The notes beneath the pieces are model-generated. The model was not told where the DNA came from and ran no database searches. It worked only from the letters and a program-made list of their open reading frames with translations. The position numbers and the translations under genes are program-made. This document shows, piece by piece, positions 1 through 64,000 of a stretch of DNA of 64,000 nt (position 1 is the stretch's first letter; each line of letters opens with the position of its first letter). Source of the DNA: Nocardioides scoriae (GTDB lineage: Bacteria; Actinomycetota; Actinomycetes; Propionibacteriales; Nocardioidaceae); the NCBI RefSeq assembly GCF_900104965.1, contig NZ_LT629757.1, positions 1,860,001-1,924,000 on the forward strand, written 5' to 3'.

Positions 1-2
1 AC

Positions 3-1358
3 CGCCCGGGGCGCTACTTCGCCGCCCCGCGCGGCGCCACCGCCACCGAGCGCTGGATCGCGCGCCACATGGACCAGCTCGCCACCGCCGAGGCGAAGCG
101 GGGCGTCTCCGTCCCGATCGCCGCCGCCAACTGGCCGACCGCCGACCCGCTGCGGCACCCGACCGAGCCGCTGGCCAGCGAGGACGCCGTCTCGGTCGAC
201 GCCATGCACCTGCTGCCGACGCGGGCGTGGCCCGGCGGCACCTTCGCCAGCTTCCACGCCTACCCCTACTACCCCGACTTCCAGCGCTCCGAGAAGGGGC
301 TCGACGCCACCCGCTGGGAGGGCGAGCCCGACCGGTACGCCGGCTACCTGCGCTCGCTGCAGCGCCACTTCGCCTCGCGGATGCCGCTGGTCGTCAGCGA
401 GTTCGGCGTGCCGTCCTCGATCGGCAGCGCCCACGACGGCACCCGCGGCCGCGACCAGGGGTCGCACTCCGAGCAGGAGGCGATGGCCATGGACGCCTCG
501 ATGCTGCGGATGATGAGGTCGCTGAAGCTGGCGGGCGGGTTCGTCTTCTCCTGGGAGGACGAGTGGTTCAAGCGGACCTGGAACACGATGGAGCACACCG
601 ACCCCGAGCGTCGGCAGCTGTGGCACGACCCGCTCACCAACGAGCAGTGGTTCGGCGTGGTCGCCACCGACACCGAGCAGGTGCCCGACGCCGCGGCCGA
701 GCTGGTGCCGACCGACGGCGAGGTGGAGTACGTCCACGTGTGGGGCGACCACTCCTTCGTGCACCTCGAGGTCACCGGTCGCGAGCGCACCCCGACCCGC
801 CTGGCCCTCGACGCCGACGTGGTGCCCGGCCCCGAGCGGGCCGACTACCGGCTGCGCCTGGACCGCGAGGCCGACACCGCCCAGGTGCAGGTCCGCAAGG
901 CCCTGGACCCGATCCGGCTCGACACCCCCGGGGTGCCGTACCGCCCCGACGCCGACGCGGAGTGGCACGACTACGCCCTCATCACCAACCGGTCGCTGCA
1001 GGGCCGGCCCGCCGAGTTCGACCAGGTCGGACGGCTGGTGCGCGGCAGCTGGGACCCCGAGGACCCCGACTACGACTCGATGGCCACCTGGACGGTCGAC
1101 GACGCGCACCGCACGGTGAAGGTGCGGCTGCCGTGGTCGATGCTGGGCCTGGCCGACCCGTCGGCGCGACTGGCGCTCGGCGAGGGCAGCCCGGCGGAGC
1201 GGGTCACCATCGACGGCATCGACCTGTCGCTCGACGTCGACGGCACCCCGGCCCAGCTGGACTTCACCTGGCCGACCTGGACCCGCGTCGGTTACACGAC
1301 CCGCCTCAAGGCCGGCACCGACGGGCTGGCGGAGGCCTACCGCGACCTGGCGCCCTAG
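3..1358 (+). CDS. Glycoside hydrolase-like protein, C-terminal part (5' truncated by window edge)
   Basis: The reading frame is open from base 3, through an internal ATG at 69, to TAG at 1356-1358, so the true start lies upstream. About the first 185 visible residues resemble the end of a (beta/alpha)8 barrel. The stretch VVSEFGVP has the Ser-Glu-Phe/Tyr-Gly form of the catalytic nucleophile strand in clan-A glycosidases, and FVFSWEDEWFKRTW resembles the barrel's last aromatic strand. The remaining 200 or so residues look like a beta-sandwich accessory domain. The protein ends 12 bp before the convergent P450 gene. Substrate and family cannot be fixed from this fragment. The hydrolase assignment is an inference from the motif and fold-like pattern, not a recognised family. 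Confidence 0.6.
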   Translation, partial: RPGRYFAAPRGATATERWIARHMDQLATAEAKRGVSVPIAAANWPTADPLRHPTEPLASEDAVSVDAMHLLPTRAWPGGTFASFHAYPYYPDFQRSEKGLDATRWEGEPDRYAGYLRSLQRHFASRMPLVVSEFGVPSSIGSAHDGTRGRDQGSHSEQEAMAMDASMLRMMRSLKLAGGFVFSWEDEWFKRTWNTMEHTDPERRQLWHDPLTNEQWFGVVATDTEQVPDAAAELVPTDGEVEYVHVWGDHSFVHLEVTGRERTPTRLALDADVVPGPERADYRLRLDREADTAQVQVRKALDPIRLDTPGVPYRPDADAEWHDYALITNRSLQGRPAEFDQVGRLVRGSWDPEDPDYDSMATWTVDDAHRTVKVRLPWSMLGLADPSARLALGEGSPAERVTIDGIDLSLDVDGTPAQLDFTWPTWTRVGYTTRLKAGTDGLAEAYRDLAP

Positions 1359-1370
1359 GGCCGGCGCCGG

Positions 1371-2642
1371 TCAGCCGAGGGTGACGGGCACCGAGTCGAC
1401 GCCGTAGACGATCGACAGCGCGCGGTAGTCGAGCTCGCTCGCGGGCACCGCGAGGGCCAGGTCGGGGAAGCGCCGGGCGAGCGCGGGGAAGGCCACGTTG
1501 AGCTCCATCCGGGCCAGCTCGGCGCCCACGCAGCGGTGGAAGCCGTAGCCGAAGGCCAGGTGTGACGTCGAGGCCGACCCCAGGTCGAGGTCGTCGCCCC
1601 GCCCGACGTGGGGGTCGCGGTTGGCCGCCGGGAGCGAGCACAGCACGACCGAGCCGGGGCGGATGGTCTTGCCGCCCACCTCGACCCGCTCCTTGACGAA
1701 GCGCGGGAAGGCGACCTGCACGACCGAGAGCAGCCGCAGCAGCTCGTCGACCAGCGGCCCCGGCAGCGCGGGGTCCTCCCCCAGCCGGTCCCACAGGTCG
1801 CGGCGCTCGAGCAGGTGCGCGGTGCCGAGGGCCAGCATCGAGGCGCTCGTCTCGAGGCCGCCGGTGAAGACGCCGTCGGCCAGCCCGCCGAGCTCGAAGT
1901 CGGAGATCTCGTCGCCGTGCTCGCGGATCAGCTGGCCGATCAGGCCCGGGCCGGGCTCGTGGCGCTGCCGGGCGGCCTCGGCCAGCAGGAACTCGCGCGA
2001 CCCGCCGATCGCGCCGAAGGTGCCGGGGCCTCCCCCGGTGACGTCGAAGCGGGCCGTGGCCAGGCTGCGGAAGGTCTCGCGCTTCTCGTCGGGCAGGCCG
2101 AGCAGCTCGCAGATGACGAGGAACGGCACCGGGAAGGCGAAGGTCGGCACCAGGTCGGCCACGCCGTCGGGCCCGACCCCGGCCGCGAGCTCGTCGAGCT
2201 GGCGCTCGACCACCTGCTCGATGATCGGGCGCATCCGCTGCAGGCGGCGCAGCGTGAACTCCGGGGTCAGCAGCCGCCGCAACCGGGTGTGGTCGGGCGG
2301 GTCGGTGAAGCCCAGTCCCCCGATGTCGCCGTCCGTGCGCGAGCCGCTGCGGCCCAGGTAGGGCCGGATGTCGGTGGAGTACGACGTGGCGTCGCCCAGG
2401 ACGGCGCGCGACTCGGCGTCGCCGGTCACCAGCCAGACCTCGAGGCCCAGCACCGTGACCAGGCGCTGCACCGGGTCGGCGTTGCGCGTGGCCTGCAGGC
2501 GGGCGCTCGGGGCGGTGCCCTCGCGCTGCAGCGGCCAGGAGAGCGACTCGGGGACCTTGTCCAGGCGGGTGAGGTCGATGCCGCCCGTCCGGGCGACCAG
2601 GTGCTGGCGCACCGCGTCGCGGACCGTGGAGACCAGTCGCAC
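1371..2642 (-). CDS. Cytochrome P450 (bacterial class I type)
   Basis: This is a soluble haem monooxygenase of 423 residues, a normal length for bacterial P450s. The haem-binding loop FGYGFHRCVG carries the thiolate cysteine at residue 371. ELLR supplies the K-helix ExxR pair, and GGLETSASML is the I-helix oxygen-activation region with the conserved acid and Thr. TDPPDHTRLRRLL is the usual C-helix region. No membrane anchor is present. Electrons should come from a ferredoxin and ferredoxin reductase, but neither is encoded nearby. The gene is divergent from the TauD-like dioxygenase, with 156 bp between starts, so the two may be co-regulated. The ATG at 2642 is the natural start because the typical N-terminal region begins just after it. 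Substrate unknown. Confidence 0.93.
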   Translation of the reverse strand: MRLVSTVRDAVRQHLVARTGGIDLTRLDKVPESLSWPLQREGTAPSARLQATRNADPVQRLVTVLGLEVWLVTGDAESRAVLGDATSYSTDIRPYLGRSGSRTDGDIGGLGFTDPPDHTRLRRLLTPEFTLRRLQRMRPIIEQVVERQLDELAAGVGPDGVADLVPTFAFPVPFLVICELLGLPDEKRETFRSLATARFDVTGGGPGTFGAIGGSREFLLAEAARQRHEPGPGLIGQLIREHGDEISDFELGGLADGVFTGGLETSASMLALGTAHLLERRDLWDRLGEDPALPGPLVDELLRLLSVVQVAFPRFVKERVEVGGKTIRPGSVVLCSLPAANRDPHVGRGDDLDLGSASTSHLAFGYGFHRCVGAELARMELNVAFPALARRFPDLALAVPASELDYRALSIVYGVDSVPVTLG

Positions 2643-2756
2643 CGGACCCTCCTCGTCGTTCGTCGGGTGACCCGAAGTCTAGGGAGGCGCGACCGCGCCC
2701 GCGTCGGGACACCCCGTCGTGGACGGGTCACGCCGTCCGGGTCAATGCGTGTATCT

Positions 2757-2767
2757 TGATCAGATCA
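2757..2767. promoter_or_regulatory. Inverted repeat in the P450/dioxygenase divergent promoter region
   Basis: TGATC-A-GATCA is a perfect 5-bp inverted repeat about 32 bp upstream of the dioxygenase ATG. It lies in an unusually AT-rich patch (GTATCTTGATC) within the 156-bp region between the divergent P450 and dioxygenase genes. The position suits an operator or part of the promoter. No regulator gene is adjacent and the repeat is short, so this is only a candidate. Confidence 0.3.
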
Positions 2768-2798
2768 GTAGGTTTACCCTCGATTGGAGGTCCTCACC

Positions 2799-3695
2799 AT
2801 GACCCAGGCACCCAGCCGCCCGACCCGCACGGCGGCCCCCCTCGTCCTCGACAAGCTCGGTCCTCGCTTCGGCGCCGAGGTGATCGGCCTCGACCTGCGC
2901 CACCTCACCGACGAGCAGGTGCACGCCGTGCGCCAGGCCCTCGTCGAGCAGAAGGTGCTCTTCTTCCGCGGCCAGGACCTCACCGACGCCGACCAGGTCG
3001 AGTTCGGACGCCGCCTCGGCGACGTCACCGTGGGCCACCCGGTGGTCGGTCAGCGCGACACCGTCGAGCTGCCCGAGATCTTCGACCTCGACAGCGCCGA
3101 CCCGGAGTTCTCCTTCTCCGACGTGTGGCACACCGACGTCACCTTCATGGAGCGCCCGCCGCTCGGCTCGATCCTGCGCGCGGTCCAGCTCCCGACGTAC
3201 GGCGGCGACACCAGCTGGGTCGACGCCGAGCAGGCCTACGAGTCGCTCTCGGCCCCCGTGCGCGGCATGGTCGACCAGCTCACCGCGGTGCACGACGGCA
3301 TGCGCGAGTGGGGTGCCTACCTGCGCCGCCACGGCAACCGCGGCAACACCTGGGACGGCGAGCAGGTCACCGAGCTGGTGCCGGTCGAGCACCCGGTCGT
3401 GCGGGTCCACCCCGAGACCGGCCGCAAGGGGCTGTTCGTCAACCCCGGCTTCACCTCGCACGTCGTGGGCGTCTCCGACGCGGAGAGCCGGGCCATCCTC
3501 GACCTGCTCTACGCCCACCTGCTCAAGCCGGAGTTCACCGTGCGCCACCGCTGGCAGCTCGGCGACGTCGGCATCTGGGACAACCGCAGCACGCTGCACT
3601 ACGCCAACCGCGACTACGACGAGATCCGCATCATGCGGCGCATCACCCTCGCCGGCGACGTCCCGGTCGGCCCCGCAGGACCGCGGCACGCCTGA
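2799..3695 (+). CDS. TauD/TfdA-family Fe(II)/2-oxoglutarate dioxygenase
   Basis: This non-haem iron enzyme of 298 residues oxidises a small substrate using 2-oxoglutarate and O2. Family members act on taurine, alkylsulfates, 2,4-D and similar compounds. The iron ligands are His111 and Asp113 in WHTDVTF and the distal His267 in LHYANRDY. The Arg pair in IMRRITLAGD fits the 2-oxoglutarate carboxylate site. The opening residues GPRFGAEVIGLDL are the family's usual beginning. The ATG at 2799 is preceded by GGAGG at 2786-2790 and is preferred over an in-frame TTG at 2784. There are no sulfonate transporter genes beside it, so taurine is not specifically implied. Confidence 0.92.
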   Translation: MTQAPSRPTRTAAPLVLDKLGPRFGAEVIGLDLRHLTDEQVHAVRQALVEQKVLFFRGQDLTDADQVEFGRRLGDVTVGHPVVGQRDTVELPEIFDLDSADPEFSFSDVWHTDVTFMERPPLGSILRAVQLPTYGGDTSWVDAEQAYESLSAPVRGMVDQLTAVHDGMREWGAYLRRHGNRGNTWDGEQVTELVPVEHPVVRVHPETGRKGLFVNPGFTSHVVGVSDAESRAILDLLYAHLLKPEFTVRHRWQLGDVGIWDNRSTLHYANRDYDEIRIMRRITLAGDVPVGPAGPRHA

Positions 3696-3710
3696 GGGTC
3701 CGCGCCCGTT

Positions 3711-3752
3711 GCCCTTCGAGACGGTCGCCAGGGCGACCCTCCTCAGGGACCG
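3711..3752 (+). repeat. Dispersed intergenic repeat, copy A
   Basis: GCCCTTCGAGACGGTCGCC continues into GACCCTCCTCAGGGACCG. The middle holds the hairpin GGTCGCC-AG-GGCGACC (3723-3738). The same sequence recurs in this window at 23160-23250 and, more diverged, at 4027-4070 and 59211-59251; 3785-3930 holds reverse-complement forms. This marks a multi-copy intergenic element. Copy A begins 15 bp after the dioxygenase stop codon and, with the array that follows, fills the 385-bp gap 3696-4080, which has no convincing gene. Confidence 0.85.
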
Positions 3753-3784
3753 AAAGCTGTCCGTTCCATGGGGGCCGGAGGTTG

Positions 3785-3930
3785 CTCGCTCCCTGAGGAT
3801 GGCCGTCAGGCCCGAGCGTCTCGCTCCCTGAGGAGGGCCGTTAGGCCCGAGCGTCTCGCTCCCTGAGGAGGGCCGTCAGGCCCGAGCGTCTCGCTCCCTG
3901 AGGAGGGCCGTCAGGCCCGTCTCGAAGGGG
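3785..3930. repeat. Four tandem 35-bp repeats ending in an inverted copy of the dispersed repeat
   Basis: A 35-bp unit starting CTCGCTCCCTGAGGAGGGCC begins at 3785, 3820, 3855 and 3890, with only one or two substitutions between copies. Each unit contains the small palindrome GGGCC-GTCA-GGCCC. The last unit runs into CCCGTCTCGAAGGG, the reverse complement of the start of dispersed repeat copy A. The array therefore looks like tandem amplification of the 3' half of that element, placed inverted to copy A. There are no unique spacers, so it is not a CRISPR array. Confidence 0.9.
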
Positions 3931-4026
3931 GCGACCACCACGACCTGCACCTCGCACCGACACCGGCCGACGGGGCGCCAGGACGGCCGAGCTGTACGTC
4001 GCCGTGGCCTCGATGTCGTCGCGCTC

Positions 4027-4070
4027 GCCCGTCGAGACGGTCGCCGGGGCGGCCTCCTCGGCGCCCGAGG
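4027..4070 (+). repeat. Degenerate copy of the dispersed intergenic repeat
   Basis: GCCCGTCGAGACGGTCGCCG followed by GCGGCCTCCTCGGCGCCCGAG keeps the order and spacing of the dispersed repeat seen at 3711 and 23160, with scattered substitutions. It ends 10 bp before the stop codon of the last gene of the rhamnose operon on the opposite strand, so the operon's 3' end sits inside this repeat cluster. Confidence 0.6.
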
Positions 4071-4080
4071 CCCCCTCGCC

Positions 4081-4959
4081 TCAGTGGCCGAGGTGCTCGG
4101 CCAGGAAGCTCCGGGCGCCCCGGGCCAGCTCGGCGCTGTCGGTCCACGGGTCGCGCCAGATGGCGAGGTTCGAGGAGAGCGTCGGGTGCACCACGCGGGA
4201 GGAGAACGACTCGAAGGTGATGGTGCCGTCGTAGCCCACCTCGTCGAGGGCGTCGAAGAACTCCCGCCACGGGACGCTGCCCGTGCCGAGCTGCCCGCGG
4301 TGGGACTCCCCCACGTGGACGTAGCCCAGGCGGCCCGCCGCCGCCGCGGCCAGCACCGGCTCGCGGAACGACGTCTCCTCGATGTTCATGTGGTACGTGT
4401 CCAGGTGCGCCACCACGTTGTCGCGTCCCACGTCCTCGATGAACTGCAGCGTCTGGGCGGTGGTGTTGAGGACGTTGGTCTCGTAGCGGTTGCAGAACTC
4501 CAGGCCGATGGTGATCCCGGACGCGGCGGCCTGGTCGGCCAGCAGCGCGATGCTCTCCACCGAGTGGGCCCGGCCACGCTCGGTGACCGGGGCGTCGTAC
4601 CGCCCGAGCCGGCTGAAGACCACGCCTCCGAGGTAGTCGCCGCCGACGTCGCGCACCAGGTCGGCCGCCTGCGACAGCAGCCGGCGCCCGGCCGCGACCC
4701 GCTCGGGGTCCTCGCTCGAGACGTCGGTGTCCTCCCCCAGCCCCAGCGAGACCGCGGCCGCGAGGCCGTGCTCCTCGAGCAGCCGGGCCGTGAGGTCGGT
4801 GTCGAAGGCCCACGGGTCGAGGGCCGCGAGCTCGACCAGGTCGAAGCCGGCCTCGGCCGAGGAGGACACGGCGTGCCGCGCCTCCTCGGGCGACCAGGCC
4901 CCGACCCACACCAGCGAGTGGATGCCGAGCCGGTGGCGGGGTCCCTGCTCGGCCGTCAT
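4081..4959 (-). CDS. D-tagatose/D-psicose 3-epimerase-family sugar epimerase (TIM barrel)
   Basis: This 292-residue xylose isomerase-like TIM barrel epimerises free ketoses at C3 with a divalent metal. The four expected metal ligands are visible with the family's spacing: Glu154 in IGLEFCNRYE, Asp187 in AHLDTYH, His215 in GYVHVGESH and Glu250 in GTITFES. The adjacent Asn-Arg-Tyr-Glu and GESHRG motifs are typical of the family. It is the last gene of the rhamnose operon, and its ATG overlaps the RhaEW stop by 4 bp. A role in interconverting L-rhamnulose or a related 6-deoxyketose is likely from context. The exact substrate cannot be read from sequence. Confidence 0.85.
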   Translation of the reverse strand: MTAEQGPRHRLGIHSLVWVGAWSPEEARHAVSSSAEAGFDLVELAALDPWAFDTDLTARLLEEHGLAAAVSLGLGEDTDVSSEDPERVAAGRRLLSQAADLVRDVGGDYLGGVVFSRLGRYDAPVTERGRAHSVESIALLADQAAASGITIGLEFCNRYETNVLNTTAQTLQFIEDVGRDNVVAHLDTYHMNIEETSFREPVLAAAAAGRLGYVHVGESHRGQLGTGSVPWREFFDALDEVGYDGTITFESFSSRVVHPTLSSNLAIWRDPWTDSAELARGARSFLAEHLGH

Positions 4960-7010
4960 CGCAGGAACGCCTGCGGGACGCCCGAGTCGACGGGGACGAC
5001 CAGGCCGGTGGTGATCGGCAGGGTGCCGTTGGTCAGTGCCAGCGCCGCCGAGGCGATGTGCTCGGGCAGCACCTCGACCTTGAGGACGGTGCGCTGGGCG
5101 TAGTACTTGCCCAGGTCCTCCTCGGCCACGCCGTAGGTCTCGGCCCGCGAGGCGCCCCAGCCGCCGGCGAAGATGCCGCTGCCGCGGACCACGCCGTCGG
5201 GGTTGATGCCGTTGACGCGCACCCCGATCTCGCCGAGCTCGGCGGCGAGCAGCCGCACCATGTGGGCCTGGGCCGCCTTGGCCGAGGAGTACGCCACGTT
5301 GTTGGGCCCGGCGAACACGGCGTTCTTCGAGCAGACGTTGATGATGTCGCCCCCCAGCCGCTGGGCGCGCAGCACCGGCTCGACGACCTTGCTGACCAGG
5401 AACGAGCCCCGGGTCATGATCGAGAACTGCAGGTCCCAGTCCTCCAGCGAGGTGTCGGCCAGCGAGCCGGCGCGGGTGATGCCGGCGTTGTTGACGACCA
5501 GGTCGACGCCGCCGAAGGCCAGCACCGCCGCGTCCACCCCCGCCTGGACCGCGTCGGGGTCGGTGACGTCGAGCGCCACCCCCACGGCGACGTCGGTGCT
5601 GCCGAGGTCGGCCGCCACCGAGGCGCAGCGCTCGGCGTCGAGGTCGGCGACCACGACGTTGGCGCCGTGCTCGGCGAACAGCTGGGCGGTGGCCAGGCCG
5701 ATCCCCGACGCGCCGCCGGTGACCAGCGCGACCTTGCCGGCGAGCGCCTTCGGCTTGGGCCGCCGCGCCAGCTTGTCCTCCTCCAGCTGCCAGTACTCCA
5801 CCGCGAACTTGTCGGCCTCCGAGACCGGGGCGTACGTCGAGACGCCCTCGGCGCCGCGCATCACGTGGATGGCGTTGACGTAGAACTCCCCCGCCACCCG
5901 GGCGGTCTGCTTGTCGGCCCCGAAGGAGAACATCCCGACCCCGGGGACCAGCACGATCGCCGGGTCGGCCCCGCGCATGGCCGGCGTCGCCGGGCCGGCG
6001 TTGCGGTCGTAGTAGGCGGCGTACTCCTCGCGGTAGGCGGCGTGCAGCTCGCCGAGCCGGGCCACGACCTCCTCCACCGGCGCGTCGACGGCGGTGTCGA
6101 GCAGCAGCGGGCGCACCTTGGTGCGCAGGAAGTGGTCGGGGCACGAGGTGCCCAGCGAGACGAGGCGCTCCAGCGACTCCCGCGAGCAGAAGTCGAGCAC
6201 GGCCTCGGAGTCGGTGAAGTGGCCGACCTGGCGGCGGTCGGCCGAGGCCACGGCCCGCAGGTGCGGGAACAGCGCCGCGGCGCGCGCCCGCCGCTCCGCC
6301 TCGGGCAGGGCCTCGCGGCCCGGGACCACGGCGCCGAACGGGTCGTCGCGCGACTCGCGCTCCAGGAACGCCGCGGCCTCGCGGATGATGCGCAGCGACC
6401 GCTCCTCGACCTCGTCGCTGGACGAGCCCCACGCCGTCAGGCCGTGCCCGCCGAGGACCGCGCCGATGACGTCGGGGTCGGCCGACAGCTCGGCCATCGA
6501 CCGGCCCAGCTCCCAGCCGGGACGCTGCCACGGCACCCAGGCCACGGCACCGCCCCAGATCTTGGCCACCAGCTCCTCACCGTCGGCGGCGCACGCCAGC
6601 GCGATCACGGCGTCGGGGTGCAGGTGGTCCACGTGGGGCAGGTCGACCAGGCCGTGCATCGGGGTGTCGATCGAGGGCGTGGCCCCGCCGTGCCCGAAGG
6701 AGCAGTAGGGGAACAGCCCGACCATCTCGTCCTCGTGCTCGACGCCGCGGTAGACCGCGTCGAGCGAGACCAGCCGGTCGCGCTCCAGGACGGCGAGGCC
6801 GCCGGCGCGCAGCGTGCCGAGGTCGCCGCCCGAGCCCTTCACGTAGAGCAGCTCGATCTCCTGCCCGGTGGCCGGGCTGGTGGCGCGCACCTTGGCCGAG
6901 GTGTTGCCGCCGCCGTAGTTGGTCACGGTCGGGTCCGACCCGAGGCGGTTGGAGCGCGCGAGCAGCTCGCGGACCCCGGTGGGCAGGTCGTCGTGGGTGG
7001 TCTCGGTCAT
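4956..7010 (-). CDS. rhaEW: Bifunctional rhamnulose-1-phosphate aldolase/lactaldehyde dehydrogenase
   Basis: This 684-residue fusion splits L-rhamnulose-1-phosphate into dihydroxyacetone phosphate and L-lactaldehyde, then oxidises the aldehyde. Residues 1 to about 400 are a class II aldolase/adducin domain with NYGGGNTSAK and the metal-site histidines of HVDHLHPDA. From about residue 425 comes a short-chain dehydrogenase domain with the NAD loop VTGGASGIGLAT, NNAG, and the catalytic Tyr-x-x-x-Lys in YSSAKAA. The length and domain order match the known RhaEW fusion of Bacillus, Chloroflexus and actinobacteria. The start at 7010 follows GGGGAG. The gene lies 1 bp after rhaI and overlaps the epimerase by 4 bp. 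Confidence 0.95.
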   Translation of the reverse strand: MTETTHDDLPTGVRELLARSNRLGSDPTVTNYGGGNTSAKVRATSPATGQEIELLYVKGSGGDLGTLRAGGLAVLERDRLVSLDAVYRGVEHEDEMVGLFPYCSFGHGGATPSIDTPMHGLVDLPHVDHLHPDAVIALACAADGEELVAKIWGGAVAWVPWQRPGWELGRSMAELSADPDVIGAVLGGHGLTAWGSSSDEVEERSLRIIREAAAFLERESRDDPFGAVVPGREALPEAERRARAAALFPHLRAVASADRRQVGHFTDSEAVLDFCSRESLERLVSLGTSCPDHFLRTKVRPLLLDTAVDAPVEEVVARLGELHAAYREEYAAYYDRNAGPATPAMRGADPAIVLVPGVGMFSFGADKQTARVAGEFYVNAIHVMRGAEGVSTYAPVSEADKFAVEYWQLEEDKLARRPKPKALAGKVALVTGGASGIGLATAQLFAEHGANVVVADLDAERCASVAADLGSTDVAVGVALDVTDPDAVQAGVDAAVLAFGGVDLVVNNAGITRAGSLADTSLEDWDLQFSIMTRGSFLVSKVVEPVLRAQRLGGDIINVCSKNAVFAGPNNVAYSSAKAAQAHMVRLLAAELGEIGVRVNGINPDGVVRGSGIFAGGWGASRAETYGVAEEDLGKYYAQRTVLKVEVLPEHIASAALALTNGTLPITTGLVVPVDSGVPQAFLR

Positions 7011-7011
7011 G

Positions 7012-8175
7012 TCAGGCTCCCCATCCCGCGGCGGCGCCGCCGACGCGCTCGGACTCGATGCGTTGCTGGTAGCCGCTGGCGGCGTACGCCGCGAGCGGGT
7101 CGGGGTCGATCCCCAGGTCCTCGCGCACCTGTGCCAGGAGCGGTCGCACGTCGGTCGCGTAGGCGTCCATGAGCAGCCCGTTGGCGCGCAGCACGTCACC
7201 GGACGCGCGGGCCTCCCGCAGGGCGTCGAGGTCGACGAGCAGCGCCTTGGCCGTCGCCTCCTGGACGTTCATCACCGAGCGGATCTGGGCCGGGATCTTG
7301 GCCTCGATGTTGTGGCACTGGTCGAGCATGAAGGCCACGCCGGCGTCCGGGGTGACGGCGTCGGACTGCACCAGCTCGAACATGATCCGGAACAGCCCGA
7401 AGGGGTCCGCGGAGCCGACCATGAGATCGTCGTCGGCGTAGAAGCGGCTGTTGAAGTGGAACCCGCCGAGGCGGCCCTCGCGCAGCAGCGTGGTCACGAT
7501 CATCTCGATGTTGGTGCCGGGCGCGTGGTGACCGGTGTCGACGAGCACCTTGGCCTGCGGTCCGAGGTGCAGGCAGTGCAGCAGCGACGTGCCCCAGTCG
7601 GGCAGGTCGGTGTGGTAGAACGCCGGCTCGAAGAACTTGTACTCGACCAGCATGGTCATGTCCTCCGGCATCGCGGCGTACGTCGCGGCGAGGGCCTCGG
7701 AGAGCCGGTCCTGGCGCTCGCGGATCGAGTCCTGGCCGGGGTAGTTGGTGCCGTCGGCGAACCACAGCGACAGGTGCTTCGAGCCGACCTGCTGGGTGAT
7801 CTCGACGCACTCGAGCAGGTGGTCGAGGGCCTTGCGCCGGATGGCGGGGTCGGGGTTGCAGACGCTGCCCAGGCGGTACTCGTCCTCCTGGAAGGTGTTG
7901 GGGTTGACCGCCCCGAGGCTGACGCCCTCGTCCTCGGCGTGGGCGCGGAGCTTGCCCCAGTCGTCGACGAGGTCCCACGGCACGTGCAGCGCCACGCTGG
8001 GTGCCACGCCGGTGAAGCGGTGGACGGTCGCGGCGTCGGAGACCTTCTCGTAGGCGTCGCGCGGGATGCCCTGCTGGGCGAACACCTTGAAGCGGGTGCC
8101 GGAGTTGCCGTAGGCCCAGGAGGGCGTCTCGATGTGCTGTCGCGCGAGCGTCGCGCGGACCTGGTCGGTGTGCAT
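7012..8175 (-). CDS. rhaI: L-rhamnose isomerase (Pseudomonas/actinobacterial type)
   Basis: This enzyme interconverts L-rhamnose and L-rhamnulose. It is 387 residues long and belongs to the shorter RhaI/xylose isomerase-like TIM-barrel group, not the E. coli RhaA group. Metal-site strands are visible: Glu in MLVEYKFFEP, Asp in VLVDTGHHAPG, and His in GFHFNSRFYADDD followed by the acidic cluster. NPNTFQEDEYRLGS is a strongly conserved family segment. Translation starts at 8175, behind AGGAGC. It sits between the FGGY kinase and RhaEW in the operon and, with rhamnulokinase RhaB further upstream, completes the catabolic route. Confidence 0.95.
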   Translation of the reverse strand: MHTDQVRATLARQHIETPSWAYGNSGTRFKVFAQQGIPRDAYEKVSDAATVHRFTGVAPSVALHVPWDLVDDWGKLRAHAEDEGVSLGAVNPNTFQEDEYRLGSVCNPDPAIRRKALDHLLECVEITQQVGSKHLSLWFADGTNYPGQDSIRERQDRLSEALAATYAAMPEDMTMLVEYKFFEPAFYHTDLPDWGTSLLHCLHLGPQAKVLVDTGHHAPGTNIEMIVTTLLREGRLGGFHFNSRFYADDDLMVGSADPFGLFRIMFELVQSDAVTPDAGVAFMLDQCHNIEAKIPAQIRSVMNVQEATAKALLVDLDALREARASGDVLRANGLLMDAYATDVRPLLAQVREDLGIDPDPLAAYAASGYQQRIESERVGGAAAGWGA

Positions 8176-8185
8176 GGGTGCTCCT

Positions 8186-9652
8186 TCAGGCGGGACGGGG
8201 TGCGGGGAGGTCGTGGGGGTCGAGCAGGCCGCGGTGGTCGAGCTCCTCGCGGAGCCGGTGGAAGCCGTCGAGCAGCTGCTCGCGCTCCTCCTCGAGCGGG
8301 TCGACGACGTCGTCGGGGTCGGTGGTCGCGGTCCGGGCGACGACGTCGACCAGGGGCTCGCCGGTGGCGCTCGCCAGCGCGACCAGGGCCGCACCGTGGG
8401 CGCTGGAGGCGCGTCCGGCGAGCACGCAGGGCACCTCGAGCACGGTGGCACGCAGCCGCGACCACAGCCGGTTGCGCGAGCCGCCGCCGCCCAGGTGGTG
8501 CAGGGTCGGCGCGACGCCGTGCTCGCGCAGCACGTCGAGCGCCAGCCGCTCGACGTGCGCCACGCCCTCGAGGAAGGCGCGGTACGCCGCCACCCCCTCG
8601 ACCGGGCCGCCGAGCACGAAGCCGCGGGCGTCGGGGCGGGCGAAGGGGAACCGCTCCCCCGTGCCGCGCAGCGGGTAGACGACTGCCGACGACGGGCCGG
8701 CCAGCGTCGCGGCCCGCTCCAGCTCGGCCAGCGCGCGCGGCGAGGTGCCGCCGAGCTCGTCGCGGACGGGGCCGGCGCCGACGTTGGAGGCGCCGCCGGC
8801 CCACCAGGAGCCGTCGGGGGCGTAGTGGCTGTAGAGCGCGCCGCCCACGCCGGTGACCCGGTGGTCGGCGACGGCCTTCAGCACGAGCGTGGTGCCGAGC
8901 ACGCCCACGCTGTCGCCGGGCGCGACCGCGCCGGCGGCGACCTGGGCCGTGCAGCCGTCGGTCATGCCGGCGACGACCGCGACCTGCTCCCCCAGCCCGG
9001 TGGCGGCGGCGGTCGAGGCGCTCAGGTGGCCCAGCACGGTGCCGGGGTGGACGAGGTCGGGCAGCGCGGTCGCCGGGACCCGGAGCGCCTCGAGGGCGCG
9101 GGCGTCCCACGTCCGGGCGACGGGGTCGATGCCGGCCTTGAGGGCGTGGGAGGTGTCGGTGGCCACGACCCGTCCGAGCAGCCCGGCGTGGACCACGTCG
9201 GGGGTGTGCAGCACCAGCTCGGCGCCGAGCGCCACCAGCAGGCCGGTGCGCGCCATCGGCGAGGTCGGCGTGGCCTCGAGGCCGGCGGCGCGCAGCGCGT
9301 CCGCCTCCTCGACCGCCTGGCCGTCGCTGTAGAGCAGCGCCGGCCCGAGCGGCCGCCCGGCGCGGTCGCAGGGCACGAGCGTGCCGGAGGTGCCGGTGAC
9401 GCTGAGCGCCGTGACGTCGGCGGCGCGCCCGGCCAGGTCGGCCGCGACGGCCGCGAGCAGGCGCAGCACGACCGACAGGTAGGACGGCTGCTGCTCGCGC
9501 ACCTCGGCGCCCGACGGCGTGGTGCCGGTGACCACCGGCGGCAGGGCGGCGTGGCGCTCGGCCAGGACCGCACCCTCCTCGTCGAGGGCCACCACCCGGA
9601 CGTCCGCGGTCGCGAGGTCGACGCCGAGGACGACGCCGGTGCCGCTGCTCAT
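8186..9652 (-). CDS. FGGY-family carbohydrate kinase (xylulokinase-like; second kinase of the operon)
   Basis: This is a 488-residue two-domain sugar kinase of the FGGY family. The N-terminal ATPase strand VLGVDLATADVR is the phosphate-1 motif and GMTDGCTAQVAAG is typical of the central hinge. LHHLGGGGSRNRLWSRLRA is the adenosine-binding region. It is distinct from the RhaB-like kinase at 16121-17665 and looks nearer to xylulokinases. Its start overlaps the HAD gene stop by 4 bp, and it is followed by rhaI after 10 bp. Together with the class II aldolase and the HAD gene, it suggests a second ketose pathway within the operon. Its substrate is unassigned. Confidence 0.88.
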   Translation of the reverse strand: MSSGTGVVLGVDLATADVRVVALDEEGAVLAERHAALPPVVTGTTPSGAEVREQQPSYLSVVLRLLAAVAADLAGRAADVTALSVTGTSGTLVPCDRAGRPLGPALLYSDGQAVEEADALRAAGLEATPTSPMARTGLLVALGAELVLHTPDVVHAGLLGRVVATDTSHALKAGIDPVARTWDARALEALRVPATALPDLVHPGTVLGHLSASTAAATGLGEQVAVVAGMTDGCTAQVAAGAVAPGDSVGVLGTTLVLKAVADHRVTGVGGALYSHYAPDGSWWAGGASNVGAGPVRDELGGTSPRALAELERAATLAGPSSAVVYPLRGTGERFPFARPDARGFVLGGPVEGVAAYRAFLEGVAHVERLALDVLREHGVAPTLHHLGGGGSRNRLWSRLRATVLEVPCVLAGRASSAHGAALVALASATGEPLVDVVARTATTDPDDVVDPLEEEREQLLDGFHRLREELDHRGLLDPHDLPAPRPA

Positions 9653-10353
9653 GGTCGGGCCGCGGGACTCAGCAGGGCGTCCTCGAGGCCGGCCAGGCCG
9701 GGCACGACCAGGTCGGGCTCGGCCAGCTGCTCGGGGGTCGGGTGGTCGGGCGCCTCGCCGCGCAGCACCCAGACGGTGGCCAGGCCCAGCGCCCGGGCGG
9801 GCCGGACGTCGGTGTCGAGCCGGTTGCCGACGTGCACGGTCTGCTCCGGGGCGACCCCGGCCTGCTCCAGGGCCCAGCCGAAGAACTCCGGGCTCGGCTT
9901 CTCGTGGCCGACCACCGCGGAGATCCCCCACACGTCGACGAGGTCGCCGAGGCCGTCGCGGTGCAGCGCGTCCCACACCGCGCGCTCCTGGTTGGCCACG
10001 ATCGCCACGGTCAGGCGGCCGTGCACGGCCCGCAGGAAGGGCAGCACGTCGGCGTGCATCGTGCCCTCGGGGTGGACCCAGTGGGCGCGGGTCCGGTCGT
10101 GCAGCTCCTGGCGCAGCCCCCGGTCGCCGAGCAGCTCCTCGGCGAGCGCACCGCGCAGCGACCCGCCCTGGGCGGCGCGGACACGGTCGTAGACGGCGCG
10201 GAAGTCGGCCCGCTCGACGGGGCCGCGACCCTGCTCCGCGCGGACCTCGTCGAGGGCCGTCAGCACGGCCGCCACGAAGTTCTCGTCGTCGTAGATCGGG
10301 CCCCCGACGTCGAGGAACACCGCCCGCAGGTCGGGCCGCAGCAGCGTGGTCAC
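9649..10353 (-). CDS. HAD-superfamily hydrolase
   Basis: This is a 234-residue HAD phosphatase-like protein with an alpha-helical cap after motif I. Motif I reads FLDVGGPIYDDE: the nucleophile Asp is present, but the usual second Asp (DxD) is Gly, a variant found in the DVGGT-type branch. Motif II is VAIVANQ, motif III the Lys of GHEKPSPEFF, and motif IV VGNRLDTDV. The GTG start at 10353 lies 1 bp beyond the aldolase stop, and the stop overlaps the kinase start by 4 bp. In context it may dephosphorylate a side product or a sugar phosphate of the operon. The substrate is not evident. Confidence 0.85.
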   Translation of the reverse strand: MTTLLRPDLRAVFLDVGGPIYDDENFVAAVLTALDEVRAEQGRGPVERADFRAVYDRVRAAQGGSLRGALAEELLGDRGLRQELHDRTRAHWVHPEGTMHADVLPFLRAVHGRLTVAIVANQERAVWDALHRDGLGDLVDVWGISAVVGHEKPSPEFFGWALEQAGVAPEQTVHVGNRLDTDVRPARALGLATVWVLRGEAPDHPTPEQLAEPDLVVPGLAGLEDALLSPAARP

Positions 10354-10354
10354 C

Positions 10355-11140
10355 TCAGAGCCGTCCGGCCGCGAGGTTGCCGCGGCGCTCGGCGACGTCG
10401 TCGCGGGCGAAGAACTTCGCCACCGCCTCGTCGCTGAGGGCCCGCAGGCCGCCCACGCTGTAGGCGATCCGGCGCACGGCGGCGGCCTTGACCGCCATCT
10501 CGGAGATGCCCTCGATGCCCTCGGGGGTCGGCGCGATCGCCACGATCCCGTGGTTGGCGAGCAGCACCAGCTGCGGGAGCGCGCCCTCGCGGTCGACGTG
10601 CTCGAGCAGGCAGCGGTGGTAGACCCGGCCGAGGTCGATCCCGGGCTGGGCGTACGGCACGAACAGCGGCCGACCGATCACCACCGCCTCGTCGGAGTAC
10701 GCCGCCCGCGCGAACGCCTCCTCCGCGACCGGGCTGGAGAGCAGGCCGACGACCTCGGTGGGGTGGGTGTGCCCGACGTACGCCGCGGGGGCGACCGCCT
10801 GGACGGCCACGTGCACCAGCGTCTCGATGGACCCGCGCCGCGGGGCTCCCCCCTCGCCCTCGACGCCGGTCGCGACCAGCGCCCGGGTCAGGTCGGCCTG
10901 GGTGGCGGACGGGTCGGTGATCAGCTCGACGAGGGGGTCGACGTCGACGGTGACGAAGTCGTCGGCGGTGACGTCGCGCATCCGGGCGCCGGAGGCCTTG
11001 ACCACCACGCGACCGTCGTCGAGGCGCTGCGAGGTGTTGCCCTCGGCCAGGATGACCAGGTCGCGGTCGGGCCGGCCGAGCTCGCGGGTGAGCGTCAGCA
11101 GCTCCTCGCTGACCAGCTCGGGCAGGTGGAGCGTGGTCAT
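10355..11140 (-). CDS. Class II aldolase/adducin-family protein (fuculose-phosphate aldolase-like)
   Basis: This 261-residue protein is of the zinc-dependent aldolase family that includes L-fuculose-1-phosphate aldolase and ribulose-5-phosphate 4-epimerase. The visible motifs are LAEGNTSQR near residue 32, the metal-binding His pair in YVGHTHPTEV, and the third His of LLANHGIVAI. It is a stand-alone second aldolase in addition to the one fused in RhaEW. Its ATG overlaps the permease stop by 4 bp, placing it immediately after the transporter genes. It probably cleaves the product of the neighbouring FGGY kinase, but the phosphorylated ketose is not identifiable. Confidence 0.88.
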   Translation of the reverse strand: MTTLHLPELVSEELLTLTRELGRPDRDLVILAEGNTSQRLDDGRVVVKASGARMRDVTADDFVTVDVDPLVELITDPSATQADLTRALVATGVEGEGGAPRRGSIETLVHVAVQAVAPAAYVGHTHPTEVVGLLSSPVAEEAFARAAYSDEAVVIGRPLFVPYAQPGIDLGRVYHRCLLEHVDREGALPQLVLLANHGIVAIAPTPEGIEGISEMAVKAAAVRRIAYSVGGLRALSDEAVAKFFARDDVAERRGNLAAGRL

Positions 11141-12255
11141 CGGGTGCCTCCGTAGCGTCGGACCGTCCAGGAGTTGAGCAGGGCGGCGAAGACGAGCACC
11201 GCACCCAGGGCGAGGAGCTGGAACTGGGTGCCCTGGTTGCCCTCGAAGTAGAGCAGGATCCCGGCGTTGAGCCAGGTCACCAGAAGCGCCGCGAGCACGA
11301 CGCCCGAGACCCGGCCGATGCCGCCGGTGATGGCGACGCCGCCCAGGACAGCGATGGTGATGGCCGGCAGGGCCAGGCCGTTGCCGCTGGTGCCGGCGTC
11401 GGGCCGGGCCGAGGCGAACTGCGCGGTCAGGTAGACCGCGACCAGGCCCGAGAGCGCGCCGGCCGCGACGTACGCCAGCAGCCGGGTGCGGGCCACGTGG
11501 ACGCCGCTGAAGGTGCCGGCGACGTCGTTGGTGCCGATCGCGAAGAGCCGGCGGCCGTAGGTGAGCCGGTTGACCACGAGCCAGACCACGACCACGGTCG
11601 GCAGCAGGAAGGTGAAGACCCCGAGCGGCACGGGCGGCACGACGCCGGACAGGCCGGGGATCTCGACGCTGCGGGTCAGGGAGTACATCGCGGCGATGTC
11701 ACCGCCGCTGATCGGCTTCTGGTCGTTGATGACCACGGCCAGCGAGGCGTAGGCGTAGTACGTCGCCAGCGTCGCGATCAGCGCCGGGAAGCCGAGGTAG
11801 GCCACCAGCACGCCGTTGACCGCGCCGAGGAGCGCGCCCACCACCAGGGCCAGGACGACCGAGGCGAGCAGCGACCAGCCCCACTGGCCGTAGGCGAACC
11901 CGAAGACCATCGCGGTGAGCGAGACGATCGAGCCGACCGAGAGGTCGATGCCGCCGCGGCCGCTGACGATGACCACCAGCTCGGCCAGGGCCAGCATCGC
12001 CAGCGGCACCAGGTCGATCAGCGCCGAGGCCATGTAGCTGCGGTCGTAGTTGGCGGTGAGGTAGCCCGCCCACGACAGGTAGAGGAAGGTGCCGACGGTG
12101 ATGACGAGCAGCACCGCGAGCAGCATCTCGCGCTGGGTCAGGACGGCCCTGAGGACCTTGCTGCCGATGCCGGGCGAGCGCTCGGCGGGAGGCGTGGCCG
12201 GGGCGTCGCCCCCGGGCTCCGAGGTGGTGGTGGGCACGGGCGAGGTGCTGGTCAT
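11137..12255 (-). CDS. rhaQ: Sugar ABC transporter permease (RbsC/RhaQ-like)
   Basis: This is an inner-membrane subunit of a CUT2-type monosaccharide ABC importer, with 372 residues. A Pro/Thr-rich cytoplasmic N-terminus of about 35 residues precedes eight to ten hydrophobic segments. The family signature near the first third is present as SGRGGIDLSVGSIVSLTAM, and LGGVAITGGIGRVSG is the conserved C-terminal loop that contacts the ATPase. It overlaps the second permease gene and the aldolase gene by 4 bp each. A paired heterodimer with the next permease is typical of RhaPQ in the rhamnose system. The rhamnose assignment comes from the operon. Confidence 0.9.
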   Translation of the reverse strand: MTSTSPVPTTTSEPGGDAPATPPAERSPGIGSKVLRAVLTQREMLLAVLLVITVGTFLYLSWAGYLTANYDRSYMASALIDLVPLAMLALAELVVIVSGRGGIDLSVGSIVSLTAMVFGFAYGQWGWSLLASVVLALVVGALLGAVNGVLVAYLGFPALIATLATYYAYASLAVVINDQKPISGGDIAAMYSLTRSVEIPGLSGVVPPVPLGVFTFLLPTVVVVWLVVNRLTYGRRLFAIGTNDVAGTFSGVHVARTRLLAYVAAGALSGLVAVYLTAQFASARPDAGTSGNGLALPAITIAVLGGVAITGGIGRVSGVVLAALLVTWLNAGILLYFEGNQGTQFQLLALGAVLVFAALLNSWTVRRYGGTR

Positions 12256-13277
12256 GCGGCCCTCCTGGCACGTTCACGGACGAGATCGGCCCCGACGGCG
12301 ACGATGACGAAGACGCCGACGAACAGGCTCGAGAGCTGGCTCGGCCAGCCCAGCTGGGTGACCCCGGAGGTCACGGTCTGCACGAGCAGCGCGCCCAGCA
12401 CGGTGCCGAGCACCGACCCCCGGCCGCCGACGATCGAGGTGCCGCCGATGACGACGGCGGCGATGACCGACAGCTCGAGGCCGAACCCGATCGACTGGTC
12501 GAGAGTGCTGGTGCCCTTGGCGATGGTGAACACGGCGGCCAGGCCGACGGTGAGGCCGGTGAGGACGTAGGCGAGCGCCGTGCGGCGGCGTACCTTCACG
12601 CCGGCGAGGTCGGCCGCGACCGGGTCGCCGCCGATGGCGTAGTAGTGGCGGCCGCCGGGGGTCTGGCGCAGGTACCACCAGGCGATGCCGGCGATGACCA
12701 GCATCAGCACGAACGAGTGCGGCACGCCGAGGGTGCGACCGGCGTCGCCGCGGCCGAAGACGTCGAAGGTGCCGGGGATGCCGTTGACGGTGGAGGAGTC
12801 GAAGACCTGGCGCCCGATCCACTGGAAGATGTTGAGCGTCCCGAAGGTGATGATGATCGGGTGCACCCGCCCCCAGGCGATCAGCACCCCGTTGACCAGG
12901 CCGAGCAGGCCGCCGACCAGCATCGAGACCACGATCGCGGGCAGCAGCGGCAGGTCGGCGTTGACCAGCAGCTTGGCCGTGACCACGCCGCAGACCATCA
13001 GCCCGCTGCCGACCGAGACGTCGATGCCGGCCGCGATGATGACGAAGGTCATGCCGACGCCGATGAGCGCGATCGGGGCGACGCCGATGAGCAGCGGCCG
13101 GATCGAGCCGCCGGTGAGGAACGCCGGCGTGAAGATCCCCAGCGCCACCCACAGGGCGGCGATGACGACCAGCAGCACGACCTCCTGGCCGGAGACGGCC
13201 GGCGCGATGATGCGCTGCCGGCCGCGGCGGCCCCCGGTCGCGGGGCTCGTGGGTGCGGGCTGGGTCCCGGTGCTCAT
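12252..13277 (-). CDS. rhaP: Sugar ABC transporter permease (RbsC/RhaP-like)
   Basis: This is the second CUT2 permease, 341 residues and strongly hydrophobic. The signature IIAAGIDVSVGSGLMVCGVV and the loop IGGTSIVGGRGSVLGTV identify the family. It follows the ATPase gene with a 4-bp overlap and is itself overlapped by the other permease, so the four transporter parts are translated as a unit. The two permeases are clearly different sequences rather than a recent duplication, consistent with a heterodimeric channel. Confidence 0.9.
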   Translation of the reverse strand: MSTGTQPAPTSPATGGRRGRQRIIAPAVSGQEVVLLVVIAALWVALGIFTPAFLTGGSIRPLLIGVAPIALIGVGMTFVIIAAGIDVSVGSGLMVCGVVTAKLLVNADLPLLPAIVVSMLVGGLLGLVNGVLIAWGRVHPIIITFGTLNIFQWIGRQVFDSSTVNGIPGTFDVFGRGDAGRTLGVPHSFVLMLVIAGIAWWYLRQTPGGRHYYAIGGDPVAADLAGVKVRRRTALAYVLTGLTVGLAAVFTIAKGTSTLDQSIGFGLELSVIAAVVIGGTSIVGGRGSVLGTVLGALLVQTVTSGVTQLGWPSQLSSLFVGVFVIVAVGADLVRERARRAA

Positions 13278-14842
13278 GCGCCGACCTCCTGGCGGGTGTC
13301 CTCGGGGTCCTCGGCGCCGGCGGCGGCGGCGAGGACGTCGACCTGGCGCGCGCCCCGGCCGAACTCGCGGGTGGTGGTGCCGCCGCGCACGACGAGCAGG
13401 CGGTCGGCGATGCGCAGCGCCTCGGGCAGGTCGGAGGTGACCACCAGCACGGCGGTGCCCTCGTCGGCGAGCTCGGTGACGATGCGGTGGATCTCCTCCT
13501 TGGCGCCGACGTCGACGCCCTGGGTGGGCTCGGCCAGGACCAGCACCTCGGGGCGCTGCACGAGCTGGCGGGCCAGCACGACCTTCTGGGCGTTGCCACC
13601 CGACATCGCACCGATGCTCTGGCGCTGGCTGGGCGTCTTGATCGCCAGCCGCTGGATCATGTCGTCGGCGACCTGGCGCTCGCGGCGGCGCTGCACCCAG
13701 CCCGAGCGCGAGAGCAGCGGCAGGTGGCCCACCGAGATGTTGAAGCTGATCGCCTGGTGGGAGAACATCCCCTCCGCCTTGCGGTTGGCGGGCAGCAGCG
13801 CGATGCCCAGCTTCTGGGCGTGGCGCGGGCTGGCCGGTCGCACGGCCCGGCCGTCGACGCGCATCTCGCCGGAGGTGGGGTGGGTGATGCCGTAGACGGC
13901 CTGGGCGATCTCGGCGACGCCGGAGCCGACGAGGCCGTAGAGCCCGACGATCTCGCCGGGCCGCACGACGAGGTCGACGTCGTGGAACTCGCCGTCGCGG
14001 CCCAGGCCGACCAGCTCGAGGCGCGGCTCCCCCGCGGGCACGGTGCGCGGGGGCGCGCTGTCCTCGAGGACGCCGCCGACCATCAGCTCGGCGATGCGGC
14101 GCACGTCGAGCTCCCCGATGGGCCAGGTGCCGATGGTCTCGCCGTCGCGCATCACGGTGACCTCGTCGGCGATCCGGAACAGCTCGTCGAGGCGGTGGCT
14201 GATGTAGATGACCGCGACGCCGGACTCGGTCAGCCGGCGCACGACGCCGTAGAGCACCTCGATCTCGGCGTCGGTCAGGATGGCCGAGGGCTCGTCGAGG
14301 ATGAGCACCCGCGCCTCGCGGGAGAGCGCCTTGGCGATCGAGACCTGCTGCTGCTGGGCGATGCTGAGCTGCCCGACGGGGCGGGTGCTCATGGACGCGG
14401 GCAGGCCGAGGAGCTCGAGCAGCTCGACGACCTCGGCGTTCTGCGCCGCCCAGTCGATGCGGGGGCCCTTGCGGCGCTCGCGGCCGAGGTAGATGTTCTC
14501 CGCGACCGACAGCTCGGCGAACAGCTGCGGCTCCTGGTAGACGGTGGCGACCCCGAGCGCAAGGGCGTCGCCGGTGCTCGCGATGGAGACGGTCTCGCCG
14601 TCGATGGCCAGGGTCCCGGCGTCGGGGGTGACGGCCCCGGCCAGGATCTTGATGAGGGTCGACTTGCCGGCGCCGTTCTCGCCGACGAGGGCGTGGACGG
14701 TGCCGGGGCGGACCTCGAAGTCGGCGTTGCGGATGGCCCGGACGGCGCCGTACCGCTTGGCCATGCCGTGCATCGCCAGTCGCAGGGGCGCGTCCGTGGC
14801 ACCGGGTCCGGTGGCGGTGTCCGTGCGGGGGGTGCTGCTCAC
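13274..14842 (-). CDS. rhaT: Sugar ABC transporter ATP-binding protein (RhaT-like, two ABC domains)
   Basis: This is a 522-residue double ABC ATPase that powers monosaccharide uptake. Domain 1 carries Walker A GENGAGKST, a variant signature LSIAQQQQVSIAKAL and Walker B LILDEPSAIL. Domain 2 has the degenerate P-loop GLVGSGVAE usual in CUT2 proteins, with MSGGNAQKVVLARQL and LAEPTQGVD. The start is taken as the GTG at 14842, behind AGGAG. An open frame extends further upstream to 14938 but crosses a strong hairpin and has no ABC homology. The stop overlaps the first permease by 4 bp. Confidence 0.93.
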   Translation of the reverse strand: MSSTPRTDTATGPGATDAPLRLAMHGMAKRYGAVRAIRNADFEVRPGTVHALVGENGAGKSTLIKILAGAVTPDAGTLAIDGETVSIASTGDALALGVATVYQEPQLFAELSVAENIYLGRERRKGPRIDWAAQNAEVVELLELLGLPASMSTRPVGQLSIAQQQQVSIAKALSREARVLILDEPSAILTDAEIEVLYGVVRRLTESGVAVIYISHRLDELFRIADEVTVMRDGETIGTWPIGELDVRRIAELMVGGVLEDSAPPRTVPAGEPRLELVGLGRDGEFHDVDLVVRPGEIVGLYGLVGSGVAEIAQAVYGITHPTSGEMRVDGRAVRPASPRHAQKLGIALLPANRKAEGMFSHQAISFNISVGHLPLLSRSGWVQRRRERQVADDMIQRLAIKTPSQRQSIGAMSGGNAQKVVLARQLVQRPEVLVLAEPTQGVDVGAKEEIHRIVTELADEGTAVLVVTSDLPEALRIADRLLVVRGGTTTREFGRGARQVDVLAAAAGAEDPEDTRQEVGA

Positions 14843-14902
14843 GCGGGGCTCCTCGGGCGGCTGGACGGGACGGGTGGGGCGGTGGTGCACCTGGGGGTGG
14901 AG

Positions 14903-14941
14903 GCGGTGGCGGCCGACGGGTCGGGCGTCGGCCACCACCGC
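14903..14941 (-). terminator. Strong intercistronic stem-loop between binding-protein and ATPase genes
   Basis: GCGGTGGCGGCCGACG (14903-14918) pairs with CGTCGGCCACCACCGC (14926-14941) around a 7-base loop. That gives 15 base pairs with one internal mismatch. It lies in the 148-bp space after the sugar-binding protein stop and before the ATPase GTG. No T-run follows it, so it is more likely a partial terminator or mRNA-stabilising structure. Such hairpins typically keep the binding protein in excess over the membrane components. Confidence 0.7.
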
Positions 14942-14990
14942 GTCCGGGTGGTGCGAGCCGCGGGGGTGACCGGGCTCGGTGGGGGATGCG

Positions 14991-16037
14991 TCAGTAGTCG
15001 AACTCGTCGACGTTGTCGCTCGTGATCTTCAGCGGCGGGCCGAGCAGCAGGGTCTTGGTGCTGTCGTCCCAGGTGACGTCGGGCAGCTTCTTCTTCAGCG
15101 CGTCGTCGGGCTCGAAGCCGTCGCCAGCCGCGGCCCGCTGGCCGGCCCAGGCGGTGAGGTAGCCGAGGTCCTCGACGTTCCACAGGATCGAGGCCGAGGA
15201 CGACTTGTCGGCCAGGTAGGGCTTCATCGACTGGGGCGTGCCGAGGCCGACGGTGAAGACCTTGCCGATCTTGTCGGCGTCCTTGACCGCCTGCGCGACG
15301 CCGGGCGCCGAGGAGGTGCACTCCCCCACGAGACCGGTCAGGTCGGGGTTGGCGTTCATCAGGTCGGTCGCCATCTGGGTGGCCTTGGCCTGGTCCTCGC
15401 CGGCGTAGACGATGTCGACGATCTCGGCGTCGGGGTACTTCTCGGCCGTGTAGGACTTCTGGACGTCGATCCAGGAGTTGAGGTTCTCGGCCGTCTCGCC
15501 GCAGGAGACGATGGCGTACTTGCCCTTGCCGCCCATGGCCTCGAGGAGCGAGTCGGTGAGTGCCTCGCCGATGCCCTCGGTGGAGGCCTGGCTGACGAAG
15601 GCCTCGCGGACCGAGTCGGGGGCGTCCGTGTCGGAGGTGAGCACCGCGATGCCGGCGTCCTTGGCCTGCTGCAGGATCGGCGCCATCGAGTTGGGGTCGT
15701 TGGGGGCGACCACGATGGAGTCGACCTTCTTCTGGATGTAGGACCGCACGATCTGCGCCTGGGCGGCGGCGTCGGCCTGGGTGGGGCCCTGGTACTCCCA
15801 GGTGACGTTGCCGAGCTCGTCCTGGGCGGCCTTGCCGCCCGCGTTCATCGCCTCGAAGTAGGGGATGCCCTGGAGCTTGGGGACGAAGGCGACCGTCGCC
15901 GACTCGGAGCCCGAGCCGGAGTCCGAACCGGAGCCGGAGCCCGATCCTCCCGAGCCCTTCTGGCTGCAGCCGGTCGCGGCCATGAGGGCCGAGACCGCGA
16001 GGACCGCGAGGGCGGTGGTCTTCCTGGGTGTGCGCAT
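14991..16037 (-). CDS. rhaS: Rhamnose ABC transporter substrate-binding lipoprotein
   Basis: This is a 348-residue periplasmic-type sugar-binding protein anchored as a lipoprotein. The signal sequence ends in a lipobox, ALMAATGC, with Cys24, followed by a Gly/Ser-rich linker of about 20 residues. The mature part begins VAFVPKLQGIPYFEAMNAG, typical of the type I periplasmic-binding fold, with VAPNDPNSM and VSCGETAENLNSW further on. An ATG at 16037 with GGAGAG upstream sets the start. It is the first transporter gene, 83 bp after rhaB. Rhamnose specificity is inferred from operon context and similarity to RhaS-type proteins. Confidence 0.92.
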   Translation of the reverse strand: MRTPRKTTALAVLAVSALMAATGCSQKGSGGSGSGSGSDSGSGSESATVAFVPKLQGIPYFEAMNAGGKAAQDELGNVTWEYQGPTQADAAAQAQIVRSYIQKKVDSIVVAPNDPNSMAPILQQAKDAGIAVLTSDTDAPDSVREAFVSQASTEGIGEALTDSLLEAMGGKGKYAIVSCGETAENLNSWIDVQKSYTAEKYPDAEIVDIVYAGEDQAKATQMATDLMNANPDLTGLVGECTSSAPGVAQAVKDADKIGKVFTVGLGTPQSMKPYLADKSSSASILWNVEDLGYLTAWAGQRAAAGDGFEPDDALKKKLPDVTWDDSTKTLLLGPPLKITSDNVDEFDY

Positions 16038-16120
16038 GTTCTCTCCTGGTGGCCGGCCCCGGTGGGGACGTGGATGGTGCGGGGTGCTGCGGGGCGGTGC
16101 GGGTGGTGCGGTGGTGCGGG

Positions 16121-17665
16121 TCAGGTGGTGGCGTCGGCGTGGACCAGGCCGGACTCGGTCTGGTCGCGGCGGCGCAGCCGGGCGAAGGTCGCGGCCGCGG
16201 TGGCCCAGGCGTCCCGGGTCGCGGCGTCGGTGCTCGGCTCGTAGCCGACGATCTCGGTCGAGGCCGCGACCACCCGGCGGATCTCGGGCAGCCCGTCGAG
16301 CTCGCCGAGCGCGGCCAGCTGGACCGCGCCGTTGCCCAGGGCGGTCGCCTCGACCGGACCGCAGCGCACGGGCAGGCCCGTGGCGTCGGCGGTCAGCTGC
16401 GAGAGCAGGCGGTGGCTGGAACCGCCGCCGGTGACCACGACCGCGGTGGGCGCCTGCCCGGTGACCTCGGCGATCGAGGCGGCCACGCCGCGGTAGCCCA
16501 GCGCCAGCGAGTCGATGACGCAGCGGGCGACGGCGCCCACCCCCTCGGGAGCCGGCTGGCCGCTGCGGGCGCAGTAGTCGCGGATCCGGCCGGGCAGGTC
16601 GCCGGGCGCGAGGAACTCGTCGGCGTCGGGGTTGACGACGCTGCGCAGGCCGGGCTCCGCGGCGGCGAGGTCGGCGATCTCCTGGTAGCTCAGGTCGTGG
16701 CCCTCGGCGGCCCACTGGCGGCGGCAGCTCTGGAGCAGCCACAGGCCCATCACGTTGGAGAGCAGGCGCACCGTGCCGGCGTACCCGCCCTCGTTGGTGA
16801 GGTTGGCCTCGCGGGAGGCGGCGCTGACGACGGCCTCGGGGACCTCGACGCCGACCAGCGACCAGGTGCCCGAGGAGATGAACAGCTCGTGCGGTCCGGC
16901 CAGGGGTGTGGCCACCACGGCGCTGGCGGTGTCGTGGGCGGGCGGCACCACGACGCGAGCGCCGGCCAGGGCGCCGGTGAAGTCGCCCAGCAGCGGGCCG
17001 ACGTCGGTGCCCGGGGGCACCACCTCGGGCATCAGCCGCGCGGGGATGCCGAGCTCGTCGAGCAGGTCGGTGGCCCAGCGGCCGGTGCGCATGTCCATCG
17101 CGGCGGTCGTCGACGCGGCGGTGAACTCGGTGACGGTGCTGCCGCTGAGCAGGTGGTGGACCACGTCGGGCAGCATCAGCAGCGTCCGGGCGGCGTCGAT
17201 CCGGGCGGCGTGGTCGCGGACGTCGGAGAGCAGCGAGAACAGCGTGTTGATGGGGATGATCTGCACCCCGGAGGCGTCGTACAGGCGAGCGGCGCCGACG
17301 GTCCGCAGCGCGCTGCGCATGGTGGCGACGTTGCGCTCGTCGCGGTAGCAGGTGGGGGTGTCGACCAGGGTGCCGTCGGCGTCGAGCAGGCCGTAGTCCA
17401 CGCCCCAGGCGTCGACCCCGACCGAGTCGACGGGCCCGGGCCCGGCGTCGACGAGGGCGAGGCCGCGCTGGACCTCGGCCCAGATGTGGTCGAGGTCCCA
17501 GCGCAGCAGGCCGTCGCGGACCGACGGGACGTGGGTGAAGCGGTGGGCGACCTCGAGGTGGAGCCGCTGCCCGTCGTACGCCACGACGGCGACCCGGCCG
17601 CTCTCGGCGCCGAGGTCGACGGCGGCGACCCGACGACGCACGGCTGCGGGGACGCCCGTGCTCAT
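16121..17665 (-). CDS. rhaB: Rhamnulokinase
   Basis: This enzyme phosphorylates L-rhamnulose to L-rhamnulose-1-phosphate with ATP. It is 514 residues with the rhamnulokinase-type N-terminus AAVDLGAESGRVAVV. VDAWGVDYGLL and SVGVDAWG form the substrate region, ISSGTWSLVGVE the hinge, and VVVTGGGSSHRLLSQL the C-terminal nucleotide site. These motifs separate it from the second FGGY kinase at 8186-9652. The start at 17665 overlaps the regulator stop by 4 bp. The C-terminus carries a short non-conserved tail. It supplies the substrate for RhaEW. Confidence 0.94.
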   Translation of the reverse strand: MSTGVPAAVRRRVAAVDLGAESGRVAVVAYDGQRLHLEVAHRFTHVPSVRDGLLRWDLDHIWAEVQRGLALVDAGPGPVDSVGVDAWGVDYGLLDADGTLVDTPTCYRDERNVATMRSALRTVGAARLYDASGVQIIPINTLFSLLSDVRDHAARIDAARTLLMLPDVVHHLLSGSTVTEFTAASTTAAMDMRTGRWATDLLDELGIPARLMPEVVPPGTDVGPLLGDFTGALAGARVVVPPAHDTASAVVATPLAGPHELFISSGTWSLVGVEVPEAVVSAASREANLTNEGGYAGTVRLLSNVMGLWLLQSCRRQWAAEGHDLSYQEIADLAAAEPGLRSVVNPDADEFLAPGDLPGRIRDYCARSGQPAPEGVGAVARCVIDSLALGYRGVAASIAEVTGQAPTAVVVTGGGSSHRLLSQLTADATGLPVRCGPVEATALGNGAVQLAALGELDGLPEIRRVVAASTEIVGYEPSTDAATRDAWATAAATFARLRRRDQTESGLVHADATT

Positions 17666-18474
17666 GCGCCCTCCTCGTGCAGCGGGCGGACGTTGGCGGC
17701 CGACGCGGCGACGACGCGGGTCGGCACGCCGGCCGCCTGCCAGGTGGCCACGAAGTCGGCGTCGATGCCCTCGTCGGTGACCAGGCTGGTGACCCGCTCG
17801 GTCGGCACGAAGGAGTGCAGCGCGAACCGGTCGGACTTGGAGGAGTCGAAGACGGCGTGGACCTCGTCGCAGGCGGCGGCGAGCAGCGACTTGGTGTGCG
17901 CCTCGTCGACGCTGACGTCGAGCAGGCCCAGCTCCGGGGAGAGCCCGACCAGGCCGAAGAAGCCCTTGCGGATCCGGCCCCGGCCGGTCAGCAGGTCGCC
18001 GATCGGGCCGACCATCGACTCCGAGGACCGGCGCAGCACGCCGCCGGGCAGCACGACCATCGCGGTGCTGCGCTCCATCAGCAGCTGGGCGGTGCGCAGC
18101 CCGTTGGTCACCACCGTCAGGTGGCGGCGGTCGAGCAGCTCCTCGGCCAGGTAGTGGCTGGTCGTCGAGGAGTCGAGGGCCAGGGTGTCGCCGTCGCGGA
18201 CCAGCTCGGCGGCGGCGCGGGCGATGGCGCGCTTGGCGTCGGCGGAGTGGCGCACCCGCATGCTCCAGGCGCCCTCGTCGACGGCGCCCACGGTCACCGC
18301 TCCCCCGCGGATCCGGCGCAGCAGCGAGCGGCGCTCCAGGGCGTCGAGGTCCTTGCGGACGGTGACGGCAGAGACGCCGAAGCGGGCGGAGAGGTCGCTG
18401 ACCAGGACCCGGCCGTGGGACTCCAGCTCGAGCAGGATCGCCTGCTCCCGCTGGTACTCGTCGAGACCCTCCAC
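17662..18474 (-). CDS. rhaR: DeoR-family transcriptional regulator of the rhamnose operon
   Basis: This is a 270-residue repressor-type regulator. The N-terminal winged helix reads ILLELESHGRVLVSDLSARF, followed by VSAVTVRKDLDALE. The C-terminal DeoR sensor domain has ALDSSTTSHYLAEEL, TVVTNGLRTAQ and a late FDSSKSDRFALHSF segment. Members bind phosphorylated sugars such as rhamnulose-1-phosphate. It is the first gene of the operon, starting at GTG 18474 with GGAGGG upstream, and overlaps rhaB by 4 bp. It therefore probably regulates itself and all downstream genes through the palindrome just upstream. The rhaR name follows context only. Confidence 0.88.
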   Translation of the reverse strand: MEGLDEYQREQAILLELESHGRVLVSDLSARFGVSAVTVRKDLDALERRSLLRRIRGGAVTVGAVDEGAWSMRVRHSADAKRAIARAAAELVRDGDTLALDSSTTSHYLAEELLDRRHLTVVTNGLRTAQLLMERSTAMVVLPGGVLRRSSESMVGPIGDLLTGRGRIRKGFFGLVGLSPELGLLDVSVDEAHTKSLLAAACDEVHAVFDSSKSDRFALHSFVPTERVTSLVTDEGIDADFVATWQAAGVPTRVVAASAANVRPLHEEGA

Positions 18475-18502
18475 GAGCCTGCCCTCCGTCCCACCTCCGA
18501 CC

Positions 18503-18542
18503 GGTTGCCCGGCGCGGTGTGAAACCTGTCACCAGGGCAACC
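18503..18542. promoter_or_regulatory. Nested inverted repeat upstream of the rhamnose operon (candidate operator)
   Basis: GGTTGCCC (18503-18510) and GGGCAACC (18535-18542) form a perfect 8-bp inverted repeat. Between them lies GGTG-TGAAACCTGT-CACC, a second inverted repeat. The pair sits 29-68 bp upstream of the regulator's GTG start and is the clearest symmetry in the 240-bp gap. That is the expected place for the DeoR-type repressor to bind. The rest of the gap to 18714 is AT-richer and holds no convincing gene. Confidence 0.5.
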
Positions 18543-18714
18543 AAAGCGTCAACGGGACGAAAGGAAGTGAAAGCGCAGGGATTTCGAAGTGGCGCGTGTG
18601 ACCTGCGTCACGTCAGGCGAAGGCCGCGTAACGGTCACACCAGCCGGCGCACCCGCCAGCACGCCCGTGCCGAAGGCGTACGAGAGGAGTGCTGTGGGCG
18701 CTGCGCGGTGGCCG

Positions 18715-19777
18715 TCATCGTGCGTCGTCCCCCCGACCCGAGGGGCGCTCCCCCTGGCCGGACCAGCCGCGCGCCCCGCCGCGTTCCTCGGTGATGCGGC
18801 GACGGCGCTCCTCCTCGCGCTTGGAGTACGCCGCGGCTCGGATCGCGTCGTCACTCTCGAGCCCGCTGCCGAGGGCACCCCCCACCGTGGCCGCGGACGC
18901 CACGAACCAGGCCAGCACGAACAGGTCGCCCGACCCGAGCGAGGTGCCCAGGGAGGCGCTCATGACGTCGGCGTCGAGGACGAACAGCGCCCACACCAGG
19001 TTGACGACGTACAGCGCGAGGTAGCAGATGCTGACCCCGATCGTCAGGGTCAGGACCGTGGAGGTGTTGTAGAGCCGCGATCTCCACCGCGCCTCGTCCG
19101 ACGGGTCGTCGGCGTGGTCCCACAGCTCTCCGTCGACGACCAACCAGGCGACCACCAGCGCGATCGACACCAGGGTCGCGACGCTGAGGCGCCACCAGGA
19201 CAAGGACCCGGCCAGCAGCCAGACCGTGGAGTTGATGGTCGCGATGGCGCCCGTGGCGAGCGCGGTGACCAGCGCCGTCTTCAGGCCGGGCACGAGCAGC
19301 CAGGGACGGTTTGCCGCCACCATCCCCAGGAGCAGCCGCGTCCGGCAACCGCGCCGGGGGAGCTCCTTGCGGTGGTCGTCGGGCGTGGCAGCCGGGTCGG
19401 CCAGGCTGCTGACCAGCCCGTGCACCGCGGACCGGGTGCGCGCGCGCGTCCGGAGCCCTCCCAGGGCCGGCAGCGACAGCACCGCCACCCGCCGCTCCGG
19501 GTCGCTCTCCGCCAGCAGGACGCGACCACCGCCGTCGTGGAGCGGCAGCTCGGTCAGGCCCACGACGACGTCCCCAGTGCTGCCCCTGCGCCTGCTCGAC
19601 CAGTCGGGCCAGGGCCGTTGCGACGTCCTCGCACCCCGTCGTGAAGGGCTCGCTCACCACCTCGACGTCCCAGGCGTCGCGGTCGCGGTCACCCGTCGGC
19701 CGGAGGTCGCGCATGCGGCGCGCGACCGCCGTCGGAGCGGCCGGGTCGGCCACCAGCCCCACGTGCACCGGCGTCAC
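18715..19777 (-). pseudogene. Actinobacterial conserved membrane protein, interrupted by a single-base frameshift
   Basis: Two frames make one protein. The N-terminal part, from ATG 19777, begins MTPVHVGLVADPAAPTAVAR and reaches GQHW. The C-terminal part continues VVVGLTELPLHDGGGRV and ends at 18715. At plus-strand 19572-19575 a run of four C (GGGG on the coding strand) shifts the frame. With three, the text reads HWDVVVGLTELPL, matching the W-D-x-V-V-x-L-T-[DE]-L-P-L pattern I know from this family. The rest has about four membrane segments and a charged C-terminal tail. Function unknown. It could be a real inactivation or a sequencing error in a homopolymer. Confidence 0.8.
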
Positions 19778-19810
19778 GGACGCGCCACCGCACTGGCGGT
19801 GGCCCGCACG

Positions 19811-20971
19811 TCAGCCACCCGCCCCGGCCATCGCCGGGTGCAGGACGACCTTCGTCCAGCCGTCGTCGCGCCGGTCGAAGTGCTCGTAGGCCTCCGGTGC
19901 CTGGTCGAGCGGGAGCTCGTGGCTGACGATGAAGGACGGCTCGGCCTTGCCCGCGGCGACCAGGTCGCGCAGCTGCCGGTTGTACCTCTTCACCGGCGCC
20001 TGCCCGCTGCCGAGGTGCTGGCCCTTGAACCAGAACGTGCCGAAGTCGAAGGCGAGCTTGCCCTGCTTCGCCAGCTCGTCCGCGGCCCCGGGGTCCTCGG
20101 GCACGAAGACCCCGACGGTGCCGATCCTCCCGGTGAACCGCACCGAGGCCACGAGCCGGTTCATCGTCAGGTTCGCCTGCTCCTGGCCGTCGGGCTCGTG
20201 CGCCTGGTAGCCGACGCACTCGCAGCCGTTGTCCGCGCCGAGGCCCATCGTCTCCTCGAGCACCGCCTCCACCGGGTCGACCTTCGAGTCGTCGATCGCG
20301 ATCGCACCGATCGACTCCGCGAGCCGCAGGCGGTCGGGGTGACGGTCCACGACCATCACCTTGCTCGCCCCTCGGATGGTCGCCGAGAGCGCAGCCATCA
20401 GCCCGACCGGACCCGCGCCGTAGATCACCGTCTGGTCACCCGGCTCGACGCCCGCCATCTCCGTGGCGTGGTAGCCGGTCGGGAAGATGTCGGCCAGCAT
20501 CACGTAGTCGGTCTGCCGCTCCTCGGCGTCCTCGCCCAGCCGCAGGCAGTTGACGTCACCCCACGGCACCCGCAGCAGCTCGGCCTGCCCCCCGGCCCAG
20601 GGCCCCATGTCGGCGAAGCCGTACGCCGCACCGGCCATGCTCGGCTCCGGCTGCGCGCTCAGGCAGTAGTTGGTCAGCTGCCGCTCGCAGTTCTTGCAGT
20701 GCCCGCACGCGATGTTGAACGGCAGCACCACGTACCCGCCGACCTGCACCCGGTCGACGCCGTCACCGACCTCCACCACCCGACCCAGGTTCTCGTGGCC
20801 GAACCAGCGACCGGGCTCGAAGTCGGTCCGCCCCTCGTACATGTGGAGGTCGGAGCCGCAGATGTTCGTCGAGGTGATCTCCACCAGGACGTCGGTCGAT
20901 CGCTCGATCCTCGCATCGGGCACATCGGTCACGCTCACGTTGCGCGGACCTTCGTACACCACTGCCTTCAT
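19811..20971 (-). CDS. Zinc-dependent alcohol dehydrogenase (glutathione-independent formaldehyde dehydrogenase-like)
   Basis: This is a 386-residue medium-chain dehydrogenase. Catalytic zinc ligands lie in CGSDLHMYEG and the GHENLG motif. The structural zinc is bound by the four cysteines of CGHCKNCERQLTNYC. The NAD-binding turn is YGAGPVGLMAA with an acidic VVDRHPDR at the second strand. The long insert around YGFADMGPWAGGQAE is typical of the formaldehyde-dismutating/FDH subgroup rather than simple ADHs. The ATG at 20971 is preceded by GGGAGG. It stands alone, separated from guaA by a gap with a strong palindrome. The physiological aldehyde or alcohol is unknown. Confidence 0.9.
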   Translation of the reverse strand: MKAVVYEGPRNVSVTDVPDARIERSTDVLVEITSTNICGSDLHMYEGRTDFEPGRWFGHENLGRVVEVGDGVDRVQVGGYVVLPFNIACGHCKNCERQLTNYCLSAQPEPSMAGAAYGFADMGPWAGGQAELLRVPWGDVNCLRLGEDAEERQTDYVMLADIFPTGYHATEMAGVEPGDQTVIYGAGPVGLMAALSATIRGASKVMVVDRHPDRLRLAESIGAIAIDDSKVDPVEAVLEETMGLGADNGCECVGYQAHEPDGQEQANLTMNRLVASVRFTGRIGTVGVFVPEDPGAADELAKQGKLAFDFGTFWFKGQHLGSGQAPVKRYNRQLRDLVAAGKAEPSFIVSHELPLDQAPEAYEHFDRRDDGWTKVVLHPAMAGAGG

Positions 20972-21048
20972 GCTGCCTCCCTCGTCGTGGCGGCCCCGGT
21001 GCCGGGGTCATCCGGAGACCTCCATTGCACTCGCCGCGGGCCGGGTCG

Positions 21049-21072
21049 GGTATCGGCAGACCTGCCGATACC
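21049..21072. promoter_or_regulatory. 11-bp perfect inverted repeat between guaA and the alcohol dehydrogenase
   Basis: GGTATCGGCAG (21049-21059) and CTGCCGATACC (21062-21072) are perfect inverted repeats with a 2-base centre. On the minus strand they fall 98 bp after the guaA stop and 78 bp before the dehydrogenase ATG. The very short loop makes a terminator hairpin less likely than a dimeric-regulator operator for the dehydrogenase. No T-run follows. Confidence 0.5.
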
Positions 21073-21169
21073 GGTCAGGGGCGTGTGCTGGCCCGGCGCG
21101 GGCACGAGGGGACGCGAGCGCCGGGTCGGCGGGGCGTTCGTCAGCCGCCGCCGCTGGTGACCGGAGCGG

Positions 21170-22753
21170 TCACTCCCACTCGATGGTGCCCGGCGGCTTG
21201 CTGGTGATGTCGAGGGTGACGCGGTTGATCTCCGGCACCTCGTTGGTGATGCGCGTGGAGACCGTCTCGAGGACCTCGTAGGGCACGCGGGCCCAGTCGG
21301 CGGTCATCGCGTCCTCGGAGGTGACCGGGCGCAGCACGACGGGGTGGCCGTAGGTGCGGCCGTCGCCCTGGACGCCGACCGAGCGGACGTCGGCCAGCAG
21401 CACGACCGGGAACTGCCAGATGTCGCGGTCGAGGCCGGCGCGGGTGAGCTCCTCGCGGGCGATGGCGTCGGCCTCGCGCAGGATGTCGAGGCGCTCGCGG
21501 GTGACCTCGCCGATGATGCGGATGCCCAGGCCGGGGCCGGGGAACGGGTGGCGCCAGACCAGCTCGGCGGGCAGGCCCAACTGCTCGCCGACGAGGCGGA
21601 CCTCGTCCTTGAACAGCGTGCGCAGCGGCTCGACGAGCTCGAACTCGAGGTCGTCGGGCAGGCCGCCGACGTTGTGGTGCGACTTGATGTTGGAGGTGCC
21701 CGCTCCCCCGCCCGACTCGACGACGTCGGGGTAGAGCGTGCCCTGCACGAGGAACGCCATCTTGACGCCCTCGGCGTGGGAGCCGGCGGCGATCTTGGGC
21801 GCCAGGATGTCGGCCTCGGCGGCCTCGAAGACGCGGATGAACTCGCGGCCGATGATCTTGCGCTTGGTCTCCGGGTCGGAGACGCCGGCCAGGGCGTCGA
21901 GGAACTGCTCCTCGGCGTCGACCACGACCAGGTCGGCCCCCGTGGCGGCCACGAAGTCGCGCTCGATCTGCTCCGACTCGCCCTTGCGCATCAGCCCGTG
22001 GTCGACGTACACGCAGGTCAGGCGGTCGCCGATGGCGCGCTGCACCACGGCCGCGGCCACGGCGCTGTCGACGCCGCCGGACAGCGCGCAGATCGCCAGC
22101 CCGTCCTCGCCGATCTGCTCGCGGATGCGCTCGACCTGCTCCTCGACGATGTTGACCATCGTCCAGGTGGGGCGGCAGCCGGCGATGTCGAGCAGGAAGT
22201 GCTCCATCACCTTCTGGCCGTGCTCGGTGTGCAGCACCTCGGGGTGCCACTGCACGCCCGCGAGGCGGCGCTCGGTGTCCTCGAAGGCGGCGACCGGGGT
22301 CTTGGTGGTCGAGGCCAGCACGTCGAAGCCCGCGGGCGCCGTCTGGACCGAGTCGCCGTGCGACATCCACACGCGGTGGGCGGCGGGCAGGTCGGCCAGC
22401 AGGGTGCCCGGAGCGGTGACGGTGACGGGGGTGCGGCCGTACTCCGAGGAGCCGGTGCGGGCGACCTCGCCGCCCAGCGACTGCGCCATCGCCTGGAAGC
22501 CGTAGCACATCCCGAACACGGGGACGCCGGCCTCGAAGAGGTCGCCGTCGACGTGCGGGGCGCCCGGCGCGTAGACGCTGCTGGGACCGCCCGACAGGAT
22601 GATCGCCGCGGGCCGGCGCTCCAGCATCTCGGCCACCGGCATGGTGTGCGGCACGATCTCGGAGTAGACCCGCGCCTCACGCACCCGACGGGCGATGAGC
22701 TGGGCGTACTGGGCGCCGAAGTCGACGACGAGGACGAGGTCGTGGTCGGTCAC
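21170..22753 (-). CDS. guaA: GMP synthase (glutamine-hydrolysing)
   Basis: This enzyme converts XMP to GMP using glutamine and ATP in purine biosynthesis. It has 527 residues, the standard length. The glutaminase domain has Cys83 in [10 protein letters not shown] and the His/Glu of VQWHPEV. The ATP pyrophosphatase domain has the P-loop [13 protein letters not shown]. The C-terminal dimerisation domain ends with the family-typical [11 protein letters not shown]. The start is the GTG at 22753 (V-T-D-H-D-L-V-L) with GGAAGG upstream; the open frame beyond it crosses repetitive DNA and is not homologous. Confidence 0.97.
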
Positions 22754-22929
22754 GAGCGGCCTTCCGATGGGGTACGGCGGACCGCTGAGTCTGCCAGAAC
22801 CACGCTCTGAGATTTTCCTCGGACCCGGCGTAACCACCCCCCTGCCACCTCGTTGAGGTGCATGGATCCGGGCGCACCCCCTCCCTCCCCGCGCCGGGCT
22901 CCGCGCACCACCAGCACCACACCCGGCGC

Positions 22930-22988
22930 AGCGGATGAGCCGGGGCCCGACCTCCCTCCCTCCCCGGTCGGGCCTCGGCTCATCCGCT
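22930..22988. terminator. Large 23-bp stem hairpin upstream of guaA
   Basis: AGCGGATGAGCCGGGGCCCG extends through 22952 and pairs with the reverse complement at 22966-22988, with one mismatch in 23 bp. The loop is 13 pyrimidines (TCCCTCCCTCCCC). Further outward CACCCGGC and GCCGGGTG can extend the stem. It lies in the 565-bp gap 22754-23318, after the GMC oxidoreductase on the minus strand, so it may stop that transcript or protect guaA from read-through. No U-tract is present. Its size would also suit a mobile palindromic element. Confidence 0.6.
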
Positions 22989-23036
22989 GTCGTCGTTCCG
23001 GGCCGGGTGCAGGGCGCCGGGCGCACGGCACGCGGG

Positions 23037-23132
23037 CACACGCCGACCGGGCACTTGTCGCACGCCCGCACACGCCGACCGGGCACTTGTCGCACGCCCG
23101 CACACGCCGACCGGGCACCTGTCGCACGCGCG
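23037..23132. repeat. Three tandem copies of a 32-bp repeat
   Basis: The unit begins CACACGCCGACCGGGCACTT and continues GTCGCACGCCCG. Copies start at 23037, 23069 and 23101. The first two are identical and the third has two or three substitutions. There are no spacers, so it is a simple direct-repeat array and not CRISPR. It lies between the guaA hairpin and copies of the dispersed repeat. The phase of 32 bp is not a multiple of three, arguing against a coding repeat. Confidence 0.92.
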
Positions 23133-23159
23133 CCTCTGTCGATGGCCGAGGAGGGCCGG

Positions 23160-23307
23160 CCCTTCGAGACGGTCGCTGGCGCGACCTCCTCAGGGACCGA
23201 GACGAGCGGCCCTTCGAGACGGTCGCTGGCGCGACCTCCTCAGGGACCGAGGGTGGCGGCCCTCAGGGACCGAGGGTGGCGGCCCTCAGGGACCGAGAGG
23301 AGCGGGA
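23160..23307 (+). repeat. Dispersed intergenic repeat, two tandem full copies plus partial copies
   Basis: CCCTTCGAGACGGTCGCTGG followed by CGCGACCTCCTCAGGGACCGAG occurs twice, starting at 23160 and 23210. Then come truncated units GGTGGCGGCCCTCAGGGACCGAG, about 23 bp apart, running to the GMC gene's stop codon at 23319. This is the same family as copies at 3711, 4027 and 59211. Each full copy contains the GGTCGC/GCGACC hairpin. Confidence 0.85.
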
Positions 23308-23318
23308 CCGGGGGTGTC

Positions 23319-25031
23319 TCAGCTGACCCCGACGATCGGCAGGTGGAGCGCGCCGGGGGCGTGGGAGGGGACGGCGGGGTGGCGGGGGGCGACCGCCGCC
23401 ACCCGCTCGTACGCCGCGTCCAGCGGCGGGCGGGGGTCGGCCTCGCCCTTGTTGGGCCAGAACGACATCGCGCGCTCCGCCTGGGCGGTGATCGTCAGCG
23501 ACGGGTTGACGCCCAGGTTGGCGGTAATGGCCGAGCCGTCGGCGATGTGGAGGTTGTCGTAGCCGTAGACCCGCTGGTAGGGGTCGACCACGCCGGTCTC
23601 CTTGGAGTCGCCGATGGTGCAGCCGCCGATGAAGTGCGCGGTCATCGGCATGTTGAACGGCTCGCCGATGGAGCCGCCGGCGGTGCCGCCCATGATGGCG
23701 GCCATCTTGCGCACCACGGTGTTGGCGATCGGGATCCAGGTCGGGTTGGGCTCGCCATGGCCCTGCCGGGAGGTGAGCCGGTAGCGGTTGGTCCCGGGCA
23801 CCTTCTTGGGGTAGACGGTGATCGAGTTGTCGAGCGTCTGCATCACCAGGGCGACCACGGTGCGCTCGGACCAGTGCTTGACGTCGTACAGGCTGCTGAC
23901 GTTCTTGCGCTGCACCCACAGCTCCTTGAGCCACTGCTGCCAGCGGCGGCCGGGCACGTCGCCGTCGGTGAGCACCGTCTGCAGCAGCGACATCGCGTTG
24001 CTGCCGGCGCCGTAGCGGCACGGCTCGACGTGGGTGTCCTCGTCGGGGTGGAAGGAGGAGGTGATCGCGACGCCGTAGCTGTAGTCGATCGAGGTGTCGG
24101 GCGCGATCGCGCCGAGGATCGACTCGGAGTTGGTGCGCGAGAGCTCGCCGAGCCGGTCGGAGAGCGCCGGCAGGTGGCCCTGGGCCTTGAGCTTGTGGAG
24201 CAGCTTCTGGGTGCCGATCGCGGCGGCGGCGAAGATCACGTGCTCGGCGCTCAGCGTGCGGGTCGTGGCCTTCGTGGCGCGCTTGGCCTTGGTGTAGCGG
24301 ATCGTGACGTCGTACCCCCCGCCCTCGCGCGGCGCCACCTTCGTCACCGTCGAGAGCGGCATCACCTTCGCGCCCTGCTGCTCGGCGAGGTAGAGGTAAT
24401 TCTTCACCAGGGTGTTCTTGGCGTTGTAGTTGCAGCCGGTCATGCAGTCGCCGCACGCCACGCACGTACGCCGCTCCGGCCCGGCGCCGCCGAAGTAGGG
24501 GTCGGCGACCGTCTCGCCCTGCTGCTGGTCGGGCCGGCCGAAGAACACGCCGACCGGGGTCGGGTGGAACGTGTCGGCGACGCCCATCTCGCTGGCGACC
24601 TTCTCCATGACGTCGTCGGCCGGCGTGCGCAGGGGGTTCTCGACGACGCCGAGCATCCGCTTGGCCTGGTCGTAGTACGGCGCCAGCTCGGTCTTCCAGT
24701 CGGTGATGTGGGCCCACTGGCGGTCCTTGTAGAAGGCCTCGAGGGGCTCGTAGAGCGTGTTGGCGTAGACGAGCGAGCCGCCGCCGACGCCCGCGCCGGC
24801 CAGGATCAGCGAGTCGCGGACGGCGTCGATGCGCTGGATGCCGTAGCAGCCGATCTCGGGCCGGTAGAGGAACTTCTTGACGTCGAAGGAGGTCTTGGCG
24901 AAGTCCTCGTCGGCGAAGCGGGCGCCCGCCTCGATCACGCCGACCGAGTAGCCCTTCTCGGTCAGGCGCAGCGCGCTGACCGAGCCCCCGAAACCGGAAC
25001 CGATGACGAGGACGTCGTAGTCGAAGCTCAT
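23319..25031 (-). CDS. GMC-family FAD oxidoreductase (cholesterol oxidase-like)
   Basis: This is a 570-residue flavoprotein oxidising alcohol groups. The N-terminal dinucleotide fold is VLVIGSGFGGSVSALRLTEKG, and AGAGVGGGSLVYANTL is the second FAD-contact segment. The C-terminal GMC motif includes YDNLHIADGSAITANLGVNP. Around residue 190 there is a cysteine-rich insert, CVACGDCMTGCNYNAKNT, as in a subgroup of actinobacterial sterol/alcohol oxidoreductases. The start at 25031 overlaps the aldehyde dehydrogenase stop by 4 bp, so the two work in sequence: alcohol to aldehyde to acid. Substrate unknown. No signal peptide is seen. Confidence 0.9.
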   Translation of the reverse strand: MSFDYDVLVIGSGFGGSVSALRLTEKGYSVGVIEAGARFADEDFAKTSFDVKKFLYRPEIGCYGIQRIDAVRDSLILAGAGVGGGSLVYANTLYEPLEAFYKDRQWAHITDWKTELAPYYDQAKRMLGVVENPLRTPADDVMEKVASEMGVADTFHPTPVGVFFGRPDQQQGETVADPYFGGAGPERRTCVACGDCMTGCNYNAKNTLVKNYLYLAEQQGAKVMPLSTVTKVAPREGGGYDVTIRYTKAKRATKATTRTLSAEHVIFAAAAIGTQKLLHKLKAQGHLPALSDRLGELSRTNSESILGAIAPDTSIDYSYGVAITSSFHPDEDTHVEPCRYGAGSNAMSLLQTVLTDGDVPGRRWQQWLKELWVQRKNVSSLYDVKHWSERTVVALVMQTLDNSITVYPKKVPGTNRYRLTSRQGHGEPNPTWIPIANTVVRKMAAIMGGTAGGSIGEPFNMPMTAHFIGGCTIGDSKETGVVDPYQRVYGYDNLHIADGSAITANLGVNPSLTITAQAERAMSFWPNKGEADPRPPLDAAYERVAAVAPRHPAVPSHAPGALHLPIVGVS

Positions 25032-26659
25032 GCTCTCCCCAGCTTGTTCAGCAGACGCAGGTTGGTGGTCATGGTGCGGGCGTACGCCCGGTCGCTCATC
25101 CCCAGGACGGGGCCGAAGCGCAGCAGCCGCTGGGTGGCGACCGACTGGGTCTCGGTGTAGCGCAGGATGCCCTCGCCGCCCTGGCGACGCCCCATCCCCG
25201 ACTGGCGCATGCCGCCCATCGGCGCCGCGAGGCTGGCGAACGTCGCGGCGAACGCCTCGTTGACGTTGACCGTGCCGCAGCGGACCTGCGCGGCAATGGC
25301 GCGGGCGCGGGCGGTGTCGCGGCTGTAGACCGAGCCGTTGAGGCCGTACTCCCCCGCGTTGGCGCGGGCCACGGCGTCGGCCTCGTCGTGGAAGCGGTAG
25401 AGCGAGACGACCGGGCCGAAGGTCTCCTCGCCGAAGCAGGTCATGTCGGGGCTGACGCCCTCGAGCACGGTCGGCTCGAAGAAGAAGGGGCCCAGGTCGG
25501 GTCGCGCCTTCCCGCCGACCAGCACCCGCGCGCCCTTGGCGACGGCGTCGTCGACGTGGGCCTGCACGGTGTCGAGCTGGTCCTGGGAGATGAGCGAGCC
25601 CATGTCGTTGCCCCACCCGAGGCCGGGCCGCAGGTGCATGGCCCCGACCCGCTCCACGAGCCGGTCGCGGAACCGGTCGTAGACCTGGTCGGCGACGTAG
25701 AGCCGCTCGATGGCCACGCACAGCTGGCCGGCGTTGGAGAAGCTGGCGCGCACGGCGCCCTCGGCGGCCCGGTCGACGTCGGCGTCGCGCAGCACCAGCA
25801 TCGGGTTCTTGCCACCCAGCTCCAGCGAGCAGCCGATCAGCCGCTCGGCGCACTGCCGCGCGATGATCCGCCCGGTCGCGGTCGAGCCCGTGAAGCAGAC
25901 GTAGTCGGAGCGGTCGATGATCGGCGTGCCGAGCTCGCGGCCGGGCCCGGCGACGACGTTCCACAGGCCCTCGGGCAGGCCGGCCTCCTCGAGCAGCTGC
26001 GCGCCGTACAGCGCGGTGAGCATGGTCTGCGCGTCGGGCTTGGTGACCACGGCGTTGCCGGCCAGCAGCGCGGGCAGGCCGTCGCACAGCGCCATCGTGA
26101 AGGGGTAGTTCCAGGGCGAGATGATGCCGACGACGCCCTTGGGGACGCGGTTGACGTCGATGCGGGTCAGGCCGGGCACGACGCCGGCGCGGCGCGAGGT
26201 CGCGAGGTGGGCCTTGGCGGTGCGGCCGTAGTAGCGGGCGGTGAGCGCGATGTGCAGCGGCTCGTCGAAGGCGTCCTTGCGGGCCTTGCCGGACTCCCAG
26301 CAGATCAGGTCGAGGATCTCGTCCTGGCGGTCGAGCACCAGGTCGTGGAGGCGCATCAGGACCGCGGCGCGCTCGGCGAGCGGGGTCCGGCTCCAGGCCT
26401 GCTGGGCGCGGCGGGCGCGCGCGAAGGCCTCCTCGACGTCGGCCTCCCCCGACTGCGGCACGGACGCGAGCGGCTGCCCGGTCAGCGGCGTGCGGGTGAC
26501 GACGACCTGCCCGGTGGTGGCGACCAGGCGCCGCGTCAGGGCGCGGACGCGGGCCGGGTCGAGGGCGTAGCTCGCGGTGACGTCGTGCTCCGGGTCGGCG
26601 GGGCCGGGAGCGGACGCGGGCGCACCGCCGGGGCCGGCTGCGCCGGGTTGGGAAGTCAT
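25028..26659 (-). CDS. NAD(P)-dependent aldehyde dehydrogenase (succinate-semialdehyde dehydrogenase type)
   Basis: This is a 543-residue ALDH. Motifs are ISPWNYPF, the NAD-binding FTGSTATGRIIA, the catalytic Glu in LELGGKNPM and the catalytic Cys in SNAGQLCVAIERLYV. GEETFGPVVSLYRF is also present. It matches the actinobacterial GabD2/SSADH branch by its R-x-x-x-LTRRLVATTG-type N-terminal region. It is the first gene of a two-gene unit with the GMC oxidoreductase, which suggests it oxidises that enzyme's product. The ATG at 26659 has only a weak ribosome site; a GTG nine bases upstream is possible. Confidence 0.9.
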   Translation of the reverse strand: MTSQPGAAGPGGAPASAPGPADPEHDVTASYALDPARVRALTRRLVATTGQVVVTRTPLTGQPLASVPQSGEADVEEAFARARRAQQAWSRTPLAERAAVLMRLHDLVLDRQDEILDLICWESGKARKDAFDEPLHIALTARYYGRTAKAHLATSRRAGVVPGLTRIDVNRVPKGVVGIISPWNYPFTMALCDGLPALLAGNAVVTKPDAQTMLTALYGAQLLEEAGLPEGLWNVVAGPGRELGTPIIDRSDYVCFTGSTATGRIIARQCAERLIGCSLELGGKNPMLVLRDADVDRAAEGAVRASFSNAGQLCVAIERLYVADQVYDRFRDRLVERVGAMHLRPGLGWGNDMGSLISQDQLDTVQAHVDDAVAKGARVLVGGKARPDLGPFFFEPTVLEGVSPDMTCFGEETFGPVVSLYRFHDEADAVARANAGEYGLNGSVYSRDTARARAIAAQVRCGTVNVNEAFAATFASLAAPMGGMRQSGMGRRQGGEGILRYTETQSVATQRLLRFGPVLGMSDRAYARTMTTNLRLLNKLGRA

Positions 26660-26660
26660 G

Positions 26661-26690
26661 CCGGTCACACTAAACCGGTCGGTAACTAGA
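26661..26690 (-). promoter_or_regulatory. Promoter/operator candidate upstream of the ALDH-GMC pair
   Basis: Just upstream of the ATG, CCGGT (26661-26665) and ACCGG (26674-26678) form an inverted repeat that runs into CGGTAACTAGA. The patch is AT-richer than its surroundings. Repeated ACCGG/CCGGT words at a start are typical of TetR-type operators in actinobacteria. No TetR gene is adjacent, so this remains a weak suggestion. Confidence 0.3.
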
Positions 26691-26736
26691 CACCAGGGAA
26701 CGTGATGTAAAGCGCTGACAGATCCGTGTCGATCCG

Positions 26737-27699
26737 TCAGCCGGCTGTCTCCTCCGGGTCGACCGGCGGCGCGGCGCCCTGCTCCTCGTCGCGCTCGGCC
26801 CACTCCAGGAGCGGCGCCAGGTCGAAGGGCGCGTCGTCGATGCCGGCGTGGAGGTCGCCGAGCTCGGCGTACCTCGCGGGCACGGTGGCGATGGTGAAGT
26901 CGTCCGGCTCGCAGGCGTCGACCTCGTCCCAGCGGATGGGCGTGGAGACGGTGCCGAGCGGGTTGCCGCGCACGGAGTACGCCGCGGCGATGGTGTGGTC
27001 GCGGGCGTTCTGGTTGTAGTCGACGAACAGGTCGGCCGGGTCGCGGTCCTTGCGCCACCACGCGGTGGTCACCTCGGGGCTGCGGCGCTCGACCTCGCGG
27101 GCGAAGGCCAGCGCGGCGCGGCGTACGTCGCCGAAGCCGTGGTCGGGCGGGATCCGCACGTAGACGTGCATCCCCGAGCCGCCGCTGGTCTTGGGGAAGC
27201 CGGTGGCGCCGAGCTCGTCGAGCACCTCGTGGACGACGTGGGCGACCCGCTGCACCGTCGACCACGGGCAGTCGGGCCCCGGGTCGAGGTCGATGCGCCA
27301 CTCGTCGGGCTTCTCGACGTCGGCGCGGCGACTGTTCCACGGGTGGAACTCCACGGTGCTCATCTGCACCGCCCAGATCACCTGCGCCAGCTCGGTCACG
27401 CAGAGCTCGTCGGCGGTCCGGTTCCACCGGGGGAAGTGCACCCGCACCGTCTCCATCCACGGCGGCGCCCCCTTGGGCAGCCGCTTCTGGTGCACCTTCT
27501 CCCCCGACACCCCGGTCGGGAAGCGGTGCAGCATGCACGGCCGCTCCCGCAGCGCGTTGACGATGCCGTCGCCCACCGACAGGTAGTACTCGACCAGGTC
27601 GAGCTTGGTCTCCCCCCGCGCCGGGAAGTAGACCCGGTCGGGGTTGGAGACGCGCACGACGTGCGAGTCGACCTCGATCTCCGTCGCCTTGGACGCCAT
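26737..27699 (-). CDS. ligD: LigD-type DNA polymerase domain protein (non-homologous end joining)
   Basis: This is a stand-alone archaeo-eukaryotic primase-type polymerase domain of 320 residues. It fills gaps with rNTPs or dNTPs at double-strand breaks. Catalytic acidic residues are in WRIDLDPGPDCPW. SGGSGMHVYVRIP is the nucleotide-binding His region, and LFVDYNQNARDHTIAAAYSV carries the third Asp. The N-terminus VRVSNPDRVYFPARGETK is the family's typical start. The ligase and nuclease domains of mycobacterial LigD are absent, as is common in actinobacteria with split genes. No Ku gene lies in this window. A broken copy of its first third lies at 29434-29769. Confidence 0.93.
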   Translation of the reverse strand: MASKATEIEVDSHVVRVSNPDRVYFPARGETKLDLVEYYLSVGDGIVNALRERPCMLHRFPTGVSGEKVHQKRLPKGAPPWMETVRVHFPRWNRTADELCVTELAQVIWAVQMSTVEFHPWNSRRADVEKPDEWRIDLDPGPDCPWSTVQRVAHVVHEVLDELGATGFPKTSGGSGMHVYVRIPPDHGFGDVRRAALAFAREVERRSPEVTTAWWRKDRDPADLFVDYNQNARDHTIAAAYSVRGNPLGTVSTPIRWDEVDACEPDDFTIATVPARYAELGDLHAGIDDAPFDLAPLLEWAERDEEQGAAPPVDPEETAG

Positions 27700-27772
27700 G
27701 GCGCCAACCTAGTGGTCCGCCCCTTGGTGAACTCGGCTGAACGCCCCGGGCGGGTGGTGCAGGATCGCCCCC

Positions 27773-29398
27773 ATGGCCAAGAAGCGCAGGGTCCCCCCGC
27801 AGGACGCGATGTTCCTGTGGATCGAGACGCCGGAGACGATGATGCACGTCGCGTCGTTGATGCCGTTCACGCCGCCGGCCGACGCCGGACCGACGTACCT
27901 GCGCGACATCCTGGACGAGGCGCGCCACCAGCCGGTCCTGCCGCCGTGGAACCAGAAGCTGACGCACCCGTTCCTGCTGCGACACCCGCGCCAGGCCTGG
28001 GTCGAGGACGAGAACTTCGACTTCGACTTCCACGTGCGCCGCTCCGCGCTGGCCAGCCCGGGCGACGAGCGCGAGCTCGGCATCCTGGTGTCGCGGCTGC
28101 ACAGCCACCAGCTCGACTTCACCCGGCCGCCGTGGGAGCTGCACGTCATCGAGGGTCTCGAGGGGGGTCGGTTCGCGCTCTACACGAAGGTGCACCACGC
28201 CCTGGTGGACGGCTACAGCGCGGTGAAGCTGCTGGGGCGCTCGCTCTCGGAGGACCCGGAGAGCAAGGGCAAGTTCTTCTTCAGCCTCGACCCGCCGAAG
28301 CGCTCGAAGCCGCCGAAGGAGTCCGCGTCGCTGGTCCGCGCCGTCGCCGGCACCGCGACCGGGGTGGCCAAGGGCGCGATCGGCGCGGCGGGTTCCGCGG
28401 CCGGCGTCGCCAAGGCCGTCATCAAGCTCGAGACCAGCCGCGGCGAGGACCACAAGAACCTCAAGGGCGGCTGGAGCGCGCCCGACTCGATCTTCAACCA
28501 GCGCACCAGCCGCACCCGTCGCTTCGCGACCCAGCAGTTCGCCACCTCCCGCTTCAAGGCCGTCGCCCAGGCGTCGGGCGGCACCCTGAACGACGTCGTG
28601 ATGGCGGTCTGCGGCGGCGGGCTCCGCACCTACCTCGACGAGCTCGGCGAGCTGCCGGCCAAGCCCCTGGTGGCGTTCGTGCCGGTCAACATCCGCGACG
28701 ACGGCGACGAGGGCGGCGGCAACAAGGTCGCCGTGCTGATGGCCTCGATGGGCACCCACGTGGAGGACCCGGTGGAGCGGCTGGAGGCGGTCATCGACTC
28801 GACGAGCCAGGCGAAGAGCCAGATGTCCGGGCTGGGCCAGCTGCCCGCCCTGGCGTACTCCGGCTACCTGCTGGCGCCCAGCATCGCCCAGACCTCGGCC
28901 GCGATCGCCGGTGTCAAGAACCCGCTGCCGACCACCTTCAACCTGGTGCTCTCCAACGTGCCGGGGCCGAAGAAGACGCTCTGGCTGCACGGCTCGCGCC
29001 TGGAGGCGGTCTACCCGGTGTCCATCCCGGCGCACGGGATGGCGCTGAACATCACCCTGGAGACGTACGCCGGCACCATGAACTTCGGCTTCATCGGCGA
29101 CCGGGACGCCGTACCCCACCTGCAGCGGCTGGCCGTCCACACCGGTGAGGCGCTGACCGCGCTCGAGGAAGGCCTCGGGTTGCCCTTCGGAGGCGACGAC
29201 ACCGGTTCGTCTGACGCGTCCGACGAGCCCACCCAGAAGGCCCGATCGGGCCGCTCGGCCGCGACACGTGCTGCGCTGGACAAGCCGGCGAAAAAGGCCG
29301 CCACGAAGAAGGCGCCGGCCAAGAAGAGCGCGGCCAAGAAAGCTCTGGCCAGTAAGGCTCTAGCCAAGAGGGCCCCCGCCAAGAAGACGACCAGCTGA
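27773..29398 (+). CDS. Wax ester synthase/diacylglycerol acyltransferase (WS/DGAT) with Lys/Ala-rich tail
   Basis: This enzyme makes storage lipid by acyl transfer from acyl-CoA to diacylglycerol or fatty alcohol. It has 541 residues. The catalytic motif HHALVDGYSAV (HHxxxDG) lies near residue 142. The PLPTTFNLVLSNVPGPKKTL segment is the conserved ND/NVPGP region, and PPWELHVIEGLEGGR is another family block. After about residue 485 comes a basic, repetitive tail: KKAATKKAPAKKSAAKKAL and similar, about 50 residues, resembling histone H1/AlgP-like domains. Such tails bind DNA or acidic surfaces. Upstream is AGGAT before ATG 27773. It is divergent from the ligD gene. Confidence 0.93.
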   Translation: MAKKRRVPPQDAMFLWIETPETMMHVASLMPFTPPADAGPTYLRDILDEARHQPVLPPWNQKLTHPFLLRHPRQAWVEDENFDFDFHVRRSALASPGDERELGILVSRLHSHQLDFTRPPWELHVIEGLEGGRFALYTKVHHALVDGYSAVKLLGRSLSEDPESKGKFFFSLDPPKRSKPPKESASLVRAVAGTATGVAKGAIGAAGSAAGVAKAVIKLETSRGEDHKNLKGGWSAPDSIFNQRTSRTRRFATQQFATSRFKAVAQASGGTLNDVVMAVCGGGLRTYLDELGELPAKPLVAFVPVNIRDDGDEGGGNKVAVLMASMGTHVEDPVERLEAVIDSTSQAKSQMSGLGQLPALAYSGYLLAPSIAQTSAAIAGVKNPLPTTFNLVLSNVPGPKKTLWLHGSRLEAVYPVSIPAHGMALNITLETYAGTMNFGFIGDRDAVPHLQRLAVHTGEALTALEEGLGLPFGGDDTGSSDASDEPTQKARSGRSAATRAALDKPAKKAATKKAPAKKSAAKKALASKALAKRAPAKKTTS

Positions 29399-29433
29399 CT
29401 GCGTGAGACAGCTTAGGCATGGCTCGCGCGGTG

Positions 29434-29769
29434 GGGCACCGCCTAGATCACCTGCGCCAGCTCGGTCACGCACAGCTCGTGGGCGGTGCGGTTCCAGCAC
29501 GGGAAGTGCATCCGCATCGTCTTCTCCATCCACGGCGGCGCCCCCTTGGGCAGCCGCTTCTGGTGCACCTTCTACCCGACACCCCGGTCCGGAACCGGTG
29601 CAGCATGCACGGCCGCTCCCGCAGCGCGTTGACGATGCCATCGCCCACCGACAGGTAGTACTCGACCAGGTCCATCTTGGTCTCGCCCCGCGCCGGGAAG
29701 TAGACCCGGTCGGGGTTGGACACCCGTACGACCTTCGTCGACCTCGATCTCCGGCGTCCTCGAGGCCAT
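29434..29769 (-). pseudogene. Truncated, disrupted copy of the LigD polymerase gene (first third)
   Basis: This minus-strand segment is a close copy of about the first 330 bp of the intact gene at 26737-27699, by eye around nine bases in ten. Recognisable pieces include VRVSNPDRVYFPARGETKMD and LVEYYLSVGDGIVNALRERP. It has a 2-base loss near the start and a 1-base loss at the TTCTACCCGAC stretch (TTCTCCCCCGAC in the intact gene), plus TGG to TAG in VIWAV. The remaining two-thirds of the gene are absent. The homology ends at the start codon, exactly where base composition changes toward the defence island. The gene is therefore dead. Confidence 0.9.
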
Positions 29770-29964
29770 GCGACCGAAACCAATGTGTGACACAGGCACG
29801 CAGGAGCTGTGCGGAGCCGCAGACGCGGACGAGACACCAGGTCGATCCACCCGTGGGTTGTCGGCAGGCGATGTGATGGTGTTACGGGACTGGCCGACGC
29901 CACCGAGGGGGTGACCCAGCACAGTTGGGTGAGCGGACCACGCGCAAATGCAGTAACAGAAGGA

Positions 29965-30029
29965 TTCGTGGAATACGACAGTAGTCGCTATTACACGATG
30001 CGACGCACTCAAGAGTCGGAAAGCAAAGG
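29965..30029 (+). promoter_or_regulatory. Candidate promoter and operator for the defence operon
   Basis: TTCGTG (29965-29970) and TATTAC (29989-29994), 18 bp apart, form a plausible sigma-70-like pair 42-71 bp upstream of the hsdM GTG. Between and over them lies an imperfect inverted repeat, AATA-c-GAC-agta-GTC-gc-TATT. A regulator could bind it, or HsdM itself if methylation controls the promoter. AAAGG (30025-30029) is the ribosome site. Positions are by eye only. Confidence 0.35.
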
Positions 30030-30035
30030 TGACGA

Positions 30036-31451
30036 GTGGCAGAACAAGCGGGATCGAACGTTTCCGAACTTGCGAACAAGTTGTGGGGATTTTGCAACAT
30101 CCTTCGCCACGACGGTGTTGATTATGGTGACTACATTGAGCAACTCACCTACCTGCTCTTCATCAAGATGGCCGACGAGAGGTCTCTAGAGCTTCCGCCC
30201 CGTTGCACCTGGGCCCACTTACTTCAACAAGATGAACAGGACCTAATCAACGTCTACAACGCGTGCCTCCGGAGCCTCGTTGACTCTCCGGGCGTGCTAG
30301 GCGAGGTGTTTTCCGGCGCTTCCAATAAAGTCAGCAACCCGTCCAGTCTTATGAAGTTACTCCACCTGATCGACCAGGTGAATTGGAGCAAACTCGGCGT
30401 CGACGTCCAGGCGGCTGTGTTCGAGGGCTTGCTTGAGCGAGCAGCCGCCGAAGGAAAAAAAGGCGCGGGACAGTACTTCACCCCACGGCCACTCATCGAG
30501 TCCGTCGTGCGCTGCGTTAAGCCAGGATTGAACGGACTCGACGACTACCAAGTCTGCGATCCAGCCACGGGCACAGGTGGATTCTTAGTTGCCGCGGTCG
30601 AATGGGCAAAGGCGCATGCCAGCAAGCATGAAGTCGACGCCGCACCTCTAGCATTTCACGGAACCGAACTGGTTCAGCGCCCACGACGTCTCGCGCTGAT
30701 GAACCTTTTCCTACACGGCGTTCAAGCCCATATCCAATTGCGCGACGCCATCTACAGCCCGCTTCCGGCCGAGCGGTTTGACGTCGTGTTAACTAATCCC
30801 CCGTTTGGCACCAAAGGCGCTGCAGAGCGCCCTGCGCGAGACGACTTCCCGATAGCCACCAACAATAAACAGATCAATTTTCTGCAGCATATAGTTTCAA
30901 TCCTTAAGGACGGCGGACGCGCGGCCGTCGTCGTGCCAGACAATGTGCTTTTTGGGGCTCAAGCCCAGACCCTATTTAAGTCGTTGACAACAACATGCAA
31001 TCTGCACACCATTCTTCGCTGCCCTGATGGCACCTTTAGTCCATACACCGAGGGCACGCGCACGAACGTCTTGTTCTTCACAAAGGGACCTAGCACGCGG
31101 TCTACCTGGATCTACGACGCCCGCGCAGGGGTTCCCAAGATAAACAAGCGAAGCCGGAAGTTGCTGGACGATACTTTCCATAGTTTTGAACGGTGTTTCG
31201 GCAGCGACCCGGATGGAAACAATCGCGGGGCACATGTCCATAAGCGCTGGCGCGAGTTCGCCATTGATGAAATAATCGATGCAGAGTATCAATTTGCGTC
31301 GTTCCGCTGGTTAGACTTAGCCCGTGAACTGACAACAGACGACCCGCTAGCACAAATTGGTGCGGCGCTGGACAACGTCGACCGAGCCGCGAAACATCTC
31401 CGTTCCCTTGAGCGGCTTTTGAGGACTGAGGAGCGCAATGATCAGCGTTGA
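30036..31451 (+). CDS. hsdM: Type I restriction-modification-like DNA N6-adenine methyltransferase (HsdM)
   Basis: This is a 471-residue modification subunit. The N-terminal helical domain starts LANKLWGFCNILRHDGVDYG. GQYFTPR at residues 145-151, the SAM-binding DPATGTGGF at 175-183 and the catalytic NPPFG at 254-258 are all intact, so it should methylate adenine. The start is GTG 30036 with AAAGG six bases upstream. It overlaps hsdS by 14 bp and heads the four-gene operon. The codon use is AT-rich compared with the host. No HsdR gene follows; instead come an ATPase and an HNH nuclease. It should protect the host DNA and, with HsdS, set the recognition site. Confidence 0.95.
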   Translation: MAEQAGSNVSELANKLWGFCNILRHDGVDYGDYIEQLTYLLFIKMADERSLELPPRCTWAHLLQQDEQDLINVYNACLRSLVDSPGVLGEVFSGASNKVSNPSSLMKLLHLIDQVNWSKLGVDVQAAVFEGLLERAAAEGKKGAGQYFTPRPLIESVVRCVKPGLNGLDDYQVCDPATGTGGFLVAAVEWAKAHASKHEVDAAPLAFHGTELVQRPRRLALMNLFLHGVQAHIQLRDAIYSPLPAERFDVVLTNPPFGTKGAAERPARDDFPIATNNKQINFLQHIVSILKDGGRAAVVVPDNVLFGAQAQTLFKSLTTTCNLHTILRCPDGTFSPYTEGTRTNVLFFTKGPSTRSTWIYDARAGVPKINKRSRKLLDDTFHSFERCFGSDPDGNNRGAHVHKRWREFAIDEIIDAEYQFASFRWLDLARELTTDDPLAQIGAALDNVDRAAKHLRSLERLLRTEERNDQR

Positions 31452-32958
31452 CTCACCCCTTGGCGACGACTGGTCAGAATGGCGGCTACACGATCTCGTC
31501 TCACATCCTTTGACTTACGGCATTGTGAAAACCGGCCCGTCCGTTCCTGGGGGCGTTCCGGCCGTCAGAGTGACAGACGTACGGGATGGCTTCATTGACA
31601 CCTCTGACCTACTCTGCGTTTCACCCGAGGTCGCCGGTCAGTACGCACGATCAACCCTGAAGACAGATGATGTCCTACTCACCATTCAGGGCAATCTGCG
31701 CCGGAGCGCCGTTGTTCCCAGCGAACTCGAAGGCGCAAACATAACGCGATCTGTTGCAGTATTACGCTTCTCAGACGCCGAGTTGGCGCGCTGGGTTCAG
31801 ATCAACTTTGAATCGCCAAGACTGCAGGCTGAGTTCGCCAGGAAGTCGAGCGGGTCTACCCGGGCGGCGCTCAATCTCAAGGATCTAGCGACTGTCGCTG
31901 TCATGCTGCCGCCCGCACGTGAGTTCTCCCGTAGGCTCACCGCCTTGGAGAATGCTCGCGACTTGCGAGACGCTGCCTTAAGCGAAGTTGCCAAGGCAAC
32001 CTCCCATGTGGACGCCGCCCAGTCTTCGGCAGTCAGAACCCTCTATAACGGGGCCAGCACCGCGTCGTCCTCTACACAACCCCTGGGAGAAGTTGCATCC
32101 TCCTCGCTTGGAAAAATGCTGGACCAGGCCAAAAACCGCGGGACGCCTCGACCGTACTTACGCAACGCGAACGTGCAATGGCGACGCTTCGTCTTAGACG
32201 ACATACAGCATATGCGGATCACTGATGAAGAGGCGGACCGCTTCCGCGTGCTCGCGAATGATGTTCTGATATGCGAGGGGGGGGCGCCAGGCCGCGCGGC
32301 GGTCTGGACGGGTGAAGGCGAGGTCTACTTCCAGAAGGCACTCCACCGAGTGCGCTGCTCGTCGGACCTGTCACCATCCTGGCTAGTTCTCGCTCTCCAG
32401 GCTATGACCGCTCAAGGCACGCTCGCGCCGTATCTCACTGGAACTGGCATTCTCCACCTCACTGGTTCATCTCTCGCCAAGCTGCCGCTGTTGATTCCCT
32501 CCATAGCCGAACAGTCGGCGCGCGTCGCGATCATCGATGAGGTCTTCACAAAGTCTGAACAGACACTTCGCCTTCTATCCGCGACTGCAGATAGTGCAGG
32601 CTTGGCCTACCAAGCACTATTGGCCCGTCACACTTCCCCCCCTCAACTTCACACTGACAAGATCGAGGCGACCAATCGATCTGTTCGCGTCATCACAGGC
32701 CAGGAGAACCCCTTGGAGTACCCCCGCTTCTCTGCACGCGGCAGCGCTGAGGCTGCCTACTCTGACGCGGACGGAATTGATCTGGGTTCCGCCCTGACGG
32801 CTCTCGGCGGAACGGCAACCGCTGCCGAACTACTTGCCGCTTGTGGAGCGGCTTCTGTCGACGCCTTCTACGTCGCGCTCCGGCACGCGGTGGCTCGCGG
32901 CGAGTTGATAGAGAGCGCCGCTAGCAACCAATCCCGCACTCTGTCGGTGTCTCCGTGA
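31438..32958 (+). CDS. hsdS: Type I-like specificity subunit (HsdS) with extra C-terminal domain
   Basis: This is a 506-residue DNA-recognition subunit with two target-recognition halves. TRD1 spans roughly residues 1-165 (from WRLHDLVSHPLTYGIVKTG) and TRD2 roughly 215-385 (from LGEVASSSLGKMLDQAKNRG). Each is followed by a helical spacer, ALENARDLRDAALSEVAKA and then FTKSEQTLRLLSATADSAG. Residues 410-506 form an added domain not usual in HsdS; its GGTATAAELLAACGAASVDA region, followed by ALRHAVARGELIE, looks like a winged helix. The ATG overlaps hsdM by 14 bp and its stop overlaps the ATPase GTG by 4 bp. The added domain could dock the ATPase-nuclease pair. Confidence 0.88.
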   Translation: MISVDSPLGDDWSEWRLHDLVSHPLTYGIVKTGPSVPGGVPAVRVTDVRDGFIDTSDLLCVSPEVAGQYARSTLKTDDVLLTIQGNLRRSAVVPSELEGANITRSVAVLRFSDAELARWVQINFESPRLQAEFARKSSGSTRAALNLKDLATVAVMLPPAREFSRRLTALENARDLRDAALSEVAKATSHVDAAQSSAVRTLYNGASTASSSTQPLGEVASSSLGKMLDQAKNRGTPRPYLRNANVQWRRFVLDDIQHMRITDEEADRFRVLANDVLICEGGAPGRAAVWTGEGEVYFQKALHRVRCSSDLSPSWLVLALQAMTAQGTLAPYLTGTGILHLTGSSLAKLPLLIPSIAEQSARVAIIDEVFTKSEQTLRLLSATADSAGLAYQALLARHTSPPQLHTDKIEATNRSVRVITGQENPLEYPRFSARGSAEAAYSDADGIDLGSALTALGGTATAAELLAACGAASVDAFYVALRHAVARGELIESAASNQSRTLSVSP

Positions 32959-34559
32959 GAATCGAACGGCTGTACCTCAAGAACTACAAGAGCTTGAATG
33001 ATTTCACCATCGACTTCGACGAGACCGAATTTGCAACCGTGCTCGTTGGGGAGAACGGAACCGGAAAGTCGAATCTCTTCGAGGCTATCGCAGAAATTTT
33101 TGCCGACCTCGACAACAGCGAGCGCCCTAAATTCCATTATTCGCTAATCTACACCTGTCGAGGAAATCGAATAACCATAATCGGCACCCCTGAGAAACGC
33201 CCGTCCATCAGCGTTGGAGAAGGTGATGAGGTCGAGGAGTACACCTGGGCACGCTTCGAGCGCGAGAAAGACGACCTCCTTCCGCGCTATGTTTTCGCCT
33301 ACTATTCGGGGCCTTCGAACCGGCTTCAAAGTCACTTTCTGCAACATCAGCGGGACTTCTATAACGCAATCATCAAAGACACCACCGGAGAACCGCCACC
33401 TATCCGCCGTCTCTTTTACTGCATGCCCGAACACAGTCGGTGGGTGCTCCTGGCTTATTTTCTTCGCTCGAGCCAGCCTCCTAAATTTCTCATGGAGAAC
33501 TTTGAGATTGAGGGTTTCGACTCAGCACTGCTCGTGCTGCACAAGCCAGAGTGGGCAAACAAATGGTCTCAGCGGCGGCCGCCCCCAGCATCTGTGGCAG
33601 CTCATTCCGATGGACGATTCTGGTGGTCACGTGGAGTCGTCAAGACGTTCCTCCAGCGTTTGTGGGATCTATCGCTAACGCCGCTTGCTGTGTCAGAAGG
33701 CCACCGGGAAGACTTTCGCAGTCAAGACGTTAACGAAGAGCGTTTGTACCTCTATATCCCTGACGTCGAAACGCTCCAACGCCTTCAGGCCGCTTACCAC
33801 GATGAAGCCGCCCTATTCGCCGCACTGGAAAGTACGGACATTTCTAACTTAGTGCGAGACGTTCGCGTTCGCGTCATGAGAAACGGAGAACCGATACTAT
33901 TCACGGCACTTAGCGAAGGCGAGAAACAGCTGCTTACCGTTATCGGCTTGATGCAGTTCACGCGCCATGACGAATCTTTGTTTCTTCTTGATGAACCGGA
34001 TACCCACCTTAACCCCAAATGGAAGTTGCGGTACCTAAGGGAAATCTCGAGGCAAGCAGGCTTGGCCACGGGCGAGGGTGAGATTGACGATTGGGTGGAT
34101 GGCACCAGTCAGATGATCTTGGCAACCCACGACCCCCTCACTATTGCGGGCCTTTCAGCCAACCAAGTTCAGATGTTTGAAAGGGCTGACGGCAAGACAA
34201 CTGTGCGATCTCCCGAAGAGGACCCTCGTGGTTTAGGAGTTGCAGGTGTACTTATCCAGATGTTCGGGCTGCCCACTACTCTCGACCTTGAAACGCAGGA
34301 CAAAATTGATCGTCGAAATGAGCTAGCCCGCCTTGATATGCGTACACCGCATCAAGAAACCCAACTTGACAAACTCGCCACTGAACTCTCTGCGCTCGGT
34401 CTAGCGTATGAGTCGCGCGACCCAGACTATCGCCAGTATCTTCGGCATCTTCATGAGTGGGAGAATGCGCATGCACGGGCGTTGAAAACGCTGCCCGTTG
34501 CCGAGCAGGAACGGCTGATGGATGACATCTTCGATCGGATGTTTGGTCAAGAAACATGA
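32955..34559 (+). CDS. RecF/PtuA-like ABC ATPase of the hybrid defence system
   Basis: This is a 534-residue ATPase of the OLD/RecF/SMC type. It begins MRIERLYLKNYKSLNDFTID, the common opening of this class. Walker A is GENGTGKS at 32-39; the ABC-like signature is LSEGEKQLL near 319; Walker B is FLLDEPDTH near 343; and the switch His lies in LATHDPLT near 391. There is no TOPRIM nuclease domain at the C-terminus, unlike OLD proteins. Its partner is therefore the HNH gene that overlaps by 4 bp. This pairing is that of the Septu system (PtuA/PtuB). The GTG start overlaps hsdS by 4 bp, so it is built into the methyltransferase operon. Confidence 0.9.
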   Translation: MRIERLYLKNYKSLNDFTIDFDETEFATVLVGENGTGKSNLFEAIAEIFADLDNSERPKFHYSLIYTCRGNRITIIGTPEKRPSISVGEGDEVEEYTWARFEREKDDLLPRYVFAYYSGPSNRLQSHFLQHQRDFYNAIIKDTTGEPPPIRRLFYCMPEHSRWVLLAYFLRSSQPPKFLMENFEIEGFDSALLVLHKPEWANKWSQRRPPPASVAAHSDGRFWWSRGVVKTFLQRLWDLSLTPLAVSEGHREDFRSQDVNEERLYLYIPDVETLQRLQAAYHDEAALFAALESTDISNLVRDVRVRVMRNGEPILFTALSEGEKQLLTVIGLMQFTRHDESLFLLDEPDTHLNPKWKLRYLREISRQAGLATGEGEIDDWVDGTSQMILATHDPLTIAGLSANQVQMFERADGKTTVRSPEEDPRGLGVAGVLIQMFGLPTTLDLETQDKIDRRNELARLDMRTPHQETQLDKLATELSALGLAYESRDPDYRQYLRHLHEWENAHARALKTLPVAEQERLMDDIFDRMFGQET

Positions 34560-35458
34560 TCCCTATACGCACCCGGCCAGACGAGATCTCCAATGATTGG
34601 ATTGAGCGCGCCGCAGCCGTCACCCGTCAATTGGACGCGTGTGTAGATGACGACGAATCAGTTGCGGAGGACGTACGGAGGACGCGGCATCAGAAGCAGG
34701 CGCAGATTATGAATAGCAGCGGCAATCTTTGGTCGGAACTCAAGCCCATTCTCATGGGCTGGTCCCACCAAAAGTGCTGGTATTCAGAATTGCGTGATGA
34801 TGGATCGGACTATCATGTGGATCACTTCAGACCAAAATTGCGAGTTCGAAATTCAGGTGAACCTGACCGCGATGGATACTGGTGGTTGGCCTTCGAGTGG
34901 ACTAATTATCGTCTAGCTGTTGGTTGGGTCAATTCTGGTCACAAGGTCGACAAGGTTCGAAAGGGTAAGGACGACGCCTTTCCGCTCCACCCCACGAGTC
35001 CGGTCTGCCGACGCCCGGGCGAAGACATCTCGCTTGAGATCTCAGTATTGTTGGACCCTGTAAGTGAAACGGATGCGTTACTGCTCGACTTTGACGAGAC
35101 GGGGCTGCCAAAGTCGGCTGCATTAGGGTGGAACGCAGAGCGGGTTCGAGACAGCATAAAACTTCTCCATCTGGATTGTCCTCGCATGGTGGCTGCACGA
35201 CAGGAAGTCTGGCGCCGTTGTGAGCGCCATTTGACGAATGCCCTTGCTGCGCTCAGCGTAACAGCGAGCGACTTCCGCCCCCGAGATGGAAAGACTGCGG
35301 AGGACTGGATGGAGGAAGCGTGTCTCATGATGGAGCCCGAATCGCCGCTGTCTGCAGTGGCCATCGCTTGTGCGACTAATTCCCCTCATACGTGGGCGCG
35401 CAGACTGCCTGCCAAGGTGGCGGCTCGCCGCGCGGGGCCCGGCACCACTGCTTCCTAA
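34556..35458 (+). CDS. PtuB-like HNH endonuclease of the hybrid defence system
   Basis: This is a 300-residue putative nuclease. The HNH core begins CWYSE at residues 74-78 and continues to YHVDHFRPK with Asp89-His90, then GYWWLAFEWTNYRLAV with Asn117, and KDDAFPL. This is the pattern known from PtuB and related HNH proteins associated with ATPases. The usual zinc cysteines are mostly lost: CxxC is C74-x-x-S77, and the later CxxCN is replaced by GWVNSGHK. Residues 160-300 are a helical C-terminal region without recognised motifs. The ATG overlaps the ATPase stop by 4 bp. It likely cuts DNA (or tRNA) when the ATPase is triggered. Function is inferred from family and context. Confidence 0.82.
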   Translation: MIPIRTRPDEISNDWIERAAAVTRQLDACVDDDESVAEDVRRTRHQKQAQIMNSSGNLWSELKPILMGWSHQKCWYSELRDDGSDYHVDHFRPKLRVRNSGEPDRDGYWWLAFEWTNYRLAVGWVNSGHKVDKVRKGKDDAFPLHPTSPVCRRPGEDISLEISVLLDPVSETDALLLDFDETGLPKSAALGWNAERVRDSIKLLHLDCPRMVAARQEVWRRCERHLTNALAALSVTASDFRPRDGKTAEDWMEEACLMMEPESPLSAVAIACATNSPHTWARRLPAKVAARRAGPGTTAS

Positions 35459-35652
35459 CGGGCTACACAGGCCCAATCTGGGTGTCCCTCGCTCCGTTCC
35501 TTGCCGCGCGACCGATTGTCCCACTGTCCACCCCGCGATTGCTCTGGGCCTCGGAATGGTCGCTGCTGGGGGCCCGTCACTCGAGTTGTGCTTCCAATCA
35601 AATGGAGGTATGCGGGTTGCCCTGCGCAATCCTCCTGTCCGCTAGGACACGG

Positions 35653-36444
35653 TCAGTCCGTCCCGTGGCGGCGTACGAACTCCAGGATCGTCTCCGACAG
35701 CTCCGGCCGGCACACGATGAGGTCGGGCAGGGAGACGTCGTCCTGGTTGTAGCGCAGAGGCGAGCCGTCGACGCGGCTGGTGAACAGACCGGCGGCGCGG
35801 GCGACGGCGACGGGGGCGGCGGAGTCCCACTCGTACTGTCCCCCGGCGTGGATGTAGGCGTCGGCGACGTCGCGGACGACCGCCATCACCTTGGCGCCGG
35901 CGGAGCCCATCGGGACCAGCTCGGCGTCGATCTCGGCGGCGAACGCCTCGACGAAGGCCGGCGGGCGGGTGCGGCTGACGACGATGCGGGTTCGGCTGGA
36001 GCTCGACGGGGGCACGAGCGGGGGGCGGCCGGTGTGGAAGGTCTCCCCCAGCGCCGACTGGGCGACCGCGCCGGCGACGAGGTCGCCCAGGCCGCCGGAG
36101 CCGTCGCCGGCGCCGCGCTGCCACAGCGCGACGTGGACGGCCCAGTCGTCGCGAGGCGGCTCCGAGAACTCCCGGGTGCCGTCGAGCGGGTCGATGATCC
36201 AGACCCGGTCGGTGAGGCTGCGGTCGTGAGCCGACTCGGTGCCGCGCCACGACTCCTCCGACAGGATCGCGTCGTCGGGCCGGTGCTCGGCGAGCACCTT
36301 CATGAGGTGCTCGTGGGCGGCCATGTCGCCGGCGTCCTTGAGGGCACGGCCCTCCAGGCCCTGGCGGCGTACGTCGAGCAGCAGCTCTCCGGCGGAGGTC
36401 GCGGCCCAGGCGGCGAGCTCGTGGTCATCGGCGAAGTCAGTCAC
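35653..36444 (-). CDS. cysQ: 3'(2'),5'-bisphosphate nucleotidase (inositol monophosphatase family)
   Basis: This 263-residue magnesium-dependent phosphatase removes PAP from sulfate assimilation, or dephosphorylates inositol phosphates. Metal-binding motifs are the Glu-Glu in ILSEESWRG and DPLDGTREF (DPxDGTxxF), with the late site GGQYEWDSAAPVAVARAAG. The start is GTG 36444, with AGGGTGG upstream; the longer open frame upstream is out of family. It begins the host chromosome again after the island and lies 29 bp downstream of pth, possibly in the rplY-pth-cysQ transcript. Confidence 0.92.
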   Translation of the reverse strand: MTDFADDHELAAWAATSAGELLLDVRRQGLEGRALKDAGDMAAHEHLMKVLAEHRPDDAILSEESWRGTESAHDRSLTDRVWIIDPLDGTREFSEPPRDDWAVHVALWQRGAGDGSGGLGDLVAGAVAQSALGETFHTGRPPLVPPSSSSRTRIVVSRTRPPAFVEAFAAEIDAELVPMGSAGAKVMAVVRDVADAYIHAGGQYEWDSAAPVAVARAAGLFTSRVDGSPLRYNQDDVSLPDLIVCRPELSETILEFVRRHGTD

Positions 36445-36473
36445 GCCGACCACCCTAGTGAGCCGGTGCGTGG

Positions 36474-37067
36474 CTAGGAGTTGTACCTCTGCTGCGTGGC
36501 CTCGAGGCCCTCGCGCACCAGCGACTCGACGGCGTCGGCCGCGGAGTCGACCTGGAAGGGGAGCTCCTTCTGCTCGACCTTGGAGTACGCCGAGAGCACG
36601 AAGTCGGCGGGCTCCTGGCGACCCGGCGGGCGGCCGATGCCGGCGCGCACGCGGTAGAAGTCGCCCGTGCCGAGCGAGGCGCGCATCGACTTCAGGCCGT
36701 TGTGGCCGTTGTCGCCGCCGCCGAGCTTGGTGCGCAGCGTGCCGAAGGCGATGTCGAGCTCGTCGTGGATCGCCACGACGTGGTCGGGGGCGACCTTGTA
36801 GAAGCTGGCCAGCGCCTTGACCGGTCCCCCGGACTCGTTCATGTAGCAGCGGGGTCGCGCCAGCACGACCCGCGGTGACGCAGAGCCGGGCGCGCCGAGC
36901 CGTCCTTCGACGACGTCGGCGCGCCCGGTCTTGTGCTTGCGCCACGAGCCGCCCGTGCGCCGGGCGAGCTCGTCGGTGACGAGGTAGCCGATGTTGTGCC
37001 GCGTCCCGGCGTACGTCGGACCGGGGTTGCCCAGCCCGACGACCAGCCAGACCGCGTCATCGACCAC
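36474..37067 (-). CDS. pth: Peptidyl-tRNA hydrolase
   Basis: This 197-residue enzyme releases peptides from prematurely dissociated peptidyl-tRNA. The family opening [20 protein letters not shown] includes the catalytic His. YMNESGGPV carries the conserved Asn, and [11 protein letters not shown] the Asp. [12 protein letters not shown] is the substrate loop. The start is most likely the GTG at 37067; no good ribosome site precedes it, and it is only 9 bp from the rplY stop, so translational coupling to rplY is likely. Confidence 0.95.
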
Positions 37068-37076
37068 CGGAGGAGA

Positions 37077-37784
37077 TCAGCGCTGGCCGTCGTTGGCGTC
37101 GGTCTCGGGGACGGTGTCGCCCTCGCCGGCCTTCTCGGACTCGCTGCCCTCGGTGGCCTCGGCGGCCTCCTCGTCGGACTCGTCGCGCTCGATGCCGGCC
37201 TCGGCCTCGGCCTCCTCCAGCTCCGCGTCGACCTCGGCCGCCGTGGGCGCGTGGATGACGTTGACGACGAGCAGGTCCTCGTCGGTGAGCATGGTGGCGC
37301 CGCTGGGCAGCTGGAGGTCCTTGGCGAACACCTGGAAGCCGACCTCGGCGTCCTCGACGGAGATCTCGAACGACTCGGGGATCGCGGTGGCGTCGGCCTC
37401 GACGGAGACCGTGTTGAGCTCGGTCACGGTCAGGGCGTCGGACTTGGACTCGCCGACGACCACGACGGGGATGTCGACGGTGACCATCTCGCCCTTGCGG
37501 ACCTCGACGAAGTCGAGGTGCTCGAGGAAGCCCTTGATCGGGTCGCTCTGGACCTGCTTGGTCAGCGCGAGGTACTTCTTGCCCTCGACGTCGATGCTCA
37601 GCAGCGCGTTGGAGCCGCCGTGCTTGAGCGCCATCATCGTGTCGTGGCCGGGCATCGTGACGTGCACGGGCTCGTTGCCGTGGCCGTAGATCACGGCAGG
37701 CACCTTGGACTCGCGGCGGATCCGGCGGGCGGCACCCTTGCCGAACTCGGTGCGGGTCTCGGCCTTGATCAGCTCTTCGGGCAT
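37077..37784 (-). CDS. rplY: Ribosomal protein bL25 (general stress protein CTC type)
   Basis: This is the 5S rRNA-binding ribosomal protein in its long CTC form, 235 residues. The N-terminal L25 domain runs from EFGKGAARRIRRESKVPAV through the GHGNEPVHV and VEGKKYLALTKQVQ segments. The C-terminal TL5/CTC domain follows, ending in a very acidic tail (DESDEEAAEATEGSESEKAG) of about 50 residues. An ATG with GGAGCACCAC upstream sets the start. It leads the pth and cysQ genes. TAGGAT on the minus strand at 37960-37965 is a possible -10 element. The rest of the 228-bp gap to 38012 shows nothing further. Confidence 0.95.
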   Translation of the reverse strand: MPEELIKAETRTEFGKGAARRIRRESKVPAVIYGHGNEPVHVTMPGHDTMMALKHGGSNALLSIDVEGKKYLALTKQVQSDPIKGFLEHLDFVEVRKGEMVTVDIPVVVVGESKSDALTVTELNTVSVEADATAIPESFEISVEDAEVGFQVFAKDLQLPSGATMLTDEDLLVVNVIHAPTAAEVDAELEEAEAEAGIERDESDEEAAEATEGSESEKAGEGDTVPETDANDGQR

Positions 37785-38012
37785 GTGGTGCTCCTCAGTG
37801 GTTCGGGCGTGCGGGTTGCGTCAGGGGGTGGTTGCCGCGGGTCGGGGACCTCACTGTGCGAACGCGAGCCGGACGGGCACGGCGCATGGGATCACGAGCC
37901 GACCACGTCGATCACGGAACGACCCTCGAGGTCCGCTCCCTCGCCGAGGCAACCGCACGATCCTAACGGGTGGCGGCAGCGGTCGGCGAATCGGGTGGCG
38001 GCGGTCGCCGGC

Positions 38013-38555
38013 TCACCAGACGTCGCCCGGACGGGGGTCGCAGACCAGGCGGGTGCCGGCCGGCACCGGGCGGGTGCCGGCGAGGACCAGCACGGCGCCG
38101 TCGTCGTCGGGCGTGGGCTCCCAGGACCCGCCACCGGACGGGCTGCGGACGCCGGTGGGGCCGGGCCAGGGCACCCAGCCGCGGGCGAGGTAGAGCGGCA
38201 TCCCTTGGTCGCTGCTGCCCAGGGCGAGCAGCTCGGCCCCCTCGGCGCGGGCGCGCTCCTCCAGGGCGGCCATCACGGCGGCGGCCAGGCCACGGCGGCG
38301 GCGGTCGGGCGCGACGGCCACGGCCTCGACGTACGCCGTGCGGACCGGCCGGTCGTCGACGAGCAGCTCGCGCCACACGACCGAGCCGTGCGCGACGACC
38401 CGATCCCCCTCCTCGACCAGGGCGTGGGTGCCGCCCAGGGCGTGGTCCCAGTCGGTCTGGTCGAAGTCGTCGGGGAAGGCGGCGTCCATCAGCAGGCGCA
38501 CGCCGGCCAGCCGCGCCTCGCCGAGCTCGTCGGTGCGCGCCAGCCGGACCTGCAC
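38013..38555 (-). CDS. GNAT acetyltransferase of the aminoglycoside 2'-N-acetyltransferase (AAC(2')-I) family
   Basis: This is a 180-residue GNAT protein. It matches the mycobacterial AAC(2')-Ic pattern well beyond generic GNATs. FPDDFDQTDWDHALGGTHAL corresponds to the substrate-side helix, VEAVAVAPDRRRRGLAAAVM is the acetyl-CoA loop, LYLARGWVPWPGPTGV follows, and the protein ends in PGDVW as in that family. Such enzymes acetylate the 2' amino group of gentamicin, tobramycin and similar drugs, but chromosomal copies are thought to have a native cell-wall or metabolite role. The GTG start at 38555 lies 10 bp after prs. Resistance activity is not shown by sequence alone. Confidence 0.85.
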   Translation of the reverse strand: MQVRLARTDELGEARLAGVRLLMDAAFPDDFDQTDWDHALGGTHALVEEGDRVVAHGSVVWRELLVDDRPVRTAYVEAVAVAPDRRRRGLAAAVMAALEERARAEGAELLALGSSDQGMPLYLARGWVPWPGPTGVRSPSGGGSWEPTPDDDGAVLVLAGTRPVPAGTRLVCDPRPGDVW

Positions 38556-38565
38556 CGGACCGGCC

Positions 38566-39546
38566 TCAGGCGTGGCCGTCGAACATCGAGGTCACCGAGC
38601 CGTCCTCGAAGACCTCCTTGATCGCCCGGGAGATGAGCGGGGCGATCGAGAGCACCGTCAGCTTGTCGAAGAGGCACTCGTCGGGGATCGGCAGCGTGTT
38701 GGTGACCACGACCTCGGTGGCCGGGGAGTTCTTGAGCCGGTCGACCGCGGGGTCGGAGAGGATCGCGTGGGTCGCGGCGATGATGACGCCGGCCGCGCCG
38801 TCGGCCATGAGGGCCTCGGCGGCCTTCACGATCGTGCCGCCGGTGTCGATCATGTCGTCGGTGAGGATGCAGATGCGGCCCTCGACCTTGCCGACCACGC
38901 GGTTGGCGACGGTCTCGTTGGGCCGGTCCTCGCGTCGGGTCTTGTGGATGAAGGCCAGCGGGACGCCGCCGAGGCGGGCCGACCAGCGCTCGGCGACCTT
39001 GATCCGGCCGGCGTCGGGCGAGACGACGGCGAGCCGCTGGTCGCCGTACTTCTCCTTGACGTAGTCGGCCAGGATCGGCATCGCCATCAGGTGGTCGACG
39101 GGGCCGTCGAAGAAGCCCTGGATCTGGTCGGCGTGCAGGTCGACGGCGATCAGCCGGTCGGCGCCGGCGGTCTTGAACAGGTCGGCCATGAGGCGGGCGC
39201 TGATGGGCTCGCGGCCGCGGTGCTTCTTGTCCTGGCGGGCGTAGCCGTAGAACGGCAGCACCACGGTGATCCGCTTGGCCGAGGCGCGCTTGAGCGCGTC
39301 GACCATGATCAGGTGCTCCATGATCCACTCGTTGACCGGAGCGGTGTGGCTCTGGATCACGAAGGCGTCGGAGCCGCGCACGGACTCCTCGTAGCGCACG
39401 TAGATCTCGGAGTTGGCGAACTCGTACGCCGAGGTGGGTACCAGCTCGGTGCCCATGAGGCTGGCCACCTCGTCCGCCAGCGCCGGGTGGGCCCGTCCGG
39501 TGAAGACCATCAGGTTCTTCTCGGTGGTGCGCTTCATTCCGCTCAC
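38566..39546 (-). CDS. prs: Ribose-phosphate pyrophosphokinase
   Basis: This enzyme makes PRPP from ribose-5-phosphate and ATP for nucleotide, His and Trp synthesis. It has 326 residues. The ATP-site segment SEIYVRYEESVRGSDAFVIQ and the divalent-metal site VDLHADQIQGFFD are clear. The PRPP loop is ILTDDMIDTGGTI. The start is GTG 39546 with AGGAG eight bases upstream. It lies downstream of glmU with a 114-bp gap that shows no special structure, and upstream of the acetyltransferase. The glmU-prs-rplY-pth order is conserved in actinobacteria. Confidence 0.97.
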   Translation of the reverse strand: MSGMKRTTEKNLMVFTGRAHPALADEVASLMGTELVPTSAYEFANSEIYVRYEESVRGSDAFVIQSHTAPVNEWIMEHLIMVDALKRASAKRITVVLPFYGYARQDKKHRGREPISARLMADLFKTAGADRLIAVDLHADQIQGFFDGPVDHLMAMPILADYVKEKYGDQRLAVVSPDAGRIKVAERWSARLGGVPLAFIHKTRREDRPNETVANRVVGKVEGRICILTDDMIDTGGTIVKAAEALMADGAAGVIIAATHAILSDPAVDRLKNSPATEVVVTNTLPIPDECLFDKLTVLSIAPLISRAIKEVFEDGSVTSMFDGHA

Positions 39547-39660
39547 TGCTGACTGCTCCTCGGGGCCGTGCCCATCTCGCCGGTCGCGCCTGCGGGTCCA
39601 TCCTCGCCCACGGGAGCGGTTTCGCGGAACCAGGGTCGGCCGTCGGACGACCCCTGTGGC

Positions 39661-41124
39661 TCAGATCTCCTGCGCCTGCTCGTCCGCGGCGCCCGCGGCC
39701 CGGGCGGCGTCGGCCTGGGCGGTGCCCTCGCGGCGGCGCAGCACCCACCCGGAGATGGTGCGCTGCGGACCCGCGGTGACGGCCAGCGCGCCCGCGGGCA
39801 CGTCCTCGCGGATCACCGAGCCGGCTCCCGTGGCGGCGCCGTCGCCGACGGTCACGGGCGCGACGAAGGTGTTGTTGCTGGCCGTCCGGGCGTGCTTGCC
39901 GATGACGGTGCGGTGCTTGTGGACCCCGTCGTAGTTGGCCACGATCGTGCCGGCCCCGATGTTGGTGCCCTCGCCGATCTCGGCGTCGCCGACGTACGAC
40001 AGGTGCGGGACCTTGGCGCCGTCGCCGATCTGGGCGTTCTTGGTCTCCACGAAGGCGCCGATCTTGCCGCCGGCGCCGAGCCGGGTGCCGGGCCGCAGGT
40101 AGGAGAAGGGCCCGACCGTCGCGCCGGCCCCGATGACGGCGAGCTGGCCGTGGGTGCGCACCACCCGCGCCCCCGCGCCGACCTCGACGTCCTGGAGCGT
40201 GCAGTCGGGGCCGATCACGGCGTCCTCCTCGACCACGGTGGCGCCGAGCAGCTGGGTGCCGGGCAGGATCGTCACGTCCGGGGCGAGCTGGACGTCGACC
40301 TCGATCCAGGTGGTCGCGGGGTCCATCACGGTCACGCCGGCCCGCATCCAGTCGGCCACGATGCGGCGGTTCTTCTCGCGGCCGAGCTCGGCGAGCTGGG
40401 CGCGGTCGTTGGCGCCCTCGGTCTGGAGCACGTCGTCGAGCGGGAAGGCGCCGACGCCGAGGCCGTCCTGGCGGGCCAGGGCGACGGTGTCGGTCAGGTA
40501 GTACTCCCCCGCCGCGTTGTCGGCCGAGAGCCGCGGCAGCGCCTCGCGCAGGAAGGCCGCGTCGAAGGCCAGGATGCCGCTGTTGATCTCGTTGACCGCG
40601 AGCTGCTCGGGGCTGGCGTCCTTCTGCTCCACGATGCCGGTCACGCCGCCGTCGGCGTCGCGCACCACCCGGCCGTAGCCGTGGGGCCGGGCCACGATGC
40701 CCGACAGGATGCTCACCGCGCGGCCGGCGCCCTGGTGGTCCTCGAGGAAGGCGGCCAGGCTGCGGCCCTCGAGGAGCGGCGTGTCGCCGTACGCCACCAG
40801 GACGGTGCCCTCGCGGTCGGCCTCCGGCAGCGCCTCCCACGCGATGCGGACGGCGTGGCCGGTGCCGTCCTGCGTCTTCTGGACGGCGATCAGCGCCTCG
40901 GGCATGGCCTCGGAGACGTGGGGCGCGACCTGCTCGCGCTGGTGGCCCACGACGGCGACCACGCGGCGCGGCTGCAGCTCGGCGACGGCGGCCAGGACGT
41001 GGCCGACCATGCTGCGACCCGCCAGCGGGTGCAGCACCTTGGCGGTCTTGCTCTTCATCCGGGTGCCGCCGCCCGCGGCGAGGACGACGACGGTCACGGC
41101 AGGGGTGGGTCCAGGGGTGCTCAC
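39661..41124 (-). CDS. glmU: Bifunctional UDP-GlcNAc pyrophosphorylase/glucosamine-1-phosphate N-acetyltransferase
   Basis: This enzyme makes UDP-GlcNAc for peptidoglycan. The N-terminal uridylyltransferase domain starts VVLAAGGGTRMKSKTAKVLH and has AYGDTPLL. The C-terminal half is a left-handed beta-helix of hexapeptide repeats (for example GEGTNIGAGTIVANYDGVHK with the catalytic His nearby). A non-conserved Ala-rich tail ends the protein. The start is GTG 41124, only 1 bp after the 3' end of tRNA-Gln, or alternatively GTG 41097. Neither has a normal ribosome site; GGGGAG in the tRNA acceptor stem is the nearest candidate. Length is 487 or 478 residues. Confidence 0.95.
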   Translation of the reverse strand: MSTPGPTPAVTVVVLAAGGGTRMKSKTAKVLHPLAGRSMVGHVLAAVAELQPRRVVAVVGHQREQVAPHVSEAMPEALIAVQKTQDGTGHAVRIAWEALPEADREGTVLVAYGDTPLLEGRSLAAFLEDHQGAGRAVSILSGIVARPHGYGRVVRDADGGVTGIVEQKDASPEQLAVNEINSGILAFDAAFLREALPRLSADNAAGEYYLTDTVALARQDGLGVGAFPLDDVLQTEGANDRAQLAELGREKNRRIVADWMRAGVTVMDPATTWIEVDVQLAPDVTILPGTQLLGATVVEEDAVIGPDCTLQDVEVGAGARVVRTHGQLAVIGAGATVGPFSYLRPGTRLGAGGKIGAFVETKNAQIGDGAKVPHLSYVGDAEIGEGTNIGAGTIVANYDGVHKHRTVIGKHARTASNNTFVAPVTVGDGAATGAGSVIREDVPAGALAVTAGPQRTISGWVLRRREGTAQADAARAAGAADEQAQEI

Positions 41125-41125
41125 G

Positions 41126-41204
41126 CTCCCCGGGTAGGAGTCGAACCTACGTCGCTTGTCCTGATTCAAAGTCAGGCGGGCCCTGCCGGCAGACCAACCG
41201 GGGA
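41126..41204 (-). tRNA. tRNA-Gln (anticodon UUG)
   Basis: The minus strand folds as a cloverleaf. The acceptor is TCCCCGG/CCGGGGA, with G as discriminator base. The D-arm is GGTC-TGCCGGCAG-GGCC. The anticodon stem is CCTGA/TCAGG around CTTTGAA, giving anticodon TTG. The T-arm is GTAGG-TTCGACT-CCTAC. The variable region appears slightly long at nine bases, so the exact arm boundaries may differ by a base or two. CCA is not encoded. It directly precedes glmU, so 3' processing of the tRNA would create the 5' end of glmU mRNA. Confidence 0.88.
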
Positions 41205-41320
41205 ATGTCCGAAGACGGCGTCAGGCTACCGGCGCGCGCCGGCCCGCGCGGACCCCTCCTGTCACCTGCCGGCCACCTGCCCCTTGCCTCCCGTCACCTT
41301 CTCGGGGTTGGTTGGCAGGC

Positions 41321-42511
41321 ATGACTCCTCTCGGAACGACCCGGCACACCGTCGTGCTGGCCCTGATGACCGCGCTCACCCTCTCGGCCCCCGGCCTGGT
41401 GGGCCCCGCCCAGGCGACCTCGCCCAGCACCACCGCCGCCCGCGCCTCCGACTCCTCCGGTCCCGACCGGGGGGTGCGGGCCTCCGAGCCGCTGGTGATC
41501 GGTCACCGCGGCGCGTCGGGCTACCGGCCCGAGCACACGCTGGCGTCGTACAAGCTGGCGATCCGGATGGGCGCCGACTACATCGAGCCCGACCTCGTCT
41601 CGACCAAGGACGGCGTCCTGGTCTCGCGCCACGAGAACGAGATCAGCGGCACCACCGACGTGGCCGCCCACCCGGAGTTCGCGGCGCGCAGGACGACCAA
41701 GACCATCGACGGCAAGCCGATCACCGGCTGGTTCACCGAGGACTTCACGCTCGCCGAGCTGCGCACGCTGCGCGCCAAGGAGCGGCTGCCGCAGGTGAGG
41801 CCCAACAACACGCAGTACGACGGCCGCTTCCTGGTGCCGACCTTCGACGAGGTCCTCGACCTGGTCAACCGCACCAACCGCAAGCGCCCCGGCACCGCGC
41901 GCGACATCGGCGTCTACCCGGAGACCAAGCACCCGACGTACTTCGCCTCGATCGGGCTGGCCCTCGAGCGCCCGATGCTGCGCGAGCTGCGCAACCACGG
42001 GCTCGACCGCAGGAACGCCAAGGTGTTCCTCCAGAGCTTCGAGACCCGCAACCTGCGCCAGCTGGACAAGAAGACCGACCTGCCGCTGATCCAGCTCATG
42101 GACGCCACGGGCGCGCCGTACGACCTGGTCGCGGAGGGTGACCCCCGCACCTGGGCCGACCTGACCAAGCCGGCGGGCCTGAGGTTCATCGCGCGGTACG
42201 CCGACGGCATCGGCCCCAACAAGGACCTCGTGCTGCCCCGCGACGCGAACAACCGGGTCGGCGCCCCCAGCGCGCTGGTCACCGACGCCCACCGCCAGGG
42301 CCTGCTGGTGCACGTGTTCACGCTGCGCCGGGAGAACCAGTTCATGGCCGCCAACTTCCAGCAGGGCACCGACCCCAACGCGCCCGGCAACATGGCCGCC
42401 GAGGTGAAGGCGTTCCTCGACACCGGCATCGACGGGTTCTTCACCGACAACTCCGACATCGGCGTCGCTGCCCGGGATGCCTGGGTGCGGTCGGCGCGGA
42501 GGGTGGCGTAG
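41321..42511 (+). CDS. glpQ: Secreted glycerophosphodiester phosphodiesterase
   Basis: This enzyme hydrolyses glycerophosphodiesters to glycerol-3-phosphate and an alcohol. It has 396 residues. The N-terminal signal peptide (HTVVLALMTALTLSAPGLVG) is followed by PAQA as cleavage site. The catalytic region begins VIGHRGASGYRPEHTLASY with HRGA and the Pro-Glu-His-Thr block. DYIEPDLVSTKDGVLVSRH provides the metal-binding Glu and Asp and the second catalytic His. The late IDGFFTDNSD is the barrel end. The ATG at 41321 is preferred over a TTG at 41312. The protein should act outside the membrane to gain phosphate and glycerol. Confidence 0.92.
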   Translation: MTPLGTTRHTVVLALMTALTLSAPGLVGPAQATSPSTTAARASDSSGPDRGVRASEPLVIGHRGASGYRPEHTLASYKLAIRMGADYIEPDLVSTKDGVLVSRHENEISGTTDVAAHPEFAARRTTKTIDGKPITGWFTEDFTLAELRTLRAKERLPQVRPNNTQYDGRFLVPTFDEVLDLVNRTNRKRPGTARDIGVYPETKHPTYFASIGLALERPMLRELRNHGLDRRNAKVFLQSFETRNLRQLDKKTDLPLIQLMDATGAPYDLVAEGDPRTWADLTKPAGLRFIARYADGIGPNKDLVLPRDANNRVGAPSALVTDAHRQGLLVHVFTLRRENQFMAANFQQGTDPNAPGNMAAEVKAFLDTGIDGFFTDNSDIGVAARDAWVRSARRVA

Positions 42512-42525
42512 GGGGCCGTTCAGCG

Positions 42526-42660
42526 GCGGGCAGTTTCCCCGGTCGACCGGGGAAACTGCCCGCGGAGCCGGGCGAAACGGACACGAACGGGCAGTTTCGG
42601 CCGACCAGGCCGCCCGATTCGTCCGTACGCCGCCCAGCGCGGCGCTGCGTACGACCGCCC
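42526..42660 (+). repeat. Intergenic element with a perfect 38-bp palindrome (left inverted copy)
   Basis: GCGGGCAGTTTCCCCGGTC (42526-42544) and its exact reverse complement (42545-42563) form a perfect 38-bp palindrome with no loop. It continues through GCGGAGCCGGGCGAAACGGA and GGGCAGTTTCGGCCG to GCCCGATTCGTCCGTACG. The same run, reversed, occupies 44940-45042. It lies between glpQ and the convergent thioesterase gene, so the palindrome could end both transcripts. It fills the 158-bp gap. Confidence 0.9.
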
Positions 42661-42669
42661 GGCCGCCGC

Positions 42670-43557
42670 TCAGACGCCGCGCTGCAGCCGGGTGTCCTCG
42701 GCCGGGTCGCTGCCGGTCAGGTCGACCGTGCGGCGGGTGTTCGACACCGAGGTGACCACGGCGGTGCCGAGCCGGCCCCGGCGGTCGAAGACCGTCACGG
42801 TGCCGACCGCGATGCCGTTGGCGGAGACCCGGTCGAGGGCCTCGAGGCCGATCTCGACGCCGTCGGGCTGACGGGCGAGCGTGAGCGTGATGTCGGTGTT
42901 GATCTGCTCGATGCCGCCGTCGCCCCAATTGGTGGTCATGCTGGTGACGTCGGCGATCGACGCGGCGGCCACGAAGCCCGAGGGCCGCTCCCCCGCGACG
43001 ACGGGCACGCCGACCTGCCAGGTCGCCTTGCGGCCGGCGTTCTGGTGCTCGGCGAAGGACGAGTGCCAGCCGACGCCCTCGCTGCGGAACAGCGGCAGCC
43101 GCGGCCGGTCGGTCGGCGGCGCCAGGTCGAGCGGCGGCGGCTGCGGGGCGTCGTCGGGCTCCCAGACCTTGCCCGGCGCCGGGTGGCCGACGCGCAGGAA
43201 CAGCCCGCTCGCCCGGGCCACCGTCTCGACGCCGCCGTCGGACCCGCCCTCCTCCGGCGGGACGTCCTGCTCCATCACGACGTCGACCAGGCACAGCCGC
43301 GCGGAGGCCCGCACGACGCTGGCCCGGGTCCGCGTCACCCGGCGGCGGGCGGGGCGGAACAGGTCGACCGTCCACCGCGCCGGCCGCAGGTCCTCGCGGC
43401 CCAGGTCGGCGACCTGCGCCTCGGCCGCCCGCGCCAGCAGCCCGCTGACCGCGACGCCGTGCAGGTGGTCGTTGCTCCACAGGCTGCACGCCGCATCGGT
43501 GGGGACCACGGCGCCGGCGTCCGGGTCGGGGGCGGGCACGAAGAAGGAGAGGGGCAC
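42670..43557 (-). CDS. Acyl-CoA thioesterase-like double hotdog protein
   Basis: This is a 295-residue protein with two hotdog-like halves, as in the TesB-like thioesterase family. The first half ends around WTVDLFRPARRRV, a variant of the common thioesterase strand that carries an acidic residue. The second half contains TSMTTNWGDGGIEQINTDITLTL, where INTDITL parallels the family's catalytic Asp strand. No membrane segments are present. Substrate chain is unknown. It is the last gene of the tam-thioesterase pair, separated by 34 bp, and the pair may be controlled by the adjacent MarR regulator. Confidence 0.75.
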   Translation of the reverse strand: MPLSFFVPAPDPDAGAVVPTDAACSLWSNDHLHGVAVSGLLARAAEAQVADLGREDLRPARWTVDLFRPARRRVTRTRASVVRASARLCLVDVVMEQDVPPEEGGSDGGVETVARASGLFLRVGHPAPGKVWEPDDAPQPPPLDLAPPTDRPRLPLFRSEGVGWHSSFAEHQNAGRKATWQVGVPVVAGERPSGFVAAASIADVTSMTTNWGDGGIEQINTDITLTLARQPDGVEIGLEALDRVSANGIAVGTVTVFDRRGRLGTAVVTSVSNTRRTVDLTGSDPAEDTRLQRGV

Positions 43558-43591
43558 GGGGGCATCCTGCCTGGTCGCCCGGCCGGCCCCG

Positions 43592-44365
43592 TCAGGGACG
43601 TCGCGCGACCACGAACACCCGGCGGAACGGCATCACGGTCACCCCACCGTGCTCGGGGTACGCCGCCCGCAGCAGCGGCCGCAGCTCGGCCTCGAACTGC
43701 TCGCGCAGCTCCGGCGGCAGCGCCTGCACGGTCGGCCGCAGCCCGGTGCCGCTGATCCAGCCGAACACGGGGTCCTCGCCGGTCAGCACGTGGCTGTACG
43801 TCGTCTCCCACGCGTCGACCTCCCACCCCAGGTCGGCCAGCAGCCGCAGGTAGGTCTGCGGGTCGTGGCTGGCCATGGTGGCCACCTCGCCGGTGTGCGC
43901 GGCGTACGGCGCCCGCCCGGCCAGCTCGGTCACCAGGGTGTGGCTGGGAGCACCGAAGCTGCCCGGCACCTGGAAGGCCAGCCAACCACCGGGCGCGACC
44001 GTGCCCGCGAGGCCGGGCAGCAGGTCGAGGTGGTCGGGCAGCCAGTGCAGCACCGCGTTGCTGACCAGCACGTCGGGGCGCAGACCGCGGTCGGGCCAGT
44101 CACGCACGTCGCCGACCTCGAGCTCGACGCCCGGGCCCACCGCTCCGCGGGCGGCCTCGACCATCTGCTCGCTGCTGTCGCTGCCGAGGACGCGGGCGCC
44201 GGGCCAGCGGCGCGGCAGCAGCGCCGTCAGGTTGCCCGCCCCGCAGCCGAGGTCGACGACCAGGGACGGGTCCTCGGCGCCGATCTGCGCGAGCAGGTCG
44301 TGGAAGGGGCGGGCGCGGTGGTCGGCGTACCCCAGGTAGCGGGCGGGGTCCCAGCTGAAGGCCAT
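43592..44365 (-). CDS. tam: Trans-aconitate 2-methyltransferase
   Basis: This SAM-dependent enzyme detoxifies trans-aconitate. It has 257 residues. The start FSWDPARYLGYADHRARPFHD is the Tam family signature. The SAM loop is VVDLGCGAGNLT, and GSDSSEQMVEAAR the second strand. VSNAVLHWLPDH is motif IV-like and VQALPPELREQFEAEL is near the C-terminus. The ATG at 44365 lies 63 bp from the divergent MarR gene, with overlapping palindromes between. Regulation by that MarR protein is likely. Confidence 0.93.
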   Translation of the reverse strand: MAFSWDPARYLGYADHRARPFHDLLAQIGAEDPSLVVDLGCGAGNLTALLPRRWPGARVLGSDSSEQMVEAARGAVGPGVELEVGDVRDWPDRGLRPDVLVSNAVLHWLPDHLDLLPGLAGTVAPGGWLAFQVPGSFGAPSHTLVTELAGRAPYAAHTGEVATMASHDPQTYLRLLADLGWEVDAWETTYSHVLTGEDPVFGWISGTGLRPTVQALPPELREQFEAELRPLLRAAYPEHGGVTVMPFRRVFVVARRP

Positions 44366-44377
44366 CGCCCCAAGTTA

Positions 44378-44413
44378 TCTCGACATCGAGAATCTTGCGA
44401 GCACAGATTCTCG
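44378..44413. promoter_or_regulatory. Overlapping palindromes between tam and the MarR gene (candidate MarR operator)
   Basis: TCTCGA-CA-TCGAGA (44378-44391) is a perfect 6-bp inverted repeat. CGAGAATCT (44387-44395) and AGATTCTCG (44405-44413) form a perfect 9-bp inverted repeat with a 9-base spacer. They share the CGAGA half-site. Both lie in the 63-bp space between divergent genes. This is the arrangement expected of an autoregulated MarR protein that also controls tam. Confidence 0.7.
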
Positions 44414-44428
44414 CGCTACAGTCCCGAC

Positions 44429-44917
44429 GTGGAGCACGACGAGGTCGACGAGCTGGTGCGCGCCTGGGGGCGCGAGCGCTCCGACCTCGACCTGGCCCCC
44501 GTCGAGGTGTTCAGCCGGGTGGCCCGGCTGGCCCGGCTGCTGGACGGCCTGCGACGCGAAGCGTTCGCCGGGCACGGCGTCGAGCCGTGGGAGTTCGACG
44601 TGCTGGCGGCGCTGCGTCGGGCGGGCGCGCCGTACGAGCTGACGCCGGGGTCGCTGCTGCGCCAGACCATGGTCACCAGCGGCACCATGACCAACCGCGT
44701 CGACCGGCTCGTCGAGCGCGACCTCGTCGAGCGGCGCCCCGACCCGAGCGACCGACGCGGCGTGCTGGTGCGGCTGACGGCGACCGGCAAGCGCAGCGTC
44801 GACGGCGCCTTCGAGTCGCTGCTCGACAGCGAGCGCCGGCTGCTGAGCGTCATCCCGGCGCCCGAGCGCGACCGGCTGGCGCTGGCGCTCAAGCAGCTGA
44901 TGGCCCCGCTGGGCTGA
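44429..44917 (+). CDS. MarR-family transcriptional regulator
   Basis: This is a 162-residue winged-helix regulator. The DNA-binding part spans EFDVLAALRRAGAPYELTPG, then LLRQTMVTSGTMTNRVDRLV (recognition helix) and the wing RRPDPSDRRGVLVRLTATG. Helices at each end provide the dimer interface and ligand pocket. The start is taken as GTG 44429. It has almost no leader room for a ribosome site, so the mRNA may be leaderless. It is divergent from tam and thioesterase, and likely represses them in response to a small acid or acyl compound. Confidence 0.9.
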   Translation: MEHDEVDELVRAWGRERSDLDLAPVEVFSRVARLARLLDGLRREAFAGHGVEPWEFDVLAALRRAGAPYELTPGSLLRQTMVTSGTMTNRVDRLVERDLVERRPDPSDRRGVLVRLTATGKRSVDGAFESLLDSERRLLSVIPAPERDRLALALKQLMAPLG

Positions 44918-44939
44918 CCGTCGGGGTCGAGCCGGCGGG

Positions 44940-45042
44940 GCGTCGTACGGACGAATCGGGCGCGCTGGGCGGCCGAAACTGCCCGCCGACGTCCGCTTTG
45001 CCCGGCTCCGCGGGCAGTTTCCCCGGTCGACCGGGGAAACTG
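44940..45042 (-). repeat. Intergenic element with a 28-bp perfect palindrome (right inverted copy)
   Basis: Read on the minus strand this repeats the element at 42526-42660. CAGTTTCCCCGGTC and its exact complement (45015-45042) form the palindrome. Then come GCGGAGCCGGGC, GCGGGCAGTTTCGGCCG and GCCCGATTCGTCCGTACG. It lies in the 131-bp gap between the MarR gene and the convergent ABC-F gene, where it could serve as a bidirectional terminator. With the left copy it encloses the thioesterase, tam and MarR genes in an inverted-repeat frame. Confidence 0.9.
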
Positions 45043-45048
45043 ACCCAG

Positions 45049-46907
<1,859 letters not shown>

Positions 46908-46911
<4 letters not shown>

Positions 46912-47837
46912 CCGGCCAGCTCCACGACGTGGGCGCCGGCGACGGGGCCGGTCGCGACGTGCACCACCGGCACGCCTGCCTCGAGCAGGGCCAGCCGGGT
47001 CGCGGTGGCGGCCTCGTGGCTGCACGCGTGCGCCAGCAGCGTCGGGCCGGAGCCGGACAGCAGGACGGGTCCGTCGTGGTGGGAGCGGACGAGCGCGCAG
47101 CGCTCGGCCAGCTCGGGTCGCAGGCTCAGGGCGGGCTCCTCGAGGTCGTTGGTCAGGGCCGCGCCGACGCGGGGGACGTCGCCGACCCGCAGCGCGGCGA
47201 GCAGCCCGACGGGGTCGGCCACGTGGGAGCCGAGCGGCACGTCGGGGTGGAGCCGGTCGAACTCGCGGTAGACCGCGGGGGTGGACAGGCCCGTGGCGTC
47301 GGGCACCACGACCCACCAGTGGCTGCCGGCGTCGGGGACGGGCACGACCTGCTCGCCGCGGCCGGTGCCGTGGGCGGTGCCGCCGAGCAGCGAGAAGGGG
47401 ACGTCACTGCCGAGCTCGGCCGCGAGCGCGAGCAGCTCGTCGTCGGGGGTGTGCAGGTCCCACAGGCGGTCCAGGGCGACCAGGGTCGCGGCGGCGTCGG
47501 CGCTGCCGCCGGCGAGGCCGCCCGCGACGGGGATGCCCTTGCCGATCTCGATCGAGGCCGCGCGCCGCAGCCCGTGGTGGGCGGCGAGCGCCTGCCCGGC
47601 GCGGACGGCCAGGTTGCGCTGGTCGAGCGGCACGGTGGAGCAGTCGACGTCGCCGAGCGGGGTGACGCTGACCTGCCAGCGCCCGGCGTCCTCGACGCGG
47701 ACGTCGTCGTAGAGGCTGATCGCCTGGTAGACGGTGTTGAGCGGGTGGAAGCCGTCGTGGCGCGGCCGGCCGACCCGGAGGACCAGGTTGACCTTGGCCG
47801 GGGCGCGCACGGTCACGGGTGCGGCGGTGGGTGCCAT
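46908..47837 (-). CDS. ispE: 4-diphosphocytidyl-2-C-methyl-D-erythritol kinase
   Basis: This GHMP kinase of the MEP isoprenoid pathway has 309 residues. RAPAKVNLVLRVG is the opening motif with the catalytic Lys. The glycine-rich ATP loop is PVAGGLAGGSADAAATL with Asp nearby. LSGSGPTLLAHA is the third GHMP motif. The start at 47837 shares one base with the rsmA stop (TGATG). It follows rpfB-rsmA, as in Mycobacterium. Isoprenoid precursors are needed here for menaquinone and polyprenyl carriers. Confidence 0.95.
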
Positions 47838-48697
47838 CAGGCCAGGGCCTCTGCGATCCGGACGAAGTCGGCGAGCTCGAGCTGCTCGCCTCGGGTGAGG
47901 GGGTCGATGCCGGCGGCCGCCAGGGCGGCCGTGGAGGCCTCCGCGGAGCCGGCGAGCGTGCGCAGCGCGGCCCGCAGGGCCTTGCGCCGCTGGGCGAACG
48001 CGGCGTCGACGACGGCGAACACCTGCGCGCGGGTGACCGCCGTGGTCGGCGGCTCGCGACGGGTCCAGGCGACCAGCCCCGAGTCGACGTTGGGCGCGGG
48101 CCAGAACACGTTGCGACCGACGGCGCCGGCGCGGCGGACGTCGGCGTACCACGCGGCCTTGACCGAGGGCACGCCGTAGATCTTGGAGCCGGGGCGGGCG
48201 GCCAGCCGGTCGGCCACCTCCGACTGCACCATCACCAGCCCGCGCTCCAGCGAGGGCAGCAGGCCGAGCAGGTGGAGCAGCACCGGCACCGAGACGTTGT
48301 AGGGCAGGTTGGCCACCAGCGCCGTGGGCGCGGGGCCGGGCACCTCGCTGACCCGCAGGGCATCGGCCAGGACCACCTCGAAGCGGTCGGCGTGGTCGGG
48401 GGCGCGCTCGGCCACGGTCGCGGGCAGCAGGCCGGCGAGCAGCGGGTCGATCTCCAGCGCCACCACGCGGCGGGCCACCTCGAGCAGGGCCAGGGTCAGC
48501 GACCCCAGTCCGGGACCGACCTCGAGCACGACGTCGTCGGCCCCGATGCCGGAGTCGCGCACGATCCGCCGCACCGTGTTGGGGTCGATGACGAAGTTCT
48601 GCCCCTTCTGCTTGGTGGGGCGCAGGTCGAGCCCGTCCGCGAGCAGACGCACCTCCGCCGGACCGAGCAGTCTCGGTCCGGCGGAGGAAGTCGTCAC
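47837..48697 (-). CDS. rsmA: 16S rRNA (A1518/A1519-N6)-dimethyltransferase
   Basis: Also known as KsgA, this enzyme dimethylates two adenines near the 3' end of 16S rRNA during 30S maturation. It has 286 residues. [18 protein letters not shown] is the usual N-terminal segment, [15 protein letters not shown] is the SAM loop and [11 protein letters not shown] is catalytic motif IV. The C-terminal part has [14 protein letters not shown] and [14 protein letters not shown]. The start is GTG 48697, since the upstream open frame is not homologous. It is translationally linked to ispE. Confidence 0.96.
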
Positions 48698-48717
48698 GGG
48701 GACGAGCGTAGAGGCCG

Positions 48718-50031
<1,314 letters not shown>

Positions 50032-50083
50032 TCACACCGGGGGGCGGGGTCCACGAGGTGGACGTGACGCCCCACCCACCCCA

Positions 50084-50950
50084 TCAGCCCCAGGGGCCAC
50101 CGAAGGCCGTCTCGGTGTTCGCGTCGAGCGCTCGGCACAGCTCCTCGAGGTCGTCGCCGCGGGTCTCGGCCATGGCCCGCACGGTCAGCGGGACGAGGTA
50201 GCTGGCGTTGGTGCGACCCCGGTGCGGCGCCGGCGTCAGGTACGGCGCGTCGGTCTCCACGAGCACCCGGTCGAGCGGCGCCACCCGCAGCGCCTCGCGC
50301 AGCGACGCGGCGTTCTTGAAGGTGACGGTGCCGGCGAAGGAGAGGTGGGCGCCGCGGTCCAGGCAGGCGCGGGCGAACGCCGCGTCGCCGGAGAAGCAGT
50401 GCATCACCCAGCGGTCCGGGACCCCGACCTCGTCGAGCACGCGGAGCACGTCGTCGTGGGCGTCGCGGTCGTGGATCACCAGGGTGCGGTCGAGACGGCG
50501 GGCCAGCTCGACGTGGGCCCGGAAGGAGTGCTGCTGGGCGGCCGTGCCCTCGGGTCCGGTGCGGAACCGGTCGAGGCCGGTCTCGCCGACCGCGCGCACC
50601 CGGTCGCTGCTGCGGGCCAGCCGCTCGATCTCGGCCAGCGCGTCGTCGAGGCGGCCCTGCTCCGCGAGCAGCGGCGCCTCGTTGGGGTGCAGCGCCACCG
50701 CGGCCACCACCTGCGGGTGGGCCTCGGCGGTGGCCACGGCCCAGGCCGAGCCCTCGAGGTCGCACCCGACCTGCACCACGCGCGGCACCCCGACCGAGGC
50801 CGACAGCGCCAGCGCGTCGGCGACCGCGAGGGCCTCCTCCTCGCCTCGGGTGACGTCGAGGTGGCAGTGGTTGTCCACGACCGGGTGCGGCAGCGGCTCG
50901 GGCAGGCCGGGCCGGCCCTCGGGGACCCGGCCGGCGGTCGCGGCGCTCAC
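50084..50950 (-). CDS. tatD: TatD-family metal-dependent hydrolase (DNase)
   Basis: This is a 288-residue amidohydrolase-fold nuclease. Metal ligands are seen in VVDNHCHLD, the Glu in VRAVGETGLDRF, LVIHDRDAHDDV, MHCFSGDAAF, and the late VETDAPYLTPAP. FAGTVTFKNA is also typical. It acts in DNA or RNA trimming and quality control. The GTG start at 50950 overlaps the rsmI stop by 4 bp. It precedes rpfB as in Mycobacterium, where metG lies between it and rsmI; here metG is not present. Confidence 0.94.
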   Translation of the reverse strand: MSAATAGRVPEGRPGLPEPLPHPVVDNHCHLDVTRGEEEALAVADALALSASVGVPRVVQVGCDLEGSAWAVATAEAHPQVVAAVALHPNEAPLLAEQGRLDDALAEIERLARSSDRVRAVGETGLDRFRTGPEGTAAQQHSFRAHVELARRLDRTLVIHDRDAHDDVLRVLDEVGVPDRWVMHCFSGDAAFARACLDRGAHLSFAGTVTFKNAASLREALRVAPLDRVLVETDAPYLTPAPHRGRTNASYLVPLTVRAMAETRGDDLEELCRALDANTETAFGGPWG

Positions 50951-51813
50951 GGGCGGTGCACCGCGTCGTAGACCAGCCGCTTGGGCACGCCGGAGCGCTT
51001 GGCGACCTCGGCGATGGCCTGCTTGCGGGGCACGCCGGTCGACTCCTCGACCTCCACCAGGGCGGCCAGCGCCACCGGGTCGGTGACGGCCTCGGGCGGG
51101 GCGGCGCCCTCCACGACCAGGGTGACCTCGCCGCGGACGCCGTCGTCGGCCCACGCGGCCAGCTCGGCCAGCGTGCCGCGGCGTACCTCCTCGTGGGTCT
51201 TGGTCAGCTCGCGGCACACCACCGCGCGGCGCTCCGGACCGAAGGCCTCGGCCAGCGCGGCGAGCGCCGCGGCCGTGCGGTGGGGCGCCTCGAAGAAGAC
51301 CAGCGTGCGCTCCTCCCGGGCGACCGAGGCCAGCCGACGCGAGCGCTCGCCCCCCTTGCGCGGCAGGAAGCCCTCGAAGCAGAAGCGGTCGACCGGCAGG
51401 CCCGACACCGCCAGCGCGGTCAGCACCGCCGACGGCCCCGGCAGGCTGGTGACGCGCACGCCCTGCTCGACCGCGGCCGCGACCAGGCGGTAGCCCGGGT
51501 CGGAGACGCTCGGCATGCCGGCGTCGGTCACCAGCACCACCCGCTCCCCCGCCAGCAGGGCGTCGACCAGCGCCTGGGTCCGCAGGTGCTCGTTGCCCTC
51601 GAAGTACGACACCACCCGACCCGTCAGCTCCACGCCGAGGTCGGAGGTGAGCCGGCGCAGCCGCCGGGTGTCCTCCGCGGCCACCACGTCGGCCTCCGCG
51701 AGCTCGCGGGCCAGGCGTGGCGAGGCGTCCTCGGGGCGACCGATCGGCGTGCCGGCCAGGATGAGGACGCCGGTCGCGGCGACACCCGCACGAGGGAGGT
51801 CCGGTTGGCTCAC
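50947..51813 (-). CDS. rsmI: 16S rRNA (cytidine1402-2'-O)-methyltransferase
   Basis: This 288-residue SAM enzyme of the tetrapyrrole-methylase fold modifies C1402 in the ribosomal P-site. LILAGTPIGRPEDASPRLAR is the opening, VVAAEDTRRLRRL the substrate-binding segment, and VVLVTDAGMPSVSDPGYRLV the SAM pocket. LPGPSAVLTALAVSGLP and FEGFLPRKGGER are further family blocks. The start is GTG 51813. It lies back-to-back with pmt, with 33 bp between starts, an arrangement also found in Mycobacterium. Confidence 0.96.
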   Translation of the reverse strand: MSQPDLPRAGVAATGVLILAGTPIGRPEDASPRLARELAEADVVAAEDTRRLRRLTSDLGVELTGRVVSYFEGNEHLRTQALVDALLAGERVVLVTDAGMPSVSDPGYRLVAAAVEQGVRVTSLPGPSAVLTALAVSGLPVDRFCFEGFLPRKGGERSRRLASVAREERTLVFFEAPHRTAAALAALAEAFGPERRAVVCRELTKTHEEVRRGTLAELAAWADDGVRGEVTLVVEGAAPPEAVTDPVALAALVEVEESTGVPRKQAIAEVAKRSGVPKRLVYDAVHRP

Positions 51814-51846
51814 CGGTCGATCATCGCAGCCGTAGCCTTGGGCAGC

Positions 51847-53502
51847 GTGAGCCTCCCCAGCACCCTGCTCGACCGCGAGGCAGCCCCCGCGACCAGCCCG
51901 GTGCCCCGCGCCTCGCTGCGCGCGCGGCTCCGGGCCCGCGACCGCGACCCGGTGCTGGCGTGGACCGGCACCCTGGCCGTGACGCTGCTGGCGCTGTTCC
52001 TGCGCCTGTGGGACCTGTCGAAGCCGCGGTCGTTCTCCTTCGACGAGACCTACTACGCCAAGGACGCCTGGTCGCTGCTGCACTTCGGCTACGCCCAGAC
52101 CTACGTCGACGGCGCCGACCAGCTGATCCTGTCGGGGCAGACCACCGGGGTGTGGACCGGCGACCCGTCGATGGTGGTCCACCCCGAGCTCGGCAAGTGG
52201 ATCATCGCGCTGGGCGAGGCGGCCTTCGGGATGACGCCCTTCGGCTGGCGGATCTCCTCGGCGATCGTGGGCGCGCTGATGGTGATGGTGATGGTCCGGC
52301 TCGCGCGGCGGCTCACCCGCTCGACCGCGCTGGGCCTGTTCGCCGGGCTGCTGCTGTGCCTGGAGGGCCAGCAGCTGGTGCTGTCGCGGCTCGCGCTGCT
52401 CGACGTGTTCCTCGCCTTCTTCGTGCTCTGCGCGGTCGCGTGCACGGTCGCCGACCGCGACTGGGGCCGGGCGCGGCTCGCGGACCTGGTCGAGGAGCGG
52501 CTCGACGGCGCCCGCCTGCGGGCCGGCGCGTGGGGCCCGCTGCTGCTGTGGCGGCCCTGGCGGCTCGCCGCGGGCCTGATGTGGGGCGCCGCCATCTCCA
52601 CCAAGTGGACGGCGCTGTTCCCGCTCGCGGCCCTCGGCCTGCTGATGTGGGCCTGGGACGCCGGGGCGAGGCGCTCCTTCGGGGTCCGGTGGGCGCTGCT
52701 GAAGTCGGCGGTCGTCGACGCCGCCCCGGCCCTGCTGTACGTCGTGGCGCTGCCGCTCGTGCTCTACGTCGTCAGCTGGACCGGCTGGCTGCTGCACGCC
52801 GACGTCTACGAGCGGGCGCTCTCGGACACGCAGTACGGCCCCTACTGGGGCAGCTACCTGGAGAAGGACGCCACCGGCTTCTTCCCCGAGCTGTGGCAGT
52901 CGCTGCGGTCGCTGTGGCACTACCACCACGACGTCTACTCGTTCCACACCAAGTTCCTCACCGACGCCACCCACGCCTACCAGTCGAGCCCGTGGGGCTG
53001 GTTCGTGCTCAACCGCCCCGTCGGCATCTCCACCGAGCTCGACATCGCGCCGGGGTCGCAGGGCTGTGCGGCCGCGGCGGGCTCGACCTGCCTGCGCCAG
53101 GTGCTCCTGCTCGGCAACCCGGTCGTGTGGTGGCTGGGCACGCTGGCCGCGCTCTGGTCGGTGGTCGCGGGCGTGGCGAAGCGCGACTGGCGCCACGTGC
53201 TGGTGCTGGTCGGGCTGGCGGCGACCTGGCTGCCGTGGTTCCGCTACGACGACCGGCCGATCTTCAGCTACTACGCGTCGGTCTCGCTGCCGTTCCTGGT
53301 GCTGTCGCTGACCCTGGCCGTCGGGGCGGTCGTCGGTGGCCCCGGCGCGCCGCGCCGGAGGCGCCTCGTGGGCGCCGCGGTCGCGGGCGGGGTGGTCGGC
53401 CTGACGGCGCTGGCGTTCGCGTGGTTCTGGCCCATCTGGACCGACGAGCTGCTCACCAACGGCCAGTGGCTGGACCGGATGTGGTTCCGCCGCTGGATCT
53501 GA
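51847..53502 (+). CDS. pmt: Dolichyl-phosphate-mannose-protein mannosyltransferase-type membrane enzyme
   Basis: This GT39 family protein O-mannosylates exported proteins using polyprenyl-phosphate-mannose. It has 551 residues and around 10-11 membrane segments. The catalytic acidic pair is SFDETYYAKDAWSLL just after the first membrane segment, and FFPELWQSLRSLWHYHHDVY is a conserved external region. GIAWGAAISTKWT-like text (LMWGAAISTKWTALFP) is typical of actinobacterial Pmt. The GTG start at 51847 is preceded by TAGCCT seven bases upstream, with no ribosome site, suggesting a leaderless mRNA. It is divergent from rsmI. Confidence 0.93.
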   Translation: MSLPSTLLDREAAPATSPVPRASLRARLRARDRDPVLAWTGTLAVTLLALFLRLWDLSKPRSFSFDETYYAKDAWSLLHFGYAQTYVDGADQLILSGQTTGVWTGDPSMVVHPELGKWIIALGEAAFGMTPFGWRISSAIVGALMVMVMVRLARRLTRSTALGLFAGLLLCLEGQQLVLSRLALLDVFLAFFVLCAVACTVADRDWGRARLADLVEERLDGARLRAGAWGPLLLWRPWRLAAGLMWGAAISTKWTALFPLAALGLLMWAWDAGARRSFGVRWALLKSAVVDAAPALLYVVALPLVLYVVSWTGWLLHADVYERALSDTQYGPYWGSYLEKDATGFFPELWQSLRSLWHYHHDVYSFHTKFLTDATHAYQSSPWGWFVLNRPVGISTELDIAPGSQGCAAAAGSTCLRQVLLLGNPVVWWLGTLAALWSVVAGVAKRDWRHVLVLVGLAATWLPWFRYDDRPIFSYYASVSLPFLVLSLTLAVGAVVGGPGAPRRRRLVGAAVAGGVVGLTALAFAWFWPIWTDELLTNGQWLDRMWFRRWI

Positions 53503-53578
53503 CCCGGGTGTCGGGTCCGACCAGCGGCGGAGGGTGCTGAGCGGGACGGCCGCCCCCGAGGGGTGCGGCGGTCCGTGG

Positions 53579-53749
53579 TCAGGCGGCGGCAGCGCCCGCC
53601 AGGGGCTCCTGCGCGACCGGCGCGACGACCGTCGAGACAGGTGCGTGCAGCCGGCGCTCGAGCACGGACATGCGCAGCAGCGCTCCCGCGACGACGACCA
53701 GACCCAGCAGACCCATCAGCAGCACTGACAGCGGTGCGATTGCTCCCAT
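53579..53749 (-). CDS. Small single-span membrane protein (56 residues)
   Basis: This short gene reads MGAIAPLSVLLMGLLGLVVV, then a few hydrophobic residues, ALLRMSVLERRLHAP, and an Ala/Pro/Val-rich end PVAQEPLAGAAAA. GGGAGG lies eight bases before the ATG at 53749, the strongest ribosome site in this area. It predicts one membrane helix with a basic cytoplasmic stretch. I do not recognise the family. Codon third positions are GC-rich as in true genes here. It lies 76 bp after pmt on the opposite strand and is convergent with it. Confidence 0.6.
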   Translation of the reverse strand: MGAIAPLSVLLMGLLGLVVVAGALLRMSVLERRLHAPVSTVVAPVAQEPLAGAAAA

Positions 53750-53853
53750 GGTGACGTCCTCCCACGTTCCCCGGTGAACCCCCGATGTGACCTACCGTAC
53801 GCCGCCGCCAGCAAAACGGACATAGTTCTTCTGGACTAGATCAGATTGATCCT

Positions 53854-54498
53854 TCATCCCCGATGAGTTGACATCACGGACCCGGACCGTCGGCCGACGT
53901 ACGCCAGCCAGCCGGTCGCCAGGCCGACCAGTCCGATGCCCAGGGCGCCCTGCGGCCAGTAGATGTGGTCGAGGTGCAGCAGCACCGCGCCGGGCACGAG
54001 CAGCAGCCCGGGCAGGCCCGCCAGCCGGTGGCGCAGCAGGGCGTCCAGCGCGACCACCACCGCGGCCACCAGCAGTCCCCACGAGCCGATCTCGCCGAGC
54101 GGGGTGCCGATCGCGAAGATCGAGCGCACCTCGTCGGGGCGCGCGGCGCCCGAGGGCAGCCGCGAGGTCACCCAGCCGGCGCCGATGCCGCTGAGGATGT
54201 CGAGGGCGTTGTAGAAGATCGCGTAGACGAAGGCCGCCAGGACCGCGACCACGGCCAGCGGGTCGCGGCGCCCCTTGAACAGCCACATCAGGGCCACCCC
54301 CACGAGCGGGAAGACCAGCATCCCGGGCACGTGCAGCGTCCACCAGCGGTGGGCCGTGCCCTCGTCGAGGCGCTCGGGGTGGAAGTAGCCTGCCGCCATC
54401 AGCGCCAGGCCCGGCAGGGCGCTGAGCACCCCCGCCGTCGTCGGTCCGACCCAGCGGTCGGTGGTGGGGCTGCCGGGTGCTCGTGTCGTCGTCGCCAC
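53854..54498 (-). CDS. Conserved hypothetical integral membrane protein
   Basis: This 214-residue protein has about six membrane segments, for example GVLSALPGLALMAAGYFHP, GMLVFPLVGVALMWLF, VAVLAAFVYAIFYNALDIL, WGLLVAAVVVALDALL and ALGIGLVGLATGWLAYV. Charged motifs AGYFHPERLDEGTAHRWWTL and GIGAGWVTSR lie in loops. The His residues (YFHP, HRWW, HLDH) might bind metal or haem, but this is a guess. The start is GTG 54498. It is followed by an AT-rich stretch of about 100 bp before the small gene at 53749. I do not recognise a function. Confidence 0.7.
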   Translation of the reverse strand: MATTTRAPGSPTTDRWVGPTTAGVLSALPGLALMAAGYFHPERLDEGTAHRWWTLHVPGMLVFPLVGVALMWLFKGRRDPLAVVAVLAAFVYAIFYNALDILSGIGAGWVTSRLPSGAARPDEVRSIFAIGTPLGEIGSWGLLVAAVVVALDALLRHRLAGLPGLLLVPGAVLLHLDHIYWPQGALGIGLVGLATGWLAYVGRRSGSVMSTHRG

Positions 54499-54539
54499 GC
54501 CCCGAACCTACGGGGCGGTGGTGGCGACCCGCGGGCGGC

Positions 54540-55973
54540 TCAGCCGGCGCGGCTGCCCGCGAAGTCGGACGGGGCGAACTTCCCCTCGGCCAGGCGCGAC
54601 TCGATGTCCTCCAGGCTGTGCCCGGTCAGCTCCGGCATCCGGCGCCACACGAACACCCAGGCGGCCACGTTGAACAGGCCGTAGAGCCAGAACACCTGGC
54701 CCACCCCGAGCAGGTCGATCATCGTCAGCAGGGTCAGGGTGATGAGCAGGTTGGTCGACCACAGCGTGGCCGACTGGGCGGCGGTGCCGGCGCCGCGGAC
54801 CGCGAGCGGGTAGATCTCCGATCCGGTGAGCCAGCCCATCAGCTGCAGCCCGCCGGCGTTGAAGAACATGAACACGACCAGGCAGGCGACGATGAACGGC
54901 ACGCTGTCCTTGCCGGCGTTGCCGGTGACGAAGAAGGCGCCGAGCACGAACAGCGCCACGGCGGCCCCCGGCACCATCACCAGGGTGAGGCGCCGACGCC
55001 CGACCCGGTCGACGATGGCCAGGCCGACGATCATCATCACCAGGTAGGTCAGGCCCAGCGCGACGCTGACCCGCAGGGCCGCGGTGGTCGAGAACCCGTT
55101 GTCGGTGAGGATCGTCGGGGCGTAGTAGATGATCATCTCGATCCCGGACAGCTGCGTGAACGCCGCGACGCCGCAGCCCACGACCAGCGCCGGGCGCACC
55201 CACGGCCGGCGCAGGCCGCTCCAGCCGCGGTCGCGGGCCCGGGTCTCCTGCTTGCGCTCCTCGACCTCGACGATCTCCTCGAGCTCGGTGGCGATGTCGT
55301 AGCCGTCGGGTCGGACCCGCCGCAGCACCGCCTCCGCCTCGTCGCGCCGACCGCGCTTGACCAGCCACCGGGGGCTCTCGGGCAGTCGCAGCTGCAGGAG
55401 CAGCATCAGCAGCGCCGGCACCGCCGCCGCGCCGATCGAGATCCGCCAGTCGACGGCCTCGGTGGCCCCGACCAGGGTCGAGATCACGATGCCGACGCCG
55501 ATGGCCAGCTGGAAGCACAGCACGAGGCGGCCGCGCAGCCGCGCCGGCGCCATCTCCGCGACGTACATCGGGACGGTCTGGGTCGCGCCTCCGACCGCGA
55601 AGCCGAGCAGCACCCGGGCCAGGGCCAGCAGCACGGCGCTGGGCGCGATCGAGCACAGCAGGCTGCCGGCCACGAACACGCAGCAGATGAGCAGGATGGT
55701 GCGGTGCCGGCCCCAGCGCTCGGACAGCAGGCTGCACACCAGCGCGCCGATGACCGCGCCGAGCAGGATCCCGGCCGCGATCGACTGCTCGAGGCCGTTG
55801 CCGGTGTCGAACTCCTCGGAGATCTGGAGCAGCGCCCCGGAGATGATGCCGGTGTCGTAGCCGTAGAGCAGCCCGCTGACGGCCGAGACCACCGCCACCG
55901 CGAGCATCAGCCCGTTGAGGGCGCCCTCGTGGGCGTCGTCCCCCTGGTCCCTGCGTGCCTCGGTCTGGGTCAT
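54540..55973 (-). CDS. Sugar porter MFS transporter (glucose/myo-inositol:H+ symporter-like)
   Basis: This is a 477-residue, 12-span major facilitator. It has the sugar-porter hallmarks: GYDTGIISGALLQI in helix 1, SERWGRHRTILL between helices 2 and 3, and PESPRWLVKRGR after helix 6. QLSGIEMIIYYAPTIL follows in helix 7, VDRVGRRRLTL comes between 8 and 9, and PELTGHSLEDIE at the C-terminal end. It imports a monosaccharide or polyol with protons. GGGGGAG lies 8 bp upstream of the ATG at 55973. It stands as a single gene with membrane-protein neighbours. Substrate is not determined. Confidence 0.92.
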   Translation of the reverse strand: MTQTEARRDQGDDAHEGALNGLMLAVAVVSAVSGLLYGYDTGIISGALLQISEEFDTGNGLEQSIAAGILLGAVIGALVCSLLSERWGRHRTILLICCVFVAGSLLCSIAPSAVLLALARVLLGFAVGGATQTVPMYVAEMAPARLRGRLVLCFQLAIGVGIVISTLVGATEAVDWRISIGAAAVPALLMLLLQLRLPESPRWLVKRGRRDEAEAVLRRVRPDGYDIATELEEIVEVEERKQETRARDRGWSGLRRPWVRPALVVGCGVAAFTQLSGIEMIIYYAPTILTDNGFSTTAALRVSVALGLTYLVMMIVGLAIVDRVGRRRLTLVMVPGAAVALFVLGAFFVTGNAGKDSVPFIVACLVVFMFFNAGGLQLMGWLTGSEIYPLAVRGAGTAAQSATLWSTNLLITLTLLTMIDLLGVGQVFWLYGLFNVAAWVFVWRRMPELTGHSLEDIESRLAEGKFAPSDFAGSRAG

Positions 55974-56070
55974 GGGTCTCCCCCGTCTGCCGGGCCGGCC
56001 GTCCCGATGGCGACCGGCAGGGGTAGGCGTACCCCATCGTCGCCGCCCCACCGTGCGGGCGCGCCTCCCC

Positions 56071-56352
56071 TCAGCGACCGGTGGGGTCCACCCGGCGGTG
56101 CAGCAGCCGGAGCAGGGCGTCGAGCAGGATGCCGAGGATGGAGATCGACACGATGCCGCTGAGCACCAGCGAGGTCTGCAGGTTCACGCCGGCGTTGTTG
56201 ATGAGGTAGCCCAGCCCGCTGTCGGCCGCGATCAGCTCCACGGCCACGATGCTGGTCCACGCCCCGCCCATGGCGAGCCGCATGCCGGTGATGATCTGCG
56301 GCAGCGCGCTGCGCAGACGCACCGTGAGCAGCACCCGCAGCGGCGACCCGTC
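56071..56352 (-). pseudogene. Truncated ABC permease (nitrate/sulfonate/taurine type), C-terminal remnant
   Basis: The segment encodes only the last 90 or so residues of an SsuC/TauC-type permease: SALPQIITGMRLAMGGAWTS, then IVAVELIAADSGLGYLINNA and ILGILLDALLRLLHRRVDP, ending at 56071. The LPQIITGMRLAMGGAW stretch is the ATPase-contact region of this family. Homology stops near 56352 and the preceding open frame is unrelated; the N-terminal 150-180 residues are missing. No ATPase or binding protein of such a system is nearby. It is a remnant cut by a rearrangement at the border with the FetB-like gene. Confidence 0.85.
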
Positions 56353-56417
56353 AACGACACATGCCGAGACAACTGGTCCAGACCTGGCCCGGGTCACCCA
56401 CCTGGCACGCTCCCCCC

Positions 56418-57224
56418 ATGACCGGTCTCCTGCACGGCCCCGGACCCGCGCTGGCCGCCACCACCGCCCCGGCCCCGGACTGGCGCCTCGCCCTGGTGCT
56501 GCTGGCGCTGCTGGTGCTCGGCGTGGTCGTCTCGCTGCTGGCCGGGCTCGGGGTCGCTCGCGACCACGTGACCGCGGGGGTGCGCGCGGTGGTCCAGCTC
56601 GGCGTGGTCTCGCTGGTGATCGCGGCGGCGCTCGGCTCGGTCGGCTGGTCGCTGCTCGTGGTCGCGGTGATGTACGCCGTCGCCGTGGCCACCTCGGCCC
56701 GTCGGATCGACGTGCCGGCGCGGCAGGTGCCGTGGCTGGCCCTGGCCGTGGCCGCCGGGGCGCTCCCGGTGCTGGCGCTGAGCCTGGGCTCCGGGGTGGT
56801 GCCCTTCGACGGGGCCGGGATCGTGCCGGTCGCGGGCATCGTCATCGGCGGCACCATGACCGCGGCGACGCTCACCGGCCGGCGGGCCAGCGACGAGCTC
56901 CGCGGCGCCTTCGGCTCCTACGAGGCCGGCCTGGCGCTGGGTCTCACCCAGCAGCAGGCCGCCTTCGAGGTCGTGCAGCCCTCCGCGCGCGAGGCGCTGC
57001 TCCCGGGCCTCGACCAGACCCGCACCGTCGGCCTGGTCACCCTGCCCGGCGCCTTCGTCGGCGTCCTGCTCGGCGGCGGCACCCCGCTCGAGGCGGCCTC
57101 GGCCCAGGTGCTGGTGCTCTTCGGGCTGATGGCCGGCCAGGCCGTCACCACCGCCGTCGTGCTCCAGCTGGTCGCCCGCGGCCGCGTCGTGCGCCGCGAC
57201 CTCGCCGCCACCTACCCCCGCTGA
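56418..57224 (+). CDS. FetB-like (UPF0014) ABC transporter permease
   Basis: This is a 268-residue membrane protein with about seven segments. Family motifs are GVRAVVQLGVVSLVIAAAL near residue 55, VAGIVIGGTMTAATLTGRRA near 140, then ALGLTQQQAAFEVVQPSARE and VTLPGAFVGVLLGGGTPLEA. In E. coli FetB (YbbM) works with FetA to export iron. No FetA-like ATPase is in the window, so its partner must be elsewhere. The ATG at 56418 is preferred over ATG 56361, as the region before it is not hydrophobic or conserved. It starts about 65 bp from the broken permease remnant. Confidence 0.85.
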   Translation: MTGLLHGPGPALAATTAPAPDWRLALVLLALLVLGVVVSLLAGLGVARDHVTAGVRAVVQLGVVSLVIAAALGSVGWSLLVVAVMYAVAVATSARRIDVPARQVPWLALAVAAGALPVLALSLGSGVVPFDGAGIVPVAGIVIGGTMTAATLTGRRASDELRGAFGSYEAGLALGLTQQQAAFEVVQPSAREALLPGLDQTRTVGLVTLPGAFVGVLLGGGTPLEAASAQVLVLFGLMAGQAVTTAVVLQLVARGRVVRRDLAATYPR

Positions 57225-57243
57225 CGCGACCGCCGGGTCGGCC

Positions 57244-57558
57244 TCAGTGGACGAGCTTGAGGCCCACGACGCAGCCGACGAGGCCCAGGATCAGCAGCAC
57301 GCGCACGAGGCTGACCGGCTCCTCCCCCGTGGCCATCGCCCAGGCGACGGTGAGCGAGGCGCCGACGCCCACCCACACGGCGTACGCCGTCCCGACCGGC
57401 AGCTCGCGCATGGCGTACGCCAGGCCGCCCATGCTCGCCACGATGGCGACGCCGAAGACCACCGACGGCAGCAGCCGGGTGAACCCCTCGGACCTCCCCA
57501 GCGCCGTGGCCCAGACGGCCTCCAGCACACCGGACACGACCAGCACCCACCACGACAT
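57244..57558 (-). CDS. sugE: SMR-family efflux protein (SugE/Gdx type)
   Basis: This is a 104-residue, four-span small multidrug resistance protein. VVSGVLEAVWATALGRSEGF has the central Glu of the transport site followed by WATALGRSEGFTR, which is characteristic of the Gdx/SugE guanidinium exporters rather than EmrE. Later come MRELPVGTAYAVWVGVGA and the final helix VLLILGLVGCVVGLKLVH. GAGGAG lies 7 bp before the ATG. It is convergent with the FetB-like gene. A guanidine riboswitch was looked for upstream and not established. Confidence 0.9.
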   Translation of the reverse strand: MSWWVLVVSGVLEAVWATALGRSEGFTRLLPSVVFGVAIVASMGGLAYAMRELPVGTAYAVWVGVGASLTVAWAMATGEEPVSLVRVLLILGLVGCVVGLKLVH

Positions 57559-57741
57559 GACGACTCCTCGTGGCCGTCTTGTCGCGCTCCGGGTACGGCT
57601 CCCTCGTCCGGGGACCGGCTCGGCCGGCCCTGGCACAAGAGGCTAGCAAGCGCGGGCTGGGCCACAGCAGCATGAGTCGCGCTCGAGCGGTAACCGGTCG
57701 TCGCGGCTCCGGGGCCGCGTCCACTCCAGGAGAGGGGCCCC

Positions 57742-57972
57742 ATGCCCACCACCCACGCCCTGACCGTCACGGTCGTCGGCTGCGGCGCCCTCGCGCTCGT
57801 GGCCTCGATCTGGCTGGCCGTCACCCCGCACCGGATCGGTCGCCGCTCGCTGCGGCTGCCCCCGCTGGCCTGGCAGCTGGCCCGGGTCGGCCTGGTCGCC
57901 ACGCTGTCCACCCTCGCCGCAGGCTGCGCCCTGGCCGCCGTCGGACTGCTCGGACCCGGCGCGCCACGCTGA
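57742..57972 (+). CDS. Small two-span membrane protein (76 residues)
   Basis: The protein begins MPTTHALTVTVVGCGALALV, has one hydrophobic helix, a basic loop (TPHRIGRRSLRLPP), and a second helix, VGLVATLSTLAAGCALAAVG. A good ribosome site GGAGAGG lies 6 bp before the ATG. There is no recognised family or conserved residue pattern beyond the two helices. It lies between the divergent sugE promoter region and the tRNA-Ala terminator. Confidence 0.65.
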   Translation: MPTTHALTVTVVGCGALALVASIWLAVTPHRIGRRSLRLPPLAWQLARVGLVATLSTLAAGCALAAVGLLGPGAPR

Positions 57973-58058
57973 GACCCGCTGCACCCCGCACCGACCTGGT
58001 CGTGTGGGTGAGAGGGCGCCGGGGCGCCCGGTGGCACCCACGACCCCGGACGTGCGAC

Positions 58059-58089
58059 GACCCCCACCGGCGCAGTGCCGGTGGGGGTC
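58059..58089 (-). terminator. Perfect 13-bp stem hairpin after tRNA-Ala
   Basis: GACCCCCACCGGC (58059-58071) and GCCGGTGGGGGTC (58077-58089) pair perfectly around the loop GCAGT. The hairpin begins 7 bp beyond the 3' end of the minus-strand tRNA-Ala, where a terminator is expected. No T-run follows, which is usual for actinobacterial terminators. It could equally end the small plus-strand gene at 57742-57972. Confidence 0.85.
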
Positions 58090-58096
58090 GGTCTGG

Positions 58097-58169
58097 TGGA
58101 GCTGAGGGGATTCGAACCCCTGGCCTTCTCATTGCGAACGAGACGCGCTACCAACTGCGCCACAGCCCC
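58097..58169 (-). tRNA. tRNA-Ala (anticodon CGC)
   Basis: The minus strand forms a 73-base cloverleaf. The acceptor is GGGGCTG/CAGCTCC with one G-T pair and discriminator A. The D-arm is GCGC-AGTTGGTA-GCGC. The anticodon stem is TCTCG/TGAGA with loop TTCGCAA, giving CGC. The T-arm is CAGGGG-TTCGAAT-CCCCT. CCA is not encoded. It reads the GCG codon, heavily used in this genome. A strong hairpin follows immediately. Confidence 0.93.
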
Positions 58170-58229
58170 AGTGCGCCCGCGAGCGCGAGGAAGAAGTTAC
58201 CACCGGGACCCCGCAGGTCCCGAATCGGG

Positions 58230-59126
58230 TCAGGCGCCGGCGGCCCTGCGCGCCTGCTCGGAGTCGGCGCGGTCCTGCTCGGCCTGCTCCTCGGCCTCGC
58301 GGGCCAGCGCGGTGTCCGACTCGTCGTGGCCCGAGCTGGTGACGCCGGTCAGCTCGATGGTGCGCACGGTGCGGCGGGCGGTCGCCTTGCCGACGTACGT
58401 CGGGAGGGTGAGCGGCAGCGGGTCCCACAGCGAGCCGTCGTCGGCCAGGGCGGCCTCGACCTCGACGCGCTCCTCCGGGCTGGTCCCGGAGGACAGCAGC
58501 CGCTCGAGCTCGGCGTCGATGTCGAGGGGGACCTCGACGGGCTCGACCGTCGCGGGTCGGGCGACCGGCGACGCGGGGCGAGCGGCAGGGGTGGGCCGCT
58601 CGACCTGCGGGGCGGCGTGGGCCGCGGGCTCGACGTGCGGGGCCACCTCGGGGACGGCGACGGGGGCGGTCCGGACGGGCGCCGTGCGGCGGCGCTGCTG
58701 GGCCCTGACCGAGAGCCGGGCGATGACGAGGAAGGCGAGCGTCAGGACGCCGGGGACCGCCAGCGACCACCACGGGACGACCGCGGCACCGGCGAGCACG
58801 GCCACCAGGACCAGCGCGCCGAGCAGGACGCCCAGCACCCGGCGGCGGTTGCGCGCGGCGCGGGCGGTGGGGGTCAGCTCGACGACCGGGCGGCGCACGA
58901 CCGTGTCCTCCGAGGACACCTCGACGACCGTGTCGACCTCGTCGTGGGCCGGCGTCGTGGCGGACGCGTCGGTGTGGCGGCGACGGGTGAGGATCCGCAC
59001 CTTCTCGGTGTGGCCCTCCTCGAGCCGCTCGCCGGCCACCTCGTCGTGGTGCTGGAGCGCCTTGGGGATCAGATAGACGGCCCACGCGAGGGCCAGCACG
59101 ACGAAGATGACAGCTGACAGGTCCAC
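58230..59126 (-). CDS. glpR: Membrane divisome protein GlpR/SepX-like
   Basis: This is a 298-residue protein with an N-terminal membrane segment (MDLSAVIFVVLALAWAVYLI), then the conserved PKALQHHDEVA stretch. Two more membrane segments lie near residues 95-135 (RRVLGVLLGALVLVAVLAG, LAVPGVLTLAFLVIARL). A Pro/Ala/Val-rich linker and an acidic C-terminal part with LPTYVGKATARRTVRTIELT follow. This is the pattern of actinobacterial GlpR/SepX, which binds the MoeA-like Glp and links it to FtsZ and Wag31. The glp gene lies in the same cluster (60830-62095). Identification rests on the N-terminal motif, domain layout and synteny. Confidence 0.82.
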   Translation of the reverse strand: MDLSAVIFVVLALAWAVYLIPKALQHHDEVAGERLEEGHTEKVRILTRRRHTDASATTPAHDEVDTVVEVSSEDTVVRRPVVELTPTARAARNRRRVLGVLLGALVLVAVLAGAAVVPWWSLAVPGVLTLAFLVIARLSVRAQQRRRTAPVRTAPVAVPEVAPHVEPAAHAAPQVERPTPAARPASPVARPATVEPVEVPLDIDAELERLLSSGTSPEERVEVEAALADDGSLWDPLPLTLPTYVGKATARRTVRTIELTGVTSSGHDESDTALAREAEEQAEQDRADSEQARRAAGA

Positions 59127-59210
59127 AGGCAGGACGATACGAGCGGGCGGAGGCGGCGAACCGGACCCGGGGCGGTGTGTCGCCAGTTCACTCGTGTGAC
59201 GGGTGTGGTT

Positions 59211-59251
59211 TGCCCTTCGAGACGGGCCCGGCGGCCCTCCTCAGGGGCCGA
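59211..59251 (+). repeat. Dispersed intergenic repeat, copy near rimJ
   Basis: TGCCCTTCGAGACGGGCCCG followed by GCGGCCCTCCTCAGGGGCCGAG matches the dispersed repeat at 3711 and 23160, with a shorter central hairpin. It overlaps the last 11 bp of the rimJ-like gene; that gene's TGA stop is within the repeat (CCCCTGAGGAGG on the minus strand), so the element supplied the present C-terminus. The remaining gap to glpR has nothing else notable. Confidence 0.75.
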
Positions 59252-59843
59252 GGGGCGGGGTGCCGCCCGGGGACGCCCGGGCGTCGAGCCGGGCGAGGAG
59301 CCCGCCCGGGACCTGCTCGGTGGTCAGCGCGAACAGCCGGTGGTCGCGCCAGTCGCCGTCGATGTGCAGGAACCGGCGGGCGTAGCCGACCTCCTCGAAG
59401 CCCAGCTTCTCCACCACCCGCAGCGAGGAGGCGTTCTCGGGCCGGATCGCCACCTCGACGCGGTGCAGCCCGACCGGGCCGAAGCAGTGGTCGACCGCCA
59501 GGGCGACCGCGCGCGGGATGATGCCGCGGCCGGCGTGGCCCTGGTCGACCCAGTAGCCGATCGAGGCGAACTGCGCCGACCCGCGCACCACGTTGCTGAC
59601 GGTCAGCTGCCCGACGAACTGGCCGTCGTGCTCGACCACGAACGGCAGCTGCCGCCCGGCCCGCGCCTCGCGCCGCATGGTGCGGACCATCGCGGCGAAC
59701 GAGCGGGGCTGGACCTGGGTCTGCGAGGGTGCGGTCGCGTCCCAGGGGCCCAGCCAGGCGGCGTTGGCGTGGCGCAGCCGGCGCCAGGTGTGCCGGTCGG
59801 CCTGGGTCAGCGGCCGCAGCCGCACCCGCCCGGAGGTCAGCAC
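59241..59843 (-). CDS. rimJ: RimJ/RimL-like GNAT N-acetyltransferase
   Basis: This is a 200-residue GNAT. VRLRPLTQADRHTWRRLRHA opens the protein, FVGQLTVSNVVRGSAQFASI and GYWVDQGHAGRGIIPRAVAL form the acetyl-CoA binding core, and RVEVAIRPENASSLRVVEKLGF is the typical RimJ-type end. The C-terminal 15 residues (ASPGGTPPLGP) are partly encoded by an intergenic repeat. It is the gene located between glpR and glp in other actinobacteria. Its substrate, presumably a protein N-terminus, is unknown. GTG 59843 lacks a ribosome site and may be coupled to mogA, 17 bp away. Confidence 0.85.
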   Translation of the reverse strand: MLTSGRVRLRPLTQADRHTWRRLRHANAAWLGPWDATAPSQTQVQPRSFAAMVRTMRREARAGRQLPFVVEHDGQFVGQLTVSNVVRGSAQFASIGYWVDQGHAGRGIIPRAVALAVDHCFGPVGLHRVEVAIRPENASSLRVVEKLGFEEVGYARRFLHIDGDWRDHRLFALTTEQVPGGLLARLDARASPGGTPPLGP

Positions 59844-59860
59844 GGCCGGCCAGCCGGGGC

Positions 59861-60343
59861 TCAGTGGTCGCTCCCGACGATCTGCTCCACGGCGTGGCGC
59901 AGCAGCGGCACCACCACCGCGAGGCCGTCCTTGACCCCGCCGCGCGAGCCGGGGAGGTTGACCACGAGCGCCTGGCCCGAGACCCCCGCGAGACCCCGCG
60001 AGAGCGCCGCGGTCGGCACGCCCTTGGCCGTGCCGTGGGCGCGGATCGCCTCGGCGATGCCGGGCACCTCGCGGTCGAGCAGCGGGCGGGTCGCCTCGGG
60101 GGTGCGGTCGGTGGGCGTCAGGCCGGTGCCACCGGTCGTCAGCACGGCGCGCGCCCCCGCCGCGATCGCCGCCCGGACGGCCTCGCCGACGGGGTCGCCG
60201 TCGGGCACGACCGCGGGGTCGGCGACGTCCCAGCCGTCGGCCCGGAGCGCCTCGACGATGAGGGGGCCGGTGGTGTCGTCGTACACCCCGGCCGCGGCGC
60301 GGTTGGAGGCGACCACGACGGCGGCCTGCAGCGACTCAGCCAC
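59861..60343 (-). CDS. mogA: Molybdenum cofactor biosynthesis protein, MogA/MoaB family
   Basis: This is a 160-residue molybdopterin-binding fold protein that adenylylates molybdopterin. [20 protein letters not shown] is the family opening. The glycine-rich site is [20 protein letters not shown], and [20 protein letters not shown] is the second MPT-binding motif. The start is GTG 60343, which overlaps the moaC end by 8 bp. It is read with moaC and glp/moeA. Confidence 0.93.
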
Positions 60344-60833
60344 GGCGCCACGTGCCGCTCTTGCCACCGGTCTTCTCCTCCACGCGGACGTCGGTGATGA
60401 CCGCGCCCTTGTCGACGGCCTTGACCATGTCGACGACCGTGAGCGCGGCGACCGACACGGCCGTGAGCGCCTCCATCTCCACGCCCGTGCGGTCGGTGGT
60501 CCGCACGGTGGCCGCGATCACGACCGCGTCGTCGAGGACCTCGAGGTCGACGGTGACGCCGGAGACCGCCAGCGGGTGGCACAGCGGCACCAGGTCGGGG
60601 GTGCGCTTGGTGGCCATGATGCCGGCGACCCGCGCCACCCCGAGCGCGTCGCCCTTGGGCACGCCCTCCCCGCGCAGCAGCGCCACCACCTGCGCCGAGA
60701 CCAGCACCCGGCCGCTCGCGGTGGCACTGCGGGCGGTCACCTGCTTCTCGGAGACGTCGACCATGCGGGCCGCGCCGTGCTCGTCGACGTGGGTGAGCCG
60801 GTCGCCCACCGGGCTGCTCACCGGGCCGTTCAC
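60336..60833 (-). CDS. moaC: Cyclic pyranopterin monophosphate synthase
   Basis: This enzyme converts 3',8-cH2GTP to cyclic pyranopterin monophosphate in molybdenum cofactor synthesis. It has 165 residues. [19 protein letters not shown] starts the domain; [20 protein letters not shown] and [33 protein letters not shown] and [16 protein letters not shown] are the conserved blocks with catalytic Lys and Asp. GTG 60833 overlaps the glp stop by 4 bp. MoaA is not present in the window. Confidence 0.96.
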
Positions 60834-62095
60834 CGGCCCTCCTGCGGCCGGTCGAGCAGCAGCACCGGCACCAGGTCGCCCTGGGAGACGGCGGCGACGT
60901 CCTCGGCCAGGACGACCAGGCCGTCGGCCTGGGCCAGCCCCGCGATCAGGTGCGACCCCGGCCCGCCGACCGGCGTCACCCGCAGCTGGCCGCCGGTGTG
61001 CTCAGCCGCGACCCGGAGCAGCTGGGTCTTGCCGCGCATCGAGCGGACCGACTCGGTCAGCACGGCCGGGCGCAGCACCGGGTCGGTGCCGGCCTGGCCG
61101 GTGAGCCGGCGCAGCGCAGGGGCGACGAACACCTCGAAGGAGACGTACGCCGAGACCGGGTTGCCGGGGAGCGTGAAGATCGGGGTGCGGTCCTCCCCCA
61201 CGACGCCGAAGCCCTGCGGCTTGCCGGGCTGCATCTTGACCTCGAGGAAGTCGACGGTGCCGAGCTCGCGCAGCACCTCCTTGACCACGTCGTGGGTGCC
61301 CTTGCTGACCCCGCCGCTGGTGACCACCAGGTCGGCGCGCAGCAGCTGGTCGGAGAGCGCGTCGGCGAACTCGCGGGGGTCGTCGGTGGTCGCCCGGGCG
61401 CGGTAGGCGATGCCGCCGTGGGCACGCACCGCCGCGGCGAGCAGGAAGCTGTTGGCGTCGTAGATCTGGTCGCCCGCCAGCGGCTTGCCGGGCTCGACGA
61501 GCTCGGAGCCGGTCGACATCACGACGACGCGGGGGCGCGGGGCGGTGGTGACGCTGCCGTTGCCGAGCGCCGCGAGCAGCCCGACGTGGCGGGTGCCGAT
61601 CACCTGGCCGCGGCGCATCAGCACGTCGCCGCGCTGCACCTCCTCGCCCGCGCGCCGGACGTGCTGGCCCTCGTCGGGCGCCTGCGCGACGACGACCTCG
61701 CGGCCCTCCTCGTGGGTCCACTCGAAGGGCACCACCGCGGTGGCGCCGGCGGGGACGGGCGCGCCGGTCATGATCCGGACCGCGGTGCCGGGGGTGAGGC
61801 TGTGGATGGTGGTCTGCCCGGCGGCGATCTCGCCCACCACGGGCAGGTGCACCGGACGCTCGGCGGTGGCCTCGGCGACGTCGGCGAAGGCCACGGCGTA
61901 GCCGTCCATGCTGGAGTTGTCGAAGCCCGGCAGCGCCACCTCGGCCACCACGTCGTCGGCGAGGGGGAGGCCGATGGCGTCGAGCAGCGGGCGCTGCGAC
62001 GGCGTCAGCGGGGTGATCTGCTCCAGGACCCGGCGCCGGTAGTCCTCCATGGACAGCGGCGCGACGTCGGTGGGGCGGGGTGGGTCCGTGGCCAT
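60830..62095 (-). CDS. glp: MoeA/gephyrin-like protein (probable cell-division protein Glp)
   Basis: This is a 421-residue MoeA-fold protein. [16 protein letters not shown]-type start, [17 protein letters not shown] and [20 protein letters not shown] are the MoeA N-terminal blocks. The MPT-binding domain has [18 protein letters not shown] and [20 protein letters not shown]. The synteny, beside UGPase and with rimJ and glpR downstream, matches the actinobacterial Glp that binds FtsZ with GlpR. It may also act in Mo insertion, since moaC and mogA follow in the same operon. The two roles cannot be separated by sequence here. Confidence 0.88.
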
Positions 62096-62104
62096 GGCGC
62101 GAAT

Positions 62105-63517
62105 CTAGTCGCCGGTGCCTCGGTCCCGGGTGCGGGCGGGGCTCGCCTCACCCAGGGTGGAGCCGGCGTCGACGCGGCCGCGCTGGCCCTCGAGGGTCGC
62201 CCGGCCGGTGACCTTGACGCCCTCGCCGAAGCTCCAGTCGCCGTGGACGACCAGCGACTCGGCCTCGCGCAGCGACGGGACGCCGGCGGCGAAGCGCTTG
62301 TCGAAGTCCCCGACCAGCTTGTAGTGCTCGGCGTCGAGGTCGACGAAGGGCAGCTCGGCGGCCTGCTGGTCGAGCACGAAGTCCTGGCCGAGCTCGTAGG
62401 CGTCCGAGCGCAGCACCAGCAGGTCGTTGGTCGTCTTGACCGGCACGAAGCGCTCGCGGGTGACCTCGATGAGGGTGGAGTCCTCGAAGACCTCGATCGC
62501 AGCGCCCATGGCCGTCTCGACCTGGATGACCTCGGGGCTCCTGCTGTCCGCCGGGTCGACGTTCTTCTCGTTGCGGATCAGCGGCAGCCCCAGCACGCCC
62601 TCGCGGCGGGCGATCTCGGCGCGCATCCGCTCCAGGTCGAACCACAGGTTGTTGGTGGAGCAGAACTGGTGGCGCGAGAGGTCCTGCAGCGCCTCCTGGT
62701 CGGCCGCGGGCGTCTGCGCGGTCTCGCGCAGCACGATCCGGCCGTCGGCCTTGCGGCGCGCGAAGTGGCCGCCCTTGCGGTCCGAGGGGGTACGCCGCAC
62801 CGCCTCGATCGCGAAGGGCGCCCCGCTGCTCGCGAACCAGCCGGCGACCCGGGCGTCGGGCACCGCCCCGAGGTTGTCGGAGTTGGAGACGAAGGCGTAG
62901 CGGTAGCCCTGGTCGATGAGCCGGTCGAGCAGACCGGTGCCGACGAGCGCGGTGTAGAGGTCGCCGTGGCCGGGCGGACACCACTCCATCGCCGCGTCCT
63001 TGGTCCACGTGACGGGGGTCAGGTCGTCCTTGCGGAGCTTGGGCTCCTTGTTCTGGAGGAACTCCAGCGGCAGGCCGTCGACGGCGAGGTCGTCGTAGCG
63101 GGCCAGCGCGGCCAGGGTGTCGGCCGAGGTGCGGAAGCTGTTCATGAACACGAGCGGGAGCGTGGCGCCGTACTCGCGGCGCAGGTGGAGCACCTGGCGG
63201 GCGATGACGTCGAGGAAGGACAGCCCGCGGCGCACGCACAGCAGCGACTTGGCCCGCTCCATGCCCATCGAGGTGCCGAGCCCGCCGTTGAGCTTGATGA
63301 CGACGGTCGCGCCGATGGCCTCGGCGGCCACGTCGTCGGCCACCTCGACGTCGGCGAGGGAGTCCATGCCGACCGGCTCGATGGTGTCCTCGGCGATCAT
63401 GCCGGTCTCGCCGTGCTCGAGCTGGCGGTAGTAGTGCGAGAACACCTCGATCGCCACCGGGTCGACACCCTCGGCGGTCATCTTCTCGCGGGCCTGCGTG
63501 AGTCCCTTCGACTTCAT
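62105..63517 (-). CDS. UTP-glucose-1-phosphate uridylyltransferase, eukaryote-like UGPase family
   Basis: This enzyme makes UDP-glucose. The protein is 470 residues and not of the usual bacterial GalU type. VVIKLNGGLGTSMGMERAKS is the nucleotide-binding loop of the UDPGP (UGP2-like) family. TLPLVFMNSFRTSADTLAAL, FLQNKEPKLRKDDLTPVTW, WCPPGHGDLYTALVGTGLLD and FVSNSDNLGAVPD are further eukaryote-type blocks. A short Arg/Thr-rich tail ends it. The ATG at 63517 is 23 bp from the divergent 5-FCL gene. It takes the position held by galU next to glp in Mycobacterium. Confidence 0.93.
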   Translation of the reverse strand: MKSKGLTQAREKMTAEGVDPVAIEVFSHYYRQLEHGETGMIAEDTIEPVGMDSLADVEVADDVAAEAIGATVVIKLNGGLGTSMGMERAKSLLCVRRGLSFLDVIARQVLHLRREYGATLPLVFMNSFRTSADTLAALARYDDLAVDGLPLEFLQNKEPKLRKDDLTPVTWTKDAAMEWCPPGHGDLYTALVGTGLLDRLIDQGYRYAFVSNSDNLGAVPDARVAGWFASSGAPFAIEAVRRTPSDRKGGHFARRKADGRIVLRETAQTPAADQEALQDLSRHQFCSTNNLWFDLERMRAEIARREGVLGLPLIRNEKNVDPADSRSPEVIQVETAMGAAIEVFEDSTLIEVTRERFVPVKTTNDLLVLRSDAYELGQDFVLDQQAAELPFVDLDAEHYKLVGDFDKRFAAGVPSLREAESLVVHGDWSFGEGVKVTGRATLEGQRGRVDAGSTLGEASPARTRDRGTGD

Positions 63518-63540
63518 GCTCCCGATCGTAGGCTCACCTG

Positions 63541-64000
63541 GTGCTCGACCACACAGGGACCGTGAAGGCGGCCAAGCTCGCCCTGCGCGACCAGCTGCTC
63601 GCCGGGAGGCGCCGGATCGGGCTGCTGGAGCTGGGCGAGCGCGCCCGGGCCAGCGCCGACCACCTCCTCGACCTCCCCGAGGTACGCCGCGCGGCGACCG
63701 TCGCGGCGTACGTCTCGGTGGGCCACGAGCCCGGCACCGGTCCCCTGCTCGACCGGCTCCACGACCGCGGGGTCCGGGTGCTGCTGCCCCTGCTGCAGCC
63801 CGACGGCGACCTCGACTGGGCGCCGTACGCCGGGTCCGGCGACCTGCGCTCGGCCCGGCGCGGCCTGCTCGAGCCGGGCACCGCCGCCCTGGGGCCGGAC
63901 GCGGTCGCCGGCGCCGACGTCGTGCTCGTGCCCGGGCTGGCGGTCGGGCGCGACGGCACCCGGATGGGCCGCGGCGGCGGCTCCTACGACCGGGCGCTGG
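63541..64000 (+). CDS. 5-formyltetrahydrofolate cyclo-ligase (3' truncated by window end)
   Basis: The open frame starts at GTG 63541 (V-L-D-H-T-G) and runs past the window end, 153 codons visible. AAKLALRDQLLAGRRRIG resembles the family N-terminus. VAAYVSVGHEPGTGPLLDRL and VRVLLPLLQPDGDLDWAPY follow, then VVLVPGLAVGRDGTRMGRGG with GSYDRAL, the family's signature at the ATP/folate site. It converts 5-formyl-THF to methenyl-THF. It lies back to back with the UGPase gene as in Mycobacterium. There is little leader, so the mRNA may be leaderless. Confidence 0.93.
   Translation, partial: MLDHTGTVKAAKLALRDQLLAGRRRIGLLELGERARASADHLLDLPEVRRAATVAAYVSVGHEPGTGPLLDRLHDRGVRVLLPLLQPDGDLDWAPYAGSGDLRSARRGLLEPGTAALGPDAVAGADVVLVPGLAVGRDGTRMGRGGGSYDRAL

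Follow-up and report, generated by a model that had tools for sequence, protein, structure and literature searches.

The four genes hsdM, hsdS, ptuA and ptuB form a single operon in the genome of Nocardioides scoriae, joining a type I methyltransferase to an ATPase and an HNH nuclease of the Septu type. This hsdMS-ptuAB arrangement is real and widespread. What is new here is a winged-helix domain at the C-terminus of the HsdS of core-family loci, its specificity to these loci, and the way it tracks PtuA; this domain, which an earlier note on the same DNA missed, is the best mechanistic clue. We conjecture, with a probability of roughly one in two, that the system is a methylation-gated Septu effector: HsdMS would mark self, and the tail of HsdS would dock PtuA and gate PtuAB.

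A four-gene insert in Nocardioides scoriae

The window, that is, the whole stretch of DNA that was analysed, is 64,000 nucleotides long. The features of the locus are the following:

30036..31451, + strand: hsdM, 471 aa, encoding a type I N6-adenine DNA methyltransferase whose motifs DPATGTGGF and NPPF are preserved
31438..32958, + strand: hsdS, encoding the 506-aa specificity subunit; long helices lie between its two target-recognition regions
32680..32769, + strand: part of hsdS, presumably a flexible linker; residues 415-444, low confidence (pLDDT <50)
32773..32955, + strand: part of hsdS, winged-helix domain at the C-terminus; residues 446-506, in PtuA-linked HsdS only, proposed PtuA docking/gating module
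32955..34559, + strand: ptuA-like gene for an ATPase of the ABC/SMC family; 534 aa, with Walker A, signature and Walker B motifs preserved
34556..35458, + strand: ptuB-like HNH nuclease; 300 aa, conserved KCW, DHFRPK, N117 and N126
29771..35680, no strand: inserted segment, approximate extent; a ligD-polymerase gene fragment on one side, an inositol-phosphatase-like gene on the other

By ORF coordinates, the genes follow each other on the + strand in the order hsdM-hsdS-ptuA-ptuB, each overlapping the next, by 14, 4 and 4 bp, and the GC content is 0.53-0.61 across the operon versus about 0.72-0.74 around it. The earlier note's picture of four overlapping genes on one strand in an AT-richer island is thus accurate; its wording, “fused into one operon”, is right about the single operon, but the products are four separate proteins, with no protein fusion. 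In a genome of the same genus (G296), the ligD-polymerase gene and the inositol-phosphatase-like gene are about 0.8 kb apart, and the operon is missing.

The Pfam families are N6_Mtase/HsdM_N for HsdM, Methylase_S for HsdS and AAA_21/AAA_15 for the ATPase, and the PADLOC scores are 464 bits for MTase_I, 191 bits for Specificity_I, 575 bits for PtuA1 (residues 1-532) and 220 bits for PtuB1. The AlphaFold model of HsdS matches the solved HsdS structures 5ybb, 3okg and 7vs4. The ATPase, whose motifs GENGTGKS, LSEGE and FLLDEPD are intact, groups with DNA-associated SMC/Rad50-like ATPases and has profile matches to PtuA entries of the PDB, including 8ee4. The predicted fold of PtuB has the E. coli Septu complex 8eea as its top match, and also resembles the solved PtuB of retron Ec78. 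Profiles and folds thus agree with the suggestion that the ATPase-HNH pair is of the PtuAB type found in Septu and in retrons.

Recurrence of the arrangement

In four collections, the relatives of PtuA that have readable flanks are always adjacent to hsdM and hsdS: this is the case for all genome loci with readable flanks, for the core viral-contig loci, for the E. coli loci, and for the plasmid relatives of the ATPase (5/5). The link between the ATPase and hsdMS, first noticed in one locus, therefore extends to every homologous locus that could be read. The complete set of four is found across numerous phyla, with two main gene orders, and its distribution is mobile and sporadic, spanning islands, plasmids and viral contigs. 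In units that lack HsdR, the comparison of E. coli ES10 with Providencia yields omega values of 0.07-0.09 for M, A and B, a sign of purifying selection. That the genes cluster by chance, or are what is left of a decayed type I system, was rejected on the strength of the recurrence in many phyla, the intact motifs, and these omega values in relatives.

Could the unit be an epigenetic regulator, in which the HsdS tail and PtuA serve modification, with PtuA as an ATPase that loads the methyltransferase onto DNA or moves it along, while PtuB takes part in processing? Single methyltransferases without restriction partners exist (PMC12707154), and PtuA is akin to ATPases that associate with DNA. However, the sporadic mobile distribution and the intact HNH nuclease fold of PtuB indicate defence, and such a role in modification appears extremely improbable.

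An additional domain at the end of HsdS

The HsdS of the core family has a conserved C-terminal domain that is absent in 16/16 ordinary HsdS from control loci; in the AlphaFold model it forms a winged helix, preceded by a disordered linker. Among 369 Gammaproteobacteria, 159 of which have HsdS, the only genomes in which an HsdS was found to carry the domain are G405 and G556, which are also the only ones of the 369 with this PtuA family. Against Pfam, the tail yields only sub-threshold and inconsistent matches; its weak PDB sequence matches to PPR designs, PscE and IHF were taken as chance. A whole-genome search with the tail returns, besides, many short ORFs of ~100 aa; one of them, in its full sequence, resembles IHF alpha.

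In Mantel tests, in which shared ancestry is incompletely corrected, the distances between domains correlate with those between PtuA (r=0.88, and a partial correlation of 0.74 with HsdM and PtuB controlled for), while PtuB gives -0.02 and HsdM 0.04. The comparison of loci L028 and L040 gives 64% for PtuA and 71% for the tail, versus 40% for HsdM, 31% for HsdR and 29% for PtuB. Together with the adaptor domain of HsdS, this covariation suggests that HsdMS is physically coupled with PtuAB. On these grounds it is reasonable to suppose, with the earlier note, that modification and site recognition guide the effector; the docking, the gating by methylation state and the target of the nuclease are what we infer beyond this.

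Two observations on the tail tell against the conjecture. The DNA that codes for it adjoins ptuA, and recombinational co-transfer could inflate the covariation; yet ptuB, which borders ptuA just as closely at its other end, shows no such covariation. Five divergent members (L008, L034, L037, L039 and L065) have no recognisable tail, and hsdMS is still beside their ATPase.

The tracking of PtuA by a locus-specific domain also bears on a plainer explanation of the operon, namely a stand-alone Septu that lies by an orphan or remnant type I methyltransferase, uncoupled from it, as a consequence of clustering in defence islands. Defence genes do gather in islands, and in PADLOC one half of the operon scores with the Septu models and the other with the type I models, as distinct components. 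Yet, besides the covariation, hsdMS accompanies the ATPase in every readable relative, across many phyla and both main gene orders, and selection on M, A and B is strongly purifying even without HsdR. Co-location without coupling is already largely refuted, and we regard it as very unlikely.

HsdR is optional

The profiles HSDR_N, TIGR00348 and EcoEI_R_C detect no HsdR in the complete, single-contig genome of 4.06 Mb. The absence of an HsdR motor with the operon, initially noted for the window, thus extends to the whole genome, and a supply of HsdR from elsewhere in the genome was rejected, the three profiles being blank. Matches to SWI2/SNF2, which are distant from the operon and lie within other helicase ORFs, were rejected as HsdR.

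It would be tempting to see in the missing HsdR the hallmark of the system, as the earlier note did. This does not survive the comparison with relatives: of the 49 loci that could be scored, 29 have a gene for HsdR next to the operon, and the class is consequently “type I methyltransferase + PtuAB, HsdR optional”. About half of the relatives have an EcoEI-like HsdR, with the domains HSDR_N, ResIII and EcoEI_R_C; along the PtuA tree, presence and absence of HsdR alternate. In the other HsdR-less genomes, most of the other HsdR genes have their own hsdM/hsdS nearby, and HsdR acting in trans was rejected on this basis; the exceptions are L129 and L130, with an HsdR that has no neighbouring methyltransferase, while L133 and L137 are ambiguous.

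Units without HsdR occur as intact islands in E. coli, for instance in ES10 and NCTC11121. In the HsdR-less enterobacterial loci, the recognition regions have 35-58% identity, whereas HsdM has 85-87%. Diverging recognition regions with a steady HsdM are expected if site specificity still matters in defence without HsdR. This diversity could also come from ancestors that had an HsdR, which is a point against the conjecture.

A proposed mechanism

In the mechanism that we propose, HsdM and HsdS would make up a type I methyltransferase of the usual kind, which puts its mark on the sites of the host itself, and the winged helix, flexibly tethered at the end of HsdS, would bind PtuA and thereby tie PtuAB to this enzyme. 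Once HsdMS encounters unmethylated sites in incoming DNA, the state of the complex would be relayed via the tail to PtuA, which would then license the HNH nuclease of PtuB; PtuB might either cut the incoming DNA or, like other PtuAB, attack nicked DNA or tRNA in trans. HsdR, when present, would be a second, independent restriction arm. The more precise statement, that HsdMS reads the methylation state by means of its winged-helix adaptor and switches on PtuAB as an effector that replaces or supplements HsdR, is tentative, at a little under even odds. If PtuAB simply restricted unmethylated DNA, it would look redundant for over half of the loci to retain HsdR.

The same components could work as a guard, or toxin-antitoxin pair: HsdMS, through the tail of HsdS, would keep PtuAB inactive, and anti-restriction proteins of phages, DNA mimics of the Ocr/ArdA type, or the loss of HsdMS, would free PtuAB and lead to cell death or arrest; the methylation of sites would not be the trigger. 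There are parallels in PrrC, which, beside EcoprrI, kills or arrests the cell on release, and in the PtuAB of retron Eco7 once it is free of reverse transcriptase and msDNA. The PtuAB of Eco7 is toxic alone and neutralised only by RT + msr-msd (PMC11555353), and Septu PtuAB cleaves tRNA-Tyr upon infection (PMC13096335). The complete HsdRMS that accompanies over half of the loci fits a backup arm, and HsdM and HsdR are exchangeable while PtuA and the tail remain paired. However, standalone HsdR-less units are common and their recognition regions are still diversifying, which a pure guard does not need. We consider a guard possible, if rather doubtful.

Comparison with known systems

With Septu, the operon shares its two protein families, a PtuA with intact motifs and an HNH protein of the PtuB type; but classical Septu has two genes and no methyltransferase, whereas PtuAB is here always beside hsdMS, with a dedicated domain on HsdS. 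Type I-A retrons (Ec78/Eco7, Ec83) have a PtuAB effector under the control of a partner module, as is proposed here, and provide the closest solved relatives of PtuB by sequence, and some of the best by fold. Their partner is a reverse transcriptase with msDNA instead of HsdMS, and on gene content the locus is not a retron: four genes fill the insert, with no room for a reverse transcriptase. In common with EcoEI-like type I systems (HsdRMS), it has an ordinary HsdM with catalytic motifs and an ordinary HsdS with two target-recognition regions, but it differs from them by the genome's lack of HsdR, the extra winged helix of HsdS and the addition of ptuAB.

PrrC and RloC, which are single-chain anticodon nucleases, are also ATPase-nuclease effectors that travel with a type I system. 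Here, in contrast, the effector is PtuA with a separate HNH protein, PtuB, and the ATPase has no anticodon-nuclease Pfam domain. In MADS, the methylation-associated defence system, a methyltransferase likewise occurs with an HsdS-like subunit and an ATPase, but the scores of the locus are far below the cut-offs of MAD2 (72.7 for 720), MAD3 (29.7 for 420) and MAD5 (37.2 for 400). The NCBIfam family TIGR04435, “restriction system-associated AAA ATPase”, already ties such ATPases to restriction loci by its name; the match of our ATPase is partial, at 143.6 bits against a cut-off of 300, which by that model places it outside the family.

The earlier note recognised no named system in this arrangement. 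Literature searches indeed found no paper on hsdMS-ptuAB, the likeliest prior source, Krishnan et al. 2020, being outside their reach; the NCBIfam family is, however, partial prior art. OLD/PtuA-type ABC ATPases pair with varied nucleases in RM-like loci, according to 2020 work as cited in PMC12839542, and these loci possibly include the hsdMS-ptuAB arrangement. Within the same searches, no demonstration was found of a PtuAB effector switched by methylation.

Discussion

For annotation, these results call for caution, since separate models for Septu and for type I components divide one system in two. If the gating by methylation is true, HsdR is not the sole effector driven by a type I methyltransferase, and some of the loci described as ‘orphan’ HsdMS may be active defences. 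As for the trigger of Septu and of PtuAB, the sensor is here likely to be encoded next door and joined via a small removable domain, which makes the trigger directly testable, also in E. coli, where natural copies occur. Our results suggest that a Septu effector may answer to the marks that a bacterium places on its own DNA.

An operon carried by an insertion

The earlier note described four overlapping genes on one strand of an AT-richer island, and this description holds:

30036-35458, + strand: hsdM-hsdS-ptuA-ptuB operon, four genes with overlaps of 14, 4 and 4 bp

The GC content of the operon is 53-61%, against about 72-74% for the chromosome. Its HsdM has intact catalytic motifs, and the other three products are an HsdS, a PtuA-type ATPase and a PtuB-type HNH protein. 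The Septu-like identity proposed for the last two is borne out: the ATPase profile matches PtuA structures solved for Septu and for retrons Ec78 and Ec83, and the predicted structure of PtuB (mean pLDDT 90.5) has as top fold matches the E. coli Septu complex and the PtuB of retron Ec78/Eco7.

In G296, a genome of the same genus, about 0.8 kb separates the ligD-polymerase gene from the phosphatase-like gene, the right-hand flank of the operon in the window, and the operon is absent. The four genes were thus brought in by an insertion of about 5.9 kb, within which no integrase was seen. A 335-bp 5' piece of the ligD-polymerase gene is present twice beside the insert, at 27366-27700 and 29436-29770, with pieces 83-98% identical and a wax-ester-synthase-like gene between the copies; this duplication is a possible trace of the insertion event.

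The four genes travel together

With the ATPase as sole query, a translated search against plasmids gave five matches; each lies in a locus that also has hsdM, hsdS and a ptuB-like gene, arranged as MSAB or SABM (M, S, A and B being the four genes). The ATPase profile, run against 84,980 species genomes, gave a convincing ATPase in about 55 loci, adjoined by hsdM and hsdS-like genes wherever the contig extends far enough, and an independent scan of viral contigs recovered the same linkage. Of 5,426 E. coli genomes, 12 have a match, which in nine spans at least 40% of the query. The four loci inspected there are MSAB units near tyrosine recombinase genes, and their displayed flanks contain no hsdR; two lie next to dinD (L166, L167) and two near ygbA (L168, L169), and the unit therefore moves from one insertion site to another. 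The homologous four-gene loci for which the earlier note proposed a search thus recur in all four collections, and no close ATPase relative was found in them away from hsdMS; loci with the pair unlinked from hsdMS would, by the terms of the earlier note, have refuted its reading.

Another refuting observation that it named, an existing description of the arrangement, did not turn up either: a literature search brought up no paper on hsdMS-ptuAB or on the HsdS tail discussed below, the earlier work cited in PMC12839542 lying outside its scope. PMC12839542 credits this earlier work with nuclease-coupled ABC ATPases in RM-like systems, and NCBIfam has the name 'restriction system-associated AAA family ATPase'.

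Distant ATPase relatives occur beside hsdM and hsdS without a recognisable PtuB (L042, L044, L045, L047-L049, L051, L053-L055, L058, L061). Genes downstream in such loci include one for a GIY-YIG + DUF4357 protein (L061:11764-12591) and members, 336-374 aa long, of an unassigned family in L044, L045, L053, L055 and L058; one effector nuclease may be able to replace another. A gene of about 300-347 aa adjoins the operon in five loci (L014, 12579-13574; cluster 6 in L007, L022, L031 and L035), and the copy scanned, that of L014, encodes an Mrr-type restriction endonuclease domain. Fic/DOC family genes lie near several hsdMS-ptuAB loci, in E. coli and on plasmids (L168:11321-11938, L169:11066-11683, L003:12089-13618, L006:2624-3703).

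HsdR is optional

The N. scoriae genome, a single contig of 4,058,482 bases, has a completeness rating of complete, and none of three profiles (HsdR N-terminus, full HsdR, EcoEI-type HsdR C-terminus) has a match anywhere in it. The absence of HsdR reported earlier for the window therefore extends to the genome, but it does not define the arrangement. In 29 related loci the operon adjoins an ORF cluster that is HsdR, with HSDR_N, ResIII and EcoEI_R_C domains in 7/7 members scanned; in 20 loci whose upstream sequence exceeds 3 kb, HsdR is absent beside the operon, and seven loci were left out of this scoring. A gene order conserved without hsdR, for which the earlier note proposed a test, is thus found in part of the homologues only. 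On the PtuA tree the presence or absence of HsdR requires about ten changes, and it has therefore been gained or lost repeatedly: HsdR is optional to hsdMS-ptuAB loci. In genomes where the operon has no HsdR beside it, most HsdR genes elsewhere lie close to an hsdM and hsdS of their own.

Two large neighbours, at L015 and L032, are outside the cluster and unrelated to it. The genome of L010 (G395, a Leptospiraceae MAG) has 12 HSDR_N matches in one assembly, unusually many type I restriction genes or fragments.

An HsdS tail that follows PtuA

The HsdS of the core family runs past its usual end, in a terminal conserved segment of about 60-75 residues. AlphaFold predicts this tail (residues 446-506 in the window) to be a winged helix (helix, strand, helix, helix, strand, strand) preceded by a low-confidence linker at 415-444; structural matches are solved HsdS for the body of the model and small winged-helix proteins for its tail. 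A tail profile built from 22 sequences also matches the core-family HsdS left out of its building, six viral-contig loci and four E. coli loci; the match at L014 is weak, the segment being visible by eye. None of the 16 HsdS of control loci has the tail, and this includes the HsdS of L139, where an HsdRMS operon has HsdR and HsdM closely related to those of the family but no ptuAB. Among 369 Gammaproteobacteria, 159 of which have an HsdS domain, the best 20 matches to the tail alone include HsdS in G405 and G556 only, exactly the two genomes found by the PtuA profile. In G556 a contig end splits the tail, and another contig starts with a tail remnant, then ptuA and ptuB.

In the class of G405 the tail profile also matches weakly many ORFs of about 100 aa. 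One of them, L172, resembles IHF alpha, and IHF chains are among the PDB search matches; this likeness is probably due to chance. In L008 (G333, a genome from the class to which N. scoriae belongs) a complete operon has a different order, hsdR-hsdS-hsdM-ptuA-ptuB, with a tail-free HsdS and a longer PtuB of 378 aa; coupling may be achieved there in an ancestral or an alternative manner.

The divergence of the tail is correlated with that of PtuA across 33 loci (r=0.88); partial correlations with the tail are 0.74 for PtuA given PtuB and HsdM, -0.02 for PtuB and 0.04 for HsdM, all of these Mantel values still including shared ancestry. Single pairs show the same clearly: L028 and L040 are 64% identical in PtuA and 71% in the tail, versus 40% in HsdM, 31% in HsdR and 29% in PtuB, and E. 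coli strains ES10 and NCTC11121, which carry the HsdR-less unit, 75% in PtuA and 76% in the tail, versus 32% in PtuB and 36% in the recognition regions. The tail follows PtuA, and not PtuB or HsdM, and most likely serves PtuA as a surface for docking or control. The adjacency of tail and ptuA in the DNA may add to their covariation, but ptuB is as near a neighbour and does not follow.

What HsdMS may control

Elsewhere, PtuAB is an effector controlled by a partner: that of retron Eco7 is toxic alone and is neutralised by the reverse transcriptase and msr-msd (PMC11555353). Here, HsdMS probably stands in the partner's place. In HsdR-less enterobacterial loci the recognition regions have been replaced (35-58% identity, against 85-87% for HsdM), and omega is 0.07-0.09 for M, A and B between ES10 and Providencia. 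New site specificities appear to be selected without HsdR, which suggests that site methylation still decides something. This favours, with a probability of about one half, a methylation-gated activation of PtuAB over a guard that senses the loss or inhibition of HsdMS; we rank the guard lower, at about one chance in three.

The nuclease target may be DNA or tRNA: Septu EcB88 PtuAB cleaves tRNA-Tyr upon infection (PMC13096335), and the Septu of ATCC25922 is reported, as cited in PMC11555353, to act on nicked DNA. Under methylation gating, HsdMS would replace the usual controlling partner of the PtuAB effector, and methylation of its sites would gate the activation of PtuAB.
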